Program-made: the position numbers and the translations under genes
Source: Phycisphaerae bacterium
Lineage (GTDB): Bacteria; Planctomycetota; Phycisphaerae; Phycisphaerales; UBA1924
Assembly: GCA_030432905.1 (NCBI GenBank)
Contig: JAUILU010000002.1
Location: forward strand, 572,084 to 636,083
Length of the DNA: 64,000 nucleotides
Reading direction: 5' to 3'
In this document: positions 1-64,000 of the stretch, piece after piece
Position numbering within the stretch: the first letter of the stretch is position 1
Layout of the letters: the number at the start of each line of letters is the position of its first letter
Notes under the pieces: model-generated
The model's database searches: none
Told to the model about the DNA's origin: nothing
The model's input: the letters and a program-made list of their open reading frames with translations, nothing else

Positions 1-1106
1 ACCTCGACCTGCCTGCTCTCTCGCGCCGCCGAGGGCGAGGTGAGAAGCTGAAGGTAGTCGATGACGATGCACTTGATCTCGTGTCGCCGGACAAGCCGAC
101 GCGCGCGGGCGCGCAGGCCCAGCACCGAAAGGTTGGGCGTGTCGTCGATGTAGATCTGCGCCTCGCCCAGATCGCCCGCGGCTCGGATCAGCCTCTGGAA
201 ATCCGACTCCGTGAACGCACCCGTTCGCATCTTGTGGCTGTCCACGCCCGACTTGGCGGACAGCAGTCGGTTGGTGATCGCTTCCTTCGACATTTCAAGG
301 CTGAAGAACGCGACCGGGACCTTCTCGTTCTTGGCTTTCTTGCCGGCGACCGCGCCGCCGAACGCGACCTGCTCGGCGATGTTGAGCGCCATCGCGGTCT
401 TACCCATCGAGGGGCGGGCGGCGAGGATGATCATTTCGCCGGGGTGCAGGCCGCTGAGCATGTCATCGAGTTTCTCGAAGCCGGACGCGATGCCGCTGAC
501 ACCCTTGCCCTCGATCGCCTCGAGCCGTTCGATCTCGTCCTGCAGGAGTTCGTTGAGCCCCTGCGCCTCGTTGGTCTGCGCCTGCTCTGCGATCGCGAAG
601 ATTTTGCTCTCGGCCTTGTCGAGCACCTCGTTGACGCCGCGCGAGTCCTCGCTCGGGTGGTACGCGTCGTAGAGGATCTGCCCCGACGCCTCGATGAGCC
701 GGCGCAGGCGGTGTTTGTCGGCGACCGTCTTGGCGTAGTACGGTGCACTCGTCGCAGAGGGCACCGCCTCGGCGAGCTGGATCAGGTACTCCTCGCCCCC
801 GATGTCCTTGAGCTGCTGCGCATCGCGCAGCTTGTCAACGAGCATCACGAGGTCGCCCGACTGGTGCTGCTCGTACAGCTCGATCAGCGCCTTGAAGATC
901 GCCGAGTGCGCGGCGGAGAAGAACATGTCCTCCGAATGCACATGCGGCAGAACGTCGGCGATTACCGTCGGGTCAAGAATCATCGAGCCCAGCAGGCTCA
1001 TCTCCGACTCGGGTGAGCTGGGCGGCATCTTGTCGAACAGCTTGTCCACGCTGATCACGGACCGCTGCTCCCATTTACCCTTCTTTGACCGTCCCTGATC
1101 GCTCAC
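1..1106 (-). CDS. dnaB: Replicative DNA helicase DnaB (C-terminus cut by window edge)
   Basis: This is the ring helicase that unwinds DNA at the replication fork. I translated the minus strand directly. The N-terminal alpha-helical domain (LFDKMPPSSPESEMSLLGS) recognises primase and is followed by the RecA-like core with Walker A ARPSMGKTA, FFSLEMSKE and the DnaB motif VIDYLQLL. About 368 residues are present and the frame stays open at base 1, so the C-terminus lies outside the window. I chose a GTG start at 1106 because GGAG sits about seven bases upstream and no nearer ATG opens the conserved domain. It is divergent from pdxH across about 130 bp. Family assignment is secure; the start is less certain. 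Confidence 0.93.
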   Translation of the reverse strand, partial: MSDQGRSKKGKWEQRSVISVDKLFDKMPPSSPESEMSLLGSMILDPTVIADVLPHVHSEDMFFSAAHSAIFKALIELYEQHQSGDLVMLVDKLRDAQQLKDIGGEEYLIQLAEAVPSATSAPYYAKTVADKHRLRRLIEASGQILYDAYHPSEDSRGVNEVLDKAESKIFAIAEQAQTNEAQGLNELLQDEIERLEAIEGKGVSGIASGFEKLDDMLSGLHPGEMIILAARPSMGKTAMALNIAEQVAFGGAVAGKKAKNEKVPVAFFSLEMSKEAITNRLLSAKSGVDSHKMRTGAFTESDFQRLIRAAGDLGEAQIYIDDTPNLSVLGLRARARRLVRRHEIKCIVIDYLQLLTSPSAARESRQVE

Positions 1107-1234
1107 TCGCTGCTCCGTTCCTTGAGTCCAGTAGGCAGAGTACGCCGACAACCCGGGCCGATCTTCCCTCAAAATCAAGACTCACATTGTGTCCACGCCA
1201 ACCGACATCAACCGCGCGCGGCGTACGATCCACC

Positions 1235-1954
1235 ATGACCCAGAACGCCGGCATCCACGACGACCCGTTCAGCGAGGGCGGCACACTGCCCGAGCAACTC
1301 CCAGATTCGCCGTGGGGCATCTACCAGGACTGGTGGGACCAGGAGCACAGCAGCGCCAAAGCCGCCCGCCACCCGAACGCGTTCAACCTCGCGACCGCAG
1401 ACGACGCGGGCCAGCCGAGCAACCGCGTCGTGTACTGCAAACGTCAGGACCTCGACGCGGGCTGGATCTGCTTCTATACGAACTACACCGGACGCAAGGC
1501 CGAGCAGGTCGAGAAGAACCCGAACGCGTCGGCAAGTTTTTTCTGGCTCGACCCCGATCGTCAGGTCCGCATCGAGGGGGCCGTTACTAGAAGTCCCGCG
1601 TCAGAGAGCGATGACTACTTCGCGAGCCGGGCGTTGATCAGCAGGCTCGGTGCGTGGGCGAGCGACCAGTCCAAGCCCGTCGAATCGCGCGACGCCCTGC
1701 TGGCGCACTACGCCGAGGTCATGGAGCGGTTCGATGTGCCGCTCGACGCGATGATGGACGAACAGGTCGGCAAGGACATCGTCATCCCGAGGCCTGATTT
1801 CTGGGGCGGCTACCGCATCTGGGCCAGGCGCGTCGAGCTCTGGATCGGCGGCGCGGGTCGATTCCACGACCGAGCCGTCTGGACACGCGAGCTGGCAGCA
1901 TCAGGCGATGGTTACGTTGGCGGCGACTGGTCCGCGACGAGGCTCGCGCCGTAA
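1235..1954 (+). CDS. pdxH: Pyridoxamine 5'-phosphate oxidase
   Basis: This FMN enzyme oxidises pyridoxamine- or pyridoxine-5'-phosphate to pyridoxal 5'-phosphate, the last step of vitamin B6 salvage and synthesis. The 239-residue product fits the family. It shows the substrate/FMN segments SNRVVYCKRQD and FYTNYTGRKAEQ, the FFW..RQVRIEG strand, and the diagnostic C-terminal arm ending RLAP. An in-frame upstream extension exists, but the ATG at 1235 places the N-terminus where homologues begin. Its stop lies only three bases from the stop of the convergent gene at 1958. It is probably monocistronic, because the gene upstream is divergent. Confidence 0.93.
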   Translation: MTQNAGIHDDPFSEGGTLPEQLPDSPWGIYQDWWDQEHSSAKAARHPNAFNLATADDAGQPSNRVVYCKRQDLDAGWICFYTNYTGRKAEQVEKNPNASASFFWLDPDRQVRIEGAVTRSPASESDDYFASRALISRLGAWASDQSKPVESRDALLAHYAEVMERFDVPLDAMMDEQVGKDIVIPRPDFWGGYRIWARRVELWIGGAGRFHDRAVWTRELAASGDGYVGGDWSATRLAP

Positions 1955-1957
1955 ACG

Positions 1958-4432
1958 CTACCGCTCGGGCCGCTCGTTGACGTGCTGGCGCGCGCACCGG
2001 ATCAGCTCAAGCACACCCATCGGCTTGGCGCCCAGTGCCCGTCGCCGGGCGCCGATCTCGTAGGCGAGCTTCCACTGTTTGCGGAGCTGACTCCACGCGA
2101 AGAACACGGTCTGGTTGGGGTCGTAGATGTCGATGGTCTCGCTTGTGACGCCGTTGACCTCGATCACGCCGAAGTTGGTGCCCTGTTTGAGTTCGTCTTC
2201 GTTCTCGTAGCGGATATCGAAGCGTCCAAAGTCCAGCCCGCCGCCGTTTGGGGCGCAGAACCCGGTCGCGATCGCGTCGATGCGCGCCTCGAGCTCGGGT
2301 GTGATGAGTTCCGGTGCGCTGCGGAAGATCGCACCCTGCGAGTGGTTGCCGGCTCTTGAGAGCACGTGCTTCTCGCCTGTAGGAATGACCCGTTCAAGAT
2401 CAGCCGCGTTCCGTTTGGCGTGGATCGCCGACTGGCATCGCGTGCGTGAGTTCTTGTGGATGAGCTGTTCGAGCGTGCGTTTGCCGTCGCCCTCAAGGAT
2501 GGAGAATTCCTTGCGACCGATCGAGAAGATTCGGCCCGCACGCTGCGAGCCCGGCTTGGGGTCGCGCACCCAGAACACGCCCACCTCGCTCGGCCCCGCG
2601 TGATAATTCTGGATGATCGCCTCGGATGTGATCTGCTCGAAGAACGCGCGGACGTCGGCTTCGTCTTTGCAGACCTTGACGCCGCGTCCCTGCTCGCCGC
2701 GGTCTGGCTTGAGCACGACCGGGAAGCCGCCGAGTCTTTCGTCGGTGTTGATCAGATCGAGTGTCCGCTGGGCGCGTTCGTTAGGTGTTCCGTCGGCGCT
2801 GATCGAAACGCCGAACAGCACAGCGCCGTCGCCCGACGCGAGCAGCCCGTCGAGCGATTCGATCTTGCTCTCGCCCCCGATGCCGCCGCCCGGCGTGATG
2901 CCCGGGTTGCAGCAGGTGAACACGAGCGGGTTGCGGTGCTTGAACGATTGTGCGATGAGTGTTGGAAGCGCGCCGCCGTGCAGCGCCCACGTGGGCCACC
3001 ATTCGTGGTGCCGGAGTTTCGACCAGCCCGCGCGCAGCGATCGGCGTCCGTCGAGCGTGAATGGCTTGAACCCGACGTACAACACAAACGCCATGATGAG
3101 CGTCGAGAGCACCCAGCCAAACTCGCCGAGCGACAGACCGATCGGGCGAAACGCGAGCTGCGTCAGCAAGAACCCAGCGCCGAGCGCCGGCCCGGGCCTG
3201 AACACCGTGCCGAGCCACGTGAGAACCGACCGCTGCTTTCCCGCGAGCATTACTCGGACCATGTCTGCCAGCGCCAGCCCGACCCACGCGACCGCGATGT
3301 CCAGTTCCGTCGCGCCGACGAGGATGACCACCCACGCGACCCCGAGTTTGCGGAGAACAAGCGAGCCCGCCGCGACCGCGAGGACGTGCAGGTACCAGGG
3401 CCCGAAATGGAACCACCCGAGAAACGCCTCACCCACGCTCCCGAACGGCGTGCGCCTCGGCGCAAGGTCGATCGTTTCGCGCAGCGGTTCAACACCCGGC
3501 TCGTCGTGACGCGCGATGAACCGCTCGATGTGCTCGGCGGTCTCGGCAGGCTGCATCATCGGCATGAAATGGTCGTAAGGCGTCATCACAAGCGAACTCG
3601 TCGGGATCAGCTCGTGGTGATACTCGGCGCCCCAGTCAGACGTGAGAAAGTCGTTTCGGCCGTGCAAGATCAGCACGGGCTGGTCGATCGTCGGCATGAT
3701 CCGCGTGAGCTTGCGCTGGTCGGTCTCGTCGAAGTTGCGGATGAACGCCTCGCGCTCGGTCGAGGGGCCCAGCAGGCCGAAGTGGGGGATCAGGACATCG
3801 AGCTTGTTGAGCACGAGATCGCCCAGCTTGTACTTGGCGTGCTCGAAGAAGTGGCTCCCCGAGCCCTCGGTCTCCTGCGCCCCGACCGAGGCGAGCATCG
3901 TGACCGAGGCGACGCGATCGGGTTGATCGTCCGCCATGTGCATCGCGACCGCGCCGCCGTTGGACCAGCCCACGATGTGTGCGCGATCAATATTGAGTTC
4001 GTCGAGTATGGCGAACGTGACGTCCGCATAGGTTTCGGCTGAGTAACTCTTGTACCGCCCCCATGTCAGCGATTGTGATGCAAAGCCGGGCAGATCGAAC
4101 CAGATCACGCGCCGGGTCGGGGCCAACTGTTCAGCGATCCCATTCAGTCCGATCGCAGCGCCCGGGGTGCCGTGCAGAAGTACGACCGGAACGGGATCGC
4201 GTGGGCCGAAGTCGAAGACGTAGTAGCGAAACGCATCGTGGTTGTTCCATAAGGGGGTGCCTGCGATCTCAAGTTCTGTTGCACCGCCTTCGCGAGCCCG
4301 ATAGTCGGAAACGCCACGGCGTGATTTATCAACGAACGGTTGTACGAACCCTGTGCTAAGTACGATGAGGACGAGGTATGTCGCCAGTGAACCCCACGGA
4401 TGCCGACGTATAAACCGACCAAGTCGCTTCAA
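1958..4432 (-). CDS. Membrane-anchored alpha/beta-hydrolase fused to an ATP-grasp ligase-like domain
   Basis: The 824-residue protein has three visible parts. An N-terminal transmembrane segment (about 15-33) leads into an alpha/beta-hydrolase (about 60-315) with oxyanion motif HGTPG, nucleophile elbow GWSNGG (Ser near 156), an Asp in GRND and a His in YDHF. Hydrophobic segments follow at about 340-465. The C-terminal half (about 480-800) resembles ATP-grasp carboxylate-amine ligases: NPGITPGGGIGGESK, then ATP-binding VVLKPDRGEQGRG, and Mg ligands near FGVIEVNG. ATP-grasp proteins of this subtype usually stand alone, so the fusion is unusual. The start is a TTG three bases after the rlmN stop, implying cotranscription. 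Substrates of either domain are unknown; a link between ester cleavage and amide or ester ligation at the membrane is only inference. Confidence 0.8.
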   Translation of the reverse strand: MKRLGRFIRRHPWGSLATYLVLIVLSTGFVQPFVDKSRRGVSDYRAREGGATELEIAGTPLWNNHDAFRYYVFDFGPRDPVPVVLLHGTPGAAIGLNGIAEQLAPTRRVIWFDLPGFASQSLTWGRYKSYSAETYADVTFAILDELNIDRAHIVGWSNGGAVAMHMADDQPDRVASVTMLASVGAQETEGSGSHFFEHAKYKLGDLVLNKLDVLIPHFGLLGPSTEREAFIRNFDETDQRKLTRIMPTIDQPVLILHGRNDFLTSDWGAEYHHELIPTSSLVMTPYDHFMPMMQPAETAEHIERFIARHDEPGVEPLRETIDLAPRRTPFGSVGEAFLGWFHFGPWYLHVLAVAAGSLVLRKLGVAWVVILVGATELDIAVAWVGLALADMVRVMLAGKQRSVLTWLGTVFRPGPALGAGFLLTQLAFRPIGLSLGEFGWVLSTLIMAFVLYVGFKPFTLDGRRSLRAGWSKLRHHEWWPTWALHGGALPTLIAQSFKHRNPLVFTCCNPGITPGGGIGGESKIESLDGLLASGDGAVLFGVSISADGTPNERAQRTLDLINTDERLGGFPVVLKPDRGEQGRGVKVCKDEADVRAFFEQITSEAIIQNYHAGPSEVGVFWVRDPKPGSQRAGRIFSIGRKEFSILEGDGKRTLEQLIHKNSRTRCQSAIHAKRNAADLERVIPTGEKHVLSRAGNHSQGAIFRSAPELITPELEARIDAIATGFCAPNGGGLDFGRFDIRYENEDELKQGTNFGVIEVNGVTSETIDIYDPNQTVFFAWSQLRKQWKLAYEIGARRRALGAKPMGVLELIRCARQHVNERPER

Positions 4433-4435
4433 TGC

Positions 4436-5584
4436 TCAGCCCGTCTTCCCCGTGGTCAGATCGACCATCTTCCGTCCGCGGATGTGCTCGGTCCCGAGCT
4501 GGCCGCACGCAGCCATCTGGTCGCGGCCCTTGGTCCCTCTGCGTTTGGTAAACACGCCGCCCGATTTCACACGGTTGACGAAGCGCTCGACATCCGCCTC
4601 CTCGGGCGCGGGCCATGGCGAGTCCCGACGTGGGTTGTACGGGATGATGTTCACCGCGCAGTGCAGCGGTCGCACGAACTCGACCAGCTCGTCCGCGTGC
4701 GCATCGGCATCATTCACGCCCGGGATCAGCACGTACTCGATCATGATCGGCACGTTGCCCGAGCGAGGGAAGTCGATCAGGACCTCCTGAAGCTCGGCCA
4801 TGTTCCACTTGCGGTTGATGGGCATGATCGAGTTACGCACCTCGTCATTGGGCGCGTTGACACTGATCGCGATACCGAGCCTGCGCCAGCCCTCTTTCGT
4901 GCACTGCTCGCGCAGCCGGCGCAGCCCATCGACACGCCCGACGGTGCTCACCGTAATGTTGCGGGGCGAGATGCCCGGCCCGTTGTTGTCCGTCAGGATC
5001 TCGATCGCCCTCAGCACATTGTCGAGGTTGTCCAGCGGCTCGCCCATGCCCATGAAGACGATGTTCTTGATCGTCTTGCCCTCGCGGGCGCAGTGCCCGA
5101 ACTCCGCGGTGTGCCACTGCGCGACGATCTCGGCGGGGGTCAGGTTCCGGATCAGCCCCATCTGCGCCGTCTCGCAGAACTCGCAGCCCATCGCGCACCC
5201 GACCTGGCTCGAAACGCACAGCGTGTGCGTGAGCTTGCCCGTGCTGCCCAGCATCGGGATGACCACGCTCTCGACGGGGAGCATCTTGTCGCTGGCAGCG
5301 GCCGCTTTCTCGGCGTGGCTCGACCCCTCGGGCCTTGCGGGCACCTCGGTCAGGATCTTGACCGTCTCGCCCAGCACGCCCGGCTCGTCCGACCTCTGCT
5401 CGCCCACGACGGGCAGTCCGGGCGGCGTGTCCCGGTACGGCTCGGGCAGGAGCGAGGTATCGGCCTGCCGCATCAGCGCTTTGTACGCCTTGCTTGAGTC
5501 GAACTTCCCGCCCGGCAGGTGAGCGCACACCGATTGCCACTGGCTGTGCGTGCATCCGAGCGGGTTGGGTAGGCTCTCGTTCAC
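4436..5584 (-). CDS. rlmN: 23S rRNA (adenine2503-C2)-methyltransferase, radical SAM
   Basis: RlmN methylates A2503 of 23S rRNA and A37 of some tRNAs using a radical-SAM mechanism. The [4Fe-4S] motif is CAMGCEFC, followed by the family signatures IVFMGMGEPLDN and ISPRNITVSTVGR. The C-terminal mechanistic cysteine lies in RDQMAACGQLG, which completes the two-cysteine chemistry. I prefer the GTG start at 5584, giving 382 residues. The frame stays open further upstream, but that would run into the divergent gene at 5623. The N-terminal accessory domain is recognisable only weakly. The downstream hydrolase/ATP-grasp gene begins three bases after the stop. Confidence 0.92.
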   Translation of the reverse strand: MNESLPNPLGCTHSQWQSVCAHLPGGKFDSSKAYKALMRQADTSLLPEPYRDTPPGLPVVGEQRSDEPGVLGETVKILTEVPARPEGSSHAEKAAAASDKMLPVESVVIPMLGSTGKLTHTLCVSSQVGCAMGCEFCETAQMGLIRNLTPAEIVAQWHTAEFGHCAREGKTIKNIVFMGMGEPLDNLDNVLRAIEILTDNNGPGISPRNITVSTVGRVDGLRRLREQCTKEGWRRLGIAISVNAPNDEVRNSIMPINRKWNMAELQEVLIDFPRSGNVPIMIEYVLIPGVNDADAHADELVEFVRPLHCAVNIIPYNPRRDSPWPAPEEADVERFVNRVKSGGVFTKRRGTKGRDQMAACGQLGTEHIRGRKMVDLTTGKTG

Positions 5585-5622
5585 AGATCGTACTGTACGG
5601 GCGCTAGAGTCAGCTCCGCGAT

Positions 5623-5982
5623 ATGGCATACCACGAAGACATCGAGGACTATCTCGACGAACTCGGCGAGCACCACTCGGCTCTGGTGCGATCTGTGCTG
5701 GAAATCGCATACCAAGCCCTGCCAGATCTCGAACTCAAACTCGCCGTGGGGTGGGGGACGATTAACCTCGCAGCTCCGAAGTTTGCAGGCTGCATTGCTG
5801 CCACGAAGGCCGGAGCCAAGGTGTACTTCAACTGGGGCCCGTTTCTCGACGACCCTGCAGGCTACATCGACATCCAGGGCAAACGGACGGCTCAGAAAAT
5901 CATCAACTCGGCGGCGGATATCGACCGCAAAGCCATCACAGGCCTTCTCCGTCAGGCGTCTGAGCTCGCAAACGATACATAG
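5623..5982 (+). CDS. DUF1801/YdhG-like small protein
   Basis: This is a 119-residue soluble protein. It has an acidic helical N-terminus (YHEDIEDYLDEL), a middle ELKLAVGWGTINLAAP segment, and a strand KVYFNWG followed by a Lys/Arg-rich helix. The fold pattern matches the DUF1801 (YdhG/iron-chaperone-like) group, whose biochemical role is poorly defined. It is divergent from rlmN and ends about 40 bases before asnS, so it may share a transcript with it. No catalytic motif is visible. The family assignment rests on pattern memory and is moderate. Confidence 0.6.
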   Translation: MAYHEDIEDYLDELGEHHSALVRSVLEIAYQALPDLELKLAVGWGTINLAAPKFAGCIAATKAGAKVYFNWGPFLDDPAGYIDIQGKRTAQKIINSAADIDRKAITGLLRQASELANDT

Positions 5983-6021
5983 ACTTCGCCGAAGCAGAAC
6001 ACCGAACCGGAGCTACACATC

Positions 6022-7416
<1,395 letters not shown>

Positions 7417-7466
7417 TGGACGCCGTCAGTCGGGACATCATGCTTGTTATTCGTTGGGTATCCTAG

Positions 7467-7901
7467 GCGGAGCAGGGCCCGGGTTGGTGGATATTTAGAA
7501 AGACAAAGCCATTCACTGAACTCGACAAATGTGTTAGGCAGGTCGTTGCGGCATATCGTGTGCATGAATGCTTTCAGTGGGATGGTTTTGATACATTTGA
7601 ATCGATTTGTGACGATATGCTGCAGGACGCAGTTGAGTGTCTGCAACTTATAAAGGCAAATCGAATGGCTGCAATTGTAGAGAGCTATATCAAGGTTATT
7701 GAATCCAACCCATATCTTGGTCCAGTTAAGAATTGGCCGACTAAGAAAGCCCCGAAGGACATGCGATCTAAATCCGAGGACCTCCGGATCGCCAACCTAG
7801 ATTCAGAATGGGAAGCCGCCGAGCATGAGTTTGGAGTTGCTCGTTTCTGGGCTGAACTCGTATGTTACATCAACCGAATCGAATCTGACACCCGGAACTG
7901 A
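7467..7901 (+). pseudogene. Low-GC ORF, probably 5'-truncated, function unknown
   Basis: The reading frame is open from just after a TAG at 7464 to a stop at 7899-7901. It gives about 144 residues of ordinary soluble protein composition, with FTELDKCVRQVVAAYR, FDTFESICDDML and SEWEAAEHEFGVARFW. The first conventional start is a GTG at 7560 (113 residues), yet the codons before it look equally coding and no ribosome binding site is evident. The likely reading is a gene that has lost its 5' end. Base composition is clearly more AT-rich than both neighbours (for example the stretch 7600-7800), suggesting recent acquisition. I do not recognise the family. A short functional ORF starting at 7560 remains possible. 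Confidence 0.45.
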
Positions 7902-7921
7902 TCCACCGGTAGACTTGTTCC

Positions 7922-9103
7922 ATGATCACAACACTCACCGCCGCCCTCGTCCTCTCCAGCTCCGTCGCCCTCGCCGAGCCCACGCTCAAGGACGACATCG
8001 AATCCACACTCGCCGGCATGGCAGAGACCGCGTTGGCTGCGGATATTGACGCGTACCTCGGGCACGTCTGGCAGGGCGAGCCGACGCTGGCGCAGGAGCA
8101 GTGGGCGTGGGCGATCGACCTCGAGCGCATCGCGCCGACCGTGCTCCGCTACGAGATCATCGACGGCCTCGACGTCGTCGATGACGAGGTCCACGCCGAC
8201 GTTCGTATTACGTGGAACACCGAGAACTGGACCGGCGCCGACCGGGTCATCGAGGTGCCGATGCGGTTCGTCGAGCAGGACGGCCAGTGGCTCTACGCGG
8301 GCAGGCAGTGGAGCGAGCTCGACGGCGACGGCGTGCGTGTGCTCTACGCCGACGGGCTGGGCGAGTCCGCGGTTCGCGCACTCGACGTCTGGCCCGGGAT
8401 CAAGGAGATGGTCGAATCTGGCTTCAACCGAACACTCGAAGAGCCGCTGGTCATCAAGATGTACACCTCGATGCCCGAGCTTCAGTTCTCGATCTTCGCA
8501 TCCTACGTCGAGCCGCTCGGCGGGTGGAACGAGCCGATGGAATCCATCAAGCTCGTGGGCACGAGCTTCAGCGAGAGCCACCTCAAGGGCGTGCTCGGGC
8601 ACGAGTATGGTCATGCCCTCACATTCAGCATCGCCCCGCATGATGTCGCCGTCGAACGCGCGCACGCCGTGCCGTGGTGGGTGCACGAGGGCATCGCCGA
8701 GCTCGCGACGCAGAACTACGTCCCGAACCGCGGCCGGACTCAACGGGCGGTCGAACACTGGCATCGCAGCAACAACCTGCAGCAGTGGGAGAACCTCACC
8801 GACTTCTACACCGTCGATACCTCGCACTACGGCCACGTCTATATCCAGGGTCGGCACATGGTCTCGTACATCAACGAGACCTTCGGGCAAGAAGCCCGGA
8901 TCGGCTGGATCGAATCGATGATGATGGGCGCTTCGCTCGAAGAGGCCTCGGAGCAAACGCTCGGCAAGGCTTGGTCAGAGGTGGACGCCGACTGGCGCGC
9001 GTCGGTCGAGGCCGCGGTCGCCAAGAGTGATGCGGAGAAGGCCGCCAAGGAGAAAGCCGAGGCCGCCAAAGAAAACAGCAAGTCGCACGACAAGGGCAAC
9101 TAA
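7922..9103 (+). CDS. Secreted HExxH metallopeptidase-like protein (MA clan)
   Basis: This 393-residue protein has a short signal peptide (MITTLTAALVLSSSVALA). A zinc-peptidase core follows, with HEYGH at about 227-231 and a downstream HEGIAELA (about 255-262) that should supply the third, glutamate ligand. This is a gluzincin-like layout. The N-terminal part (about 20-190) resembles an accessory domain with no motif I recognise. The C-terminus is a Lys/Glu/Ala-rich tail. A second protein of similar design lies at 62897-64000. The substrate is unknown. The gene follows the low-GC islet by 20 bases and converges on the acidic repeat gene, with only six bases between stops. Confidence 0.75.
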   Translation: MITTLTAALVLSSSVALAEPTLKDDIESTLAGMAETALAADIDAYLGHVWQGEPTLAQEQWAWAIDLERIAPTVLRYEIIDGLDVVDDEVHADVRITWNTENWTGADRVIEVPMRFVEQDGQWLYAGRQWSELDGDGVRVLYADGLGESAVRALDVWPGIKEMVESGFNRTLEEPLVIKMYTSMPELQFSIFASYVEPLGGWNEPMESIKLVGTSFSESHLKGVLGHEYGHALTFSIAPHDVAVERAHAVPWWVHEGIAELATQNYVPNRGRTQRAVEHWHRSNNLQQWENLTDFYTVDTSHYGHVYIQGRHMVSYINETFGQEARIGWIESMMMGASLEEASEQTLGKAWSEVDADWRASVEAAVAKSDAEKAAKEKAEAAKENSKSHDKGN

Positions 9104-9109
9104 CTCTGT

Positions 9110-10444
9110 TTATTCGATCGGTTCGGGTTCGACCTGCTGAGTCGTTGCGCCGCCGACGAGTTCGACGGTTGGCTCGGTGCTTGTGCCCACCGCGGGGCTT
9201 CGCAGGAAGAGCAAGAAGAACCACGCCGCCGCCGCGTTGAATAGCGTGACCGCCGCCAGCCAGCCGGCGATGTCTCGCATGTACTTTGGCTTCTTGTCGA
9301 ACGGCTTGTTCATCTTCTCGGCGACAGTGAACGCCATGTCCCCGGCGCGGGCCGTCGCGATCACCGCGAACGCGGGCAGCTTCGTATCGCCCTTCGGCTC
9401 GACGGCTTGCTTGGGCTTCTTGGCCTTCTTCTGCTTCTTGGTTGTCTTCGTCTCGGCGTCTGAAGCGGCTTCTTCGGCTTCATCTTCAGGGAAATCGTCC
9501 GCTGCTACGTCTTGCGCTTCGTCGGTCGATTCGGCAACCGGTTCCTGTGTTTCTTCCGTCTCGCTTACCGGTTCGTCCTGAACCTCTGCAACTGGCTCGT
9601 CTTCGGTCTCGGCTTCAGTTTCAGGTGCCGCTTCCATCTCGGGACTGGCGGTCTTTGCACCGACCTCGGTTTCAAGCCCTTGCTCAATCACGTCCTCGGC
9701 GTCATCGAAGTCGCCGTCGAGCATTTCTTCTGCGTCGCTTGTGTCGTCAGCGGGTGCCTCGGTCTCGGCTTCTGGTTCGCTGGAAGCGGGCGCTTCGGCC
9801 GGGGGCTCGACACCCTGCTCGATCACGTCGTCCGCATCATCAAAGTCGCCGTCGAGCATCTCGTCGGCCAGACCCGCAAGCTCAGCATCCACCGCATCGA
9901 CTGCGCTCGCCGGTGTTGGTTCGGGCTCAGGCGCACCGACTTCGGCTTCGGCTTCTTCGGGTGTACTCGTTTCAGCGGCAACTTCTTCGGGTTCTTCGGC
10001 GGACTCAATAGGTTCGGCTGCGACTTCGGCTGCCGGTTCGGGTATCTCGCCCTGTTCGATCACGTCCTCTGCGTCATCAAACTCGCCTTCGAGCATCTCG
10101 TCGGTCAGCCCCTCAAGCTCGGCGTTGACCGCGTCGATCGCGCTCGTCGGTTCGGCAGCCGACTCCTGCGCAGCGCTCTCCGCGTCATTGAGCATCCCGT
10201 CGATCTGCTCGTCGAGTGTCTCGCCCGCTGGCTCGGGTGCAACTTCCTGAGCTGCTAAGGCCGCGGCTTCCTCGGCGGTGATCCCTGAACCGATCTCAGC
10301 CTTGAGGTCGAATTCTTCGTCAGAGAGGGCCGCGTCTTCGTTCTGCTTCTTCAGCTTCTCGGTGGCCTCGCCCATCTCATTGACAAGCTCCTCGATGCTG
10401 TCATCGAGACTCTGCTTGGGCGTGTTTTGGTTCTGATCGGACAT
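9110..10444 (-). CDS. Acidic repeat protein with a C-terminal membrane segment
   Basis: This 444-residue protein is dominated by Glu, Ala, Asp and Pro. Three near-identical units (EMLEGEFDDAEDVIEQG and the variants DGDFDDADDVIEQG and DGDFDDAEDVIEQG) are separated by Pro/Glu/Ala linkers. A basic Lys-rich stretch then leads to a compact domain (KLPAFAVIATARAGDMAF) and one transmembrane helix (about AGWLAAVTLFNAAAAWFFLLF), with a short acidic tail. I chose the ATG at 10444 (MSDQNQNTPK); a longer frame exists upstream. The repeats look like short linear binding motifs on a disordered tether, which is inference. No enzyme motif is present. It is divergent from rsmE. Confidence 0.7.
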   Translation of the reverse strand: MSDQNQNTPKQSLDDSIEELVNEMGEATEKLKKQNEDAALSDEEFDLKAEIGSGITAEEAAALAAQEVAPEPAGETLDEQIDGMLNDAESAAQESAAEPTSAIDAVNAELEGLTDEMLEGEFDDAEDVIEQGEIPEPAAEVAAEPIESAEEPEEVAAETSTPEEAEAEVGAPEPEPTPASAVDAVDAELAGLADEMLDGDFDDADDVIEQGVEPPAEAPASSEPEAETEAPADDTSDAEEMLDGDFDDAEDVIEQGLETEVGAKTASPEMEAAPETEAETEDEPVAEVQDEPVSETEETQEPVAESTDEAQDVAADDFPEDEAEEAASDAETKTTKKQKKAKKPKQAVEPKGDTKLPAFAVIATARAGDMAFTVAEKMNKPFDKKPKYMRDIAGWLAAVTLFNAAAAWFFLLFLRSPAVGTSTEPTVELVGGATTQQVEPEPIE

Positions 10445-10541
10445 TCTAGGCGGGCCTCGGCCCCATGATCGGCCCAAGCTCTTGCCCACTCAAGGGATAC
10501 CGGACGTCTTGGCACAGATTTACACGCTAACGTCGAACTCC

Positions 10542-11300
10542 ATGCACAGGATCTTCTACCAGCACGACGGCCAAGCCCCTTCGCCGGGCGACAACGTCCA
10601 GATAGTCGGCGAAGAGGCCAAGCACGCGGTCCGCGTCAAAAGGCTCAGCGACGGCGCCCAGGTCGAGATCATCGACGGCTCCGGGCTTCTGGCCCAGGCC
10701 ACGCTCACGGGCACCGAGAAACTCGGCAAACGCGAGGGCTGGGCACTCAACGCCCGGATCGATTCGGTCTCCCGAGCCGACCCCATCCGCCCGCAGGTCA
10801 TCGTCAGAAGCGCCGTCCCGAGAGGACCAAAGCTCGAGGGCATGATCGAGGGGCTGAGCCAGATCGGGGCGAGCGGCTGGGGGCCGTTGATTACTGAGCG
10901 AGCCGTCGTCGATCCGCGCGAGGGCAAGATGCACCGCATGGAACGCGTCGTCGAGGAATCCGCCAAGCAGTGCGGCAGACCGTGGCTCATGGAGATCCAG
11001 CCCCGCGTGATGCTCCGAGATGTGCTCGAATCGGACATCCCTGTCGTAGTCGCGGACGCATCGGGCGAACGCTACGAACCGACCGGCGACGCGATGATCC
11101 TGCTCGCCGTCGGCCCGGAGGGCGGCTGGTCGGACAAAGAGCTCGCCAAACTCAGAAAGTCAGGCGCACGTATCTGCTCGTTCGGTTCCAATATCATGCG
11201 GATCGAAACCGCGGCGGTCTCGGCGTGTTCAATCATCCTCGACCACGAACAACGCGCCGCTCTGAGTGCAGGCACCAAAGGTCAGGAGGCCTCGATATGA
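10542..11300 (+). CDS. rsmE: 16S rRNA (uracil1498-N3)-methyltransferase
   Basis: RsmE methylates U1498 in the decoding region of 16S rRNA. The 252-residue protein has a PUA-like N-terminal domain (MHRIFYQ, EEAKHAVRVKRL) and a SPOUT methyltransferase C-terminal domain with the knot motifs AVGPEGGWSDKE and SNIMRIETAAV. The ATG at 10542 matches the usual MxRxF start; an upstream in-frame extension is unlikely. Its stop overlaps the start of the next gene (ATGA at 11297-11300), so the two are translationally coupled. Confidence 0.9.
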   Translation: MHRIFYQHDGQAPSPGDNVQIVGEEAKHAVRVKRLSDGAQVEIIDGSGLLAQATLTGTEKLGKREGWALNARIDSVSRADPIRPQVIVRSAVPRGPKLEGMIEGLSQIGASGWGPLITERAVVDPREGKMHRMERVVEESAKQCGRPWLMEIQPRVMLRDVLESDIPVVVADASGERYEPTGDAMILLAVGPEGGWSDKELAKLRKSGARICSFGSNIMRIETAAVSACSIILDHEQRAALSAGTKGQEASI

Positions 11301-12499
11301 AACGGATTCTCTCAGCGGTCCTCGCTGGCGTGCTCGCCGCGACCGCAGCAGCGCAGCTGGATCTCGACGAACGCGCGCAGGCCGTGTCCGATCGCGCGAT
11401 CGAGTTCCTGCGCTCGCAGCAGCACGAGTCGGGCGGCTGGAGCGTCCGCGACGAAGGCCCGAACTTCCCCGCGATCTCTGCGCTGGTCGTCACGGGCATG
11501 CTGCTCGATCCCGACATCGACGCGACCGACCCTGACGTCGGCGAAGCGCTTGGTTACATCCTCAGCTTCCGCCAGGAAGACGGGGGCATCTACGACCGAA
11601 TCCTCGCCAGCTACAACACCTCGATCTGTCTCTCCGCCATCGCGCTCGCGCGCGACGAGCTGCCCGAAGCCGAGGAAAGTGTCGAGCCAGCCGTTGCGTT
11701 TCTTCGCGAGTTGCAGTGGGGCGGCAGCGCCAGCCCGCCCGCCGCGCTGCAAGAAGAAGTCCAGCCAGTCGCACGCGAGCACCCGTTCTTCGGTGGCGTG
11801 GGTTACGGCAGCCACAGCCGGCCCGACAACTCGAACCTCACATTCTGGCTCCAGGCACTCGAAGACGCCGGCGTCCCGGGCGACGACCCCGCGGTTCAGC
11901 GAGCGCTCGTCTTCCTCGAACGCACTCAGATGTACGGCGATACAAACTCGATGCCCTACGCCGAGGGCTCGTCGCAGGGCGGGTTCATCTACTCAACAAG
12001 CCCATCATCGAACGAACACGAGCTCGGCATCGGCGAATCCAAAGCCGGCGCCATCGAAGAGTCCTTCTCCGACGGCTCGTCCGCCAGCAGGCTCCGTGCT
12101 TATGGCTCGATGACCTACGCCGGCTTCAAGAGTTACGCGTTCGCGAATCTTGAGAAGTCCGACATGCGCGTGCTCGCCGCCCGCAAATGGATCGCGCAGA
12201 ACTACTCGCTCGACGAGAACCCGGGCATGGGCACCGAGGGCTACTACTACTTCATCCTCGTCTTCGGCCGGGCCATGAACGCCTGGGGCGAGCGCTACAT
12301 CAGCGTTCAGCAAGAAGACATGATGCTCCGCCAGGACTGGGCCGAGGATCTCGTGAACAAGCTCGAAGAACTCCAGCAGGACGACGGCTCGTTTGAGATC
12401 GTTGACGACCGCTGGATGGAGGCCGACCCCGTGCTCGTGACGGCGTACAGCCTGATCGCGCTCCAGAACGCCCGCGAAGAACTACGATCACGCCACTAA
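11297..12499 (+). CDS. Secreted prenyltransferase/squalene-oxidase-repeat protein
   Basis: This is a 400-residue protein with a cleavable signal peptide (MKRILSAVLAGVLAATAAA). It consists of alpha/alpha-toroid repeats of the squalene-cyclase/prenyltransferase type: FLRSQQHESGGWS, ILSFRQEDGGIYD, SMTYAGFKSYAF and LEELQQDDGSFE. These QW-like repeats normally form a barrel. The catalytic DxDD of squalene-hopene cyclases is not visible, so cyclase activity is not implied. AGGAGG ends nine bases before the ATG. The gene starts inside the rsmE stop codon. Exported repeat proteins of this sort are common in planctomycetes and their function is unknown. Confidence 0.75.
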   Translation: MKRILSAVLAGVLAATAAAQLDLDERAQAVSDRAIEFLRSQQHESGGWSVRDEGPNFPAISALVVTGMLLDPDIDATDPDVGEALGYILSFRQEDGGIYDRILASYNTSICLSAIALARDELPEAEESVEPAVAFLRELQWGGSASPPAALQEEVQPVAREHPFFGGVGYGSHSRPDNSNLTFWLQALEDAGVPGDDPAVQRALVFLERTQMYGDTNSMPYAEGSSQGGFIYSTSPSSNEHELGIGESKAGAIEESFSDGSSASRLRAYGSMTYAGFKSYAFANLEKSDMRVLAARKWIAQNYSLDENPGMGTEGYYYFILVFGRAMNAWGERYISVQQEDMMLRQDWAEDLVNKLEELQQDDGSFEIVDDRWMEADPVLVTAYSLIALQNAREELRSRH

Positions 12500-12532
12500 C
12501 CCGACCAACCGCTCGAAAGTAGAGGAGTTCGC

Positions 12533-14077
12533 ATGAGCAGCCACCCGGATCACTACATCAAACTCGCAAACCACGCCAAGAAAGCATCGCATCTCCAGTC
12601 CGTCGCGTCGCTACTCGGCTGGGACCAGGAAACCTACATGCCCTCGGGCGGCGCCGACGCGCGGGCTGAGCAGGTCTCGCTCATGGCGGGGCTCCAGCAC
12701 GAGATGCTCACCGACCCGAAGCTCGGCGACCTGATCGGTGCGTGCACCGCGGACACGTCGCTCAGCCAGGGCGACACACGCGAAGCCGCCAACATCCGCG
12801 AGATGCGCCGCGACTACGACAAGCGAACCAAGATCCCCGGCGAACTCGTCTCCGCGCTCGCCGAGGCCACGAGCCGGGCGCAGCACGCGTGGAAAGAAGC
12901 CCGCGAGAACTCGGACTTTGCCAGCTTCAAGCCCATGCTCGACAAGGTGCTCGATCTCACCCGCGAAAAGGCAACGTGCCTGTCCGACGGCAAGGGCGAG
13001 TTGTACGACGCGCTCATCGACGACTACGAGCCCGGCGCCAAGGCGAGCGAGATCGAAGCGATCTTCACGCCGCTGAAGAAAGAAATCTCCGACCTCGTCC
13101 TCAACATCGCCGAGAACGGCAAGCCGCCAAACCGCGACGTGCTCAACCGGCCGATCACACCCGCGAAACAAGAAGCCTTCGGCAAGTTCGTCGCCGAGTC
13201 CTGCGGCTTCGACTTCTCCCGAGGCAGGCTCGACGTCACCACGCACCCGTTTTGCGAGGGCGTCGGCCCGGGCGACACACGCATGACCACGCGTTACCGC
13301 GAATCGAGCTGGACCGATTCGCTCTACGGCATCATGCACGAGATGGGCCACGGCCTCTACGAGCAAGGACTCCCGCTCGGTCCGTCGCACGGGCAATCAG
13401 GCGAGAGCCAGATCGGGCTGCCCTGCGGCGAAGCGGTCAGCCTCGGCATCCACGAAAGCCAGAGCAGGCTCTGGGAAAACGCCGTCGGCTGCAGCCTGCC
13501 GTTCTGGAAATGGGCACTCCCGCACGCGAAACAATTCTTCGGCGAGGTCATCGGTGACCAGACCCCCGAAACAATGGCGGCCTCAGTCACGACCGCCGAG
13601 CCCTCGCTCATCCGTGTCGAAGCCGACGAGGGCACGTACAACCTGCACATCATGATCCGCTTCGAGCTTGAGCGCGCGATCCTCTCGGGCGATCTCGACA
13701 CCGCCGACCTGCCCGCCGCGTGGAACGACGCATACAAGACCTACCTGGGTCTCGACGTTCCGAGCGACAAAGAGGGCGTGCTTCAGGACGTGCACTGGTC
13801 GTTCGGGCTCATCGGTTACTTCCCGACGTACACGCTGGGCAACCTCTACGCCGCCCAGTTCTGGGCGCAGGTCCGCAGCGAGAACCCCGAGCTCGACAAC
13901 CAGATAGCCTCGGGCGAATTCGCGCCGCTCTTGCAGTGGTTCCGCAAGAACGTCCACACGCACGGCCGGCGCTACTCGCCCGCGCAGCTCTGCGAGAAGG
14001 CAACCGGCAAACCGCTCAGCAACGAGCCGCTCGTGTCGTACCTCAAAGACAAGCTGTACCCGGTCTACGGCCTCTAA
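12533..14077 (+). CDS. Carboxypeptidase Taq (M32 metallocarboxypeptidase)
   Basis: This cytoplasmic metalloenzyme removes C-terminal residues from peptides. At 514 residues it has family length. It shows the M32 signature HEMGHGLYEQG (zinc ligands and catalytic Glu), the downstream HESQSRLWEN that supplies the glutamate ligand, and the family segment YRESSWTDSLYGIMHEMG. AGAGGAG lies six bases before the ATG. It follows the toroid-repeat gene by 33 bases and probably belongs to the same rightward transcript. Its stop overlaps the stop of the convergent aminotransferase by three bases. Confidence 0.92.
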   Translation: MSSHPDHYIKLANHAKKASHLQSVASLLGWDQETYMPSGGADARAEQVSLMAGLQHEMLTDPKLGDLIGACTADTSLSQGDTREAANIREMRRDYDKRTKIPGELVSALAEATSRAQHAWKEARENSDFASFKPMLDKVLDLTREKATCLSDGKGELYDALIDDYEPGAKASEIEAIFTPLKKEISDLVLNIAENGKPPNRDVLNRPITPAKQEAFGKFVAESCGFDFSRGRLDVTTHPFCEGVGPGDTRMTTRYRESSWTDSLYGIMHEMGHGLYEQGLPLGPSHGQSGESQIGLPCGEAVSLGIHESQSRLWENAVGCSLPFWKWALPHAKQFFGEVIGDQTPETMAASVTTAEPSLIRVEADEGTYNLHIMIRFELERAILSGDLDTADLPAAWNDAYKTYLGLDVPSDKEGVLQDVHWSFGLIGYFPTYTLGNLYAAQFWAQVRSENPELDNQIASGEFAPLLQWFRKNVHTHGRRYSPAQLCEKATGKPLSNEPLVSYLKDKLYPVYGL

Positions 14078-15366
14078 AGCGAGAGCTCGCGCTCAAGCTC
14101 GACCGTCAAAGCCTCGGCGAGGTACTCGTACTGTTCGAGCGTGTTGTAGACCTGCGCGCTGAGCCTGATGTAACGCTTGCCGTCGAACGGCTTGCCCAGG
14201 TACGAACTGGGAACCCAGACGGGTACCTGCACGCCGTGTCGCTCACCCAGCGCATCCTGCAGCGCGTTGGCGTAGATCGTCGGTCGGCTCGCGACCGCGT
14301 CCAGCTTGTCCGCCGGGACATCGGGCAAGGGCACCGTCGCCAGCGGCCCGATTACATCGTCCGCCGTGGGTGTGTGCGTGCCGAGCCTGCCAAGCAGCGC
14401 ATCACGCCCGCGCAGAACCAGGTCGTGGTTGTGCGCTGTGATCTCGGTCCAACTGCGACCCGCGGCGACAGGCACCAGCTCGACCGAGTCCGCGATCGCG
14501 AGCCGAGCCGTCGGGTCGTCCGTGCCGACGTAGTCGAATTCGAGGTTGAACTTGCTTCGGTCCTTGGTGCCCTCGGCCGCGTTGGCAAAGTTCGACAGCG
14601 CCAGCGGGCGGAAGCCGGTTTGGTGCTCGGCCCGCACATGCAAAAGCGCCGAGCCCTTCGGTGCGCAGAGCCACTTGTGGCAGTTGGACGTCGTAAAGTC
14701 CGCGCCGATGTCGTCGATGTCAAAGTCAACAGCGCCCGGCCCGTGCGCCGCGTCGAGCAGGGTCGCAACGCCGCGCTCGCGGAGCGCGTGGACAAGCCGC
14801 TTTGCGGGCATAACCAGACCGGTCGGGCTTGTGATGAGGCTAAACATGCAGAGCCGTGTCCGGTCGGTCACCTTGCTCATCACGATCTCGAACAGCTGAT
14901 CCGCGTACACAGGATCGGGCGCGTCGAGCCAGGGCAGGTCGGCGCACACAGCCGAAGCGCCCGTCCTCGCCGCGGCTCGTCTGATGATGTTCTGACACGC
15001 CGGGTACTCGTGCGAGTTGATCAGGATCTCGTCGCCCGGCCCGAGCGGCTTGCCTCCAGCCAAGCCGATGCCCGTAACCGCGTTGTCCATGATCGTCGCG
15101 ACGGCGTGGGTCGCGTTGGGCAGGAACACGTAGTCCTCGGGCCTGCCGCCAACAACCGTGCTGATCGCGCGTCGGCTCCGGTCGGTCAGGTCGAAAAGGT
15201 CGCTGCAATAGAACCGCACCGGCTCGCGCTCGATCCTGTCGCGCATGCTCTGCTGCGCACGGATCACACTCGTCGGGCAGGCGCCGAACGAGCCGTGGTT
15301 CAGAAAGACAAGGTCGGGGTCGAGCTGCCAGTTGCTGGCGACGGCTGCGGGCTTGGGTCGTGTCAT
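14074..15366 (-). CDS. Class V aminotransferase, isopenicillin-N-epimerase/cysteine-desulfurase-like
   Basis: This is a PLP-dependent fold-type I enzyme of about 430 residues. Visible motifs are the N-terminal FLNHGSFG, the cofactor-pocket Asp and His in LLDAAHGPGAVDFD, and the Schiff-base lysine in TTSNCHKWLCAPKG. These fit the isopenicillin-N-epimerase-like branch of class V, which includes many uncharacterised transaminases, lyases and epimerases. The substrate cannot be read from sequence. The start could be the ATG at 15366 or a GTG two codons earlier. No pathway partners flank it. Confidence 0.8.
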   Translation of the reverse strand: MTRPKPAAVASNWQLDPDLVFLNHGSFGACPTSVIRAQQSMRDRIEREPVRFYCSDLFDLTDRSRRAISTVVGGRPEDYVFLPNATHAVATIMDNAVTGIGLAGGKPLGPGDEILINSHEYPACQNIIRRAAARTGASAVCADLPWLDAPDPVYADQLFEIVMSKVTDRTRLCMFSLITSPTGLVMPAKRLVHALRERGVATLLDAAHGPGAVDFDIDDIGADFTTSNCHKWLCAPKGSALLHVRAEHQTGFRPLALSNFANAAEGTKDRSKFNLEFDYVGTDDPTARLAIADSVELVPVAAGRSWTEITAHNHDLVLRGRDALLGRLGTHTPTADDVIGPLATVPLPDVPADKLDAVASRPTIYANALQDALGERHGVQVPVWVPSSYLGKPFDGKRYIRLSAQVYNTLEQYEYLAEALTVELERELSL

Positions 15367-15422
15367 GGTCACACCAGATCGTACCGGCGAACCAACTCAG
15401 GCGAAGCAGCAAAGTGTCGGAG

Positions 15423-15752
15423 TTAGGCCAAGACGTCGAGCTTCGAGCCCGCGCCCAGCGTCGCCGCGGCGTTCTGGTCGGTCGGGTTCGTGTAGAACCG
15501 GATCGCGCTGCCTGCGCCGACAGGGTTGGCTAGAGCCGCAGGAACACCATCGACCGGTGTCGTCACGCGGGCGGCGACCAGTCGTTCCATGCTCTGGGCG
15601 GCTGCGGCCTTGGTCGTCAGGCTCGAGAACTCGACCGAGTCCTTGCGGTCGGCGATCTTCAGCCTCGCCGACGGATCGATCAGCTTCGGCTCGCGCACCG
15701 GCGTCTGCTGCTGCATGCCCTGCGTCTGTTGTGTGAAACTGATCCGGTCCAT
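15423..15752 (-). CDS. Small hypothetical protein
   Basis: This protein of about 109 residues starts MDRISFTQQTQ, has a Gln-rich segment (GMQQQTP), then a helical middle (SLTTKAAAAQSMERLVAARV) and a Gly/Ala/Asn-rich end. GAGG lies seven bases upstream of the chosen ATG; a longer frame to 15791 is open. The middle faintly recalls small anti-sigma or flagellar-associated proteins, but no confident family match can be made. It stands alone between the aminotransferase gene and a terminator, on the same strand as the EF-G-like gene upstream. Confidence 0.5.
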   Translation of the reverse strand: MDRISFTQQTQGMQQQTPVREPKLIDPSARLKIADRKDSVEFSSLTTKAAAAQSMERLVAARVTTPVDGVPAALANPVGAGSAIRFYTNPTDQNAAATLGAGSKLDVLA

Positions 15753-15867
15753 CTCGCCCTCGTCCTTGCCAAAGTGTACCCGGTTCGTCACCCCGAGAGC
15801 GAAACATATAAACGCCTACGTCCGGTTCGGATTATCTGCGGGCGCAACTTCTGCGTGCCCATGAGAA

Positions 15868-15895
15868 AGCCCCGCCGGAACGTCTCGGCGGGGCT
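15868..15895 (-). terminator. Intrinsic terminator of the EF-G-like gene
   Basis: A perfect 10-bp inverted repeat (AGCCCCGCCG at 15868-15877 and CGGCGGGGCT at 15886-15895) has an eight-base loop. On the minus strand the stem is followed by TTTCTC. It lies about 45 bases beyond the stop of the leftward EF-G-like gene, as expected for its transcription terminator. Confidence 0.7.
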
Positions 15896-15941
15896 GGTCG
15901 CAAAGCGTGAATACGTCCCGGCTTGTGCCGGGAGGTCTGTA

Positions 15942-18038
15942 TTAGTCGTCGTCACCGTGCCCGGCGAACTCGGCGACAACCGCGGCCTGGATGTTCGGCG
16001 GCGTCCGCTCAGAATGGCTGAAGTCCATCGTGTACGCGCCCGAACCCGCGGTGATGCTCTTGAGCTGCGTCGAGTAGTTCTGCAGCTCAGACAGCGGCGC
16101 TTGCGCCTTCACGATCACCGTGTCAGAGCTGACCATGTCCGTGTCCTCGACCCGGCCACGCTTGGTCGAAAGATCGCCCGCGATGTCGCCCATGTACGAG
16201 CTCGGGATCGTGACCTCGAGATGCACGAAGGGTTCGAGCAGGATGGGCTTGGCCTTCTGCACCGCGTCGATGAACGCGCGCTTGCCCGCCTTCATGAACG
16301 CGACCTCCTTCGAGTCCACCGCGTGGAACTTGCCGTCGTACACCTCGACCTTGATCCCCGTCATCGGGTAGCCGGCGACCGCGCCGTCGCGGAGCACCTC
16401 GCGGATGCCCTTCTCGATCGCGGGCAGGAACTGCTTCGGGATCGAGCCGCCGACCGTCGCGTTGACGAACTCGAACGCCGGCTCGTTGCTGCTCGGGTCG
16501 TCCGCTGCGAGCGGCTCGACACGCAGGTACACCTCGCCGAACTCGCCCGAACCACCGGACTGCTTCTTGTGCCGGTGATGCCCGTCGGCTTTGCCGCTGA
16601 TCGATTCCTTGAACGCGATCTTTGGCACGGACGTGTTGATCTCGACGCCGTACTGGTCTTTGAGCTTCTCCTCGACGACTCGTAGGTGCAGCTCGCCCAG
16701 CCCGCGCATCACGGTCTGGCCCGTCGCGGCGATCCTTTCCACAACAAGGCACGGGTCCTCTTCCATGAGTTTGTGCGTCGCGGGCGCGAACTTCGATTCG
16801 TCCTTGTGGTTCTTAAGCTCAACCGCGAGGCCGTACATCGGCTTGGGCAGAGGCAATTTCTTCAGGTGGACCTTGTCCGCGTCGTGATCGCCGTGCAGCA
16901 CTGAGCCGAAGTGCACATCGTCGATCTTGGCGACCGCCCCGATGTCGCCCGGCCCAAGCGTCTCGACTTCGATGTTCTCCTTGCCCTGACGCTTGTACAG
17001 GTGTGCAATCCGCACCGGCTTCTTGCTCGCGCCGATGTACACCTCGTCCTTGGCCCGGATCGTGCCCTGGTGAACGCGGAACACGCCGAGTTTGCCGATG
17101 TGCCGGTCGCTTGCGACCTTAAAGACATGCGCCAAGAGCGGCTTGTTCGCCTCTGGCTCGTAGTCGTAGTCGGTCTCGGTCCCGTCGTCGTCCTCGTTCA
17201 CGAACGGCCTCGGGTTGCCCTCGAGCGGGCTGGGGAGGTAGTCAACCATCACGTGCATCAGGTCCTCGATCCCCGCGCCCGTTTTGCCCGAGCAGAAACA
17301 GATCGGGACGAGATGGCCCTCACGCAAACACTGCTCGAACGCGGCGTGCAGCTTCTTCGGATCGAGCTCGCCGCCCTCGAAGTAGGTCTCGGTCAGCGAT
17401 TCGTCGACCTCGACGACCTGTTCTTGGATCTGCTGGTGCGCTTCTTCAACCGAGCTGAACACGGGCGCATCGCCCTCTGCGTGCTCGGCCTCGAACACGT
17501 TGATCACGCTCTTGCCGCCCGCGGTGGGCAGGTTGATCGGCAGGCACTCGGCGCCGAACGTCGATCGGATCTGCTCGACCAGCGCCGCTAGGTCGAGGTT
17601 GTCCTCGTCGATTTTGTTGATCACGATCGCGCGGGGCAGGTTCCGGTCGGTCGCGACTCGGAAAATCCGGCGTGTCACCGTCTCGATCCCTTTGCCCGCG
17701 TCGATCACGACCATCGCGGTCTCGACGCCGGGCAACGCCGCGATGGCGTGGCCAAGAAAGTCCGCAAGCCCGGGTGTGTCGAGCAGGTTGACCGTGACTG
17801 TGTTGTCGGACATGTGGCTCTTAGCGTCGAAGTGGACCATGACCTGACGCAGCGAGTGCTGGTGGTGGTGCTCTTCTTCGGACCAATCGCTGACCGTGTT
17901 CTTGTCCTCGATACTCCCCATGCGCGGGATCGCGCCTGCTGAAAATAACAACCGCTCGGTAAGGGTGGTCTTTCCGGATCCACCGTGTCCAACAAGAGCG
18001 ATGTTGCGGATTTCAGCAGGCGTACGTTCAGTGGCCAT
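15942..18038 (-). CDS. Elongation factor G-like translational GTPase (FusA2-type)
   Basis: This 698-residue protein has the domain order of EF-G: GTPase with G1 GHGGSGKTT, G3 DTPGLADF and G4 NKIDED, then domains II-V including a domain IV/V region (GEVYLRVEPL, VEVYDGKFHAVDSKEVAFMKAG). The G1 loop differs from canonical EF-G (AHIDAGKTT), which is typical of the EF-G-like paralogue group seen beside a true EF-G in several phyla. Their role in translocation or recycling is not settled. The ATG at 18038 has an excellent AAAGGAGGG ribosome site; the open frame upstream is non-coding. A terminator follows at 15868-15895. Confidence 0.88.
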   Translation of the reverse strand: MATERTPAEIRNIALVGHGGSGKTTLTERLLFSAGAIPRMGSIEDKNTVSDWSEEEHHHQHSLRQVMVHFDAKSHMSDNTVTVNLLDTPGLADFLGHAIAALPGVETAMVVIDAGKGIETVTRRIFRVATDRNLPRAIVINKIDEDNLDLAALVEQIRSTFGAECLPINLPTAGGKSVINVFEAEHAEGDAPVFSSVEEAHQQIQEQVVEVDESLTETYFEGGELDPKKLHAAFEQCLREGHLVPICFCSGKTGAGIEDLMHVMVDYLPSPLEGNPRPFVNEDDDGTETDYDYEPEANKPLLAHVFKVASDRHIGKLGVFRVHQGTIRAKDEVYIGASKKPVRIAHLYKRQGKENIEVETLGPGDIGAVAKIDDVHFGSVLHGDHDADKVHLKKLPLPKPMYGLAVELKNHKDESKFAPATHKLMEEDPCLVVERIAATGQTVMRGLGELHLRVVEEKLKDQYGVEINTSVPKIAFKESISGKADGHHRHKKQSGGSGEFGEVYLRVEPLAADDPSSNEPAFEFVNATVGGSIPKQFLPAIEKGIREVLRDGAVAGYPMTGIKVEVYDGKFHAVDSKEVAFMKAGKRAFIDAVQKAKPILLEPFVHLEVTIPSSYMGDIAGDLSTKRGRVEDTDMVSSDTVIVKAQAPLSELQNYSTQLKSITAGSGAYTMDFSHSERTPPNIQAAVVAEFAGHGDDD

Positions 18039-18358
18039 GGCAGCGGCCCTCCTTTCGAGGTCGCTCGCTGGCCTTCGTCCAAAGCGTCTGACGGGTTGGG
18101 CGACGGTGGAGGCCGCGGGCGGCCAACACGGGTATGTGTTGGTGCGCCAATCGCAACCAGGTCCGGCGTGTGATACGGGAGCCCACCAAAGCACCCCGCC
18201 GAGGCCCGCCCGAGAGGCGCACCTATATAAGAACCGATTCAGTATACTCGAAGATCGGACCTTGATAAGACAATCACATTCAAGAATCCTAGATTGTGCC
18301 GACCAAAGGCTTTATCCTCGCCCGTTCTCATTCGATACACACGTGATCTGGAACCACC

Positions 18359-19207
18359 ATGCCGAACGAGCAAAGCCCTATCGAGAACTCCGAGCACTAC
18401 GCCAAGCTCCCAAGCGAGGTGCAGGAACGCCTCGCGCCCGTTCGGCCCTACGACGACGTCGGCTTTGAAAAACTCAGAGATTCATATAACTTTGAACTCA
18501 CACGAGACCGACGGGTCGTCTTTACTCGCCTCATCCTGAACGAGTGCCTGCGCATCGAGAAAGAGACCGGCACATCGCCGAACGTCCTCGATGTCGGGTG
18601 CGGCAAGGGCATCGGGATCGAGATCAACTTCACCAAGGCCGTCGCCGGCTTCGCGAACGAGCTCTGGGGCATCGAGCCCGACGAGGGCATCGACGCCGCG
18701 CCTGGCGTGTTCACCAACTACCAGCACGCGCTCATGGAAACCGCCGAGCTGCCCGAAGCGCACTTCGACATCGTCTACTCCTACATGGTCATGGAGCACG
18801 TCGCCGACCCGGTGGCCTACTTCTCCGCCGTCGCGCGATGCCTCAAGCCGGGCGGCATCCACATGTTCATGACGCCCAACGGCAGGCACTACTTTGCCAT
18901 CTTCACCAAGACACTCAAATCGCTCAAGGTCGAAGAACGCGTCCTCCGCATCGTGCGCAAAGAAGAAGACGTCGAGGGCTACCACTACCCCGTCCAGTAC
19001 CAGTGCAACACGCCGAAGCAGATCAGCACCGCCGGCGTCAAATCCGGGTTCCCTAAGAATGAGATCGCGTTCATCGAAGAAGACGGTCCCCGCGTCTACA
19101 TGACCGGGCCGCTCCGCCCGCTGTTCCATCTGCTCAAGTTCAAGCGGCGCGTGTACAAGAAGCAGAGCCACCTGCTCACGCTCATCGCCCGCCAAGTCCG
19201 CGGCTAA
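18359..19207 (+). CDS. SAM-dependent methyltransferase (class I)
   Basis: This is a 282-residue soluble protein with the Rossmann methyltransferase motif I VLDVGCGKGIGIEI (about 79-92). An acidic motif II follows (WGIEPDEG), then YSYMVMEHVADP and the post-motif CLKPGGIHMFMTPNG. This is the Methyltransf_11/23 type used on small molecules, lipids or sugars. It stands between the divergent EF-G-like gene and gltX, about 30 bases upstream of the latter. The substrate is unknown. Confidence 0.8.
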   Translation: MPNEQSPIENSEHYAKLPSEVQERLAPVRPYDDVGFEKLRDSYNFELTRDRRVVFTRLILNECLRIEKETGTSPNVLDVGCGKGIGIEINFTKAVAGFANELWGIEPDEGIDAAPGVFTNYQHALMETAELPEAHFDIVYSYMVMEHVADPVAYFSAVARCLKPGGIHMFMTPNGRHYFAIFTKTLKSLKVEERVLRIVRKEEDVEGYHYPVQYQCNTPKQISTAGVKSGFPKNEIAFIEEDGPRVYMTGPLRPLFHLLKFKRRVYKKQSHLLTLIARQVRG

Positions 19208-19237
19208 ACAGCCTTCGCCGGGCGCTATCCTTGCCCG

Positions 19238-20896
19238 ATGACTGACACAATCACACGATTTGCGCCCTCGCCCACAGGCCACCTCCACATCGGGGGCGCT
19301 CGCACCGCGCTCTTCTGCGCCGCTTACGCCCACGGCCGATCAGGCCGATTCGCGCTCCGCATCGAAGACACGGACCAGAAACGCTCCAGTGAAGCCGCCG
19401 CGGCGGGCATCCTCGACGACCTCGCCTGGCTCGGTATCTGCTGGGACGACGGCCCAGAAGCCAACGGTTGCGGCGGCGACGACCGCAAAGTCGGTCCCTA
19501 CTACCAATCACAACGCCGCGAGATCTACGACCGCTACTTCACCAAGCTCATCGAGATGGGCCTGGCCTACCCCGCGTTCGACACACCCGAAGAACTTGCT
19601 GAGATGCGTAAGGCAGCCGAGGCGCAGAAGAAGACGTTTATCTACCGCCAACAGGCGGACTACGACCACGCACAAGCGATGGAACTCGCCAAGACCGAGG
19701 GCCACGTGCTCCGGTTCAAGATGCCGGCCGAGCCCGTTGTTGTGAACGACGAGATCCTGGGCGAGGTCACGTTCCCATACGAAGAGCTCGACGACCTCGT
19801 CATCCGCAAGCGTGACGGCTTCCCGACCTACCACTTCGCTGTCGTCGTCGATGACGAAACAATGGGCGTCACCCACGTCGTCCGAGGCCAGGAACACCTC
19901 AACAACACACCGAGGCACGTCGCGCTCATCAAGGCGCTCGGATTCGATGTGCCAAAGTTCGCGCACTTGCCTCTGATCTTCAACCCCGACGGCTCGAAGA
20001 TGAGCAAACGTGACAAGGACAAGGCCGTCCGCGCCGCGGTGAAAGCAGCGGGGGACGTCACCGCCTCGGACGCGGGAGTTGATGAACGAGACTTCGCCAA
20101 GTGGCAGAAGGACAAGTCGGTCCAGTTGCCGCAGGACAAGCTCGTCCCGCTCGCCGCGAAGCTCGGCGTCGAGCTGCCCGAGATCGACGTCGAGGACTTC
20201 CGCCGATCGGGATACCTGCCCGAGGCCATCGTCAACTACATCGCACTGCTCGGCTGGAACCCGGGCGAGCGCGACGACGAGGGCAACGAGATCGAACGCT
20301 TCGACCGTGCCTATCTCGACTCGAAGTTTGCGTTCGACCGTGTCGGCAAGAAGGCAAGCAAGTTCGACCGCGACAAGCTCCGCGCGTTCAACTTCGACCT
20401 CATCAAGTCGATGGACCCGGGCGATTTCGTCGAAGCGTGGCGCACATGGTGCGAGCGATACGACGCCGCGTTGCTCGAAACACTCGACAAAGACGCCATG
20501 CTCCAGCTCGCGCCCGCGGTTCAGCAGCGAGCCGTCACGCTCGGCGAGGCCCGGGGTCCGATCGCGTTCCTCTTCACCGAGACCGACACGATCGAGTACG
20601 ACGAGAAGGCCGTCAAGAAGCACGTGCTCAAGGGCGAGCCTGCGGGGCTAGACGTCCTCCGCGATTTCGCGCCGAAACTCGCGGCGATCGAGCCGTTTGC
20701 CCCTGAAGTAATCGAGGAAACGATCTCGTCACACTGCCAGACGAACGAGCTCAACATGGGCAAGCTGGCGCAGCCGATCCGTGTCGCGATGACCGGAGCC
20801 GCGGTCAGCCCGCCGCTGGGCATCACGCTCTCTTCGCTCGGCAAGGACACGGTCGTCGCTCGCGTCGATCGGTTCCTCAAGTTCATGGACGCATGA
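19238..20896 (+). CDS. gltX: Glutamyl-tRNA synthetase
   Basis: This class I synthetase charges tRNA-Glu. The N-terminus has FAPSPTGHLHIGGARTA (HIGH variant) and the second signature is SKMSKRDKDK. At 552 residues it is longer than many bacterial GltX, with extra sequence after KMSKR (AAVKAAGDVTASDAGVDERDFAKW) leading into the anticodon-binding helical domain. The C-terminus ends RFLKFMDA. The last codons overlap the start of the pentapeptide-repeat gene (ATGA at 20893). As glnS is present, this GltX need not misacylate tRNA-Gln, but discrimination cannot be read directly. Confidence 0.95.
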   Translation: MTDTITRFAPSPTGHLHIGGARTALFCAAYAHGRSGRFALRIEDTDQKRSSEAAAAGILDDLAWLGICWDDGPEANGCGGDDRKVGPYYQSQRREIYDRYFTKLIEMGLAYPAFDTPEELAEMRKAAEAQKKTFIYRQQADYDHAQAMELAKTEGHVLRFKMPAEPVVVNDEILGEVTFPYEELDDLVIRKRDGFPTYHFAVVVDDETMGVTHVVRGQEHLNNTPRHVALIKALGFDVPKFAHLPLIFNPDGSKMSKRDKDKAVRAAVKAAGDVTASDAGVDERDFAKWQKDKSVQLPQDKLVPLAAKLGVELPEIDVEDFRRSGYLPEAIVNYIALLGWNPGERDDEGNEIERFDRAYLDSKFAFDRVGKKASKFDRDKLRAFNFDLIKSMDPGDFVEAWRTWCERYDAALLETLDKDAMLQLAPAVQQRAVTLGEARGPIAFLFTETDTIEYDEKAVKKHVLKGEPAGLDVLRDFAPKLAAIEPFAPEVIEETISSHCQTNELNMGKLAQPIRVAMTGAAVSPPLGITLSSLGKDTVVARVDRFLKFMDA

Positions 20897-21504
20897 AACA
20901 GCCGCTGACCTATCCCGAGATCAGCGCCCCCGACGAAGCCGATCACGCGCACGCCTCCGAGGCGATCGCACCGGCCGAAGAGATCGTCCGCCGGTCGTAC
21001 AGGCGCTGCACGCTCGCCGGTGAGCACCCGCGGCTCACCCTGCGCGACCTCACACTGACAACGTGCGACCTTCGCAACATCGTGCTCGACTCGGTCGTCG
21101 GCTCGCGACTCGTGCTCCACGAGTGCAACCTCGTCGGCGCCGACATCTCCGCGGGCTCGCTCCGCGATGCTGTCTTCATCAACTGCCAGATCAAGATGGG
21201 CCGGGCGTTCGGCGCGCATCTCGAGCGGTGCTGGTTCGAGGGCTGCGACCTACGCGAGGCCGAGTTCGAGGAATCAAAGTTCGACCGCGTGGCGTTCCGC
21301 TCATGTGACCTCCGCGGCAGCAGGCTCCTGCGATCACCCCTGCGGTCGGTGGACTTCCGGGGCAGCCGGGTCGAGGGCATCGCGGTCAGCCCGGACCACC
21401 TCGCCGGGGCGGTCATAGCGGGCGAGCAGGCCGACGTTTTCGCCGCGGCGATGGGCCTGAACATCCTCCCGATGCCTCCTGAGAGCGCCTCAGAGCCGAT
21501 TTAG
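20893..21504 (+). CDS. Pentapeptide-repeat protein
   Basis: This 203-residue protein's centre (about 45-150) reads as consecutive A(D/N)LxX-type pentapeptides: LRDLTLTTCDLRNIVLDS, CNLVGADISAGSLRDAVF, CDLREAEFEESKF and CDLRGSRLL. Such repeats fold as a right-handed quadrilateral beta-helix; some mimic DNA and bind gyrase, but most have no known role. There is no signal peptide. Its start codon overlaps the gltX stop, so the two are translationally coupled. A link to tRNA charging is suggested only by this arrangement. Confidence 0.8.
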   Translation: MKQPLTYPEISAPDEADHAHASEAIAPAEEIVRRSYRRCTLAGEHPRLTLRDLTLTTCDLRNIVLDSVVGSRLVLHECNLVGADISAGSLRDAVFINCQIKMGRAFGAHLERCWFEGCDLREAEFEESKFDRVAFRSCDLRGSRLLRSPLRSVDFRGSRVEGIAVSPDHLAGAVIAGEQADVFAAAMGLNILPMPPESASEPI

Positions 21505-21533
21505 AGCTATTTCGGCAAGCAGTTGGTCTCTGT

Positions 21534-21553
21534 CAAGATAAAATCAAATCTTG
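21534..21553. promoter_or_regulatory. Inverted repeat, possible operator upstream of the Old Yellow Enzyme gene
   Basis: CAAGAT (21534-21539) and ATCTTG (21548-21553) form a perfect 6-bp inverted repeat around an eight-base A-rich spacer. It sits about 78 bases before the flavin reductase start in the only AT-rich stretch of that intergenic region. The geometry suits a dimeric regulator such as TetR or MarR types that control similar genes elsewhere. No regulator gene is adjacent, so this is tentative. Confidence 0.3.
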
Positions 21554-21630
21554 CGTTTACCAGTGGAACAAGCCCCGCCTTGCTACGGTTCGTCAACGAC
21601 ACACGGCACCTATCTCACGAGGAGACCACC

Positions 21631-22746
21631 ATGTCAGAACACACGAACCTCACGAGCCCGATCACCTTCGGCGACGTCACCGCCAAGAACCGCATCTTTA
21701 TGGCCCCCCTGACCCGCGCCCGCAGCCAGCAGCCGGGCGACATCCCCTGGCAGCTCAACGTCGAGTACTACCGCCAGCGCGCCTCCGCGGGCCTCATCAT
21801 CACCGAAGCCACCCAGATCAGCCCGCAGGGCAAGGGCTACGCCTTCACGCCGGGCATCCACTCCGACGAACAGATCGCCGGCTGGAAAGAGGTCACCGAC
21901 GCTGTCCACGAAGAAGGCGGCAAGATCTTCCTCCAACTCTGGCACGTCGGACGGATCAGCCACACCGATCTCCAGCCCGGCGGACAGCCTCCGGTCGCGC
22001 CCTCGGCGATCCAGGCCGAGACGCAGACCTTCACCAGCGCCGAGTCGGGCATGGTCCCGGTCTCAACGCCCCGCGCACTCGAAACCGACGAACTGCCAGG
22101 CATCGTCGAGCAGTTCCGCATCGGCGCCGAGAACGCCAAGAAAGCAGGCTTCGACGGCGTCGAGATCCATGGCGCCAACGGCTACCTGCTCGACCAGTTC
22201 ACGCGCGACGGCTCAAACCAACGCACCGACGACTACGGTGGCTCGGTCCAGAACCGGATCCGCATCCCGATCGAAGTCACCAAAGCGGTCGCAGAAGTCT
22301 TCGGCGCAGGCCGAGTCGGATACCGCGTCAGCCCGCTCGGCGCGTTCAACAGCATGACCGACTCCAACCCGGCAGAAACATTCGGCGCATTGGCGACGGA
22401 GCTCGGCAAGCTCGGATTGGCGTACATCCACGCCGTCGAGGCGTTCGCGGGTCAGGAACGCGACGACGAGAACGAGCGCATCCACGCGATCGTGCGCGAG
22501 AACTTCAAGAACGCCGGCGGGTCGATCTACATCGGCAACGGCGGGCTTACCCCGGACGCCGCCGAGAATCGGATCGACGAAGGCAAGGCCGACGCGGTCG
22601 CCTTCGGGGCGCTCTTCATCAGCAACCCCGACCTGCCCGAACGAATCAGCCAGAACGGCCCGTACACCGAGCCGAACCAGGAAACCTTCTACGGCGGCAC
22701 CGAGGTCGGCTACACCGACTACCCGGCGCTGGCGGGCGTCTCCTGA
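21631..22746 (+). CDS. Old Yellow Enzyme family alkene reductase
   Basis: This FMN-dependent NAD(P)H oxidoreductase reduces activated C=C bonds or electrophiles such as maleimides and nitro compounds. The 371-residue TIM barrel begins SPITFGDVTAKNRIFMAPLTRARS, then shows the FMN/substrate motif LQLWHVGRISH, the IHGANGYLLDQF signature after GFDGVEIHGA, and QRTDDYGGSVQNRIR. It most resembles NemA/xenobiotic-type members. AGGAG is seven bases before the ATG at 21631; an upstream frame to 21523 is not convincing. A possible operator lies at 21534-21553. Confidence 0.92.
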   Translation: MSEHTNLTSPITFGDVTAKNRIFMAPLTRARSQQPGDIPWQLNVEYYRQRASAGLIITEATQISPQGKGYAFTPGIHSDEQIAGWKEVTDAVHEEGGKIFLQLWHVGRISHTDLQPGGQPPVAPSAIQAETQTFTSAESGMVPVSTPRALETDELPGIVEQFRIGAENAKKAGFDGVEIHGANGYLLDQFTRDGSNQRTDDYGGSVQNRIRIPIEVTKAVAEVFGAGRVGYRVSPLGAFNSMTDSNPAETFGALATELGKLGLAYIHAVEAFAGQERDDENERIHAIVRENFKNAGGSIYIGNGGLTPDAAENRIDEGKADAVAFGALFISNPDLPERISQNGPYTEPNQETFYGGTEVGYTDYPALAGVS

Positions 22747-22768
22747 AAACCGATTCTTGTAGATTGCT

Positions 22769-22797
22769 TTGACTCACAGGCCGCGATCGCCGATACT
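22769..22797 (+). promoter_or_regulatory. Sigma-70-like promoter of the glnS leader
   Basis: TTGACT at 22769-22774 and GATACT at 22792-22797 are separated by exactly 17 bases, close to consensus in a GC-rich context. The predicted transcript start falls near 22804, at or one base before the ATG of the leader ORF at 22805. The leader peptide would then be leaderless or nearly so. The start point is inferred from spacing only. Confidence 0.6.
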
Positions 22798-22804
22798 TTC
22801 CGCC

Positions 22805-22867
22805 ATGAACCGCACGCAATCGCAATCAAGCAGCACGCAACAACGCCCGCAAGGGGCCGCTGTTTGA
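22805..22867 (+). CDS. Glutamine-rich leader peptide of glnS
   Basis: This 20-codon ORF ends in TGA at 22865-22867. Five of its codons are glutamine (positions 5, 7, 12, 13 and 16), and all five are CAA. It starts MNRTQSQSSST and continues QQRPQ. It lies just after a promoter-like pair and 33 bases before a strong terminator hairpin, ahead of the gene for glutaminyl-tRNA synthetase. Scarcity of charged tRNA-Gln should stall ribosomes on these codons. This matches the logic of peptide-leader attenuators of amino-acid genes, applied here to a synthetase gene. Translation is not proven. Confidence 0.6.
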   Translation: MNRTQSQSSSTQQRPQGAAV

Positions 22868-22900
22868 TATCGCGTCGGTGAAGAACTGATAGATGATCAT

Positions 22901-22934
22901 CCGGTCGGCCCAAGGGTCGGCCGGTTGTCTTTTT
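22901..22934 (+). terminator. Intrinsic terminator/attenuator upstream of glnS
   Basis: CCGGTCGGCC (22901-22910) pairs with GGTCGGCCGG (22915-22924) through ten base pairs, eight of them GC and two G-U wobbles. It closes a CAAG tetraloop and is followed by TTGTCTTTTT. It lies after the Gln-rich leader ORF and about 80 bases before the glnS start, so it would stop transcription before glnS unless disrupted. GGGCCG at 22854-22859, inside the leader ORF, is perfectly complementary to CGGCCC at 22906-22911 and could form a competing antiterminator helix. Confidence 0.7.
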
Positions 22935-23012
22935 GGACCGCCCCGGCCCGCGTCGCCCGCCCGATCGCACGTTTCCAAAGAGAACACCAGAGCACGCCAT
23001 TAGGGGCCAGTC

Positions 23013-24815
23013 ATGCATCTACGATCAGCCATGCCAGACGAATCAACCACAGCCGAGAGCCGGAACTTCATCGAGCAGATCATCGACGCCGACATCGCGT
23101 CCGGGAAGTGGGGCGAGCCGGGCGATCGGTCCGTCGTCACCACACGCTTCCCGCCCGAGCCCAACGGCTACCTCCACATCGGCCACGCCAAGGCCATCTG
23201 CCTCAGCTCGGGCCTCGCCGAGCAGTTCGGCGGGCGGTTCATGCTCCGCTTCGACGACACCAACCCAGCCAAGGAAGAACAGGAATACGTCGACTCGATC
23301 ATCGAAGACGTCCGCTGGCTCGGCGCCAACTGGGAAGGCGATGTGCGGTTCGCTTCCGACTACTTCCCCAGGTTCTACGACTGGGCCAAGGACCTCATCG
23401 AAAAGGGGCTCGCCTACGTCGACGAACAGTCGCCCGAAGAGATCCGCAAGAACCGCGGCAACGTCAACGAGCCGGGCGTCAACAGCCCGTTCCGCGACAG
23501 ACCAACCGAGGAATCGCTTGACCTGTTTGCGCGCATGAAGGCCGGCGAATTCAAGGACGGCTCGATGGTCCTCCGCGCCAAGATCGACATGACCTCGCCC
23601 AACATGAACCTGCGTGACCCCGTCATGTACCGCGTGCTCAACGCGCACCACCACCGCACGGGCGACACGTGGCACATCTACCCCATGTACGACTGGGCGC
23701 ACGGGCTCGAGGACTCGATCGAGGGCATCACCCACTCGATCTGCACCCTCGAATTCGAGAACCACCGCCCGCTGTACGACTGGTTCATCGACTCGATCAA
23801 CAAAGACCGCGCCGAGCCCATCCGTCACCCGCAGCAGATCGAGTTTGCAAGGCTCGAGCCGACGTACATCATCACCAGCAAACGCTCGCTCAAGCTGCTC
23901 GTTGACGACGGGCACGTCACCGGTTGGGACGACCCTCGCATGCCAACCGTCAGCGGCATGCGTCGCCGGGGCTACACACCGGAAGCCATCCGCGCCTTCG
24001 CCAAGGTCACCGGTGTCACGAAGTACAAAGGCTCGCACGACATCGGCCTGCTCGAAGCCGCCGTCCGAGATCACCTCAACGCCGAGGCCCCGCGCCGAAT
24101 GGCGGTTCTTGATCCGGTCAAGGTCGTCATCACCAACTGGAGCGAGCACGGCGACGAGAACCGGGTCGAATACTTCGACGCGATCAACAACCCGAACGAC
24201 GAAGCCGCCGGCACCCGGAAGGTCCCGTTCACGAAAGAGATCTACATCGAGCGCGAGGATTTCATGGAAGACCCGCCCAAGAAGTTCTTCCGCCTCGGAC
24301 CGGGCCGCGAGGTCAGGCTGCGCTACGCGTACTGGGTGACGTGCACCGGCTACGAAACCGACGACGCCGGCAACGTCACCGAGATCCACTGCACCTACGA
24401 CCCAGAAACCAAGGGCGGCAACTCGCCCCCGCCCGACGCCGAGGGCAACGTCCGCAAGGTCAAGGGCACCATCCACTGGGTCAGTGTCGAGCACGCGCTC
24501 GATGCCGAGGTCAGGCTCTTCGATCGACTCTTCACCGCAGAGCACCCGGCCAAGGCCCCGAAGGATGCGCCAGACAACTGGAGCTTCATGGCCAACCTTA
24601 ACCCAGAAGCGATGCAGGTCGTCACCAACGCCAAGCTCGAACCCGCGCTGGCAACAGCCGAGGGCGAACCAGACTGGCGCGACAGCATCCGACGCTACCA
24701 GTTCGAGCGCCTCGGCTATTTCTGCGTCGATCAGGATACTTCAGAATCCGGTACCCTGATCTTCAACCGAACCGCAACACTGCGGGATTCGTGGGCGAAG
24801 TCGAAGGGTAAGTAG
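23013..24815 (+). CDS. glnS: Glutaminyl-tRNA synthetase
   Basis: This enzyme charges tRNA-Gln with glutamine directly. The 600-residue class I protein has the GlnRS form of the first signature ([18 protein letters not shown]) and family-specific [19 protein letters not shown]. Its second signature is divergent and shows as [13 protein letters not shown]-terminal beta-barrel anticodon region follows, with [19 protein letters not shown] and YFCVDQD. The ATG at 23013 has AGGGG six bases upstream; a second ATG at 23031 is possible. All Gln codons I found in the gene are CAG. It sits downstream of the leader peptide and terminator at 22805-22934. Confidence 0.95.
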
Positions 24816-24843
24816 TTAGCTCCTATTCCTATATACTCGTTCT

Positions 24844-25437
24844 GTGAAGAAGTACCGCGCCTGCTCAACCTGCGGCCTCGTCCACGACGTCCCAAGCGTT
24901 CCCGTACGCCACGTCGCAAAGTGCACGCGATGCAACTCGATCATCCGTCACGGATCGCACCCGGCGGCTGAGAGCCGGACCGCCGCCCTCGCAGCCGCGG
25001 CTCTTGTGCTCTACATCCCCGCGATCATGCTCCCGATCATGACACTCGAACGCCTGGGCCACGAGTCGATCGCTTCGATCTGGTCCGGCACGATCGGCAT
25101 GCTCGCCGAGGGCCACTACACGATCGGGCTGACCGTGTTCTTCTTCTCGATCGTCGCGCCGGTCACGAAGCTCGCCGCTCTGTTTACGCTCTGCTACGCG
25201 GGGCCGCTACTTTCGGGCGGTGCGCGCAGCTGGATCTACCACGCTGTTGAGTTCATCGGGCGGTGGGGCATGCTCGATGTGCTCTTGGTTGCGGTGCTCG
25301 TCGCGGTCGTGAAGCTGGGCGACCTTGTCGAGGTCACGCCCGGCCCGGGCGTCATCGTGTTCGGCATCGTCGTGCTGCTGAGCATGCTCGCCTCGATCTC
25401 ATTCGACCCGCACGCCATCTGGGAAGACGACGCATGA
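24844..25437 (+). CDS. PqiA-like (paraquat-inducible protein A) membrane protein, single module
   Basis: This 197-residue protein starts at GTG 24844 with two CxxC pairs (CSTCG and CTRCN) forming a zinc ribbon. About four transmembrane helices follow (ALVLYIPAIMLPIMTLERLG, GLTVFFFSIVAPVTKLAALFTL, GMLDVLLVAVLVAVVKLGD, VIVFGIVVLLSMLASISFD). This equals one half of E. coli PqiA, which has two such modules. PqiA works with PqiB in envelope lipid transport. Its stop overlaps the ATG of the MCE gene that follows, so the two are coupled. Confidence 0.85.
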   Translation: MKKYRACSTCGLVHDVPSVPVRHVAKCTRCNSIIRHGSHPAAESRTAALAAAALVLYIPAIMLPIMTLERLGHESIASIWSGTIGMLAEGHYTIGLTVFFFSIVAPVTKLAALFTLCYAGPLLSGGARSWIYHAVEFIGRWGMLDVLLVAVLVAVVKLGDLVEVTPGPGVIVFGIVVLLSMLASISFDPHAIWEDDA

Positions 25438-26309
25438 CCGAGACACCCAAAGCCGTAGTTGTGAAACAGACCAAACGCGCGAGCATGCTCTGGCTCTTGC
25501 CAGTCGTGGCGCTCGCCGCGGTGCTTGCGGTGCTCTTCGTGCGCGCCGGCGCCGAACGCGGCCCGCGTATCACGATCACCTTCACCGATGCAGCGGGCCT
25601 GCAGCCCGGCGCGGACCTGATCCACCGGGGGCTGCACGTCGGTGTCGTGCGCACGGTAGAGCTGGATTCTGATCTGAAATCGGTGGTCGTGGAGGCCGAG
25701 CTTGCTCCGCACGCCGCGGGGTTGGCCGCCGAGGGCACGAGCTTCTGGATCGTCAAACCCGAAGTCAGCCTCGACCGGGTCTCTGGTCTCGAGACGCTTC
25801 TCGGTCCGCGATACATCGCCGTCCGCCCGAGCGACACACCGGGCAAACGCTGGCGCGAGTTCGAGGGCCTCAGCGAATCCATGCGCGGCCCTAACGACCT
25901 CAAACTCGAAGGCCTCCAGATCCGGCTCAACGCGCAGTCCGCAGGATCCATCTCCGTTGGCTCGGCGCTGCTCTACCGCAACATGCACGTCGGTCAGGTT
26001 ACGGCGCTTCGGCTCGCAGACAACGCCCAGCATGTCGAGATCGATGCAGTGGTCGAGCCGAGGTACGTCCCGCTCGTCCGTGACAACACGCGCTTCTGGA
26101 ACGCCAGCGGCGTCGGCGTGGACTTCGGCCTGTTCAGCGGCCTGTCCGTCGCCGCGGGCTCCCTCGACTCAGTCCTCCGTGGCGCGATCGGCCTGGCTGC
26201 CCACAAGAAACCGGGCGAGCCCGTCGAGCCGGGCCACGAGTTCGAGTTAGCGCCAAGCGTGGACAACGACTGGCTCGAATGGCAGCCCGAGATCGAACTG
26301 GGCCAGTAG
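25434..26309 (+). CDS. MCE-domain protein (PqiB/MlaD-like)
   Basis: This 291-residue protein has an N-terminal signal anchor (SMLWLLPVVALAAVLAVLFV). Two MCE domains follow, the first from about 40 (ITITFTDAAGLQPGADLIHRGLHVG) and the second from about 160 (IRLNAQSAGSISVGSALLYRNMHVG). MCE proteins form hexameric rings or tubes that carry phospholipids across the periplasm. E. coli PqiB has three MCE domains and is nearly twice this length, so this is a compact version. It overlaps the pqiA-like gene (ATGA) and is followed by a DUF1272 gene 11 bases away. Confidence 0.85.
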   Translation: MTETPKAVVVKQTKRASMLWLLPVVALAAVLAVLFVRAGAERGPRITITFTDAAGLQPGADLIHRGLHVGVVRTVELDSDLKSVVVEAELAPHAAGLAAEGTSFWIVKPEVSLDRVSGLETLLGPRYIAVRPSDTPGKRWREFEGLSESMRGPNDLKLEGLQIRLNAQSAGSISVGSALLYRNMHVGQVTALRLADNAQHVEIDAVVEPRYVPLVRDNTRFWNASGVGVDFGLFSGLSVAAGSLDSVLRGAIGLAAHKKPGEPVEPGHEFELAPSVDNDWLEWQPEIELGQ

Positions 26310-26320
26310 AGAGAATTCCG

Positions 26321-26515
26321 ATGGCACTTGAGATGAAAACAGCCTGCCAGCGCTGCAGCCAGAGTCTGAGCCCGCAGTGTGAGACCTACATCTGCACCCA
26401 CGAATGCACGTTCTGCGCCCAGTGCACGGAATCCATGAGTCACATCTGCCCCAACTGCAGCGGCGAGCTCGTGCGCAGGCCAAGACCGCCGCGTTCTGCC
26501 GACACCGAAACCTAA
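26321..26515 (+). CDS. DUF1272 zinc-ribbon protein
   Basis: This 64-residue protein has four cysteine pairs or clusters: CQRC, a CETYICTHECTFC run, CTESMSHICPNC and GELVRRPRPP at the end. This is the DUF1272 layout, a small zinc-binding protein of unknown function that normally starts with LEMK/LEMR as here. It lies in the rightward run after the MCE gene. The start at 26321 gives the family N-terminus; a longer frame to 26279 is not needed. Confidence 0.8.
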   Translation: MALEMKTACQRCSQSLSPQCETYICTHECTFCAQCTESMSHICPNCSGELVRRPRPPRSADTET

Positions 26516-26531
26516 GCCCTACACTCCGGGC

Positions 26532-27467
26532 ATGAGCTTAATTGTCACCGGAACTGTCGGAATCGATACCGTGGAAACCCCCTCGGGCGAGACCCGTGCG
26601 GACATCCTCGGCGGGTCGTGCGCGTACTTCTCAGCCGCCGCCCAGCACCACGGGAAGGTCAACATGGTCGCCGCCGTCGGTGACGATTTCCCGAAGCAAT
26701 ACCTGGACACGATCGACGAACTCTCCAACATCGATCGTCGCGGTCTTGAGATACGAAGCGGGTCCAAGACGTTCCGCTGGGGCGGCAAGTACCACGACAA
26801 CATGGACCACCGCGACACCACGTTCACAGATCTGAACATTCTCGAAGAATCGCCACCGAGCGTTCCGGCGGAATACAAAGACGCGGAGTACGTCTTCCTC
26901 GCCAACGGTCACCCCGCCGTCCAGCTCGGCCTGCTCGACCAGCTTCCAAGCCGCAAGCTCGCCGTCGCAGACACGATGGATCTCTGGATCAACATCGCAC
27001 TCGACGACCTCAAGATCCTCATCAGCAAAGTCGACGGCCTCGTCCTCAACTTCGACGAAGCCCAGCTGCTGACCGGTCACCAGAACACCGTCACCGCCGC
27101 CAAGCACATCCTCGACATGGGTCCGAGCTTCGTCGTCGTCAAGAAAGGCGAGCACGGCTGCCTCTTCGTCATGCGCGACAACGACGGCATCGGCATCGGC
27201 GCACTGCCCGCGTACCCCGCCGAGACAGTCGTCGATCCGACCGGCGCGGGCGACAGCTTCGCGGGCGGCATGATGGGCTACCTCGCGCACGACCAGGGCG
27301 GCAAGCCAGAGTTCACGCTCGACCGGCTCAAGGTGGCGCTCGCGCACGGCACCGTCATGGCGAGCTTCACCATCGAGACCTTCTCGCTCGAACGCCTCGC
27401 AAGCATCAGCACCGCGGACCTCGCCGAGCGGTTCGACGAGTTCGCCAAGATGCTCCGGGTCCACTAA
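26532..27467 (+). CDS. PfkB-family carbohydrate/nucleoside kinase
   Basis: This 311-residue ribokinase-fold kinase transfers phosphate from ATP to a hydroxymethyl group of a sugar or nucleoside. The N-terminal part has GIDTVETPSGE and the di-Gly-like ILGGSCAYF substrate segment. The C-terminal signature is DPTGAGDSFAGG, whose Asp is the catalytic base and whose GAGD forms the anion hole. Adenosine-kinase-like and sugar-kinase functions are both possible, and the lid region does not decide it. It follows the DUF1272 gene by 16 bases and precedes a methyltransferase by nine, implying one transcript. Confidence 0.85.
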   Translation: MSLIVTGTVGIDTVETPSGETRADILGGSCAYFSAAAQHHGKVNMVAAVGDDFPKQYLDTIDELSNIDRRGLEIRSGSKTFRWGGKYHDNMDHRDTTFTDLNILEESPPSVPAEYKDAEYVFLANGHPAVQLGLLDQLPSRKLAVADTMDLWINIALDDLKILISKVDGLVLNFDEAQLLTGHQNTVTAAKHILDMGPSFVVVKKGEHGCLFVMRDNDGIGIGALPAYPAETVVDPTGAGDSFAGGMMGYLAHDQGGKPEFTLDRLKVALAHGTVMASFTIETFSLERLASISTADLAERFDEFAKMLRVH

Positions 27468-27476
27468 AGAACGCGC

Positions 27477-28160
27477 ATGGCTGGCGACTATCTGAAACCG
27501 TATCAGCAAGCCGTCGAATCCGGCGGCACCGGCTTCGAGTCGCTGCTCTGGCGCAACAAAGAGTTCCAGCTCAAACGATTCCAGGTCCTCTGCGAGGTCG
27601 CATCGGCTGGGCTCGCGAAGCCTGACATCCCAGCGAGCCTCGACAAAATCTCGGGCCGGGTCATCGCCGACATGGGCTGCGGCAGGGCCGACCTCTGCCA
27701 GTGGCTCGGTGAACACAACGTCGAGTACGGCAAATACGTCGGTGTCGAGGGCGTGCCCGATCTCGCCGAGGTGTGCAGACAACGCATCGCCAACGAGAAC
27801 TTTCAGATGGCCGAGGTCGTTGAGAGCGACTTCGCCGCCGATCTCAAGATCTTCGAGTCACTCGTCAAGAATCACGGCGTCGAGCTGTTCCTCTTCAGCG
27901 GCTCGCTCAACACCTTCAAGCAAGACCACGCGATCGAAGTCGTGTCCGCCGCGTTCAAGGCACTTGCGGGCACGAGCGGGGGCGTGGTGTTCAACTTCCT
28001 GAGCGACCTCGTCCGCGATCCGCCCTCGCACGACACAGGCCCCGCACAGCGCTTCGACACGCTCGGCGTGTTCGCGCAGCTCTCGAAGCTGTCGGGCAAG
28101 GCCTCGCTCCGCCACGACTACCTCTCGGGCCATGACGCGACGATCGGTCTGTTTGTCTGA
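27477..28160 (+). CDS. Putative class I methyltransferase
   Basis: This is a 227-residue soluble protein. Motif I appears as VIADMGCGRADLCQWLG (about 62-78), with the acidic residue in YVGVEGVPDLAEVCRQR. A motif IV-like segment follows (ELFLFSGSLNTF), then GGVVFNFLSD. The SAM fold is likely, but the substrate is not apparent. It is the last gene of the pqi-DUF1272-kinase run. It converges on the protease gene with seven bases between stops. Confidence 0.7.
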   Translation: MAGDYLKPYQQAVESGGTGFESLLWRNKEFQLKRFQVLCEVASAGLAKPDIPASLDKISGRVIADMGCGRADLCQWLGEHNVEYGKYVGVEGVPDLAEVCRQRIANENFQMAEVVESDFAADLKIFESLVKNHGVELFLFSGSLNTFKQDHAIEVVSAAFKALAGTSGGVVFNFLSDLVRDPPSHDTGPAQRFDTLGVFAQLSKLSGKASLRHDYLSGHDATIGLFV

Positions 28161-28167
28161 TTCAGCC

Positions 28168-29649
28168 TTAGCCGCCGGTCAGGATATCGATGACATCGTC
28201 CGAGGCCTGGCTGCGGATGCCCGCGTCGTCGAGCACATCCTCGGTCGCGTCCTCGAGCTGCTGGCGGTCGAACACGAGTGTCTCGTTGGTCGTGCCGGCG
28301 AACTTGAACTCGATGTACTCGCCCTCGGCGTCGCGCAGCAGTTCAGCAAGATGCGCCAGGTTCTTGACCTTCTCGCCGTTGACACGATCGAGTACGGGCA
28401 GGATGCCCAGCGCGTATCCCTTGGTTACCCGGTGCGGGAAGAAGGGCGAGGGCAGCACGATCAGTTGCTCACCCTCGAACTCAACCTCGTCGCCGAGGCG
28501 CGTGATGATCGGGTTCCCGTTCGCCGAGAGCACACCCGCCGCCCGGCTCGCGGCCGCCGTGACGTCTGCGTAGACAGGCATGAACACCATCGGCCCGTGG
28601 ATGAGGAAGCTCGGGTAGTCGCCGTCGAGCGGCTTTTGCAACGAGTTCAGCGTGGGGGAAACCGGGAGATCGATTACGGTCTCTTCGCCCTCGCGGATGA
28701 TCGTCAAAGGCACCGTGCCCTCTTGGCCCAGCTTCGCGACGTAGTACCCGAAGTGAAGCCGGAACCCGCCGTCAACCGAGACCATGCCCCGGTTGTCGAT
28801 GTCGTGCTCGCCGATCGCCGCGATCACGTCCCATTCCTGCAGGAGCGAATCGTCGTCGGCTGACGTCACGATCAGTCCGGTGTCGCTGCTCTCAAGCCCG
28901 AGCCGCTCGCGGAGCGCCGGGTTTTCAGCGGTCTGCAGATGCGAGAACATCCGCGGGTTGCCTTCGTAGCTGCCGTCCTTGATGTCTTCGAGGAACATGT
29001 TGATCTCGTCGGTGGGGATGACGTACCCGATGTTCTCCGCCGAGGGGATGCCGCTGAACACGACACCGACGACCTTGTTGTCCACAAAGACCGGCCCGCC
29101 CGAGTTGCCCGGGTTGAGCGCGGTGTCCACCTGCAAACGCTGGCCGAGCGTGTCGTAGTTGTAGTCGGTGAACTCGAGCCTGCTGACGATGCCCTCGGTG
29201 ACCGAGAGCGCATCGCCGCCCATCGGGTAGCCGATCGCGTGGACCGTCGAGCCGATGCGTGGCATCTCCTCGGTGAACTGCGCCGGCGGGTGTGTGTCGA
29301 AGAAGCTCTCGTCCTCAAGCTTCACGAGCGCCAGGTCGATCCCCCGCGCGATCGCCACGACCTCGCCCTCGTACTTGTCCGAGCTCTGGTGGGGCTGGAC
29401 GAGGATGCGCCGGCCGTAGTTGACCACGTGGGCGTTGGTCAGGATCAGGTTGCCATCGATGATGACGCCCGAGCCGGTCGATTCGGATGGCTGCTGGCGG
29501 GTCCAGGGCTGGAAGAGGTTGGGCATCCGGGCGGTGGTGAAGATCTTGACCACGCTGTTGCGGATGGCCTCGTCCTCAGGCTGGGCCGCCGCGGGTTGGA
29601 TGAACAGCAGGCCCAGTACCAGAGCAACCAGTGAAACGCGTCCGTGCAT
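28168..29649 (-). CDS. Deg/HtrA-family serine protease, Deg9-like architecture
   Basis: This 493-residue exported protease has a signal peptide (HGRVSLVALVLGLLFIQPAAA). The trypsin-like domain carries the catalytic triad: His in ILTNAHVV, Asp in GIDLALVKL and Ser in LNPGNSGGPVFV. A PDZ domain follows (DTGLIVTSADDDSLLQEWDV). The C-terminal part (FLIHGPMVFMP, then RVTKGYALGILPVLDRVNGEKVKNL) matches the extended second PDZ arrangement of plant Deg9-type proteases rather than E. coli DegP. The ATG at 29649 has AAAGGA upstream. It probably acts in envelope protein quality control. Confidence 0.88.
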   Translation of the reverse strand: MHGRVSLVALVLGLLFIQPAAAQPEDEAIRNSVVKIFTTARMPNLFQPWTRQQPSESTGSGVIIDGNLILTNAHVVNYGRRILVQPHQSSDKYEGEVVAIARGIDLALVKLEDESFFDTHPPAQFTEEMPRIGSTVHAIGYPMGGDALSVTEGIVSRLEFTDYNYDTLGQRLQVDTALNPGNSGGPVFVDNKVVGVVFSGIPSAENIGYVIPTDEINMFLEDIKDGSYEGNPRMFSHLQTAENPALRERLGLESSDTGLIVTSADDDSLLQEWDVIAAIGEHDIDNRGMVSVDGGFRLHFGYYVAKLGQEGTVPLTIIREGEETVIDLPVSPTLNSLQKPLDGDYPSFLIHGPMVFMPVYADVTAAASRAAGVLSANGNPIITRLGDEVEFEGEQLIVLPSPFFPHRVTKGYALGILPVLDRVNGEKVKNLAHLAELLRDAEGEYIEFKFAGTTNETLVFDRQQLEDATEDVLDDAGIRSQASDDVIDILTGG

Positions 29650-29750
29650 CGGTAGAGTCCTTTCGGGGGAGTTCGTGTCCGTCTGCCTCAGGGGATGGTA
29701 CCGCCTCAGATTCCCCGCGCGGCAGGGCCTTGCCGAGCTATCATCTCCGC

Positions 29751-30485
29751 ATGGCAACAATCCTCGTTCTCCAGCACAGCAAAGTCGGAGTCGGACGCCT
29801 TGGCGCCACGCTCCGTGACCACGGCTTCACCCTCGACATCCGCAAGGTCGCCATCCCCGTCGAAAGCGGGGGAGACCCGATGCCCGAGAGCCTTCACGGC
29901 TACCAAGGTGTGCTCGCACTCGGCGGGCCCGCTTCGCCCGACCAGAACGACGACTGGATCCTCAAGGAGATCGAACTCCTCAAGGAAGCCCACGCCAAGG
30001 ACATGCCATTGATCGGCATCTGCCTCGGGCACCAGCTCATCGCGCGCGCCCTCGGCGGCGAGGTCGGCAGGATGAACAAACCCGAGTGGGGCTTTGAAAC
30101 CATCAACCTCACCAACCAGGGCCAGATCGATTCCACGCTCGGCGGCATCCCGTGGTCGGCGCCGCAATTCCAATCGCACGCCTACGAGGTCACCACACCG
30201 CCGCCCGGCGCAACCGTGCTCGCCAAGAACGACGCCTGCGGCGTGCAGTGCTTCCGCGCAGGACAACGCACGTTCGGCTTCCAGTTCCACTTCGAGGTCG
30301 ATGGGCCGATGCTCGAGTACTACGAATCGGTCGATCAGGAACTGATGGCCGAGGCCGGCGTGACGAGCTCAAACTTCAGAGCGCAGGCCGTCGAGCACTA
30401 CGACATGTTCGCCCGCGTCGCCGAGCGCCTCTGCGTCAACCTCGTCACCTACGCCTTCCCATTCAAAACGCTGACCCACGCGTAA
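29751..30485 (+). CDS. Class I glutamine amidotransferase (GMP-synthase-like domain)
   Basis: This 244-residue stand-alone GATase1 protein has the nucleophile elbow GICLGHQL (Cys) and the His-Glu pair in GFQFHFEVDG. It therefore keeps the Cys-His-Glu triad that releases ammonia from glutamine or cleaves gamma-glutamyl compounds. No synthetase domain is attached. Stand-alone members act on gamma-glutamyl substrates or remain uncharacterised. I chose the ATG at 29751 (MATILVLQHSKVG) over an upstream frame. The glycosylase gene begins six bases after its stop, so the two are probably cotranscribed. Confidence 0.82.
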   Translation: MATILVLQHSKVGVGRLGATLRDHGFTLDIRKVAIPVESGGDPMPESLHGYQGVLALGGPASPDQNDDWILKEIELLKEAHAKDMPLIGICLGHQLIARALGGEVGRMNKPEWGFETINLTNQGQIDSTLGGIPWSAPQFQSHAYEVTTPPPGATVLAKNDACGVQCFRAGQRTFGFQFHFEVDGPMLEYYESVDQELMAEAGVTSSNFRAQAVEHYDMFARVAERLCVNLVTYAFPFKTLTHA

Positions 30486-30490
30486 CGCCG

Positions 30491-31423
30491 ATGGGTTCGA
30501 GGCTGACGATCACGACACCGAGCGACTACGACCTGACGCGCGATGTCTGTTCCTACGGCTACTTCGTGCTCGCACCCAATCTCTGGGACACCAAGAAAAA
30601 CACGCTAACCAGACAGCTCAACCTCGAAACCGGCCCGGCGACGGTTGTGCTCTCGCAATCGCTGCGCGGCAAACTCTCAGCTGTGTTCGACCGGAAACTC
30701 GAGCGCACAGAGCAGACACAGGCCCGAGCCCAGATATCCCGGATGCTCCGCCTCAACGAGGACGCCTCGCATTCCAAGGCCTTCCACAAAGCCGACCCGC
30801 GCTGGAAGAAATCGGGCAGGGCGAGGCTCTTCCGCTCGCCGACGCTATTCGAGGATGTAATCAAAACCGTCACGAGCTGCAACGTCGCCTGGCCCAGCAC
30901 CGTCAACATGAACAAGCAGATGTGCAAGCACCTCGGCAAGGGCGGCTGCTTTCCGACCGAGGCCAGAGTCTCACGCACACGCGTCGGCACGCTCCGTGGC
31001 CGATGCAGAGTCGGCTACCGCGACCAGCGCATCCTCGACCTCGCCAAGCTCTTTCACAAGGGCGAGATCGACGAAGCATGGCTCGAAAGTCCGAGCACCG
31101 ACGACACTGACGTTTTCGACTTTCTCAAGACCCTGCCCGGCATCGGTCCCTACGCCGCGGGCAACATCATGATGCTGCTCGGCAGGTACTCAAGACTCGC
31201 CATCGACACCGAGACCATCCGCCACGGCAAAGCCGCCCTCGGCATGACCGGCACCGACAGACAGATCACAAAGAAACTCGAAGCCCACTACGAGCCCTTT
31301 GGAGAGTTCAAGTTCAAGAGCTACTGGTTCGAGCTTTGGACCTTCTACGAAACAAAGCAGGGCCCGAGCGAAACCTGGGATCGCGAAGAAACCGCCACCG
31401 CCTTCACAGCGGCGAACTTCTAA
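30491..31423 (+). CDS. HhH-GPD superfamily DNA glycosylase (AlkA/OGG-like)
   Basis: This 310-residue base-excision-repair enzyme has a helix-hairpin-helix LKTLPGIGPYAAGNIMMLLG (about 214-233). The invariant catalytic Asp follows in LAIDTE. The N-terminal half (YGYFVLAPNLWD, RARLFRSPTLFEDVIKTVTSCN) matches the AlkA/OGG1-type fold, with the conserved W/F-rich strand and the EDVIKTV helix. Which damaged base it removes is uncertain. It follows the amidotransferase gene by five bases and converges on the zinc-ribbon gene 13 bases beyond. Confidence 0.8.
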   Translation: MGSRLTITTPSDYDLTRDVCSYGYFVLAPNLWDTKKNTLTRQLNLETGPATVVLSQSLRGKLSAVFDRKLERTEQTQARAQISRMLRLNEDASHSKAFHKADPRWKKSGRARLFRSPTLFEDVIKTVTSCNVAWPSTVNMNKQMCKHLGKGGCFPTEARVSRTRVGTLRGRCRVGYRDQRILDLAKLFHKGEIDEAWLESPSTDDTDVFDFLKTLPGIGPYAAGNIMMLLGRYSRLAIDTETIRHGKAALGMTGTDRQITKKLEAHYEPFGEFKFKSYWFELWTFYETKQGPSETWDREETATAFTAANF

Positions 31424-31436
31424 ACTGCAAATCGAT

Positions 31437-31790
31437 TCAGGCGTGGAGCGTCTCGGGGTAGATCGAGCGGTTGGTGTGCTCATCGATCCGGCGCATGCCC
31501 TCCGGGCCGGGTCCTTTCTCGATCGCCGCCATACACAGCTCGCCGCAAGCTGTGCAGCGCGTCGCGGTGCGTTTGCTCTTGCTGGCGGCTCCGAACCGGA
31601 TGATGCCCGCCTCGGTCGCCGGTCGCCAGCTCTCGCACTTCGTGCAACGGATGATCCAGCCGGTCGCTGTGTCACCCCCCGCGGCGCTGATCTCGCGGGC
31701 CCTGCCGGCCGCCTTCTCGACCGCGATGACGATCACCGTCATAAAAACAACGGCACCGAGCGAGATGAGCACAATGGTTCCCGTGTCCAC
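31437..31790 (-). CDS. Membrane-anchored zinc-ribbon protein, unknown function
   Basis: This 117-residue protein has an N-terminal transmembrane helix (TIVLISLGAVVFMTVIVIAV) and a cytoplasmic or periplasmic zinc ribbon with CTKCESW and CTACGELC. The C-terminus is HTNRSIYPETLHA. The GTG at 31790 is preceded by AGGAG seven bases away; an ATG 13 codons upstream is open but has no such site. I recognise no named family. It is divergent from the sulfotransferase gene. Confidence 0.6.
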   Translation of the reverse strand: MDTGTIVLISLGAVVFMTVIVIAVEKAAGRAREISAAGGDTATGWIIRCTKCESWRPATEAGIIRFGAASKSKRTATRCTACGELCMAAIEKGPGPEGMRRIDEHTNRSIYPETLHA

Positions 31791-31919
31791 GGCAGAGCTC
31801 CTGCGAACGCACTCTGAGCGTCCAGCCATTTATTGGTAACCCAAGCTTCCCGCTTTCACAACCACGAACCGAGGCCAACTCCAAATATCGGGGCCCGATC
31901 TGGCCGATGACGTCCCAGA

Positions 31920-32876
31920 ATGAACGCCGACCCACCCTCATCCCGCGACCGCGCCAAGCTGCTCATCCACGTGGGCCTGCACAAGACGGGCACCACCTGG
32001 CTTCAGGACCGCGTCTTCGTCAACAACAAGCTCGGCTTCGAATCCCCCTGGGGCCCGATGGCCTCCCCGGCTGTCGCCGAGTTCATGCTCGTCGATCCGC
32101 TCGCGTTCAACGCGCAGGAAACACTCGACCGCCTCGGCCCCGACATCGACGCCGCCCGCGCCAAGGGCTACATCCCAGTCCTCTCGCACGAGGGTCTCTC
32201 GTCCCGCCCCGTCCGCGGCACGTACTACGCGCCGACCGTCGCCAAGCGACTCAAAGATGTCTTCCCCGATGCCCGCGTCGTCATCGGCATCCGCGAGCAA
32301 AGAGGCATGATCCTCTCGCTCTACCGCCAGTTCGTCCGCAACGGGGGCGTGTACTCGCTCAAGCAGTTCATCGGGACCGGCAACGAACAGCCCGGCTGGT
32401 CGCCGCTGTGCCGGCTCGACTTCTTCCACTACGACCGCTTCCTGCGACTCTACCAAGACCTGTTCGGCGCGGACAACGTCCTCGTCCAGCCGCTCGAGTT
32501 GCTGCGTGATGACGAGCCGGTGTACCTCAAACGCCTGCTCGATTTCGCGGGAAGCTCGGGCGACCCCAAAGACCTCGGCCAAGCCGGCGCCTCGAACGTC
32601 GGCTGGGGCGGGCAGACGCTCGAACTCTTCCGCTTCTTCAGCAGATTCGCCGTCCGCAACCCGCTCGGCCCAAAGCAGCCCTGGAGCGTCCGCAACGCGC
32701 AGCGCGTCTGCTACAAAGTCGACGGCATCATCCCGAAGTCACGCCACAAGAAGATCGAAGCGCGCTGGAAGTCCTACATCGCCGACCGCTGCACGGGCAG
32801 ATTTGAAGAAAGCAACAAGGCTCTCGCTGACCTGACCGGCCTCGATCTCGGTTCGATGGGTTACCCGGTCGGCTGA
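31920..32876 (+). CDS. Sulfotransferase-family protein
   Basis: This 318-residue protein starts with a 5'-phosphosulfate-binding loop, [16 protein letters not shown] (about 14-29), typical of PAPS-dependent sulfotransferases. The rest shows [24 protein letters not shown], which fits the 3'-phosphate binding helix (an R...S pattern), and a late [17 protein letters not shown]. Such enzymes sulfate glycans, lipids or small molecules. The acceptor is unknown and no PAPS synthesis genes are adjacent. Its last 16 bases overlap the convergent carB gene. Confidence 0.75.
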
Positions 32877-35800
32877 GTCGTCCGGGCGCTCGCGTAGTCC
32901 TGCAGCGCCGCCACACCCCAATCGCCCGCCCTCAGCGCCTGGATCGCGTCGACCGCTGCCTGTGCGCCCGTGATCGTCGTGATGATCGGGACCGCGAGCC
33001 GAACCGTCGCCGCCCGGATCGCGCCCTCGTCCGTGCCGAACCCGGAAACCGTCGGCGTGTTGATCACAAGCTGGATCTTGCCGTCGGTCATCAGGTCGAT
33101 TACGTTGGGCCTTGCGCCCGCCGAGAGTTTTTCCAAGACGATCGGCTTGAGCGCGTGCTTGGCCAGCGCCTCGGCTGTGCCCTTTGTTGCGTAGACCGTA
33201 AAGCCCATCGCCATCAGCGTCCGCGTGAGGGGCACGATCTCCTGCTTGTCGCCCTCACGCACCGAGATGAACACGCCGCCCTCGCTCGGCAGCTTCACAC
33301 CCGCAGACATCGAGGCCTTCAGCACCGCCACCGGCAGCGACACATCGATGCCCATCACCTCGCCCGTCGAACGCATCTCAGGCCCGAGCACAACATCAAC
33401 ACCCGGGAACCTGTTGAACGGGAACACTGATTCTTTCACCGCGTGCACGCCGGCAAAGTCAACTTCATGCGCGCCGAGTTCCTCAATCGTCGAACCCATC
33501 ATCACCTTCGACGCGATCGAGGCCCAGGGCACGTGCTTGGCCTTGCCAACAAACGGCACCGTCCGGCTCGCACGCGGGTTCACCTCGATGATGTAGATCC
33601 GGTCGTCCTTGATCGCCATCTGCACGTTCATCAGCCCGCACACGTTCAGACTCTCGGCGAGCCTTCGCGCGGTCGTCCGCACGCGCTCAACAACCGAACC
33701 ACCGAGCGACCATGGCGGGATCGTGCACGAGCTGTCGCCCGAGTGCACGCCGGCTTGCTCTATGTGCTCCATCAACCCGCACACCAGAGCCGTGCCTTTG
33801 CCGTCACGGAAATCGGCGACCACATCGACATCGACCTCGGTCGCCGAGGCGAGGAACTGGTCGATCAGGATCGGCGCATCATCCAGCCCCGAAACGTCCA
33901 CAGCGCTGGCCATGTACTTCTTGAGCGAGGCCTCGTCCGAGCAGATTTCCATGCCCCGCCCGCCGAGCACGTAGCTCGGCCTGACCAGCACCGGGTACCC
34001 GATCGAGTTTGCGATCTTGACCGCATCCTCCAGCGATCTGGCGATGCCCGACGCGGGCCGTTCGAGCCCGAGCCGTTCGAGCAGCTCGTCGAACCTCTCC
34101 CGGTCTTCGGCAAGATCGATCGAGTCCAACGCCGTCCCGAGCAGCGGCACGCCAGCGCTCGTCAGCCCGTGCGCAAGATTCAGGGGCGTTTGCCCGCCGA
34201 GCTGAACGATCGTCCCGAGCACGCTCTTGTGCGCCTCGTTGAGAGTCTCGATCACATTCAGCGTGTCTTCGAGCGTCAAGGGCTCAAAGAACAGCAAGTC
34301 GCTTGTGTCGTAGTCGGTGCTCACCGTTTCCGGGTTGCAGTTGATCATGACCGACTCGTGCCCGAGCTCACGTGCCGCCAGCGAGGCGTGCACACAGCAG
34401 TAGTCGAACTCGATCCCCTGCCCGATCCGGTTCGGCCCGCCGCCCAAGATGACGACCTTGTCTTTGTCCGTAATCCGCACCTCGGACTCGGCCACCGCGC
34501 CGCCCAGGCCGAACTCGTACGTCGAGTAGTAGTAGGGCGTGACCGCCTCAAACTCCGCCGCGCACGTATCGACCAGCTTGTACACGGGCCTGATCCCAAG
34601 CCCCTCGCGGTGGCGGCGCACCTTGAGAATGCTTTCCGTGCTGATCGTCCCAAGGTACAGATTCGCGAGCTGCGCATCGGAATACCCGAGTCTCTTCGCC
34701 TCGGCGAGTGTTCCCGCCGTCAGCTCATCGAGCGACGCGTGCGCCGTCAGCCTGTCTTCAAACTCGACAAGCTGCGCGAACTGATCAAGGAAGAACGGGT
34801 CGATCCGTGTCAGTTCGTTGATGCGCTCGAGTGTCCAGCCCATCTTCATCGCGTAGCGGATGTAGTACATCCGGCCCTGGCTCGGCACGCTCAGCTTCCG
34901 CACCAGCTTGTCATCCGCGATGGGCCACTCGCCGCCCTCGCTGCGACTGGCGCTCAGCCACTTATCGTTCTTGTCGAGCCCGAGCCCGTATCGCTTCACA
35001 TCGAGCGAGCGGATGCCCTTCTGGAAGCTCTCTTTGAATGTCCGACCGATTGACATCACCTCGCCGACCGACTTCATCTGCGTTGTCAGCGTCTCGTCAG
35101 CCTCCGGGAACTTCTCAAACGTCCACCGCGGGATTTTCGTGACGACGTAGTCAATCGTCGGCTCAAAGCACGCGCTCGTGGTGCCCGTGATGTCGTTGCG
35201 CAGCTCGTCGAGCGTGTAGCCCACCGCCAGCTGAGCCGCGATCTTGGCGATCGGGAAGCCCGTCGCCTTCGAGGCCAGCGCCGAGCTTCGGCTCACGCGA
35301 GGGTTCATCTCGATGACGACCATCTCGAACTTTCCATCCTTCGGGTTCGGGTTGACCGCGAACTGCACGTTCGACCCGCCCGTTTCCACGCCGACCGCCC
35401 GCATGACCGCAAGCGCCGCGTCACGCAGCGCCTGGTATTCCTTGTCGGTCAGCGTCAGAATCGGCGCCACGGTGATCGAGTCGCCCGTGTGCACACCCAT
35501 CGCGTCGATGTTCTCGATGCCGCAGACGATGATGCAGTTGTCGTTGGCGTCGCGGATGACCTCGAGCTCGTATTCCTTCCACCCGATCAGGCTCTTGTCG
35601 ACCTGGACCTGTGTGATCATCGAGGCGTCGAGCCCGCGCTGGACAAGGTCGCGGTACTCCTCGGCGTTGTACGCGATCCCGCCGCCGAAACCGCCGAGCG
35701 TGAACGCCGGTCGCACGATCGCCGGCAGCCCGATCTCGTCCATGATGCCGACCGCTTCTTGCAGCGATTCAACAGTCTGAGCCGGGGGCGTCTTTAGCCC

Positions 35801-36232
35801 GATCTGCTTGCAGATCTGCGCGAACTCCTCGCGGTCCTCAGCGCGGTGGATGACCTCGCGCGTCGCGCCGATCATCTCAACGCCGAGCTCTTCCAGCACA
35901 CCTGCGTCGTGCAGCGCGCACGCGCAGTTGAGCCCCGTCTGACCGCCGAGCGTGGGCAGCAGCGCGTCGATCGGCGTGCCGAGCTCGCGTTCTTTCTCGA
36001 TGATCTTCCGGACCGCCTCGGGCGTGATCGGCTCGATGTACGTCCGGTCGGAAAACGCCGGGTCCGTCATGATGGTCGCCGGGTTCGAGTTGACCAGCAC
36101 CACCCGGTAGCCCTCGGCCCTGAGCGCCTTGCACGCCTGGGTCCCCGAATAGTCGAACTCGCAGCCTTGGCCGATCACAATCGGACCCGAGCCGATGAGC
36201 AGGATCGTGCGGATATCGTCGCGCTTTGGCAT
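32861..36232 (-). CDS. carB: Carbamoyl-phosphate synthase large subunit
   Basis: This enzyme makes carbamoyl phosphate from bicarbonate, ammonia and two ATP for pyrimidine and arginine synthesis. At 1123 residues it is somewhat longer than the E. coli enzyme. The N-terminus is [20 protein letters not shown] with [17 protein letters not shown]. Two ATP-grasp halves follow ([13 protein letters not shown] and [13 protein letters not shown]), then the C-terminal MGS-like allosteric domain ([27 protein letters not shown]). I chose the ATG at 36232; 46 further open codons upstream do not look coding. The small subunit is not in this window. Confidence 0.96.
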
Positions 36233-36537
36233 CTCTGGGCGGTCTCCCAGCCGCGAGGCGGATTCGGTCCTCGCAAACTCAACGAGCGTAGGCCGATGCA
36301 CACGCGGTTTGTGATTTTGAGGCCTTCTGGGCCTCATGTCTTCACAATAGAAACAGGCCGATCGGGCCACGGGAACAGAAAAACAATGGCCGTAAATGCC
36401 GCTCAGGGTGCCGGTTATCGGCCATCTGACAGCTTCCAGGCCCGATTCTGGCGGAATCCTCGCTCCCGCTGAACCGCAGCCGCCCGCCGGTCGTTGATAG
36501 AGTTGTCCTGACAGATTCCACGGAGGGGTACGCGTCT
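36233..36537. other. Intergenic region between divergent carB and glmS
   Basis: These 305 bases hold the promoters of both genes. The one structure I can point to is GAGGCC (36319-36324) paired with GGCCTC (36330-36335) around five bases. On the carB strand it is followed by AAAA rather than T, so it is not a terminator there. GGAGG precedes glmS at about 36521-36525. I see no glmS ribozyme and no convincing pyrimidine attenuator. Confidence 0.4.
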
Positions 36538-38367
<1,830 letters not shown>

Positions 38368-38371
38368 AGCG

Positions 38372-39532
38372 TTACCCGTCGCGCCGCATCATCGCCATAA
38401 GCCTGTGCGTCGATGGGCGTTTCATTTCTGCCGACAACGCGAACGCCGCCGCGGCGAGACCGACCGTGCTCTTCTGCAGACTGGTTAGTTCAAAGAAATC
38501 GTCCGCAAACAGCAGCGTCGTCAGCACGAGCACCGTCGATGCCCAGCCCTGCTCGTAAACGCCGAGCCACGATGTTGCCGGGTAGTTCACGCGCCGGCCC
38601 GACGAGAACCAGTTGATCCCGACCCAGCCCGCAACGAGATGCACATCGCCCGCGAACACGCCGGCGATCATGACAAACGCGAACTGCGCCGTCGTCAGCT
38701 CGATCGAGCACAACGAGACAGTGATCGTAGCAGCGATCGGAACGAGCAGCGCGTGCGCCGTAAAGGCAAGCCGGGTCTTGACGCGCTGTCCGATCGGAGA
38801 AGTCCACGACAGCATCAAGCCGAGCCCCATCGCCGTGGCCGCGGCCCAGGCGGGCTTGTGTGCGCCACCAACCGCGAGCATCGCAAGCGCCACCACGAGC
38901 GATCCCGCCCCGACACTCCAGCGCCACCTTCCCCTGCTCCAGCACGTCCCGCCCGCGAGCACGCCGCCGACCGCGACGGACTCGGCAAGCTCTAAGCCCA
39001 GGAGCTTCCGCGCGATGACCGCCCAGAGCAGAGCCGTCAACAGACCCGCAAGTAGCCCGATGCGAAACCCGACAACGCCCGGAGCGAAGCCCACCCAGCA
39101 GCCAAGCATCAACGCGCAAAGCCCGAGTGCCGAGGCGAGCGCCAGTGGCAGATACTTAAACCGCATGCGTTCGAGCGTGACCGCGGCCTTGAGCGCCGAT
39201 TCTTTCGCGTCGTTCATCGAGATCGCCTCGTACAACGCGACTCGGCTGACGCCGGATGAAATGAGCGCAGCCTCGTCCTCAACCCGGTCGTGGACAAACG
39301 CATCGAGCGCGGCTTCTTCCTCGACCGCCCCGACATTGAGCTGTCTGTAGATTCCCGGCGCGACAGAACCCAGTACACCGGGTCCGAGCGCAATTCCTGC
39401 GCACACTCCACCAACAACGCCGGCTCCACGCCAGTCGAACCTCAAAACACGCCTGCCAAGTGTGAACGTCAGCGCCCACGACAAGCCGATAGCCAGAATA
39501 AGGCGGATCACAAGGGCAACGTCGGCGCTCAT
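38372..39532 (-). CDS. Multi-pass membrane protein, CPA2 antiporter-like
   Basis: This protein of about 386 residues has ten or more hydrophobic helices. After the first helices the segment GGVCAGIALGPGVLGSVAP closely follows the AGxxLGPxxLG signature of CPA2/Kef-type cation:proton antiporters. Other features are a long charged loop (EEEAALDAFVHDRVEDEAALI) and late helices FAGDVHLVAGWVGINWF and WASTVLVLTTLLFADDFFELT. The usual paired-Asp ion-binding motif is not clearly visible. Either it is a divergent member or it has changed function. No TrkA/RCK domain is attached. Confidence 0.55.
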   Translation of the reverse strand: MSADVALVIRLILAIGLSWALTFTLGRRVLRFDWRGAGVVGGVCAGIALGPGVLGSVAPGIYRQLNVGAVEEEAALDAFVHDRVEDEAALISSGVSRVALYEAISMNDAKESALKAAVTLERMRFKYLPLALASALGLCALMLGCWVGFAPGVVGFRIGLLAGLLTALLWAVIARKLLGLELAESVAVGGVLAGGTCWSRGRWRWSVGAGSLVVALAMLAVGGAHKPAWAAATAMGLGLMLSWTSPIGQRVKTRLAFTAHALLVPIAATITVSLCSIELTTAQFAFVMIAGVFAGDVHLVAGWVGINWFSSGRRVNYPATSWLGVYEQGWASTVLVLTTLLFADDFFELTSLQKSTVGLAAAAFALSAEMKRPSTHRLMAMMRRDG

Positions 39533-39576
39533 AGCCCGAGTCTACGTCCCTTCCGCTTGTTCGATGGAGTACGCAG

Positions 39577-40245
39577 ATGGTGCCTGAGGTCAATGTTGAG
39601 TCGCGCAAACCGCCAGCTGTCGGCACCGGACGCCCAGTCCGTGTCCACATCACGGCTCCGACCAAGGATCGGCCCGCAGTAAGCATCGAAACGCCAAGGC
39701 TCGTGCTCCGAACACTCGAACCAACCGACCGGCCCGCGATGATCGAGCTCTACGAGAGCGCCCGCGAACACCTGAGCAAGGTCCTGCCACTGTCTGAAGA
39801 CGGCAAGACACCCGAGTCCGTCTTCGCCCGACAGATCGAACTCACCGAGCAGGGCGAGAAATCCGGCAAATCGTTCCGCCGAATCGCGACCAACCGCGCC
39901 GGCACCATCGTCGGCGCGTTCAACCTCGTCGTCATCAGACGAGGATTCGAGAACTACGCGGACGTCAATTTCTGGCTCGATCCGAAGCGCACCGGCGTCG
40001 GGCTCGCCCGAGAGGGCCTGCTCGCGCTCTTGTCGTACTCACTGGCAGACCTGCCCGAGGGCCTCGGTCTGCACCGCATCGACGCCTGGGTTCAGCCAGA
40101 CAACATAGAAAGCCAGAAGCTCGTCACGTCCTGCGGCTTCAAAAAATCACAAGACGACGCGTCGCACCTGACCACCGGTGAGGACTGGAAAGTCCACGAG
40201 CGCTGGGAGCTGAACATCGAAGCTTGGCTACGCGACTTCGGTTAA
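39577..40245 (+). CDS. GNAT-family acetyltransferase (RimJ/RimL-like)
   Basis: This 222-residue N-acetyltransferase follows the RimJ/RimL pattern: ETPRLVLRTLEPTDRPAMIELY at about 41-62, then GTIVGAFNLVV, NFWLDPKRTGVGLAREGL (the acetyl-CoA loop), LHRIDAWVQPDNIESQKLVTSCGF and the final beta strand. An N-terminal extension of about 38 residues precedes the domain. GGAG lies seven bases before the ATG. The acceptor may be a protein N-terminus or a small molecule. Its stop overlaps the tail of the convergent TolC-family gene by four bases. Confidence 0.82.
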   Translation: MVPEVNVESRKPPAVGTGRPVRVHITAPTKDRPAVSIETPRLVLRTLEPTDRPAMIELYESAREHLSKVLPLSEDGKTPESVFARQIELTEQGEKSGKSFRRIATNRAGTIVGAFNLVVIRRGFENYADVNFWLDPKRTGVGLAREGLLALLSYSLADLPEGLGLHRIDAWVQPDNIESQKLVTSCGFKKSQDDASHLTTGEDWKVHERWELNIEAWLRDFG

Positions 40246-41984
40246 GGCGTACCCGGCGCGACCTGTTCGTCCTGCTCTATAGGCATCATCTCTAGACCAC
40301 CGATCGGCGCGATCGCCCCCTCTTCTGTCACGCGCATCTGACCCGTGCCGAGCAGGTACTGCAGGATCGCCACTCGGAGGTCAGCCATCGCTTGATCCCG
40401 CGCGTTCTCCGCAGAAAGCAGCGCGTTCTGCGTATCGACGATTTCCTGCGGCGTTACGTTGTCACGATCGAGCTCCTGCCCGCGTTGACGCCGGCGGTTT
40501 GTTTCGACCTGCCGCTCCGCGAGTGTCAGCTGCAATCTCGCCAGCTCAACACCTCTCACCGCGGCCCGCGAATCGATCACGACGTTGTCGCGTTCGCGTT
40601 CGTAGCCCCTGATCTGCCGTTCCAGCTGGATCGTGCTCTGCCGGAGCCGAAGCTGCTCGTTGACACGGTCGAGCGCCAGCCCAAGCGTCACGCCCGCCGA
40701 GTACGTCAGCTCGTCCGGGTCGAAGTCCAGCCTGCCCTCGTCCATGTCCGGGTCCGTCGGCAGACCAACCCGTGCGCTCAGGTTGAGGTCGGGCAGCAGA
40801 TCGTTCCTCGCGTTTGAAACATCGCGCCGGGCGTCGAGCACCCGGTCGCGCGTGTTCTGGAGATCGAGCCGGTACTCGAGCGCCCGAATCATCGCGTCAT
40901 CGAGCGTAATCTCGGGATCGGGCAACGCCAGTTCCATCGGGATCACATCGACCGCGGTATCCACCTCCAGACCGATGCGGATCTTGAACTGGTCCTCCAA
41001 GAAACGGTACCGGTCCTTCAGCCCCGCAAGGTCCGCACGCGCTTGCAAGAGATCACTCTCGGCGATCGAGATCTCGAAGTCACGCACCTGGCCCGCGTTT
41101 GATTTGGCCTGGGTCTCGGCGGCCAGGTTCTCAAGCGACTTGATCCGCCGCTCCTGGTTCACGATCGACGCCTGCTGCTGAAGAAGGCGGATGTAGTCGC
41201 TGGCGATCTCAACAAAGAACTGCCTGCGGAAGCGCTCGAAATCGCGTGCCGCGTACACAAGGTTGCGCTCGGCCTGAATCAGCCCCTCGCTCGCCACCAG
41301 CCCCGCGCCCCGGAGCAGCGGGAACGAGCCTGAGAGGACTAGCTCGCTCGACTGTGTGTACCGATCGGTGACACCGTTGCGGAGATCCTCGGCGGCATTG
41401 ACGATCCAGCTCGCTGCGACCTGGCCGCCGTTCTCGAAATTCTTGGTGACGCCGAGCTCGTTCATGATGCTCAGCACCGCGGTAAAGCTCGCATCATCGC
41501 CGGCGCCCGCAAAGTTCAGGTTCGTCGTGTTGAAGAACCGCGGGTCGAACTGGTGCCTCTGGATAAGCAGGCTGATCGCCGCGAGGATGTAGTCTTCTCG
41601 CGCCGATTGGAATTCTCGGCTCGAGGACTGGCTGATCCGCAGGGCCTCGGCCAGCGGCAGGGGCAACCGTTCGCCCTTGGACTCGGTGAGGTACCGATCG
41701 AGCCGGGCCTGCGCGTCGCGGGCCTCGTCGGCCGGCGTGTACTCGAGGTCGGTAGGGGCCGGGTTCGCGGTGTCCAGCTTCTTGCTGGCTTGTGTGCTGT
41801 CCTTTGTTACTAGGTCTTTGTTACGGTTCGTATCCGGCGGGGTGACAAATTCTCCCAGCTCTATCGAGCGTTCTCCTACGACCCTGTCGATTCGGCGGTC
41901 GATCTGGTCCATCCCGACCATACAGCCCGATGGCAAGCCGACAACAAGCGGTAGTACCCAAACAAAACGGTTGTAGTTTCCCAA
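40242..41984 (-). CDS. TolC-family outer-membrane efflux lipoprotein
   Basis: This 580-residue protein carries a lipobox (LPLVVGLPSGC), so it is probably a lipid-anchored outer-membrane factor. Two long OEP repeats of coiled-coil helices fill the rest: FVEIASDYIRLLQQQASIVN with LENLAAETQAKSNAGQVRDF in the first, and LARLQLTLAERQVETNRRRQ in the second. TolC-type trimers form the exit duct for export pumps. No membrane-fusion protein or inner-membrane pump gene is adjacent. The start is TTG at 41984 with CGGAG six bases upstream. A 7-bp inverted repeat lies about 65 bases upstream. Confidence 0.85.
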   Translation of the reverse strand: MGNYNRFVWVLPLVVGLPSGCMVGMDQIDRRIDRVVGERSIELGEFVTPPDTNRNKDLVTKDSTQASKKLDTANPAPTDLEYTPADEARDAQARLDRYLTESKGERLPLPLAEALRISQSSSREFQSAREDYILAAISLLIQRHQFDPRFFNTTNLNFAGAGDDASFTAVLSIMNELGVTKNFENGGQVAASWIVNAAEDLRNGVTDRYTQSSELVLSGSFPLLRGAGLVASEGLIQAERNLVYAARDFERFRRQFFVEIASDYIRLLQQQASIVNQERRIKSLENLAAETQAKSNAGQVRDFEISIAESDLLQARADLAGLKDRYRFLEDQFKIRIGLEVDTAVDVIPMELALPDPEITLDDAMIRALEYRLDLQNTRDRVLDARRDVSNARNDLLPDLNLSARVGLPTDPDMDEGRLDFDPDELTYSAGVTLGLALDRVNEQLRLRQSTIQLERQIRGYERERDNVVIDSRAAVRGVELARLQLTLAERQVETNRRRQRGQELDRDNVTPQEIVDTQNALLSAENARDQAMADLRVAILQYLLGTGQMRVTEEGAIAPIGGLEMMPIEQDEQVAPGTP

Positions 41985-42041
41985 CAGATGCTCCGATATC
42001 GGACGTGGTTGCAGGTGTCTGAATGCACCGTATCTAATTCC

Positions 42042-42068
42042 TTGACACCGAAAACGTTGCGGTTTTCG
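42042..42068. promoter_or_regulatory. Promoter-like hexamer with overlapping inverted repeat
   Basis: TTGACA (42042-42047, plus strand) is immediately followed by CGAAAAC (42049-42055) and its perfect reverse complement GTTTTCG (42062-42068), separated by six bases. It lies in the 200-base region between the divergent TolC and GH35-like genes. The palindrome could be an operator for either. No good -10 element sits at standard spacing, so promoter assignment is weak. Confidence 0.3.
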
Positions 42069-42185
42069 AAGTGCCCTCCTATTGTTCTTTCCGGCTGCTG
42101 AACAACGTCCAGATGCCGAACATGCAGGTCTCGCAAGGCCCGGTGACCAAAGTCCCCTTACTCAACACTGAACGGAGCCCGATCG

Positions 42186-44969
42186 ATGGCGACGGTGACC
42201 CACGACGGTCAGAGCTTCATGATTGACAGCCGACGCGTTTGGCTTGTCGCAGGACAGATCGACTACGGCAGAATACCCCATGAAGCCTGGGCGGACCGAA
42301 TCCACGCCGCCAAGCTCGCGGGTTTCAACACCATCGCTACCAGCGTTCCTTGGGCGCTGCACGAGCCACGGGCGGGACAGTTCGACTTCGCCGCGGGCCG
42401 AGACCTCCGGCGCTTCATCCAGCTCATCCACCACGCGGGCCTCTTCTGCATCCTCAGACCCGGACCCTACTTCGGCGGTGGCTGGGACATGGGCGGCATC
42501 CCGGGCTGGGTCTCCAGCAAACCCGAGGTCCAGCTCCGCGCTGGCTCGGCACCATTCCTCGAAGCCGCGAGCCGGTTCATCACCGCCATCGCCGAGCAGG
42601 TCAAAGACCTTCAGGTCACAAGCCCGGGTGAGGGCGGCCCGATCGTCATGATTCAGAGCGAATCAGAGTGGACCTGCGGCGACGACGTCGCGGCCAAGGC
42701 CTACCTCGGTGAGCTCGCCCGCTACTACCGCGAGGCCGGCTTCGCGGTCCCGAGCATCAACTCCAACAACCTCTGGCAGAGCGTCGAGGGCGAGATCGAC
42801 GGCTGGGTCGGGAACGCCGACATGCTCGCCACGCTGCGACAGCTCGCGGCGGTCTCTCCTGACCAGCCCCGCGTCGTCGTGGACATGCCCGTCTGCAGCC
42901 CGTCCTTCGTCGGCGGCCCAGCAGAACCGGAGCTCCCGCCCTACGCCATGCAGCGCAGGCTCGTCGAAGTCCTCGCCGGCGGCGGCCAGTTCGTTGCCAA
43001 CCCCATCGCCGGCGGTCTTACGCCCGGCTTCTGGCCCGGCCGCGACGGACTCGACGCGAGCAGGTACATCGAGAACCACCACGGCATGCACGCGCCGATC
43101 ACCGACGCGGGCACCGCGGGCGAGTCGTACCACATCCTCCGCCGCGTCACGACGATGGCGTCCAGCTTCGCACGCGTGTTCGCCAACCTCGACCACAACT
43201 ACAAGCCCATCCTGCTCGATCAGCGATACACCCAGTCGTCCGCGGGCGACTCGATCGCGGTCATCGATCTCGTCGGCAGCCAGGGCTCCGTCGCGTTCCT
43301 GCTCGCAAAGGAACCCGAAACGCAGTCAAAGACCACCCGCGTCCGCACGATGGACCTCTTGCTCGGCGACGGCTCCTCGCTGACCGTCAGCCTCGGCAAG
43401 CAGGCCGCCGCGTGGGTCCTGTTCGACGTCCTCCTCGATGGCAGGGGCACGCTCGACTACTGCACACTCAACGCCATGTCGCTCGTCGGCAAGTGCCTCG
43501 TCTGCTTCGGGCCGGCGGGCACCGAGGGCGTCGTTTCGATTAACGGCTCGCCGCTCTACGTCGATGTGCCAAAGGGCAAGGTCCCAGTCATCGAAGAGCA
43601 CGAGGGCTTCACCGTCATCGTTGCAAACGAAGACTCGATCGACACCGTGTTCGCAACCGAGCAGGGCGTCTTCATCGGCGTCGATTCGGTCAACGCCGAG
43701 GGCGAGCCGGTCGGCCTGCCCGGTGCCAAGAGCTGCACGCTCTTTTCGCCCGACGGCAAGAAGCAGAAAGTCGTCCTCAAGAACGCACGCCCGGCGCGCG
43801 CCAGCAGCACCAACGTCCCGCTCGCAGATTGGAAAGCCGTCACCGCCGACGAGTACATCGACGGCACAAACGCGCGATACGCACCCATCGACGGGCCGGG
43901 CGATCTCGCCGACCTCGGTTCACCGTTCGGCTACGGCTGGTACAAAATCCACATCAAAGCCGGCGACGGAAAGAAGCACAAAGTCCTCTCGCCAAAATCG
44001 CGCGACAGGCTCCGCTTCTTCATCGACGGCAGCGACGAGGGCATCTGGGGTTTCGGCCCCGGCGCCAAGCACGAACCGATGGACATGAGCCTCACCAAGG
44101 ACGAACACACGATGGTCGTGCTCGCAGAAAACCTCGGCAGGCCAGATTCTGGCATGCTTCTCAACGAACCCAAGGGACTTGTTGACGAGCTCTACCACAT
44201 CAAGCCGTTCAAAGCCGGCCGCCACTCGATCGATCATTCTGTGCCGATCCAGCCGCTGTCGAGCATCACCCCGCTCTGGCACATGCGTCCGAGCGACACA
44301 ACCTTCCCCGACCGCCTGACGTGGAGCTTCGTGCACCGCAAGAAGTCGCCGATCATCATCTCGTTCGAGCCCCTGCCTTGCCGGGTGCTCGTGATCCTCA
44401 ACGACGAGCCGATCCGCTTCCTCGATCAGTCCGGTCCGTGCAACATCGTGCTCGATCAGGACGAACTCAACCGCGGCAACAACACGCTGCAGTTTGCCGT
44501 CATGGGCGACGAGCCGGACCCATCCGCCTCGCTCTCAGAACTCGCGTCCGCGACGAGCTTCGTCGAGGGTGTCGATTCGATCACCGCCAAAGCGACGTGG
44601 TCGTTCGCCAAGTGGGAGCCGCCCGCGCCGTCTGACTTCGCGGCTGTGCCCAAATCCAAGCTCGGCTCCTTCAAGCTGCCGACGTGGTTCAAGTCGAGCT
44701 TCCAGGCCGACCCAGAGGGCGCGCCAGTGCGTCTCGACCTGACGGGTCTGACCAAGGGGCAGGTGTTCCTCAACGACCAGCACCTCGGTCGGTACTTCGT
44801 CGAAACCGCGACGCACAAGGCTGTCGGCCCGAGCACGACGATGCTCCTGCCAAACGCCGCCATCCGTGCTGGCCGGAAGAATGAGCTGCTCATCTTCGAC
44901 GAGCACGGCGGCTCGCCCGCAAAGCTCAAGGTCACCATCGACAACGCCAACGTGCCCATCACACGATGA
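42186..44969 (+). CDS. GH35 beta-galactosidase-like protein with altered catalytic motifs
   Basis: This 927-residue protein has no signal peptide. The N-terminal (beta/alpha)8 part matches GH35: GQIDYGRIPHEAWADRIHAA, AGFNTIATSVPWALHEPRAG, FDFAAGRDLRRFIQ and ILRPGPYFGGGWDMGGIPGW. The acid/base region reads IQSESEW (about 156-162) instead of the usual QxENEY, so the Asn before the catalytic Glu161 is Ser. The usual nucleophile region (EFWxGWFDxWG) is not recognisable; the corresponding stretch is around VVVDMPVCSPSFVGG. Beta-sandwich domains follow. It overlaps the HD hydrolase start (ATGA). Activity is doubtful. Confidence 0.72.
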   Translation: MATVTHDGQSFMIDSRRVWLVAGQIDYGRIPHEAWADRIHAAKLAGFNTIATSVPWALHEPRAGQFDFAAGRDLRRFIQLIHHAGLFCILRPGPYFGGGWDMGGIPGWVSSKPEVQLRAGSAPFLEAASRFITAIAEQVKDLQVTSPGEGGPIVMIQSESEWTCGDDVAAKAYLGELARYYREAGFAVPSINSNNLWQSVEGEIDGWVGNADMLATLRQLAAVSPDQPRVVVDMPVCSPSFVGGPAEPELPPYAMQRRLVEVLAGGGQFVANPIAGGLTPGFWPGRDGLDASRYIENHHGMHAPITDAGTAGESYHILRRVTTMASSFARVFANLDHNYKPILLDQRYTQSSAGDSIAVIDLVGSQGSVAFLLAKEPETQSKTTRVRTMDLLLGDGSSLTVSLGKQAAAWVLFDVLLDGRGTLDYCTLNAMSLVGKCLVCFGPAGTEGVVSINGSPLYVDVPKGKVPVIEEHEGFTVIVANEDSIDTVFATEQGVFIGVDSVNAEGEPVGLPGAKSCTLFSPDGKKQKVVLKNARPARASSTNVPLADWKAVTADEYIDGTNARYAPIDGPGDLADLGSPFGYGWYKIHIKAGDGKKHKVLSPKSRDRLRFFIDGSDEGIWGFGPGAKHEPMDMSLTKDEHTMVVLAENLGRPDSGMLLNEPKGLVDELYHIKPFKAGRHSIDHSVPIQPLSSITPLWHMRPSDTTFPDRLTWSFVHRKKSPIIISFEPLPCRVLVILNDEPIRFLDQSGPCNIVLDQDELNRGNNTLQFAVMGDEPDPSASLSELASATSFVEGVDSITAKATWSFAKWEPPAPSDFAAVPKSKLGSFKLPTWFKSSFQADPEGAPVRLDLTGLTKGQVFLNDQHLGRYFVETATHKAVGPSTTMLLPNAAIRAGRKNELLIFDEHGGSPAKLKVTIDNANVPITR

Positions 44970-45535
44970 CACAAGGCGGCCATGACACCGGCACGGATCT
45001 CTGGCAACGAGCCGCGGCCTTCGCCGCCCGTGCGCACGCGGGACAGGTCCGCAAGGACAACCAGACGCCCTACGCGAGCCACCCGGCGCGCGTGGCGATG
45101 ACCCTGCTCCGAGTCTTCGGCTGCGAAGACGACCTCGCGATCGCGGCGGCGTTCCTCCACGACACCATCGAGGACACGCCCGCCGACTACGACGACATCC
45201 ACGAAGGCTTCGGGGAAACCGTCGCCGACATCGTCGCGGCTCTCACAAAGAACATGATCCTGCCCGAGGACAAACGCGAGACCGAGTACGACCGCAGGCT
45301 TTCCGAAGCCGACTGGCGTGCAAGGCTGATCAAGCTCGCCGACGTCTACGACAACCTCTGTGACATCGAGTTCCAGAGCCTGCAAACCGATGACCAAAGG
45401 CAGGCGACGCGCAGCCGGCACATCGTCCGGTGCGAACGCGCCATCGCGCTGGCCGCCGGTGACGCCGAGGCGCACGAGGAAACCGCCCGCGCGATCGCCG
45501 CGGTGCGAAGCCGGATGCAATCCTGTAACAGCTAG
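44966..45535 (+). CDS. HD-domain phosphohydrolase (RelA/SpoT-like HD, MESH1-type)
   Basis: This 189-residue HD_4-type protein has AAAFAARAHAGQVRKDNQTPY with SHPARVAMTLL and the HD pair in AAAFLHDTIEDT. Later it has LIKLADVYDNLCD, where an Asp completes the metal site. The motif order matches the (p)ppGpp hydrolase half of SpoT and small alarmone hydrolases, with no synthetase domain. Alarmone degradation is likely but other nucleotides are possible. Its ATG overlaps the stop of the GH35-like gene. Its stop overlaps the convergent PDZ gene by four bases. Confidence 0.8.
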   Translation: MTQGGHDTGTDLWQRAAAFAARAHAGQVRKDNQTPYASHPARVAMTLLRVFGCEDDLAIAAAFLHDTIEDTPADYDDIHEGFGETVADIVAALTKNMILPEDKRETEYDRRLSEADWRARLIKLADVYDNLCDIEFQSLQTDDQRQATRSRHIVRCERAIALAAGDAEAHEETARAIAAVRSRMQSCNS

Positions 45536-46590
45536 GGCTTCTGAATGCCGAGCCCGTCGAGTTCCTTACGGAGCCGGTCGGCCTTGCGTTGCAGTTCCGC
45601 AAGCGAGACCTGGTAGCTCTCGAGCTGCGCCTTGGCCTGATCGATCTGCCGCTGGCGGGCGCCGTTGCGCTGATAAATCTCGAGCTGCAACTGCGATCGG
45701 CGGATGCGTTCTTCCATCGCGACGATCTCGATCTCGGCCTTGGTCAGGTGCTGGCGGAGCATGGGCGGAAAGTCATTCGCCCTGCCGCGCGCCGAGCGTG
45801 AGAGCGGGCGATCGAGCGTCACCCCAGCGAGCGCGCCAGGACGGGGTCTCGCCTCGCCCCCGACGACCACCATCTGGCGAAGCGGCGTGCCGTCGGCGTT
45901 GCGCCGTCTCGTCGGCCCGGTCCAGGGTTCGACCGCCGCGTTCTCCCACGCCTCCAGAATCCCCGGGTCGTAGTCGATCATCTCGGGCATCCCGCGGTCC
46001 GCGTAGTCGCGCGAGCGGTGCGCCCACGCGTTCTGCAGTGCCGATCGCTGCTGCGACTGGTTGTTGTTGAGGTCAGCCCACTTCCCGAGTGTGATGTCAG
46101 CGGTCTTCCGCTGCTCACCACGGATGAATACCACGGACACCACATCGCCCGGCGATCGGCTCACGATCGAGAACTGAAGATCGATGTTCGAGCGGATAGA
46201 CCAGTCATCGATCTCAAGCAGGATGTCGCCGTTCTGAAGCACGTTCACCGCGTCGAAGTTGGGAACCGTCGCGGTGATCACAAGCCCGAGGTCACTCTCG
46301 TTTGGGGCAAACTGAATCCCCATCGCGGCTCGCGGTTCGCTGATAAACCGAATCTGCGCAGATCGGTACAGCCGCAACCGCTGCTCGGCGGACAGGTCGT
46401 CGCGCGCAAGCTGCGCTTCAAGATCCTCAAGTCTGATGTTCTCGTTGTACTCAAGCTCGTCCGCCGCAAGCTCTCGCTCGACGAACGAATCACTCCCGAG
46501 CCGCTCAACCAGACGCTCCGCGGTCATCGCCTCCTGCGCACCGGCGCCAACAGAGGCCATCATCGCGAGTCCAGCGAGCACACGTTTCAC
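45532..46590 (-). CDS. Secreted PDZ-domain protein with C-terminal coiled coil
   Basis: This 352-residue protein begins with a signal peptide (KRVLAGLAMMASVGAGA). A PDZ-like domain lies at about 95-170 (AAMGIQFAPNESDLGLVITA, NVLQNGDILLEIDDWSIRS, VVSVVFIRGEQRKT). A linker and a strong C-terminal coiled coil follow (EIVAMEERIRRSQLQLEIYQ and later KAQLESYQVSLAELQRKAD). No protease domain is attached, so it may be a scaffold. Its GTG start overlaps the kinase-like gene stop (GTGA), indicating tight coupling. Confidence 0.7.
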   Translation of the reverse strand: MKRVLAGLAMMASVGAGAQEAMTAERLVERLGSDSFVERELAADELEYNENIRLEDLEAQLARDDLSAEQRLRLYRSAQIRFISEPRAAMGIQFAPNESDLGLVITATVPNFDAVNVLQNGDILLEIDDWSIRSNIDLQFSIVSRSPGDVVSVVFIRGEQRKTADITLGKWADLNNNQSQQRSALQNAWAHRSRDYADRGMPEMIDYDPGILEAWENAAVEPWTGPTRRRNADGTPLRQMVVVGGEARPRPGALAGVTLDRPLSRSARGRANDFPPMLRQHLTKAEIEIVAMEERIRRSQLQLEIYQRNGARQRQIDQAKAQLESYQVSLAELQRKADRLRKELDGLGIQKP

Positions 46591-47780
46591 AGCTTGATCA
46601 ACTCCTCGGCCATCTCGGCGATCCATACCGCCTTGCGATCGACCATCCGCAGGAACGTCGAGCCCTCGATCTGACCAAACCTGCCGGTCGCCGCGATCGG
46701 GATCGTCGCCTCCGTAATAAGTGCCTCGATCATGAGCCACGGCAGCGCACGACACTCGGCCTTACTCAATATACAGCCTTCGACCGCGTCGTATGCACCT
46801 AAAAACGCCTGCAATCTGTTGTGATCCAGCTCCACAGGCCACGCCATCGGGTCTAGCCCCGTCCGCGTCACCGAGAACTGCATCGCGCCGTTGGCAACAT
46901 CGAGCGCCCTTGGCCCGACGCGCGCCGAGTCGAAATCCACGATTGCGCGGATGCCGTCGTCTGAGAAAATCACATTCCCGGGGTGGTAGTCCGCGTGGAT
47001 GACCTGCCGGGGCCAGCCCGCGATGCCGGCCTCGCGCACCCGCAATCCCGCTTGGTCGTAGAGCAACGCGAGGTTGTTCGCCGTCTCTTCAAGCCCACGC
47101 GCCTGGATCCGCGCCGGCAGCGCCCGCAGCGCCTCGGGGATCGCCGCCACCGCGTGGTAGCTCCCGGTCACCGGCGCACCGGGCCCGACAAAGTCAGACA
47201 GCAAGCGATGGAAGTACGCCAGTGCCCGTCCCGCCTCGGCGGTGGGGGGGAGCGACCGGTCGAAACGCTTGCCATTGATGAACGAGAACACCTCGTACAC
47301 GAACCCGCCGAAACTCAGCGCGCCCTGGCCCGTCTGTGTCGGCACAAGTCTCGCCAGCGGGAACGCCCGGTCGCCGAGGTGGTTCTGGATCGAGTGGCTA
47401 AACGCGATGTGCTGAGCCGTTGCTTTGCCGGGCGTGCGCCGTTTGATCAGCACCGTGCCCGTCGAGGTCTCGAGCACCACCTTGGGCGCCTGACGCGACC
47501 CCCTGCGGAACTCGCGGACGTTGTGGATTCTGCCGAGCTCGTAGTTTGAGCACACCATCGCAAGCTCGCCCGTGGCGAACCGGTCATAGCCCTCGACCGC
47601 CGGGCGAAGATCGCCCGCCTCGGCTGGAGACTTCGGGTTCTGCTGAGGCACAACCACCTGACCGGCGACCGTGTCCGACGCGGAAGACACCCGCTCGGCG
47701 TCTGCGTACAGGTTCACCGACGACTGGGCGCTCTCGACTGCTGGCGGGTTGTCTGTTTTCACTTCTTCGCCCATTTCCAT
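46587..47780 (-). CDS. Aminoglycoside-phosphotransferase-fold (APH) kinase
   Basis: This 397-residue protein has a protein-kinase-like fold: VVLETSTGTVLIKRR (ATP lysine region), then the Brenner motif HADYHPGNVIF (catalytic Asp and Asn), and IVDFDSARVGPRALDVANG (Mg-binding Asp). The family phosphorylates varied small molecules such as choline, homoserine, sugars or antibiotics. An Asn/Pro-rich N-terminal extension of about 45 residues is probably disordered. It lies between yicC (gap 18 bases) and the PDZ gene (GTGA overlap). Resistance to a drug should not be assumed. Confidence 0.78.
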   Translation of the reverse strand: MEMGEEVKTDNPPAVESAQSSVNLYADAERVSSASDTVAGQVVVPQQNPKSPAEAGDLRPAVEGYDRFATGELAMVCSNYELGRIHNVREFRRGSRQAPKVVLETSTGTVLIKRRTPGKATAQHIAFSHSIQNHLGDRAFPLARLVPTQTGQGALSFGGFVYEVFSFINGKRFDRSLPPTAEAGRALAYFHRLLSDFVGPGAPVTGSYHAVAAIPEALRALPARIQARGLEETANNLALLYDQAGLRVREAGIAGWPRQVIHADYHPGNVIFSDDGIRAIVDFDSARVGPRALDVANGAMQFSVTRTGLDPMAWPVELDHNRLQAFLGAYDAVEGCILSKAECRALPWLMIEALITEATIPIAATGRFGQIEGSTFLRMVDRKAVWIAEMAEELIKL

Positions 47781-47798
47781 GCTCAGAAGACCGCTGAC

Positions 47799-48689
47799 TC
47801 ACTCTACGTTCTGCACCTGCTCTTTAATCCGGTCGATCGCGCCCTTGATCTCAACGATCGAGCGGCTGATCCGCGTATCCATCGACTTGCTCGACATGGT
47901 GTTCGCCTCACGAAGAAGCTCCTGCGCCATGAAGTCCAGCGTCCTGCCGACGGGCTTGTCGTCTTTCTGTTCGATGATCTTGGTGAACTGTTCCAGATGG
48001 CCGCCCAGCCGCTGGATCTCCTCGGCAATATCAGTCCGCTCCGCGTGGCTCGCAACCTCGCGGATGATGTCCACGCTGTCGCTCGGCGTGCCAGACCCCG
48101 CCAGCAGCTCGTCCATCCGTGTCCGGAGCCTGGCCTCAAAGTCCTTGACGATCTCGGGCGCCCGCTCTTTCACCTCGGCAAGGCTCGTCGCGATCACCGA
48201 AAGCTGGTTGTGGAGATCCGCCGCCAGCGCCTCGCCCTCGGCCTTGCGCATCGCGATGAGCGAGGCACACGCCTCGTTCGTCAGCTTCGTGAACACCTCG
48301 CGCACGCGCCCAATCCGCTCGCCCTCGTCGCTCGGCGGCTGGATCACGCCCGGCAAACCAAGCAGCGAGCCGATCTCGATCGAAACCCGGCCCGAGCTGA
48401 CGTGCTCCGAGGCGCTCAACTGCTCGACGTACTTGTCGAGCGCCTTGCAGTTGATCTCATGGGCCGCGGCTTCGGTGTCGTCGGTGCAGCTCGCCTTGAG
48501 CGTCACGCTGCCCCGGCTGATCTGCTTGCGCAGACGCGATTCGAGGTCGGCTTCGAGCGACTCGAACTCTTCTTGGAGGCGTACGGTGCCCTTGAAGAAC
48601 TTGCCGTTGAGTGAACGGATCTGCACGAAGTAGTGCGTGCCATCGATGTGCGCCGATGCCTCGCCGTAGCCTGTCATGCTGCGGATCAC
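47799..48689 (-). CDS. YicC-family endoribonuclease
   Basis: This 296-residue protein begins IRSMTGYGEAS, the conserved YicC N-terminus, with SLNGKFFKG and later the C-terminal DUF1732 segment TMSSKSMDTRISRSIVEIKG. Characterised YicC proteins are RNases that act with PNPase in small-RNA decay. The start is GTG at 48689. It lies downstream of secG by about 80 bases on the same strand and upstream of the APH-like gene by 18 bases. Confidence 0.9.
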   Translation of the reverse strand: MIRSMTGYGEASAHIDGTHYFVQIRSLNGKFFKGTVRLQEEFESLEADLESRLRKQISRGSVTLKASCTDDTEAAAHEINCKALDKYVEQLSASEHVSSGRVSIEIGSLLGLPGVIQPPSDEGERIGRVREVFTKLTNEACASLIAMRKAEGEALAADLHNQLSVIATSLAEVKERAPEIVKDFEARLRTRMDELLAGSGTPSDSVDIIREVASHAERTDIAEEIQRLGGHLEQFTKIIEQKDDKPVGRTLDFMAQELLREANTMSSKSMDTRISRSIVEIKGAIDRIKEQVQNVE

Positions 48690-48767
48690 GCCGATACCTC
48701 TTTCGTCACCGGGAACACCCCGGCCCTATGCCAAGTGTCAGTGTACTCGAATCCACGAAACGCGTCG

Positions 48768-49280
48768 TTAACGCCCGCCGCCGTCTGTGTCGTTGCCGGC
48801 GTCGTCGCTGCCTTCACCCTCTGCGCCATCAGTCGATGGATCTGCAGCAGGTTCTTCGCCTTCGCTCTCGGTTTCAGCGGCCGGCTGCTCGTCGTCCGCG
48901 GGGATCTCAACCTGTGGCGCGTCTGTGTCTTCACCCGTGCCCGCGTTGTTCTCGGCTTCTTCTTGTGCAGCCGCGAGTTCCGCTTCCGCTTGCTGCGCCT
49001 CTGTCGGCCTGAGCGCGAAGTTGAGCGCCACCGCGCCCGCGAGGAACATCACGAAGATCGCAACGGTCGCGATCGTCAGCGCATCGCCTGTCTTGGCGCC
49101 GAACGCCGACTGGCCCGAGCTCCCGCCGCCGCCTGCGCCGAACGCGCCGCTCAGCCCGCCGCCCTGAGGCCGCTGGATGAGCACGATCAGCACCAGCATG
49201 AGTGAGATGGCAAGGAACGCAACCGTTGAAAGGCCGATCCAAATCGTTGCTAGCCCGAGTGTCAGCGGAATCGTCATCAT
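48768..49280 (-). CDS. secG: Preprotein translocase subunit SecG with acidic tail
   Basis: SecG is the small SecYEG subunit that aids protein export. The first about 85 residues match the family: two transmembrane helices (LSTVAFLAISLMLVLIVLIQ and ATVAIFVMFLAGAVALNFAL) joined by RPQGGGLSGAFGAGG. A disordered tail of about 85 residues rich in Glu, Asp and Ala follows, absent from E. coli SecG. I chose the ATG at 49280 (MMTIPLTL). It lies 134 bases downstream of tpiA, a pairing found in many bacteria. Confidence 0.88.
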   Translation of the reverse strand: MMTIPLTLGLATIWIGLSTVAFLAISLMLVLIVLIQRPQGGGLSGAFGAGGGGSSGQSAFGAKTGDALTIATVAIFVMFLAGAVALNFALRPTEAQQAEAELAAAQEEAENNAGTGEDTDAPQVEIPADDEQPAAETESEGEEPAADPSTDGAEGEGSDDAGNDTDGGGR

Positions 49281-49414
49281 CTGCGGTTCGTCCCTGTCGT
49301 TGCCGCCGGGCGATCGCCGACAATCGGCACCCACAGCCCGGGGCCGCAACTCTAGCGCCGCCGGTGCCTAATGGCCCGCCCCGATCAGCCTCAATAACAG
49401 CAACAAAGCCCGAT

Positions 49415-50191
49415 TCAGGCGCCCGAAGCGGCTTTGACGATCGCCGCGAAGTCGTCAACCTTCAGGCTCGCCCCGCCGATCAGCCCGCCGTCGATGTCAG
49501 GCTGGGCAAACAGCGTCGCCGCGTTCGAGGGCTTGACCGACCCGCCGTAGATAATCCGGGTCCGGTTCGCAACGTCATCGTTGTACAACTCGACCAGCAA
49601 ACCGCGGATGAACTCGTGCGCCGCCTGCGCGTCCTCGGGGCTCGCCGTCTTGCCCGTGCCGATCGCCCAGACCGGCTCGTACGCGATGACCACGTTCTCC
49701 ATCTGACGAAGCCCGACGTCGGCAAGCCCGGTCCGAAGCTGGCGCTCGTTGACCTCGTTCGTCTTGCCGGCCTCGCGTTCCTCAAGCAGCTCGCCCACGC
49801 ACAGCACACAGGTCAGCCCGCCCGCGAGCATGGCCTTCACCTTGGCGTTGATGAGCTCGTCGGACTCGCCGATCACGTGCCGACGCTCGCTGTGGCCCGC
49901 GAGCGCGTGCTCGCAGCCGCAGTCGGCGCCCATGCCGACGCTGACCTCGCCCGTAAACGCGCCCTCGGCCTCGTGGTAGAGATCCTGCGCCCCGACCCGG
50001 ATCGCAGAAGGGCGTGACTTGAAGATGCTGGCCACCCCGATCAGGTACGGGCTCGGGGGGAACACGACAACATCGACCGCCCCCTGCGCCGCCTCGCACG
50101 CCTCGCAGACGCCTCGCGCCAGCGAAGTCGAGGAATCGCTCGTGGTGTTCATCTTCCAGTTGCCGCCGACGTAGGGCTTGCGATCAGGCAC
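49415..50191 (-). CDS. tpiA: Triosephosphate isomerase
   Basis: This glycolytic enzyme interconverts dihydroxyacetone phosphate and glyceraldehyde-3-phosphate. The 258-residue TIM barrel has VGGNWKMN (catalytic Lys), ALAGHSERRHVIGES (catalytic His), VIAYEPVWAIGTGKTAS (catalytic Glu with the flexible loop) and the phosphate-binding IIYGGSVKPSNA. I prefer GTG at 50191, with CGGAG eight bases upstream, over a TTG two codons earlier. secG follows on the same strand and pckA lies 75 bases upstream. Confidence 0.95.
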   Translation of the reverse strand: MPDRKPYVGGNWKMNTTSDSSTSLARGVCEACEAAQGAVDVVVFPPSPYLIGVASIFKSRPSAIRVGAQDLYHEAEGAFTGEVSVGMGADCGCEHALAGHSERRHVIGESDELINAKVKAMLAGGLTCVLCVGELLEEREAGKTNEVNERQLRTGLADVGLRQMENVVIAYEPVWAIGTGKTASPEDAQAAHEFIRGLLVELYNDDVANRTRIIYGGSVKPSNAATLFAQPDIDGGLIGGASLKVDDFAAIVKAASGA

Positions 50192-50266
50192 GTTCAAGAC
50201 TCCGTTCTGGTATCAATCGACCTTTGGCCCGCGATCACCACGGGCCGGCCAACTGTACCCCCGGAA

Positions 50267-51859
<1,593 letters not shown>

Positions 51860-51975
51860 GGTAATCCTCCCTGTCAGACGCGTATCCGGGTGAAATCGGG
51901 CCGAAAAATCACAACCCGTGCTCAGACACTAGACCCTGTATACCGTATCGGCCATACCTCTTAGTTGAGTTTGGA

Positions 51976-52005
51976 TTGACCTTTGCCGCCGGGCGTCCGT
52001 ATCGT
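51976..52005 (+). promoter_or_regulatory. Promoter of the tRNA-His gene
   Basis: TTGACC (51976-51981) and TATCGT (52000-52005) are 18 bases apart. Initiation would fall near 52012, about 38 bases before the mature tRNA. The -35 element is good and the -10 is moderate. Confidence 0.45.
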
Positions 52006-52050
52006 TGAGACCGCCGCCGTCAGGCCACAGGCCCGGCGCGGCTTGAGATG

Positions 52051-52124
52051 GTGACCGTAGCTCAGCTGGCTAGAGCACCGGGTTGTGATCCTGGAGGTCG
52101 CGGGTTCGAGCCCCGTCGGTCACC
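52051..52124 (+). tRNA. tRNA-His (anticodon GTG)
   Basis: A full cloverleaf can be drawn. The acceptor stem is GTGACCG with CGGTCAC. The D arm is GCTC..GAGC. The anticodon stem CCGGG/CCTGG holds loop TTGTGAT (anticodon GTG), and the T arm is GCGGG-TTCGAGC-CCCGT. The G at 52050 is the extra G-1 and faces the discriminator C at 52124, the tRNA-His identity pair. CCA is not encoded. A run CCTTTT follows and may terminate transcription. Confidence 0.95.
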
Positions 52125-52157
52125 CTTTTCCCTTGTAATCCAACAGATTCTCGAGGT

Positions 52158-54734
52158 TCAGGCCGCGTCTTCCCGGCTCTGGTCGCCGTCATTTTCGACC
52201 TCATCGGTCGAGACCTTCAGCGTCGCCTCCCGCGCGATCGGGATCACCACCGAAAGCTCGGTCTTGCCCGAATCATTCACGGTCTCAAGCCGCCCCCCGA
52301 GCGTCTGGCAGAGCTGCCGGAGCAGCGAAAGCCCGGCCGGGGCACCCATCGGCTCGTCCGAGGGCGTCGAGATCGGCCCGCCAGCGACGGACACGACCAG
52401 CGATTCGTCCGGCTGATCGCCCCTGACAGACACCACCGCGACCATGTCCCGCGTCGAGCAGCGCGTCAACGCCACTTCAAGAAGCTCGCAGCACGCCAGC
52501 TTCATGAGCCTGCTGTCGGCCTCGATCGACTGGGGCAGCTCGCCCTCTTGGTTGATCTTGAGTGTCACGCCCCGGGCCTTGGCCTTGCCAACGAAGCGCT
52601 CTCCGACGTGGCGCAGGACCGCCGCCGGCTCGCACGACTCGAACACGGGTCTCAGCGTGCCCGAGACAATCCGCCCCGCGACCTCCGCCCGGTCCGCGTC
52701 AGTCGCGAGCCTTTCAAGGCCCTCCGCCAGCGAACCCAGTCCGGCTTCTCGTGCCTGGCCAGCAAGATCCGCCGCGCCGATGGCTCGTTTGCCAAGTTCC
52801 GCCAGCCCGCCGGCCCACGCGGAATCGACCTTCTCGAGCTTCGCCTCGAGCCGCTCCGCCTCACCCGCGCGATCGGCGGCCAGTGTCGAAAGCTCCTCGC
52901 TCCGGTACCGTTCGTCGCGCCAGCGCTGCGTCTGCTCCGCGATCCTCGTCTCGGCGGTCATCCTCGCCCGGCGGTCGCGCTCCGAACGCAGCGCAACACC
53001 TAGCACGCCCGACGCCAGCCGAAGCGTCTGCGCCTCGTCGTGCGTCCACTTACCCGCGACCGGTTTCTCGAGCAGCATCAGCCCCGCCGTGCGGTCGCCC
53101 GCATCGACTAGCACCGCCGCGATCGAACGCGTCGCGGTCTCTTCAAAGCCGAGCAGCGCGTTCTCGAACTCGCCCTCGTCCCAGACGTCCTCAATCTTGA
53201 CAATCTCGTCGGAGCGGAGCTTGCCAAAGAGCGCGCCGTCCGGGTCGATCTTGAGCGTTCGGCCCTCTGCTGAGCCCATCCACGCCGGCCCGTCGGACGC
53301 GACCGCGGTGATCGTGCCGTCGTCGGCGAATGTCGCGTATGTCGTGCGCAGGTGCGTGTAGTGCTTGGCAACGGATTCGACAATGCGCTGCGCCGCCCGG
53401 CCCGGCGCCCAGCCGCCGTGCGACAGGCGCTCGAGCGCGCCGAGCGCCACCGCGAGCCGCCTCCGGTCCATCGCCGCGTCGGCCTCGCGCTGAAGCTCGT
53501 GCTCGATCGGTCTGCCGATCAGCCCGTGCCAGCCGTCGCCCAGCGGCGTCAGTAGGAACTCCGACGACACGCTGTCGTCCTCGCCCATCCGAAGCCGACC
53601 CCGGCCCTGCCAGATCTCGTTCTCAGCGCACGCCTTCACGCCCTCGCTGCGGATCTGATCGCTCGTGTCCTTCGTCACAACGTGCCACAGCGCCAGATTG
53701 TCCGCGGCCTCGCGTTCGCCAAGACCGATCAACTCACGCGACGCCGTGTTCAGCAGCGTCACTCGCATGTCAGGCGCCAGCACCGCGATGTTCTGCTCGC
53801 TCGCATCCACGATCCGGCGGAGCCTCTCGAGCTGCTTGTCCACCTCGGAACGGTCAGTAATGTCCTTGCCGACGAGCACGATGCCCGAGACCTCGCCCTG
53901 CTGGTCGCGCGCCGGGCTGGCGCTCAGCGAGACGTATCTCGTCCTGCCCTGGCCGTCGATCATGACCGAGTCGCGCTTAAGGTTCGTCCGCTCATCGAAC
54001 GCCCGCCCGACGAACTTGATTACCGCCTGGTACTCGTCCTCGGGGAACGACTTGGCCCAGCCCGTGCCGCGGATGTGGTCCTCGGTCGCGCCGGCGAATC
54101 GTTCGCTGGCGGAGTTGGTCGCCTGGCAGTCGCCGTGCTCGTTGAGCACCCAGAGCATCGTCGTCGTGCTGTTGGCCAGCGCGTGGAACCGTGCCCACGC
54201 CGCAGCCGCGTCAGTCGCAAGCCGCTTCTGGTCGGTGATCTCGCGCACCACGCCGTGCAGACCGGTCACCCGGCCACGGTTGTCCTTGGTCGGCTCGGCG
54301 CGGACGGTCATCCACCGCCGCCTGCCGTCGGCGTCCTCGTAACGAAGGTCGGCGACGAGCGAGTGCTCCTCCTGAACCGCGTTGCGCGCCCGGCTCTCGA
54401 ACATCTGCGCATCGCCCTCGTCGAGCATCCGCACAAACGCGTCCGCGTTCGTCAGTGTTTCCGCCGTGTACCCAGTTAGGATCTCGATGTCGGCAGACAG
54501 CTCCGTCACGCGCAGATCGGGCGTCACCCGGCAGGCGAACGTCGCCGCCCCGCACGCGCCGAGCACGCCCGGCTTGTCGGCGCCAACCGGTTTCTTAGCC
54601 CTCGGCTTGCGCAGGACCATGCCGAGCACAAGGCCCATGAGCATCACGACAAACGCCGCGCCGCCCACAACAGCCCAGGTGGTCTGATCGAAGCCGGCCG
54701 TCGCCGATGAAAGCTGATCGATGATGTTCTGCAC
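52158..54734 (-). CDS. Multi-PAS/GAF sensor with degenerate histidine-kinase core
   Basis: This 858-residue protein has one N-terminal transmembrane helix (about 20-43). Three PAS-like domains follow (about 60-170, 180-300 and 305-415; the first ends GVVREITDQKRL, the second GKDITDRSEVD). A GAF-like region spans about 430-590, then a coiled stretch and a C-terminal HATPase-like region (about 690-840). I cannot find an H-box. The N-box helix reads CCELLEVAL without its invariant Asn, though GLSLLRQLCQTLGGRLE resembles the G2 region. It may sense redox or a ligand but signal by binding. The start is GTG at 54734 with AGGGG upstream. Confidence 0.75.
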   Translation of the reverse strand: MQNIIDQLSSATAGFDQTTWAVVGGAAFVVMLMGLVLGMVLRKPRAKKPVGADKPGVLGACGAATFACRVTPDLRVTELSADIEILTGYTAETLTNADAFVRMLDEGDAQMFESRARNAVQEEHSLVADLRYEDADGRRRWMTVRAEPTKDNRGRVTGLHGVVREITDQKRLATDAAAAWARFHALANSTTTMLWVLNEHGDCQATNSASERFAGATEDHIRGTGWAKSFPEDEYQAVIKFVGRAFDERTNLKRDSVMIDGQGRTRYVSLSASPARDQQGEVSGIVLVGKDITDRSEVDKQLERLRRIVDASEQNIAVLAPDMRVTLLNTASRELIGLGEREAADNLALWHVVTKDTSDQIRSEGVKACAENEIWQGRGRLRMGEDDSVSSEFLLTPLGDGWHGLIGRPIEHELQREADAAMDRRRLAVALGALERLSHGGWAPGRAAQRIVESVAKHYTHLRTTYATFADDGTITAVASDGPAWMGSAEGRTLKIDPDGALFGKLRSDEIVKIEDVWDEGEFENALLGFEETATRSIAAVLVDAGDRTAGLMLLEKPVAGKWTHDEAQTLRLASGVLGVALRSERDRRARMTAETRIAEQTQRWRDERYRSEELSTLAADRAGEAERLEAKLEKVDSAWAGGLAELGKRAIGAADLAGQAREAGLGSLAEGLERLATDADRAEVAGRIVSGTLRPVFESCEPAAVLRHVGERFVGKAKARGVTLKINQEGELPQSIEADSRLMKLACCELLEVALTRCSTRDMVAVVSVRGDQPDESLVVSVAGGPISTPSDEPMGAPAGLSLLRQLCQTLGGRLETVNDSGKTELSVVIPIAREATLKVSTDEVENDGDQSREDAA

Positions 54735-54958
54735 GCCCTAGCCCCTCTGTCAAAACGCCCCGACACCCCGGGCGATCTACACCCGCAGTGTCTCATATCT
54801 GCATCGTGTCACAGAGACCCCGGCATCACACGCAACGTCCGGGAACAGCCCGTTAAGCGGTGGGCACTCGGCGCAAACCGCACAACCGGCACAGGCACAT
54901 CGCCCGCTCGCAGTATCGGCTTGCCTCTCGTATTGCAGATTGGTTTGCGTCCGCCGGG

Positions 54959-55825
54959 TTACGCGGCGTCCCGGTTGCGTGAACTCTTGCTCGACAGGTA
55001 GTCAGCGATGCTCAGCAGCAGGATCGACCTGTCCATCGGAATCGGCAGGATCCCGCTGATCTCGACCTCGCCGACCTGCTTGAGCGTCTGGCCCGCGGAT
55101 TTACCCGAGAGCACCATCGCTGGTGCGTTGTTGTCGTTCTCGCGCATCCACGAGACAACATCAACACCGCTGCCGTCGGGCAGATCCAGATTCACGAGCA
55201 CCATGTCGAACGACTTGCTCTGCATCAGTTTCTTGGCCTGCTCGACGGATTCTACCGAGCTGTACTTGATCCGCGTGTCGGCGAGGTGCGCAATCACCTG
55301 CTCGCGCTGCGATTTCGAATCCTCGACGTGCAGCAGGCTCCCGCTCAGAAGCTCCGGGTTGCTGTACTCGTCCCGGCCCTTGGTGATCTCGTTCCTTGGC
55401 ACGACGCGCGACATATCGATCGCCTCGTCGAACTCGATGCCGAGCTCGTGGACGATGCCTTTCCAGTGCGTGCAGCGCCTGATCGTGCCCCTGACCACAA
55501 GGTCGGCATACCCAACCGCGCGCAGCGGGATGGTGATCCTGCAGGGCGTTTCCGGGTAGAAAAACGACGAGTGCAGGAGCGAGATCCCATTCGTAGATAT
55601 GTTCCTGCCAGCGAGCCGGATCTTGTTGCGGTAGTAGCCGTTCTCTTCAAGCTCGAACTCGACGATCACGTTTTTCAGCGACCACCTCATCGATGAGCGG
55701 ATCTCTTCAAACTTCTTGTTTCCCCGCGCGTTGAGCTCTTTCAGGATCTCAGAGAGCTGCTTGCCGGACCCTACCGTGCTGCGCTGGGCCGCGGGCTGCA
55801 AGATGGCTTTCTGTTTCGGGTTCAT
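54959..55825 (-). CDS. PilZ-like domain fused to a degenerate receiver domain
   Basis: This protein is about 288 residues long. The N-terminal half (about 45-140) has a beta-barrel pattern with NKIRLAGRNISTNGISLL, similar to PilZ c-di-GMP-binding folds. The usual RxxxR motif is not clear. The C-terminal half (about 165-285) is a CheY-like receiver with acidic pair LLHVEDSKSQR. The strand that normally carries the phosphoacceptor reads DMVLVNLDLPDGSG, with Asn in place of Asp. The KP motif near the end reads ILPIPM, without Lys. It probably does not accept phosphate. The start could be 55825 or an in-frame ATG 12 codons earlier. It is transcribed in the same direction as gyrB, which lies upstream. 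Confidence 0.65.
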   Translation of the reverse strand: MNPKQKAILQPAAQRSTVGSGKQLSEILKELNARGNKKFEEIRSSMRWSLKNVIVEFELEENGYYRNKIRLAGRNISTNGISLLHSSFFYPETPCRITIPLRAVGYADLVVRGTIRRCTHWKGIVHELGIEFDEAIDMSRVVPRNEITKGRDEYSNPELLSGSLLHVEDSKSQREQVIAHLADTRIKYSSVESVEQAKKLMQSKSFDMVLVNLDLPDGSGVDVVSWMRENDNNAPAMVLSGKSAGQTLKQVGEVEISGILPIPMDRSILLLSIADYLSSKSSRNRDAA

Positions 55826-55958
55826 CTGCGTCGCCGCTCCGTGGGTGGTTCCTAGCCACACCCTCGGCCGTCAGAGCGCACAACTACAGCGGATTCGCAC
55901 ACACTCGGTTCAGTGATCGAATATTCGGACGGCCCAGCCCGCGCCGGAAGCGCAACGC

Positions 55959-58610
<2,652 letters not shown>

Positions 58611-58757
58611 TCAAGCTGGGCCGAGTGGACGCCTGATTCCACCTGAATTCCCGGTCGGAGCCACTATCGAATGGGTCCGGTTCGGGCCGCGAAATGATAG
58701 GGAGCAACGCCCAGAAAGTCCGGCAAAACCGGCCCCGCGAAGCACAGAAAATGCAGC

Positions 58758-58790
58758 GAAAAACCGCCCCCAGAGCCAGCCAGGGGCGGT
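58758..58790 (-). terminator. Intrinsic terminator of the L,D-transpeptidase gene
   Basis: A perfect 8-bp stem (ACCGCCCC at 58763-58770 and GGGGCGGT at 58783-58790) has a 12-base loop. On the minus strand it is followed by a run of T (plus-strand AAAAA at 58759-58763). It lies about 55 bases after the stop of the leftward transpeptidase gene. Confidence 0.65.
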
Positions 58791-58842
58791 CGTTTGAGTT
58801 GGTGTGAATCGGGCGTTCGTGGTGCCTGTTTCGGCCTAGAAA

Positions 58843-60087
58843 CTAGGGCTGAACGATGACCTGGCTGACCTGCTCGACGAGCATCTCGTAGACGACCTCG
58901 ACCGCGTCATCGTTGAGCCTAATGCAGCCCATCGAGGCATCGGTGCCGATGGAATCAGGGTCGATCGTGCCGTGGATGCCGTAGCCCTCGTGGACCGCCG
59001 CGTTGCCGACGCCCTCGATGCCGACCCAGCGTTCGCCGATCGGGTTCTTTGGGTCGTCCGCCGCGAAGTGCTCGCCGGTGCGGGGGTTCCGCCAGACCGG
59101 GTTGATCAGCTTCGAGTTGTTCCGCACCACGAACTCACCGATCGGTGTCGAGTTGTCAGCGCCAAGCCCGACCGGGTACGAGCAGATGAACGTCCACTGG
59201 TCCTCGGAGCCGGGAGGCCCCGCGTACAGATCGATCCGGTAGTCGCTCTTGGTCACGATCGCGTGGATCGGCCCGCGCACGAGCTTGATCTTCTGGCCGA
59301 CCCGGATGCGCGACGGGTCCGAGATCCGGTTGATCCGCTGGATGAGCCTCCAGTCAACGGTCAGCCCCTGCGTCCGTGTGATCCGCGCCAGCGAGTTGCC
59401 GGGCTGGATCTCGTACACCTCGCTGAGCGCATCGCCCGGGTACACAGTGCTCCCGAAGAACAGCTCGTTGTTCACGGTCGTCAGATCTTCGCGGATCCGG
59501 CGTTTGTCCGCCTCGGTCGCTTCCGACGAACGCAGGGCGTCGTTCAAGACCGCCCTTGCCGAGACGAGCTCGCCCCGGTTGAGGTGCCCGGTCGCCTGTT
59601 CGAGCAGGTCGGCGATGTGAGCCGCGGGCTCGAAGCTGTCCATCGGCGGCTGGTCGTAAGCCGGCTCGTACAGATCATCGCGCGAGGCGGTGTCCTGCTG
59701 GCGGGTTTGCTGGCTGGACTGCTGCCGGTTCTGGGTCGGGTCGTTGATCTCGGTGTACGAGGGCACCTGCGTGGCCCGCTGGTTGCCTTGCTGCGTTTCG
59801 ATCTCGTTGATCAGGTCCGGGATCTTGATCGGCTTCGTATCGCGTTCTTCGAGCCTGTTCGTTGGCGTGTCGATCGCGGCGAGCGAGCCGCCGTTGGTGG
59901 GATCGGAGATCGCGTGCTCGCCGTCGGCGCCCTGCGTCTCGCCTGAGCCGCCGCCCAGGATCCACCAGAGACCGACCAAGCCGAGCAGAACCGCGGGCAC
60001 GACAAACACCGCCTTGGGCGGGCCCTTGCGCCGACGCCTGCGGGAACTGCGTGAACCAAACGATCTGCTCTGCGATGGAAGCGACAT
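58843..60087 (-). CDS. LysM-containing L,D-transpeptidase (YkuD)
   Basis: This cell-envelope enzyme links meso-diaminopimelate residues of peptidoglycan stems (3-3 bonds) or attaches lipoproteins. The 414-residue protein has a basic N-terminus and one membrane segment (KAVFVVPAVLLGLVGLWWIL). A low-complexity linker precedes a helical region at about 160-215. A LysM domain (EIQPGNSLARITRTQGLTVD..GQKIKLV) and a YkuD domain follow, with GIHGTIDPDSIGTDASMGCIRL carrying the catalytic His and Cys. AGGAGG precedes the ATG. It shows that the organism builds peptidoglycan. Confidence 0.92.
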   Translation of the reverse strand: MSLPSQSRSFGSRSSRRRRRKGPPKAVFVVPAVLLGLVGLWWILGGGSGETQGADGEHAISDPTNGGSLAAIDTPTNRLEERDTKPIKIPDLINEIETQQGNQRATQVPSYTEINDPTQNRQQSSQQTRQQDTASRDDLYEPAYDQPPMDSFEPAAHIADLLEQATGHLNRGELVSARAVLNDALRSSEATEADKRRIREDLTTVNNELFFGSTVYPGDALSEVYEIQPGNSLARITRTQGLTVDWRLIQRINRISDPSRIRVGQKIKLVRGPIHAIVTKSDYRIDLYAGPPGSEDQWTFICSYPVGLGADNSTPIGEFVVRNNSKLINPVWRNPRTGEHFAADDPKNPIGERWVGIEGVGNAAVHEGYGIHGTIDPDSIGTDASMGCIRLNDDAVEVVYEMLVEQVSQVIVQP

Positions 60088-60129
60088 GCCCCGATTCCTC
60101 CTGAATCCAACGGCCGGCCAAACTTCGGC

Positions 60130-60702
60130 TTAGACCAGCCCATCCTCCGTAACGACCGCATCGACACTCCGGTCGTGCGGCTCAGTCGGGATCTCATCCA
60201 CGATCTGACACGAGAGTACCAGACCAACCGTCCTCGTCGTGGATCCTAGCCGAGAAAGAAACCGATCATAGAAGCCGCCGCCCCGCCCAAGACGGGCTCT
60301 GCAAGCACTAAATGCCAGACCTGGCACGACCAACAGCCCGATGTCCTCGATCGCCAGTTCCGGGGCATCCGGTCCGGGCTCGCGCAATCCGTGCCTCGTT
60401 TCCACAAGCTGTCCACGCTCACCCGTCAGAACCGCGGGCGTCATGGACCTATTTGCCCAGTCAACCCGCGGCGCCGCGACCGTCACACCCCGCGCCCGCC
60501 AGAGCGCGATCGCGCCCGCCGGGTCCGCCTCGCCCGGCATCGCAAGGTAAGCCATCACCGTTCCCGGGCTCGGGTAGCAATCGAGCAAATGGCCGCACGC
60601 CAGCGCCGATCGCCTGCGGATCTCGTCCTGCCCGAGGTCAGCCAGCCTCTTGCCAACTTCCTGCCTGAGCCTCGCCTTCGGGTTGTCGTTCGAGCATGCC
60701 AT
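60130..60702 (-). CDS. 5-formyltetrahydrofolate cyclo-ligase
   Basis: This enzyme converts 5-formyltetrahydrofolate to 5,10-methenyltetrahydrofolate with ATP, recycling a folate storage form. The 190-residue protein shows the early Lys/Arg region (KARLRQEVGKRLADL), VMAYLAMPGEADP, and the signature LGRGGGFYDRFLSRL followed by VGLVLSCQ. Its ATG overlaps the rarA stop by one base (TGATG), so the two are coupled. The same arrangement suggests a housekeeping operon. Confidence 0.9.
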   Translation of the reverse strand: MACSNDNPKARLRQEVGKRLADLGQDEIRRRSALACGHLLDCYPSPGTVMAYLAMPGEADPAGAIALWRARGVTVAAPRVDWANRSMTPAVLTGERGQLVETRHGLREPGPDAPELAIEDIGLLVVPGLAFSACRARLGRGGGFYDRFLSRLGSTTRTVGLVLSCQIVDEIPTEPHDRSVDAVVTEDGLV

Positions 60703-62072
60703 CAGCGCGAGCCGTCCCTCTTTGCCTGCCGAAGCTTCTTGATCTCTTCGAGCCGTTCCCGGTGGACCTTCTCGTATCCCCGGTCGATGGGCTCGTAGTA
60801 CGTTTTCTCGACGCCCAGATAGTCCTGCCCGGTCACGCTGTCGGATTCGTTGTGGCTGTACTGGTACCGTTCGTCCGCGTTGGCTTTGCGTCGGTCGCGC
60901 ATTTTGACGCCCTCGCCCGTGTCGCCCGCGATGGGAGACGTGTTCGGGTCGCGCAGGTGGATCGGTACAGGGATGGTCCGGCCCTCGCGCACGTCGTGCT
61001 GCGCCGCGTTGATCGCCATGTACGCGGCGTTGCTCTTTGGCGCCAGCGCCAGGTACGTCGCGAGCTGACCGAGCGTGATGCGCGCCTCGGGCATGCCGAT
61101 GCGTTCGATGAGCGTCCAGGCGCTTGCAGCCAGGGTGATCGCGTTGGGGTCGGCGTTTCCGATGTCCTCGCTGGCGAGGATGCCAAGCCTTCGCGCGATG
61201 AACCTCGGGTCCTCGCCGCCCTCGAGCATGCGCGCGATCCAGTAGACCGCCGCGTCCGGGTCGGAGCCCCGGATGGATTTGATCATCGCCGATGCCGAGT
61301 CGTAGTGCTCATCATCCGCGTACACCGCGGCCTTCTGCTGGATCGATTCCTCGGCGACCTCCCGATCGATCACGACCGGCGTATTCGTCGTATCGCTGCT
61401 CAGGATCGCGACCTCAAGCGCCGTGAGCGCCCGGCGTGCATCCCCGTCGGATTTGATCGCCCACACATCGAGCGCCTCTTCGCGGACGTCGAGGTCGAGC
61501 TTGCCGTAGCCGTTGTCCTCGTCGGTGATCGCGCGTCTGAGTACGCTCTTGATGTCGTCCTCGCTGAGCGATTCGAGCCTAAAGAGCGTGGACCTGCTGA
61601 CGAGCGCCGCGTTGCACGCAAAGAGCGGGTTCTCGGTGGTCGCGCCGATGAGCGTGACGAGCCCCCGCTCGACATCGCCCAAGAGCACGTCCTGCTGCGC
61701 CTTGGTGAAGCGGTGGATCTCGTCGAGGAAGAGCATGGTCTTGCTCGAGCCCGCTTCGATCCGCCGAGCCGAGTCGTCGATGATCTCGCGGATGCGTTTG
61801 ACGCCCACGCTCGCGGCGTTCTCGGCGACGAAGTTCTTCTTCGTGTGCCCGGCGATGAGCCTTGCGAGCGTGGTTTTGCCCGTGCCGGGCGGGCCGTGGA
61901 AGATCAGGCTCGTGATCGAGTCGGCGTTGAGCATCCGGCGAAGCAGCTTGCCCTCGCCCAGGATGTGCTGCTGGCCCGCGACCTCGCCGAGCATCCGGGG
62001 CCGCATGCGTACCGCGAGCGGGGCGGCTTTCTTCCGAGCTTCGGCACGCTTTGTCGCCCACAGATCAGACAT
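60702..62072 (-). CDS. rarA: Replication-associated recombination protein A (RarA/MgsA-type AAA+ ATPase)
   Basis: RarA is related to the clamp loader and to eukaryotic WRNIP1, and acts at stalled forks. The 456-residue protein has Walker A FHGPPGTGKTTLARLIA, Walker B MLFLDEIHRFTKAQQD, sensor 1 IGATTENP and sensor 2 DGDARRALTALE. The family-specific C-terminal tetramerisation domain is IKSIRGSDPDAAVYWIARML. Its stop overlaps the start of the cyclo-ligase gene. The gene is divergent from the acyltransferase by 88 bases. Confidence 0.93.
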   Translation of the reverse strand: MSDLWATKRAEARKKAAPLAVRMRPRMLGEVAGQQHILGEGKLLRRMLNADSITSLIFHGPPGTGKTTLARLIAGHTKKNFVAENAASVGVKRIREIIDDSARRIEAGSSKTMLFLDEIHRFTKAQQDVLLGDVERGLVTLIGATTENPLFACNAALVSRSTLFRLESLSEDDIKSVLRRAITDEDNGYGKLDLDVREEALDVWAIKSDGDARRALTALEVAILSSDTTNTPVVIDREVAEESIQQKAAVYADDEHYDSASAMIKSIRGSDPDAAVYWIARMLEGGEDPRFIARRLGILASEDIGNADPNAITLAASAWTLIERIGMPEARITLGQLATYLALAPKSNAAYMAINAAQHDVREGRTIPVPIHLRDPNTSPIAGDTGEGVKMRDRRKANADERYQYSHNESDSVTGQDYLGVEKTYYEPIDRGYEKVHRERLEEIKKLRQAKRDGSR

Positions 62073-62159
62073 CGGATGATCCTATCACCAACCGACCATC
62101 AGCCAAGCCGCCTCGCCGTGATTGGTTGAAGCCTGGATTTGTGATCGCTAACCTCATCG

Positions 62160-62900
62160 GTGCCCACCGCCGAACTGATTTTCTGGCTCGTCGCCCTAGC
62201 CGCGGCTCTCGTTCTGTTTGGATTCGCCGCCCGCGCTCTCTGCGACAACCCACGCAACGACCCGATCTACGGCCTCGTCTACCGCGCATGCCGCGTCTAC
62301 ACACGCCTCATGCACAAACCAACCTACACGGGCATCGCCAACATCCCGCCCGTTGACGGCAAGCCCACACTCTTTGTCTGCAACCACACCGCCGGCGTCG
62401 ATCCCGTGCTCGTGCACCTTGCCAGCAAGCACGACACACGCTGGATGATGGCTAGCGACATGCGTGCCCCACGCTACGAAACGTTCTGGAACTGGATGCG
62501 CATCATCGACGTCGATCGCACGAACGGCGACCCCGCCTCTGCGCGCGAGGCGCTCCGCCACCTCGCACAGGGCGGCTCCGTCGGCATCTTCCCCGAAGGC
62601 GGCCTCGAACGCCCGCCGAAGCAGCTCATCACTTTCATGCCCGGCGTCGGCCTGCTGATCAAAAAATCCAAGGCCCGCGTCGTGCCCGTTTTCATCGACG
62701 ACACGCCGCAGGTCGATCCCGCGTTCGCAAGCCTCTGGCACCCGAGCCAGTCGAAGGTAACGTTCTACCCGCCGATCGACTACGCAGAGTCGGGCCTCTC
62801 CGCCAAGGACATCACGCAAGACCTCTTCGATCGCTACAAAGCGTGGACGGGTTGGCCAACAAACGAGAGCCCGAGGACCCTGCTCGAAGATGTCGCCTAA
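62160..62900 (+). CDS. 1-acyl-glycerol-3-phosphate acyltransferase (PlsC-like)
   Basis: This 246-residue membrane-bound acyltransferase has an N-terminal helix (AELIFWLVALAAALVLFGFAA), the HX4D motif in CNHTAGVDPV, the glycerol-phosphate motif GGSVGIFPEGG, and a late KARVVPVFI. It should acylate lysophospholipid or a related acceptor. The start is GTG at 62160. It ends three bases from the convergent peptidase gene. Confidence 0.85.
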   Translation: MPTAELIFWLVALAAALVLFGFAARALCDNPRNDPIYGLVYRACRVYTRLMHKPTYTGIANIPPVDGKPTLFVCNHTAGVDPVLVHLASKHDTRWMMASDMRAPRYETFWNWMRIIDVDRTNGDPASAREALRHLAQGGSVGIFPEGGLERPPKQLITFMPGVGLLIKKSKARVVPVFIDDTPQVDPAFASLWHPSQSKVTFYPPIDYAESGLSAKDITQDLFDRYKAWTGWPTNESPRTLLEDVA

Positions 62901-64000
62901 CCGCGCGCCTTGATGAGTTCGCGGATGCGTTCGAGCCGTTCCTTGTGCTGGGGCCGATCCGGTTCGAGACGGACGAGCGCGTCGAGGTGCCGTTCCGCAT
63001 CGACAAACTTCCCGGCAACGAGCGCCACCCTCGCGGCAAGCTCGCGCTGGTCCGCGTCATAGGGCGCGATGCTCACCGCGCGCTCGGCCTTGTCGAACGC
63101 AAGCTCTTTCTCGCCCGATTCCGCGTACCGCTTGGCGAGCGAAGCCGCGTAGGCGGGGGTGTACTGCGCGCGCGCATCGAGAAACTCGAGATGATGGTTC
63201 GCCTTGGTCTGCAGCTCTGGGTCGTCCTGCTCGAGGTAGTACTTCGAGAGCAAGCGATGGGGCTCTTCCGCGACCGGCACCGCCTCGGCCCACTCTTCGA
63301 GCAGGTCCAGAGAGTCAGTCGATCTCACCCAGTCATCGGTCGAGAGCATGAGTTCAACCGCGGTCTCTGTGCCGCGCGCCTCGGTATCCGTGTGCAGCAC
63401 GCCCCAGGCCTCGGCTTCTTCGAACGCCCACTCCTTGAACTCCTCAAGGAACTGCTCGCTCGTCACACCGAGCTCGCTCGGCATCGCCTCGTCCTCGGTC
63501 CGACCCTGCGCGTACGCGTCCATCAGCTTCAGCGGCGCATCGTTGCCGAACCGCTCGACCATGAACTCGTACATCCAGTGCCCCTGCGCGTACGCCTGAG
63601 TCCGATCGGTCGGCGTCTTGGGGCGCGTGAACATGATGTTGATCTGCTTCATGTCGAACAGGCCGTCGCTCTCGAGCTTGCTCGCGAGCAGCCTGCACAT
63701 CCGCTCATCGCGCGGCGCATCTTCGAGGTACTGCGCTGCTGCTTCTGTGAACCAGTGGGGGAGCCTGTTCTTCGTCCTGCTCAGCGTCACCGTATGAACG
63801 TACTCGTGCGCGATGACCCGGCGCCAGTCGTAGTACCCGACTTTGTGCCCGGGGCCGGCGCGGGGCACCTCCATCGCGATCACCGGGCCGGTCGAGGCCG
63901 CGATCGTGTGAATCTGCGGCATGCCCGCGATGCGCACCGCGAACCACGCGTGGTTGGGCATCAACTCGATTACAGTTTTCTGCGCAGGCTCGTGGTCGAT
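62897..64000 (-). CDS. HExxH metallopeptidase-like protein with TPR-like C-terminus (N-terminus cut by window edge)
   Basis: The frame is open through the window edge at 64000, so the N-terminus, possibly with a signal peptide, lies outside. About 367 residues are visible. HEYVHTVTLS with WFTEAAAQYLED downstream resembles the gluzincin zinc site of the 7922-9103 protein. The segment near FMVERFGNDAPLKLMDAYAQ follows. The C-terminal about 150 residues are helical repeats (LLEEWAEAVPVAEEPHRLLS, KYYLEQDDPELQTKANHHLE) resembling TPRs. The family is probable; the substrate is unknown. Confidence 0.72.
   Translation of the reverse strand: MDHEPAQKTVIELMPNHAWFAVRIAGMPQIHTIAASTGPVIAMEVPRAGPGHKVGYYDWRRVIAHEYVHTVTLSRTKNRLPHWFTEAAAQYLEDAPRDERMCRLLASKLESDGLFDMKQINIMFTRPKTPTDRTQAYAQGHWMYEFMVERFGNDAPLKLMDAYAQGRTEDEAMPSELGVTSEQFLEEFKEWAFEEAEAWGVLHTDTEARGTETAVELMLSTDDWVRSTDSLDLLEEWAEAVPVAEEPHRLLSKYYLEQDDPELQTKANHHLEFLDARAQYTPAYAASLAKRYAESGEKELAFDKAERAVSIAPYDADQRELAARVALVAGKFVDAERHLDALVRLEPDRPQHKERLERIRELIKARG

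Follow-up and report, generated by a model that had tools for sequence, protein, structure and literature searches.

A predicted leader with serine codons ahead of glnS in a Phycisphaerae genome, and its counterparts ahead of unusual tRNA-Ser genes in relatives

The element upstream of glnS

The window, a stretch of 64,000 nucleotides from a Phycisphaerae bacterium (contig JAUILU010000002.1, positions 572,084 to 636,083), carries glnS directly behind a compact leader, with no tRNA-Ser set between the two. Upstream of the leader lie gltX, a pentapeptide-repeat gene and a reductase gene of the old-yellow-enzyme (OYE) type. A preliminary description had listed a near-consensus promoter (TTGACT, 17 bp, GATACT), a 20-codon ORF with five Gln codons and a 10-bp GC-rich stem with a tail, followed by glnS. 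All of these parts were found, at 22769-22797, 22805-22867 and 22901-22934, with glnS at 23013; four Ser codons in the same ORF had gone unmentioned. The features of the locus are:

22769..22797, forward strand: promoter-like sequence TTGACT-17-GATACT (TTGACT at 22769-22774, GATACT at 22792-22797, 17-bp spacer)
22805..22867, forward strand: leader ORF MNRTQSQSSSTQQRPQGAAV, 20 codons plus TGA; its ATG (22805) is at or adjoins the predicted transcript start
22825..22868, forward strand: predicted hairpin 1:2, in which 22825-22834 pairs with 22859-22868, that is, Ser codons with the ORF end
22826..22834, forward strand: Ser codon run TCA AGC AGC (codons 8-10); codon 6 encodes Ser as well
22838..22852, forward strand: Gln codons 12, 13 and 16; Gln also stands at codons 5 and 7, and all five are CAA
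22854..22862, forward strand: predicted antiterminator strand 2, pairing with 22902-22911 with one bulged U
22901..22934, forward strand: intrinsic terminator, with hairpin 22901-22924 (10 pairs, 8 of them G-C) and T-rich tail TTGTCTTTTT; its 5' arm is antiterminator strand 3
23013..24815, forward strand: glnS, glutamine-tRNA ligase (NCBIfam TIGR00440, 672 bits); conserved start probably at 23031
23020..23025, forward strand: -10-like box TACGAT, 5 nt 5' of the likely glnS ATG at 23031, possibly a leaderless promoter of glnS itself

The promoter hexamers alone are at chance level (one found in a 4-kb stretch against 0.7 expected). With 7 nt between the -10 box and the ATG, the predicted mRNA would be leaderless, its 5' end falling on or beside the start codon. 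The segment 22804-22935 folds with a minimum free energy of -51.4 kcal/mol (z -3.09 against shuffles), and the leader of G002, a relative of the same genus, gave z -2.87. At the Rfam gathering threshold the only match in the window was a tRNA at 52051-52124, and the leader matched no family. T-box riboswitches control aminoacyl-tRNA-related genes through tRNA charging; a T-box was ruled out at this threshold, no T-box model matching in the window, and sensing here would instead run through the translated ORF.

Leaders and tRNA-Ser genes in relatives

The layout was scanned for as a promoter, a start codon 4-12 nt past the -10 box, an ORF of 12-40 codons and a terminator within 110 nt. Twelve loci yielded only the window element and places in four relatives (G002, G268, G503 and G117, the last present in two overlapping loci), and the controls (both strands, 107 glnS loci, other genomes) yielded 0 matches in 903,581 bases. 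Such a scan would miss other layouts, as it missed the leader of G091 until the terminator condition was dropped. The second match of the terminator-free scan, L262, lies on the opposite strand to its tRNA array and was judged to be chance. A pattern of promoter plus terminator arm occurred in 3 of 163 family genomes, once each (the window's genome, G002 and G117), and its backwards control had no match in these three; beyond them, G091 is the fourth family genome with the leader. When 22747-23012 was compared by blastn with the 163 family genomes, the single match longer than 70 bp outside its own genome was in G002, at 22805-22954 (74% identity over 150 bp, terminator included), and nothing further of the query matched there. 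Short BLAST matches to the hairpin elsewhere were mostly a common family terminator form or chance, and among those outside the window's own genome the only leaders were G002 and L033/G117. Terminator variants CCGGYCGGCC..GGCCGGTTGTCTTTTT recur in the family (L018, L019, L020, L023, L024, L027) as a common terminator form.

The G002 leader keeps the TTGACT and GATACT hexamers, the 17-bp spacing, a 20-codon ORF MKCTQLQSSSSQSSPDWVAV and the terminator; the Ser run at 22826-22834 lies inside the longest block of the ORF that is identical between the two (GCAATCAAGCAG). The same hexamers and spacing occur in G117, from another genus, followed by a GTG-start ORF VIRILSSRSSSSSRRGRRVRVRIA, a terminator and then tRNA-Ser. 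G091, whose genus differs from that of G002, has a promoter with 17-bp spacing, a Ser-rich ORF MTFAPRSSSQSRQQARQAARVIV and a terminator with a weak T tail. The promoters of G268 and G503 are likewise spaced by 17 bp, and their ORFs are MKRFAAQERNSSMSWSQVGRPGRSRASG and MNTNRSSSHSRHEQEQSCKDCSEVAMR. The ORFs of G091, G117, G268 and G503 are longer than the 20 codons of the window. The six leaders have in common a start codon 6-10 nt past the -10 box and an ORF of 20-28 codons rich in Ser, but no single RNA fold. An attenuator-type leader with counterparts in five relatives is the likely reading of these sequences, and the element is rare. The preliminary description had made conservation of the ORF and terminator in relatives a test of its proposal; both do recur in five relatives, but there they stand ahead of tRNA genes and not directly ahead of glnS.

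In G002, G091, G117, G268 and G503 the leader heads tRNA genes that include unusual tRNA-Ser. The tRNA genes of G002 begin about 30 bp behind the terminator, and glnS follows only after them. ARAGORN read three G002 tRNA-Ser genes as CGA, GGA and GCT; the anticodon of the fourth, TGA, was read by eye, and this gene was matched by Rfam and by R1, a covariance model of these tRNA-Ser genes. None of the leader-linked tRNA-Ser genes of G002 and G117 was among the RF00005 matches at E up to 1e-3. Six such genes were searched against Rfam at E up to 1: two G002 genes matched tRNA-Sec (RF01852) best, with 45.1 and 42.5 bits, below the cut-off of 47, and the other four had no match. In their RNAalifold consensus (six sequences) the acceptor stem has 8 bp, the D stem 6 bp and the T stem 4 bp; the loop of the D stem is short and the variable arm long, and 17 of the 29 pairs are changed on both sides in at least one sequence. 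Allo-tRNAs are marked by an 8/4 (or 9/3) division between acceptor and T stem, and by this modelled fold the tRNA-Ser genes of the relatives are of the 8/4 type with a tRNA-Sec-like shape. Among ten allo-type tRNA-Ser genes examined, four, from three genomes, have the T loop ATCGTGC (including L017 1758-1844, L192 1401-1590 and L222 1501-1589), and the other six have TTCGANN.

R1 scored above 75 bits in 4 of 163 family genomes (four genes in G002, three in G091, one each in G117 and G048), and all remaining family matches among those listed reached at most 44 bits. Behind the leader stand four R1 matches in G002, three in G091, one in G117, three in G268 and two in G503, where Glu, Arg and His tRNAs lie between leader and tRNA-Ser. 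The window's genome (94.75% complete) gave no R1 match at E up to 1e-3 under stricter filters. An ordinary tRNA-Ser set (CGA, GGA, TGA, GCT) occurs elsewhere in both the window's genome and G002, so the leader-linked genes of G002 are a second set. Searches for tRNA-Ser(CGA) by DNA or by anticodon pattern were too insensitive.

At E up to 1e-8, R1 had matches in draws from the class (5 of 397 genomes), the order (15 of 390) and the phylum (17 of 216); these draws overlap, and with each genome counted once and the four family genomes added they give 34 genomes with R1 matches. The leader precedes R1-matched tRNAs in five of the 34 (G002, G091, G117, G268, G503). In the other 29, where the matches lie mostly in long mixed tRNA arrays, the scan found no leader; it covered flanks of 1.5 kb in the phylum set and more sequence in the other sets. 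Such arrays occur in a different family of the order as well as in other parts of the phylum. G048 is one of the 29 but has a short array, and no leader was found there; in this genome an allo-type tRNA-Ser(GGA) stands behind a degenerate tRNA-Ser(GCT)-like stretch of 39.7 bits (L220, 6565-6723). A mobile origin found no support: the leader-tRNA stretch of G002 had no match in plasmids or phages, and the tRNA pattern had none in viral contigs.

A separate observation concerns the heads of long tRNA arrays in the other family of the order (L259, L260, L263 and L265; L262 by eye). There an ORF of 65-81 codons, similar in its first residues (MTVKQHILNLFERTSCASLFG..., MTIKQHNLNHAERTQG...), starts about 260-340 bp before the first tRNA, and 12-15 different amino acids occur among its first 20 residues. 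From its sequence, this ORF may perhaps be a leader for an array with the whole tRNA set.

The order gltX, pentapeptide-repeat gene, OYE gene, leader, (tRNAs), glnS is common to the window, without the tRNAs, and G002; with G091 the order gltX, pentapeptide-repeat gene, leader, tRNAs, glnS is shared. No glnS was found in the stretches examined around the leaders of G117, G268 and G503, and in G003 and G004, of the window's genus, neither leader nor tRNAs were found before glnS in the stretches examined. In the simplest history, leader, tRNA-Ser set and glnS would form an old unit of the family; the lineage of the window would have lost the tRNA set, and in G003 and G004 the unit would have disappeared as a whole or come apart. 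No tRNA remnant was found between the window's hairpin and glnS (best score 4.0 bits). An apparent loss through misassembly is unlikely, because the tRNA genes of the relatives are not near-identical repeats.

Thirty-two glnS loci were also compared (the window, three of the same genus, the 27 best-scoring others of the family and G091; positions by tblastn). The preliminary description had looked to the glnS upstream regions of relatives for the same attenuator, and this expectation failed: the full layout lies within 600 bp directly upstream of glnS in the window only (1 of 32 loci), which rules out a general glnS element. G002 and G091 have the layout with tRNA genes before glnS, and the 600-bp range shows the terminator of the former and the ORF of the latter; the remaining 29 loci had no leader parts within 600 bp. 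Boxes like the -10 element stand 5-8 nt before the glnS ATG in L002 and L006 (TATCAT) and L003 (TATAGT), and 10 nt before it in G091 (TATCAT); L003 and L006 are of the same genus as the window and have such a box though they have no leader. A box with at least four of six positions at 4-9 nt before a start was present in 11 of 26 glnS loci, against 3, 7, 0 and 3 at four control distances; the other six of the 32 loci were left out, their N-terminal motif being missing or out of place. The glnS start in the window is likely the second ATG, at 23031: the first (23013) is not common to L003 and L006, and the box-to-ATG spacing also fits 23031. With -10-like boxes just before its start, glnS may be transcribed on its own. 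The leader may control glnS in the window's genome, but this is the least certain step of our reading.

Codons and competing helices in the six leaders

Codon excess was tested by the binomial distribution, with the composition of six window genes as reference, and by dinucleotide shuffles; shuffles also served for the pairing of the 3' part of the ORF (strand 2) with the 5' arm of the terminator (strand 3). Each line gives Ser codons (binomial p, shuffle p), Gln codons (binomial p, shuffle p) and shuffle p of the 2:3 pairing:

Window: Ser 4 (0.016, 0.03); Gln 5 (7e-5, 0.018); pairing 0.084
G002: Ser 6 (0.0003, 0.03); Gln 3 (0.0098, 0.27); pairing 0.17
G091: Ser 4 (0.027, 0.53); Gln 4 (0.0017, 0.002); pairing 0.001
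G117: Ser 7 (0.0001, 0.13); Gln 0 (1.0, 1.0); pairing 0.007
G268: Ser 6 (0.0025, 0.0125); Gln 2 (0.13, 0.11); pairing 0.025
G503: Ser 6 (0.002, 0.06); Gln 2 (0.13, 0.29); pairing 0.003

The shuffles weaken both excesses, and that of Ser is modest. By the binomial test Ser is in excess in all six leaders; Gln is in excess in exactly the three that are linked to glnS (window, G002, G091) and not in G117, G268 or G503. This tracking of glnS by Gln, three leaders against three, is at most suggestive. The codons thus fit the neighbouring genes, Ser with tRNA-Ser in the five relatives and Gln where glnS follows, if the leader indeed controls them. Since Ser is common to the six and the Gln excess is confined to glnS-linked leaders, the ancestral signal is likely to have been Ser, with Gln as a further signal at most. 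The charged tRNA-Gln that the preliminary description had proposed as the signal therefore keeps part of its case, the Gln excess in the three glnS-linked leaders, but Ser, not Gln, is what all six share.

The 2:3 pairing is possible in all six leaders, over 12 bp in G091 and 11 bp in G503; in G117 and G268 it spans 9-10 bp and includes a bulge or mismatch. It is not significant for the window or G002 taken alone; the combined Fisher p of 8.5e-7 for the six leaders is overstated, the limits having been set post hoc and the window and G002 being related. The proposal of a peptide-leader attenuator thus gains from the recurrence of the layout in relatives and from the possible competing helix, but in the window alone the antiterminator stays at p 0.084. 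A 1:2 helix between the first Ser codons and the ORF end can form in the window, G002, G091 and G117, and two of its pairs differ on both sides between G091 and G117. In G503 a later Ser codon sits in a helix of this type, and in G268 none of six or more pairs was found. The calculated energies are -20.1 kcal/mol for the terminator (3:4) and -13.2 kcal/mol for the antiterminator (2:3); they favour the terminator, so a switch would have to act co-transcriptionally. With a Ser codon of the run 8-10 in the A site, strand 2 would be free at a distance of 22-28 nt; this distance falls to 16 nt for Gln12 and to 4 nt for Gln16. These distances favour Ser, allow Gln12 and disfavour Gln16.

Proposed working, alternatives and meaning

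With somewhat more belief than doubt, we read the element as a predicted ribosome-sensing attenuator that likely served first an unusual second tRNA-Ser set, which is kept before glnS in G002 and G091 and was not found here. What is observed is the parts of the leader, where they recur, the order of the genes and the potential for pairing; the transcription start, the translation of the leader, stalling, read-through and the signal are deduced from them. On this reading the attenuator would first have controlled the second tRNA-Ser set plus glnS by sensing Ser, with Gln perhaps added. Transcription would begin at the start codon of the leader, with a ribosome trailing the polymerase. Easy reading of Ser codons 8-10 (and, in leaders linked to glnS, perhaps of Gln12) would let the ribosome reach the stop codon; the terminator hairpin would then fold and stop the transcript at about 125 nt. 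A ribosome stalled at these codons would cover strand 1 (22825-22834); strand 2 (22854-22862) would stay unpaired and could form a helix with the 5' arm of the terminator (22902-22911), and the polymerase would read through. Read-through would switch on the tRNA-Ser set in the relatives; in the window only glnS remains downstream.

A leader that has been idle since the loss of the tRNA-Ser set, giving at most a short terminated RNA while glnS is transcribed from the promoter before ATG 23031, is rather unlikely, yet we give it more weight than the other alternatives. It agrees with the searches that found no allo-type tRNA in the window's genome and no tRNA remnant between hairpin and glnS, with the -10-like boxes of the window and of the leaderless L003 and L006, and with G003 and G004, which lack leader and tRNAs before glnS in the stretches examined. 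Against it, the leader has kept its promoter hexamers, its ORF length, its hairpin and its terminator, and G002 matches 22805-22954 with 74% identity where the rest of 22747-23012 gave no blastn match; the loss may have been recent, though.

We consider it improbable that the leader is, as first described, an attenuator by which glnS responds to charged tRNA-Gln. The five CAA codons (binomial p 7e-5) and the Gln excess shared with G002 and G091, and not with the three unlinked leaders, speak for this; but leaders with 0-2 Gln codons are laid out alike and head tRNA genes, tRNA-Ser among them, 29 of 32 glnS loci have no leader and two more have tRNA genes between, and a ribosome at Gln16 would cover strand 2, to which Gln12-13 are only 13-16 nt away. 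Still less probable is a separate gene for a small RNA of about 125 nt (or a small protein), in which the ORF would be incidental to a structured RNA: the compact promoter-terminator unit, the strong folds (z -3.09 and -2.87) and the conserved DNA in G002 would suit it, but the six leaders share start-codon position and Ser-rich ORF instead of one fold, no Rfam family matches at the gathering threshold, and in each of the five relatives found the element heads tRNA genes.

Within the preferred reading of a Ser-sensing attenuator, a decoding-failure alarm is a tentative idea that we hold with more doubt than belief. The Ser leader would sense that Ser codons are no longer read, because of starvation or because a nuclease has destroyed the ordinary tRNA-Ser, and would turn on a spare tRNA-Ser set, which in G002 has anticodons for all Ser codon boxes. 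Where glnS came to lie behind the spare set, Gln codons would have been added to the sensor, and in the window, with the spare set gone, the sensor would have been left to, or taken by, glnS.

Peptide-leader attenuators are textbook switches of amino-acid operons of the trp, his and ilv type. These likewise combine a short ORF with repeated regulatory codons, competing helices and a terminator (principle outlined in PMC1183508), but they head biosynthetic enzymes, whereas the leaders of the relatives directly head tRNA genes; the start codon at the predicted transcript start and the several kinds of Ser codons also set the present leader apart. A glnS leader predicted in Shewanella and listed as a tRNA-synthetase leader (PMC2659441) is also a cis RNA element before glnS, and the passages of that source on it mention no peptide and no link to Ser or to tRNA genes. 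Searches of open-licence literature gave no title or abstract opening on a peptide leader before tRNA-Ser or allo-type tRNA genes, nor on a Gln leader peptide of glnS. The original allo-tRNA work is reportedly that of Mukai et al. in 2017. As described in a review (PMC7609411), allo-tRNAs have the same 8/4 fold, tRNA-Sec-like shape and long variable arm as the tRNA-Ser of the relatives; the hosts named are Clostridia, Proteobacteria and Acidobacteria, and most have non-serine anticodons. The genes reported here differ in lying in planctomycete-type genomes, in their Ser anticodons (CGA, GGA, GCT and TGA in G002) and in being headed by a leader; the main text of the review does not mention leaders, attenuation, tandem, cluster or planctomycetes, and it treats the role of many allo-type tRNAs in their own hosts as an open question.

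For the window, a story leading from Gln to glnS, plausible but incomplete, is replaced by one with an evolutionary history. A Ser-sensing leader offers a testable idea of when allo-type tRNA genes are switched on. If it is true, a leader before a second, non-canonical tRNA-Ser set would mean that bacteria can adjust their decoding apparatus to codon-specific stalling.
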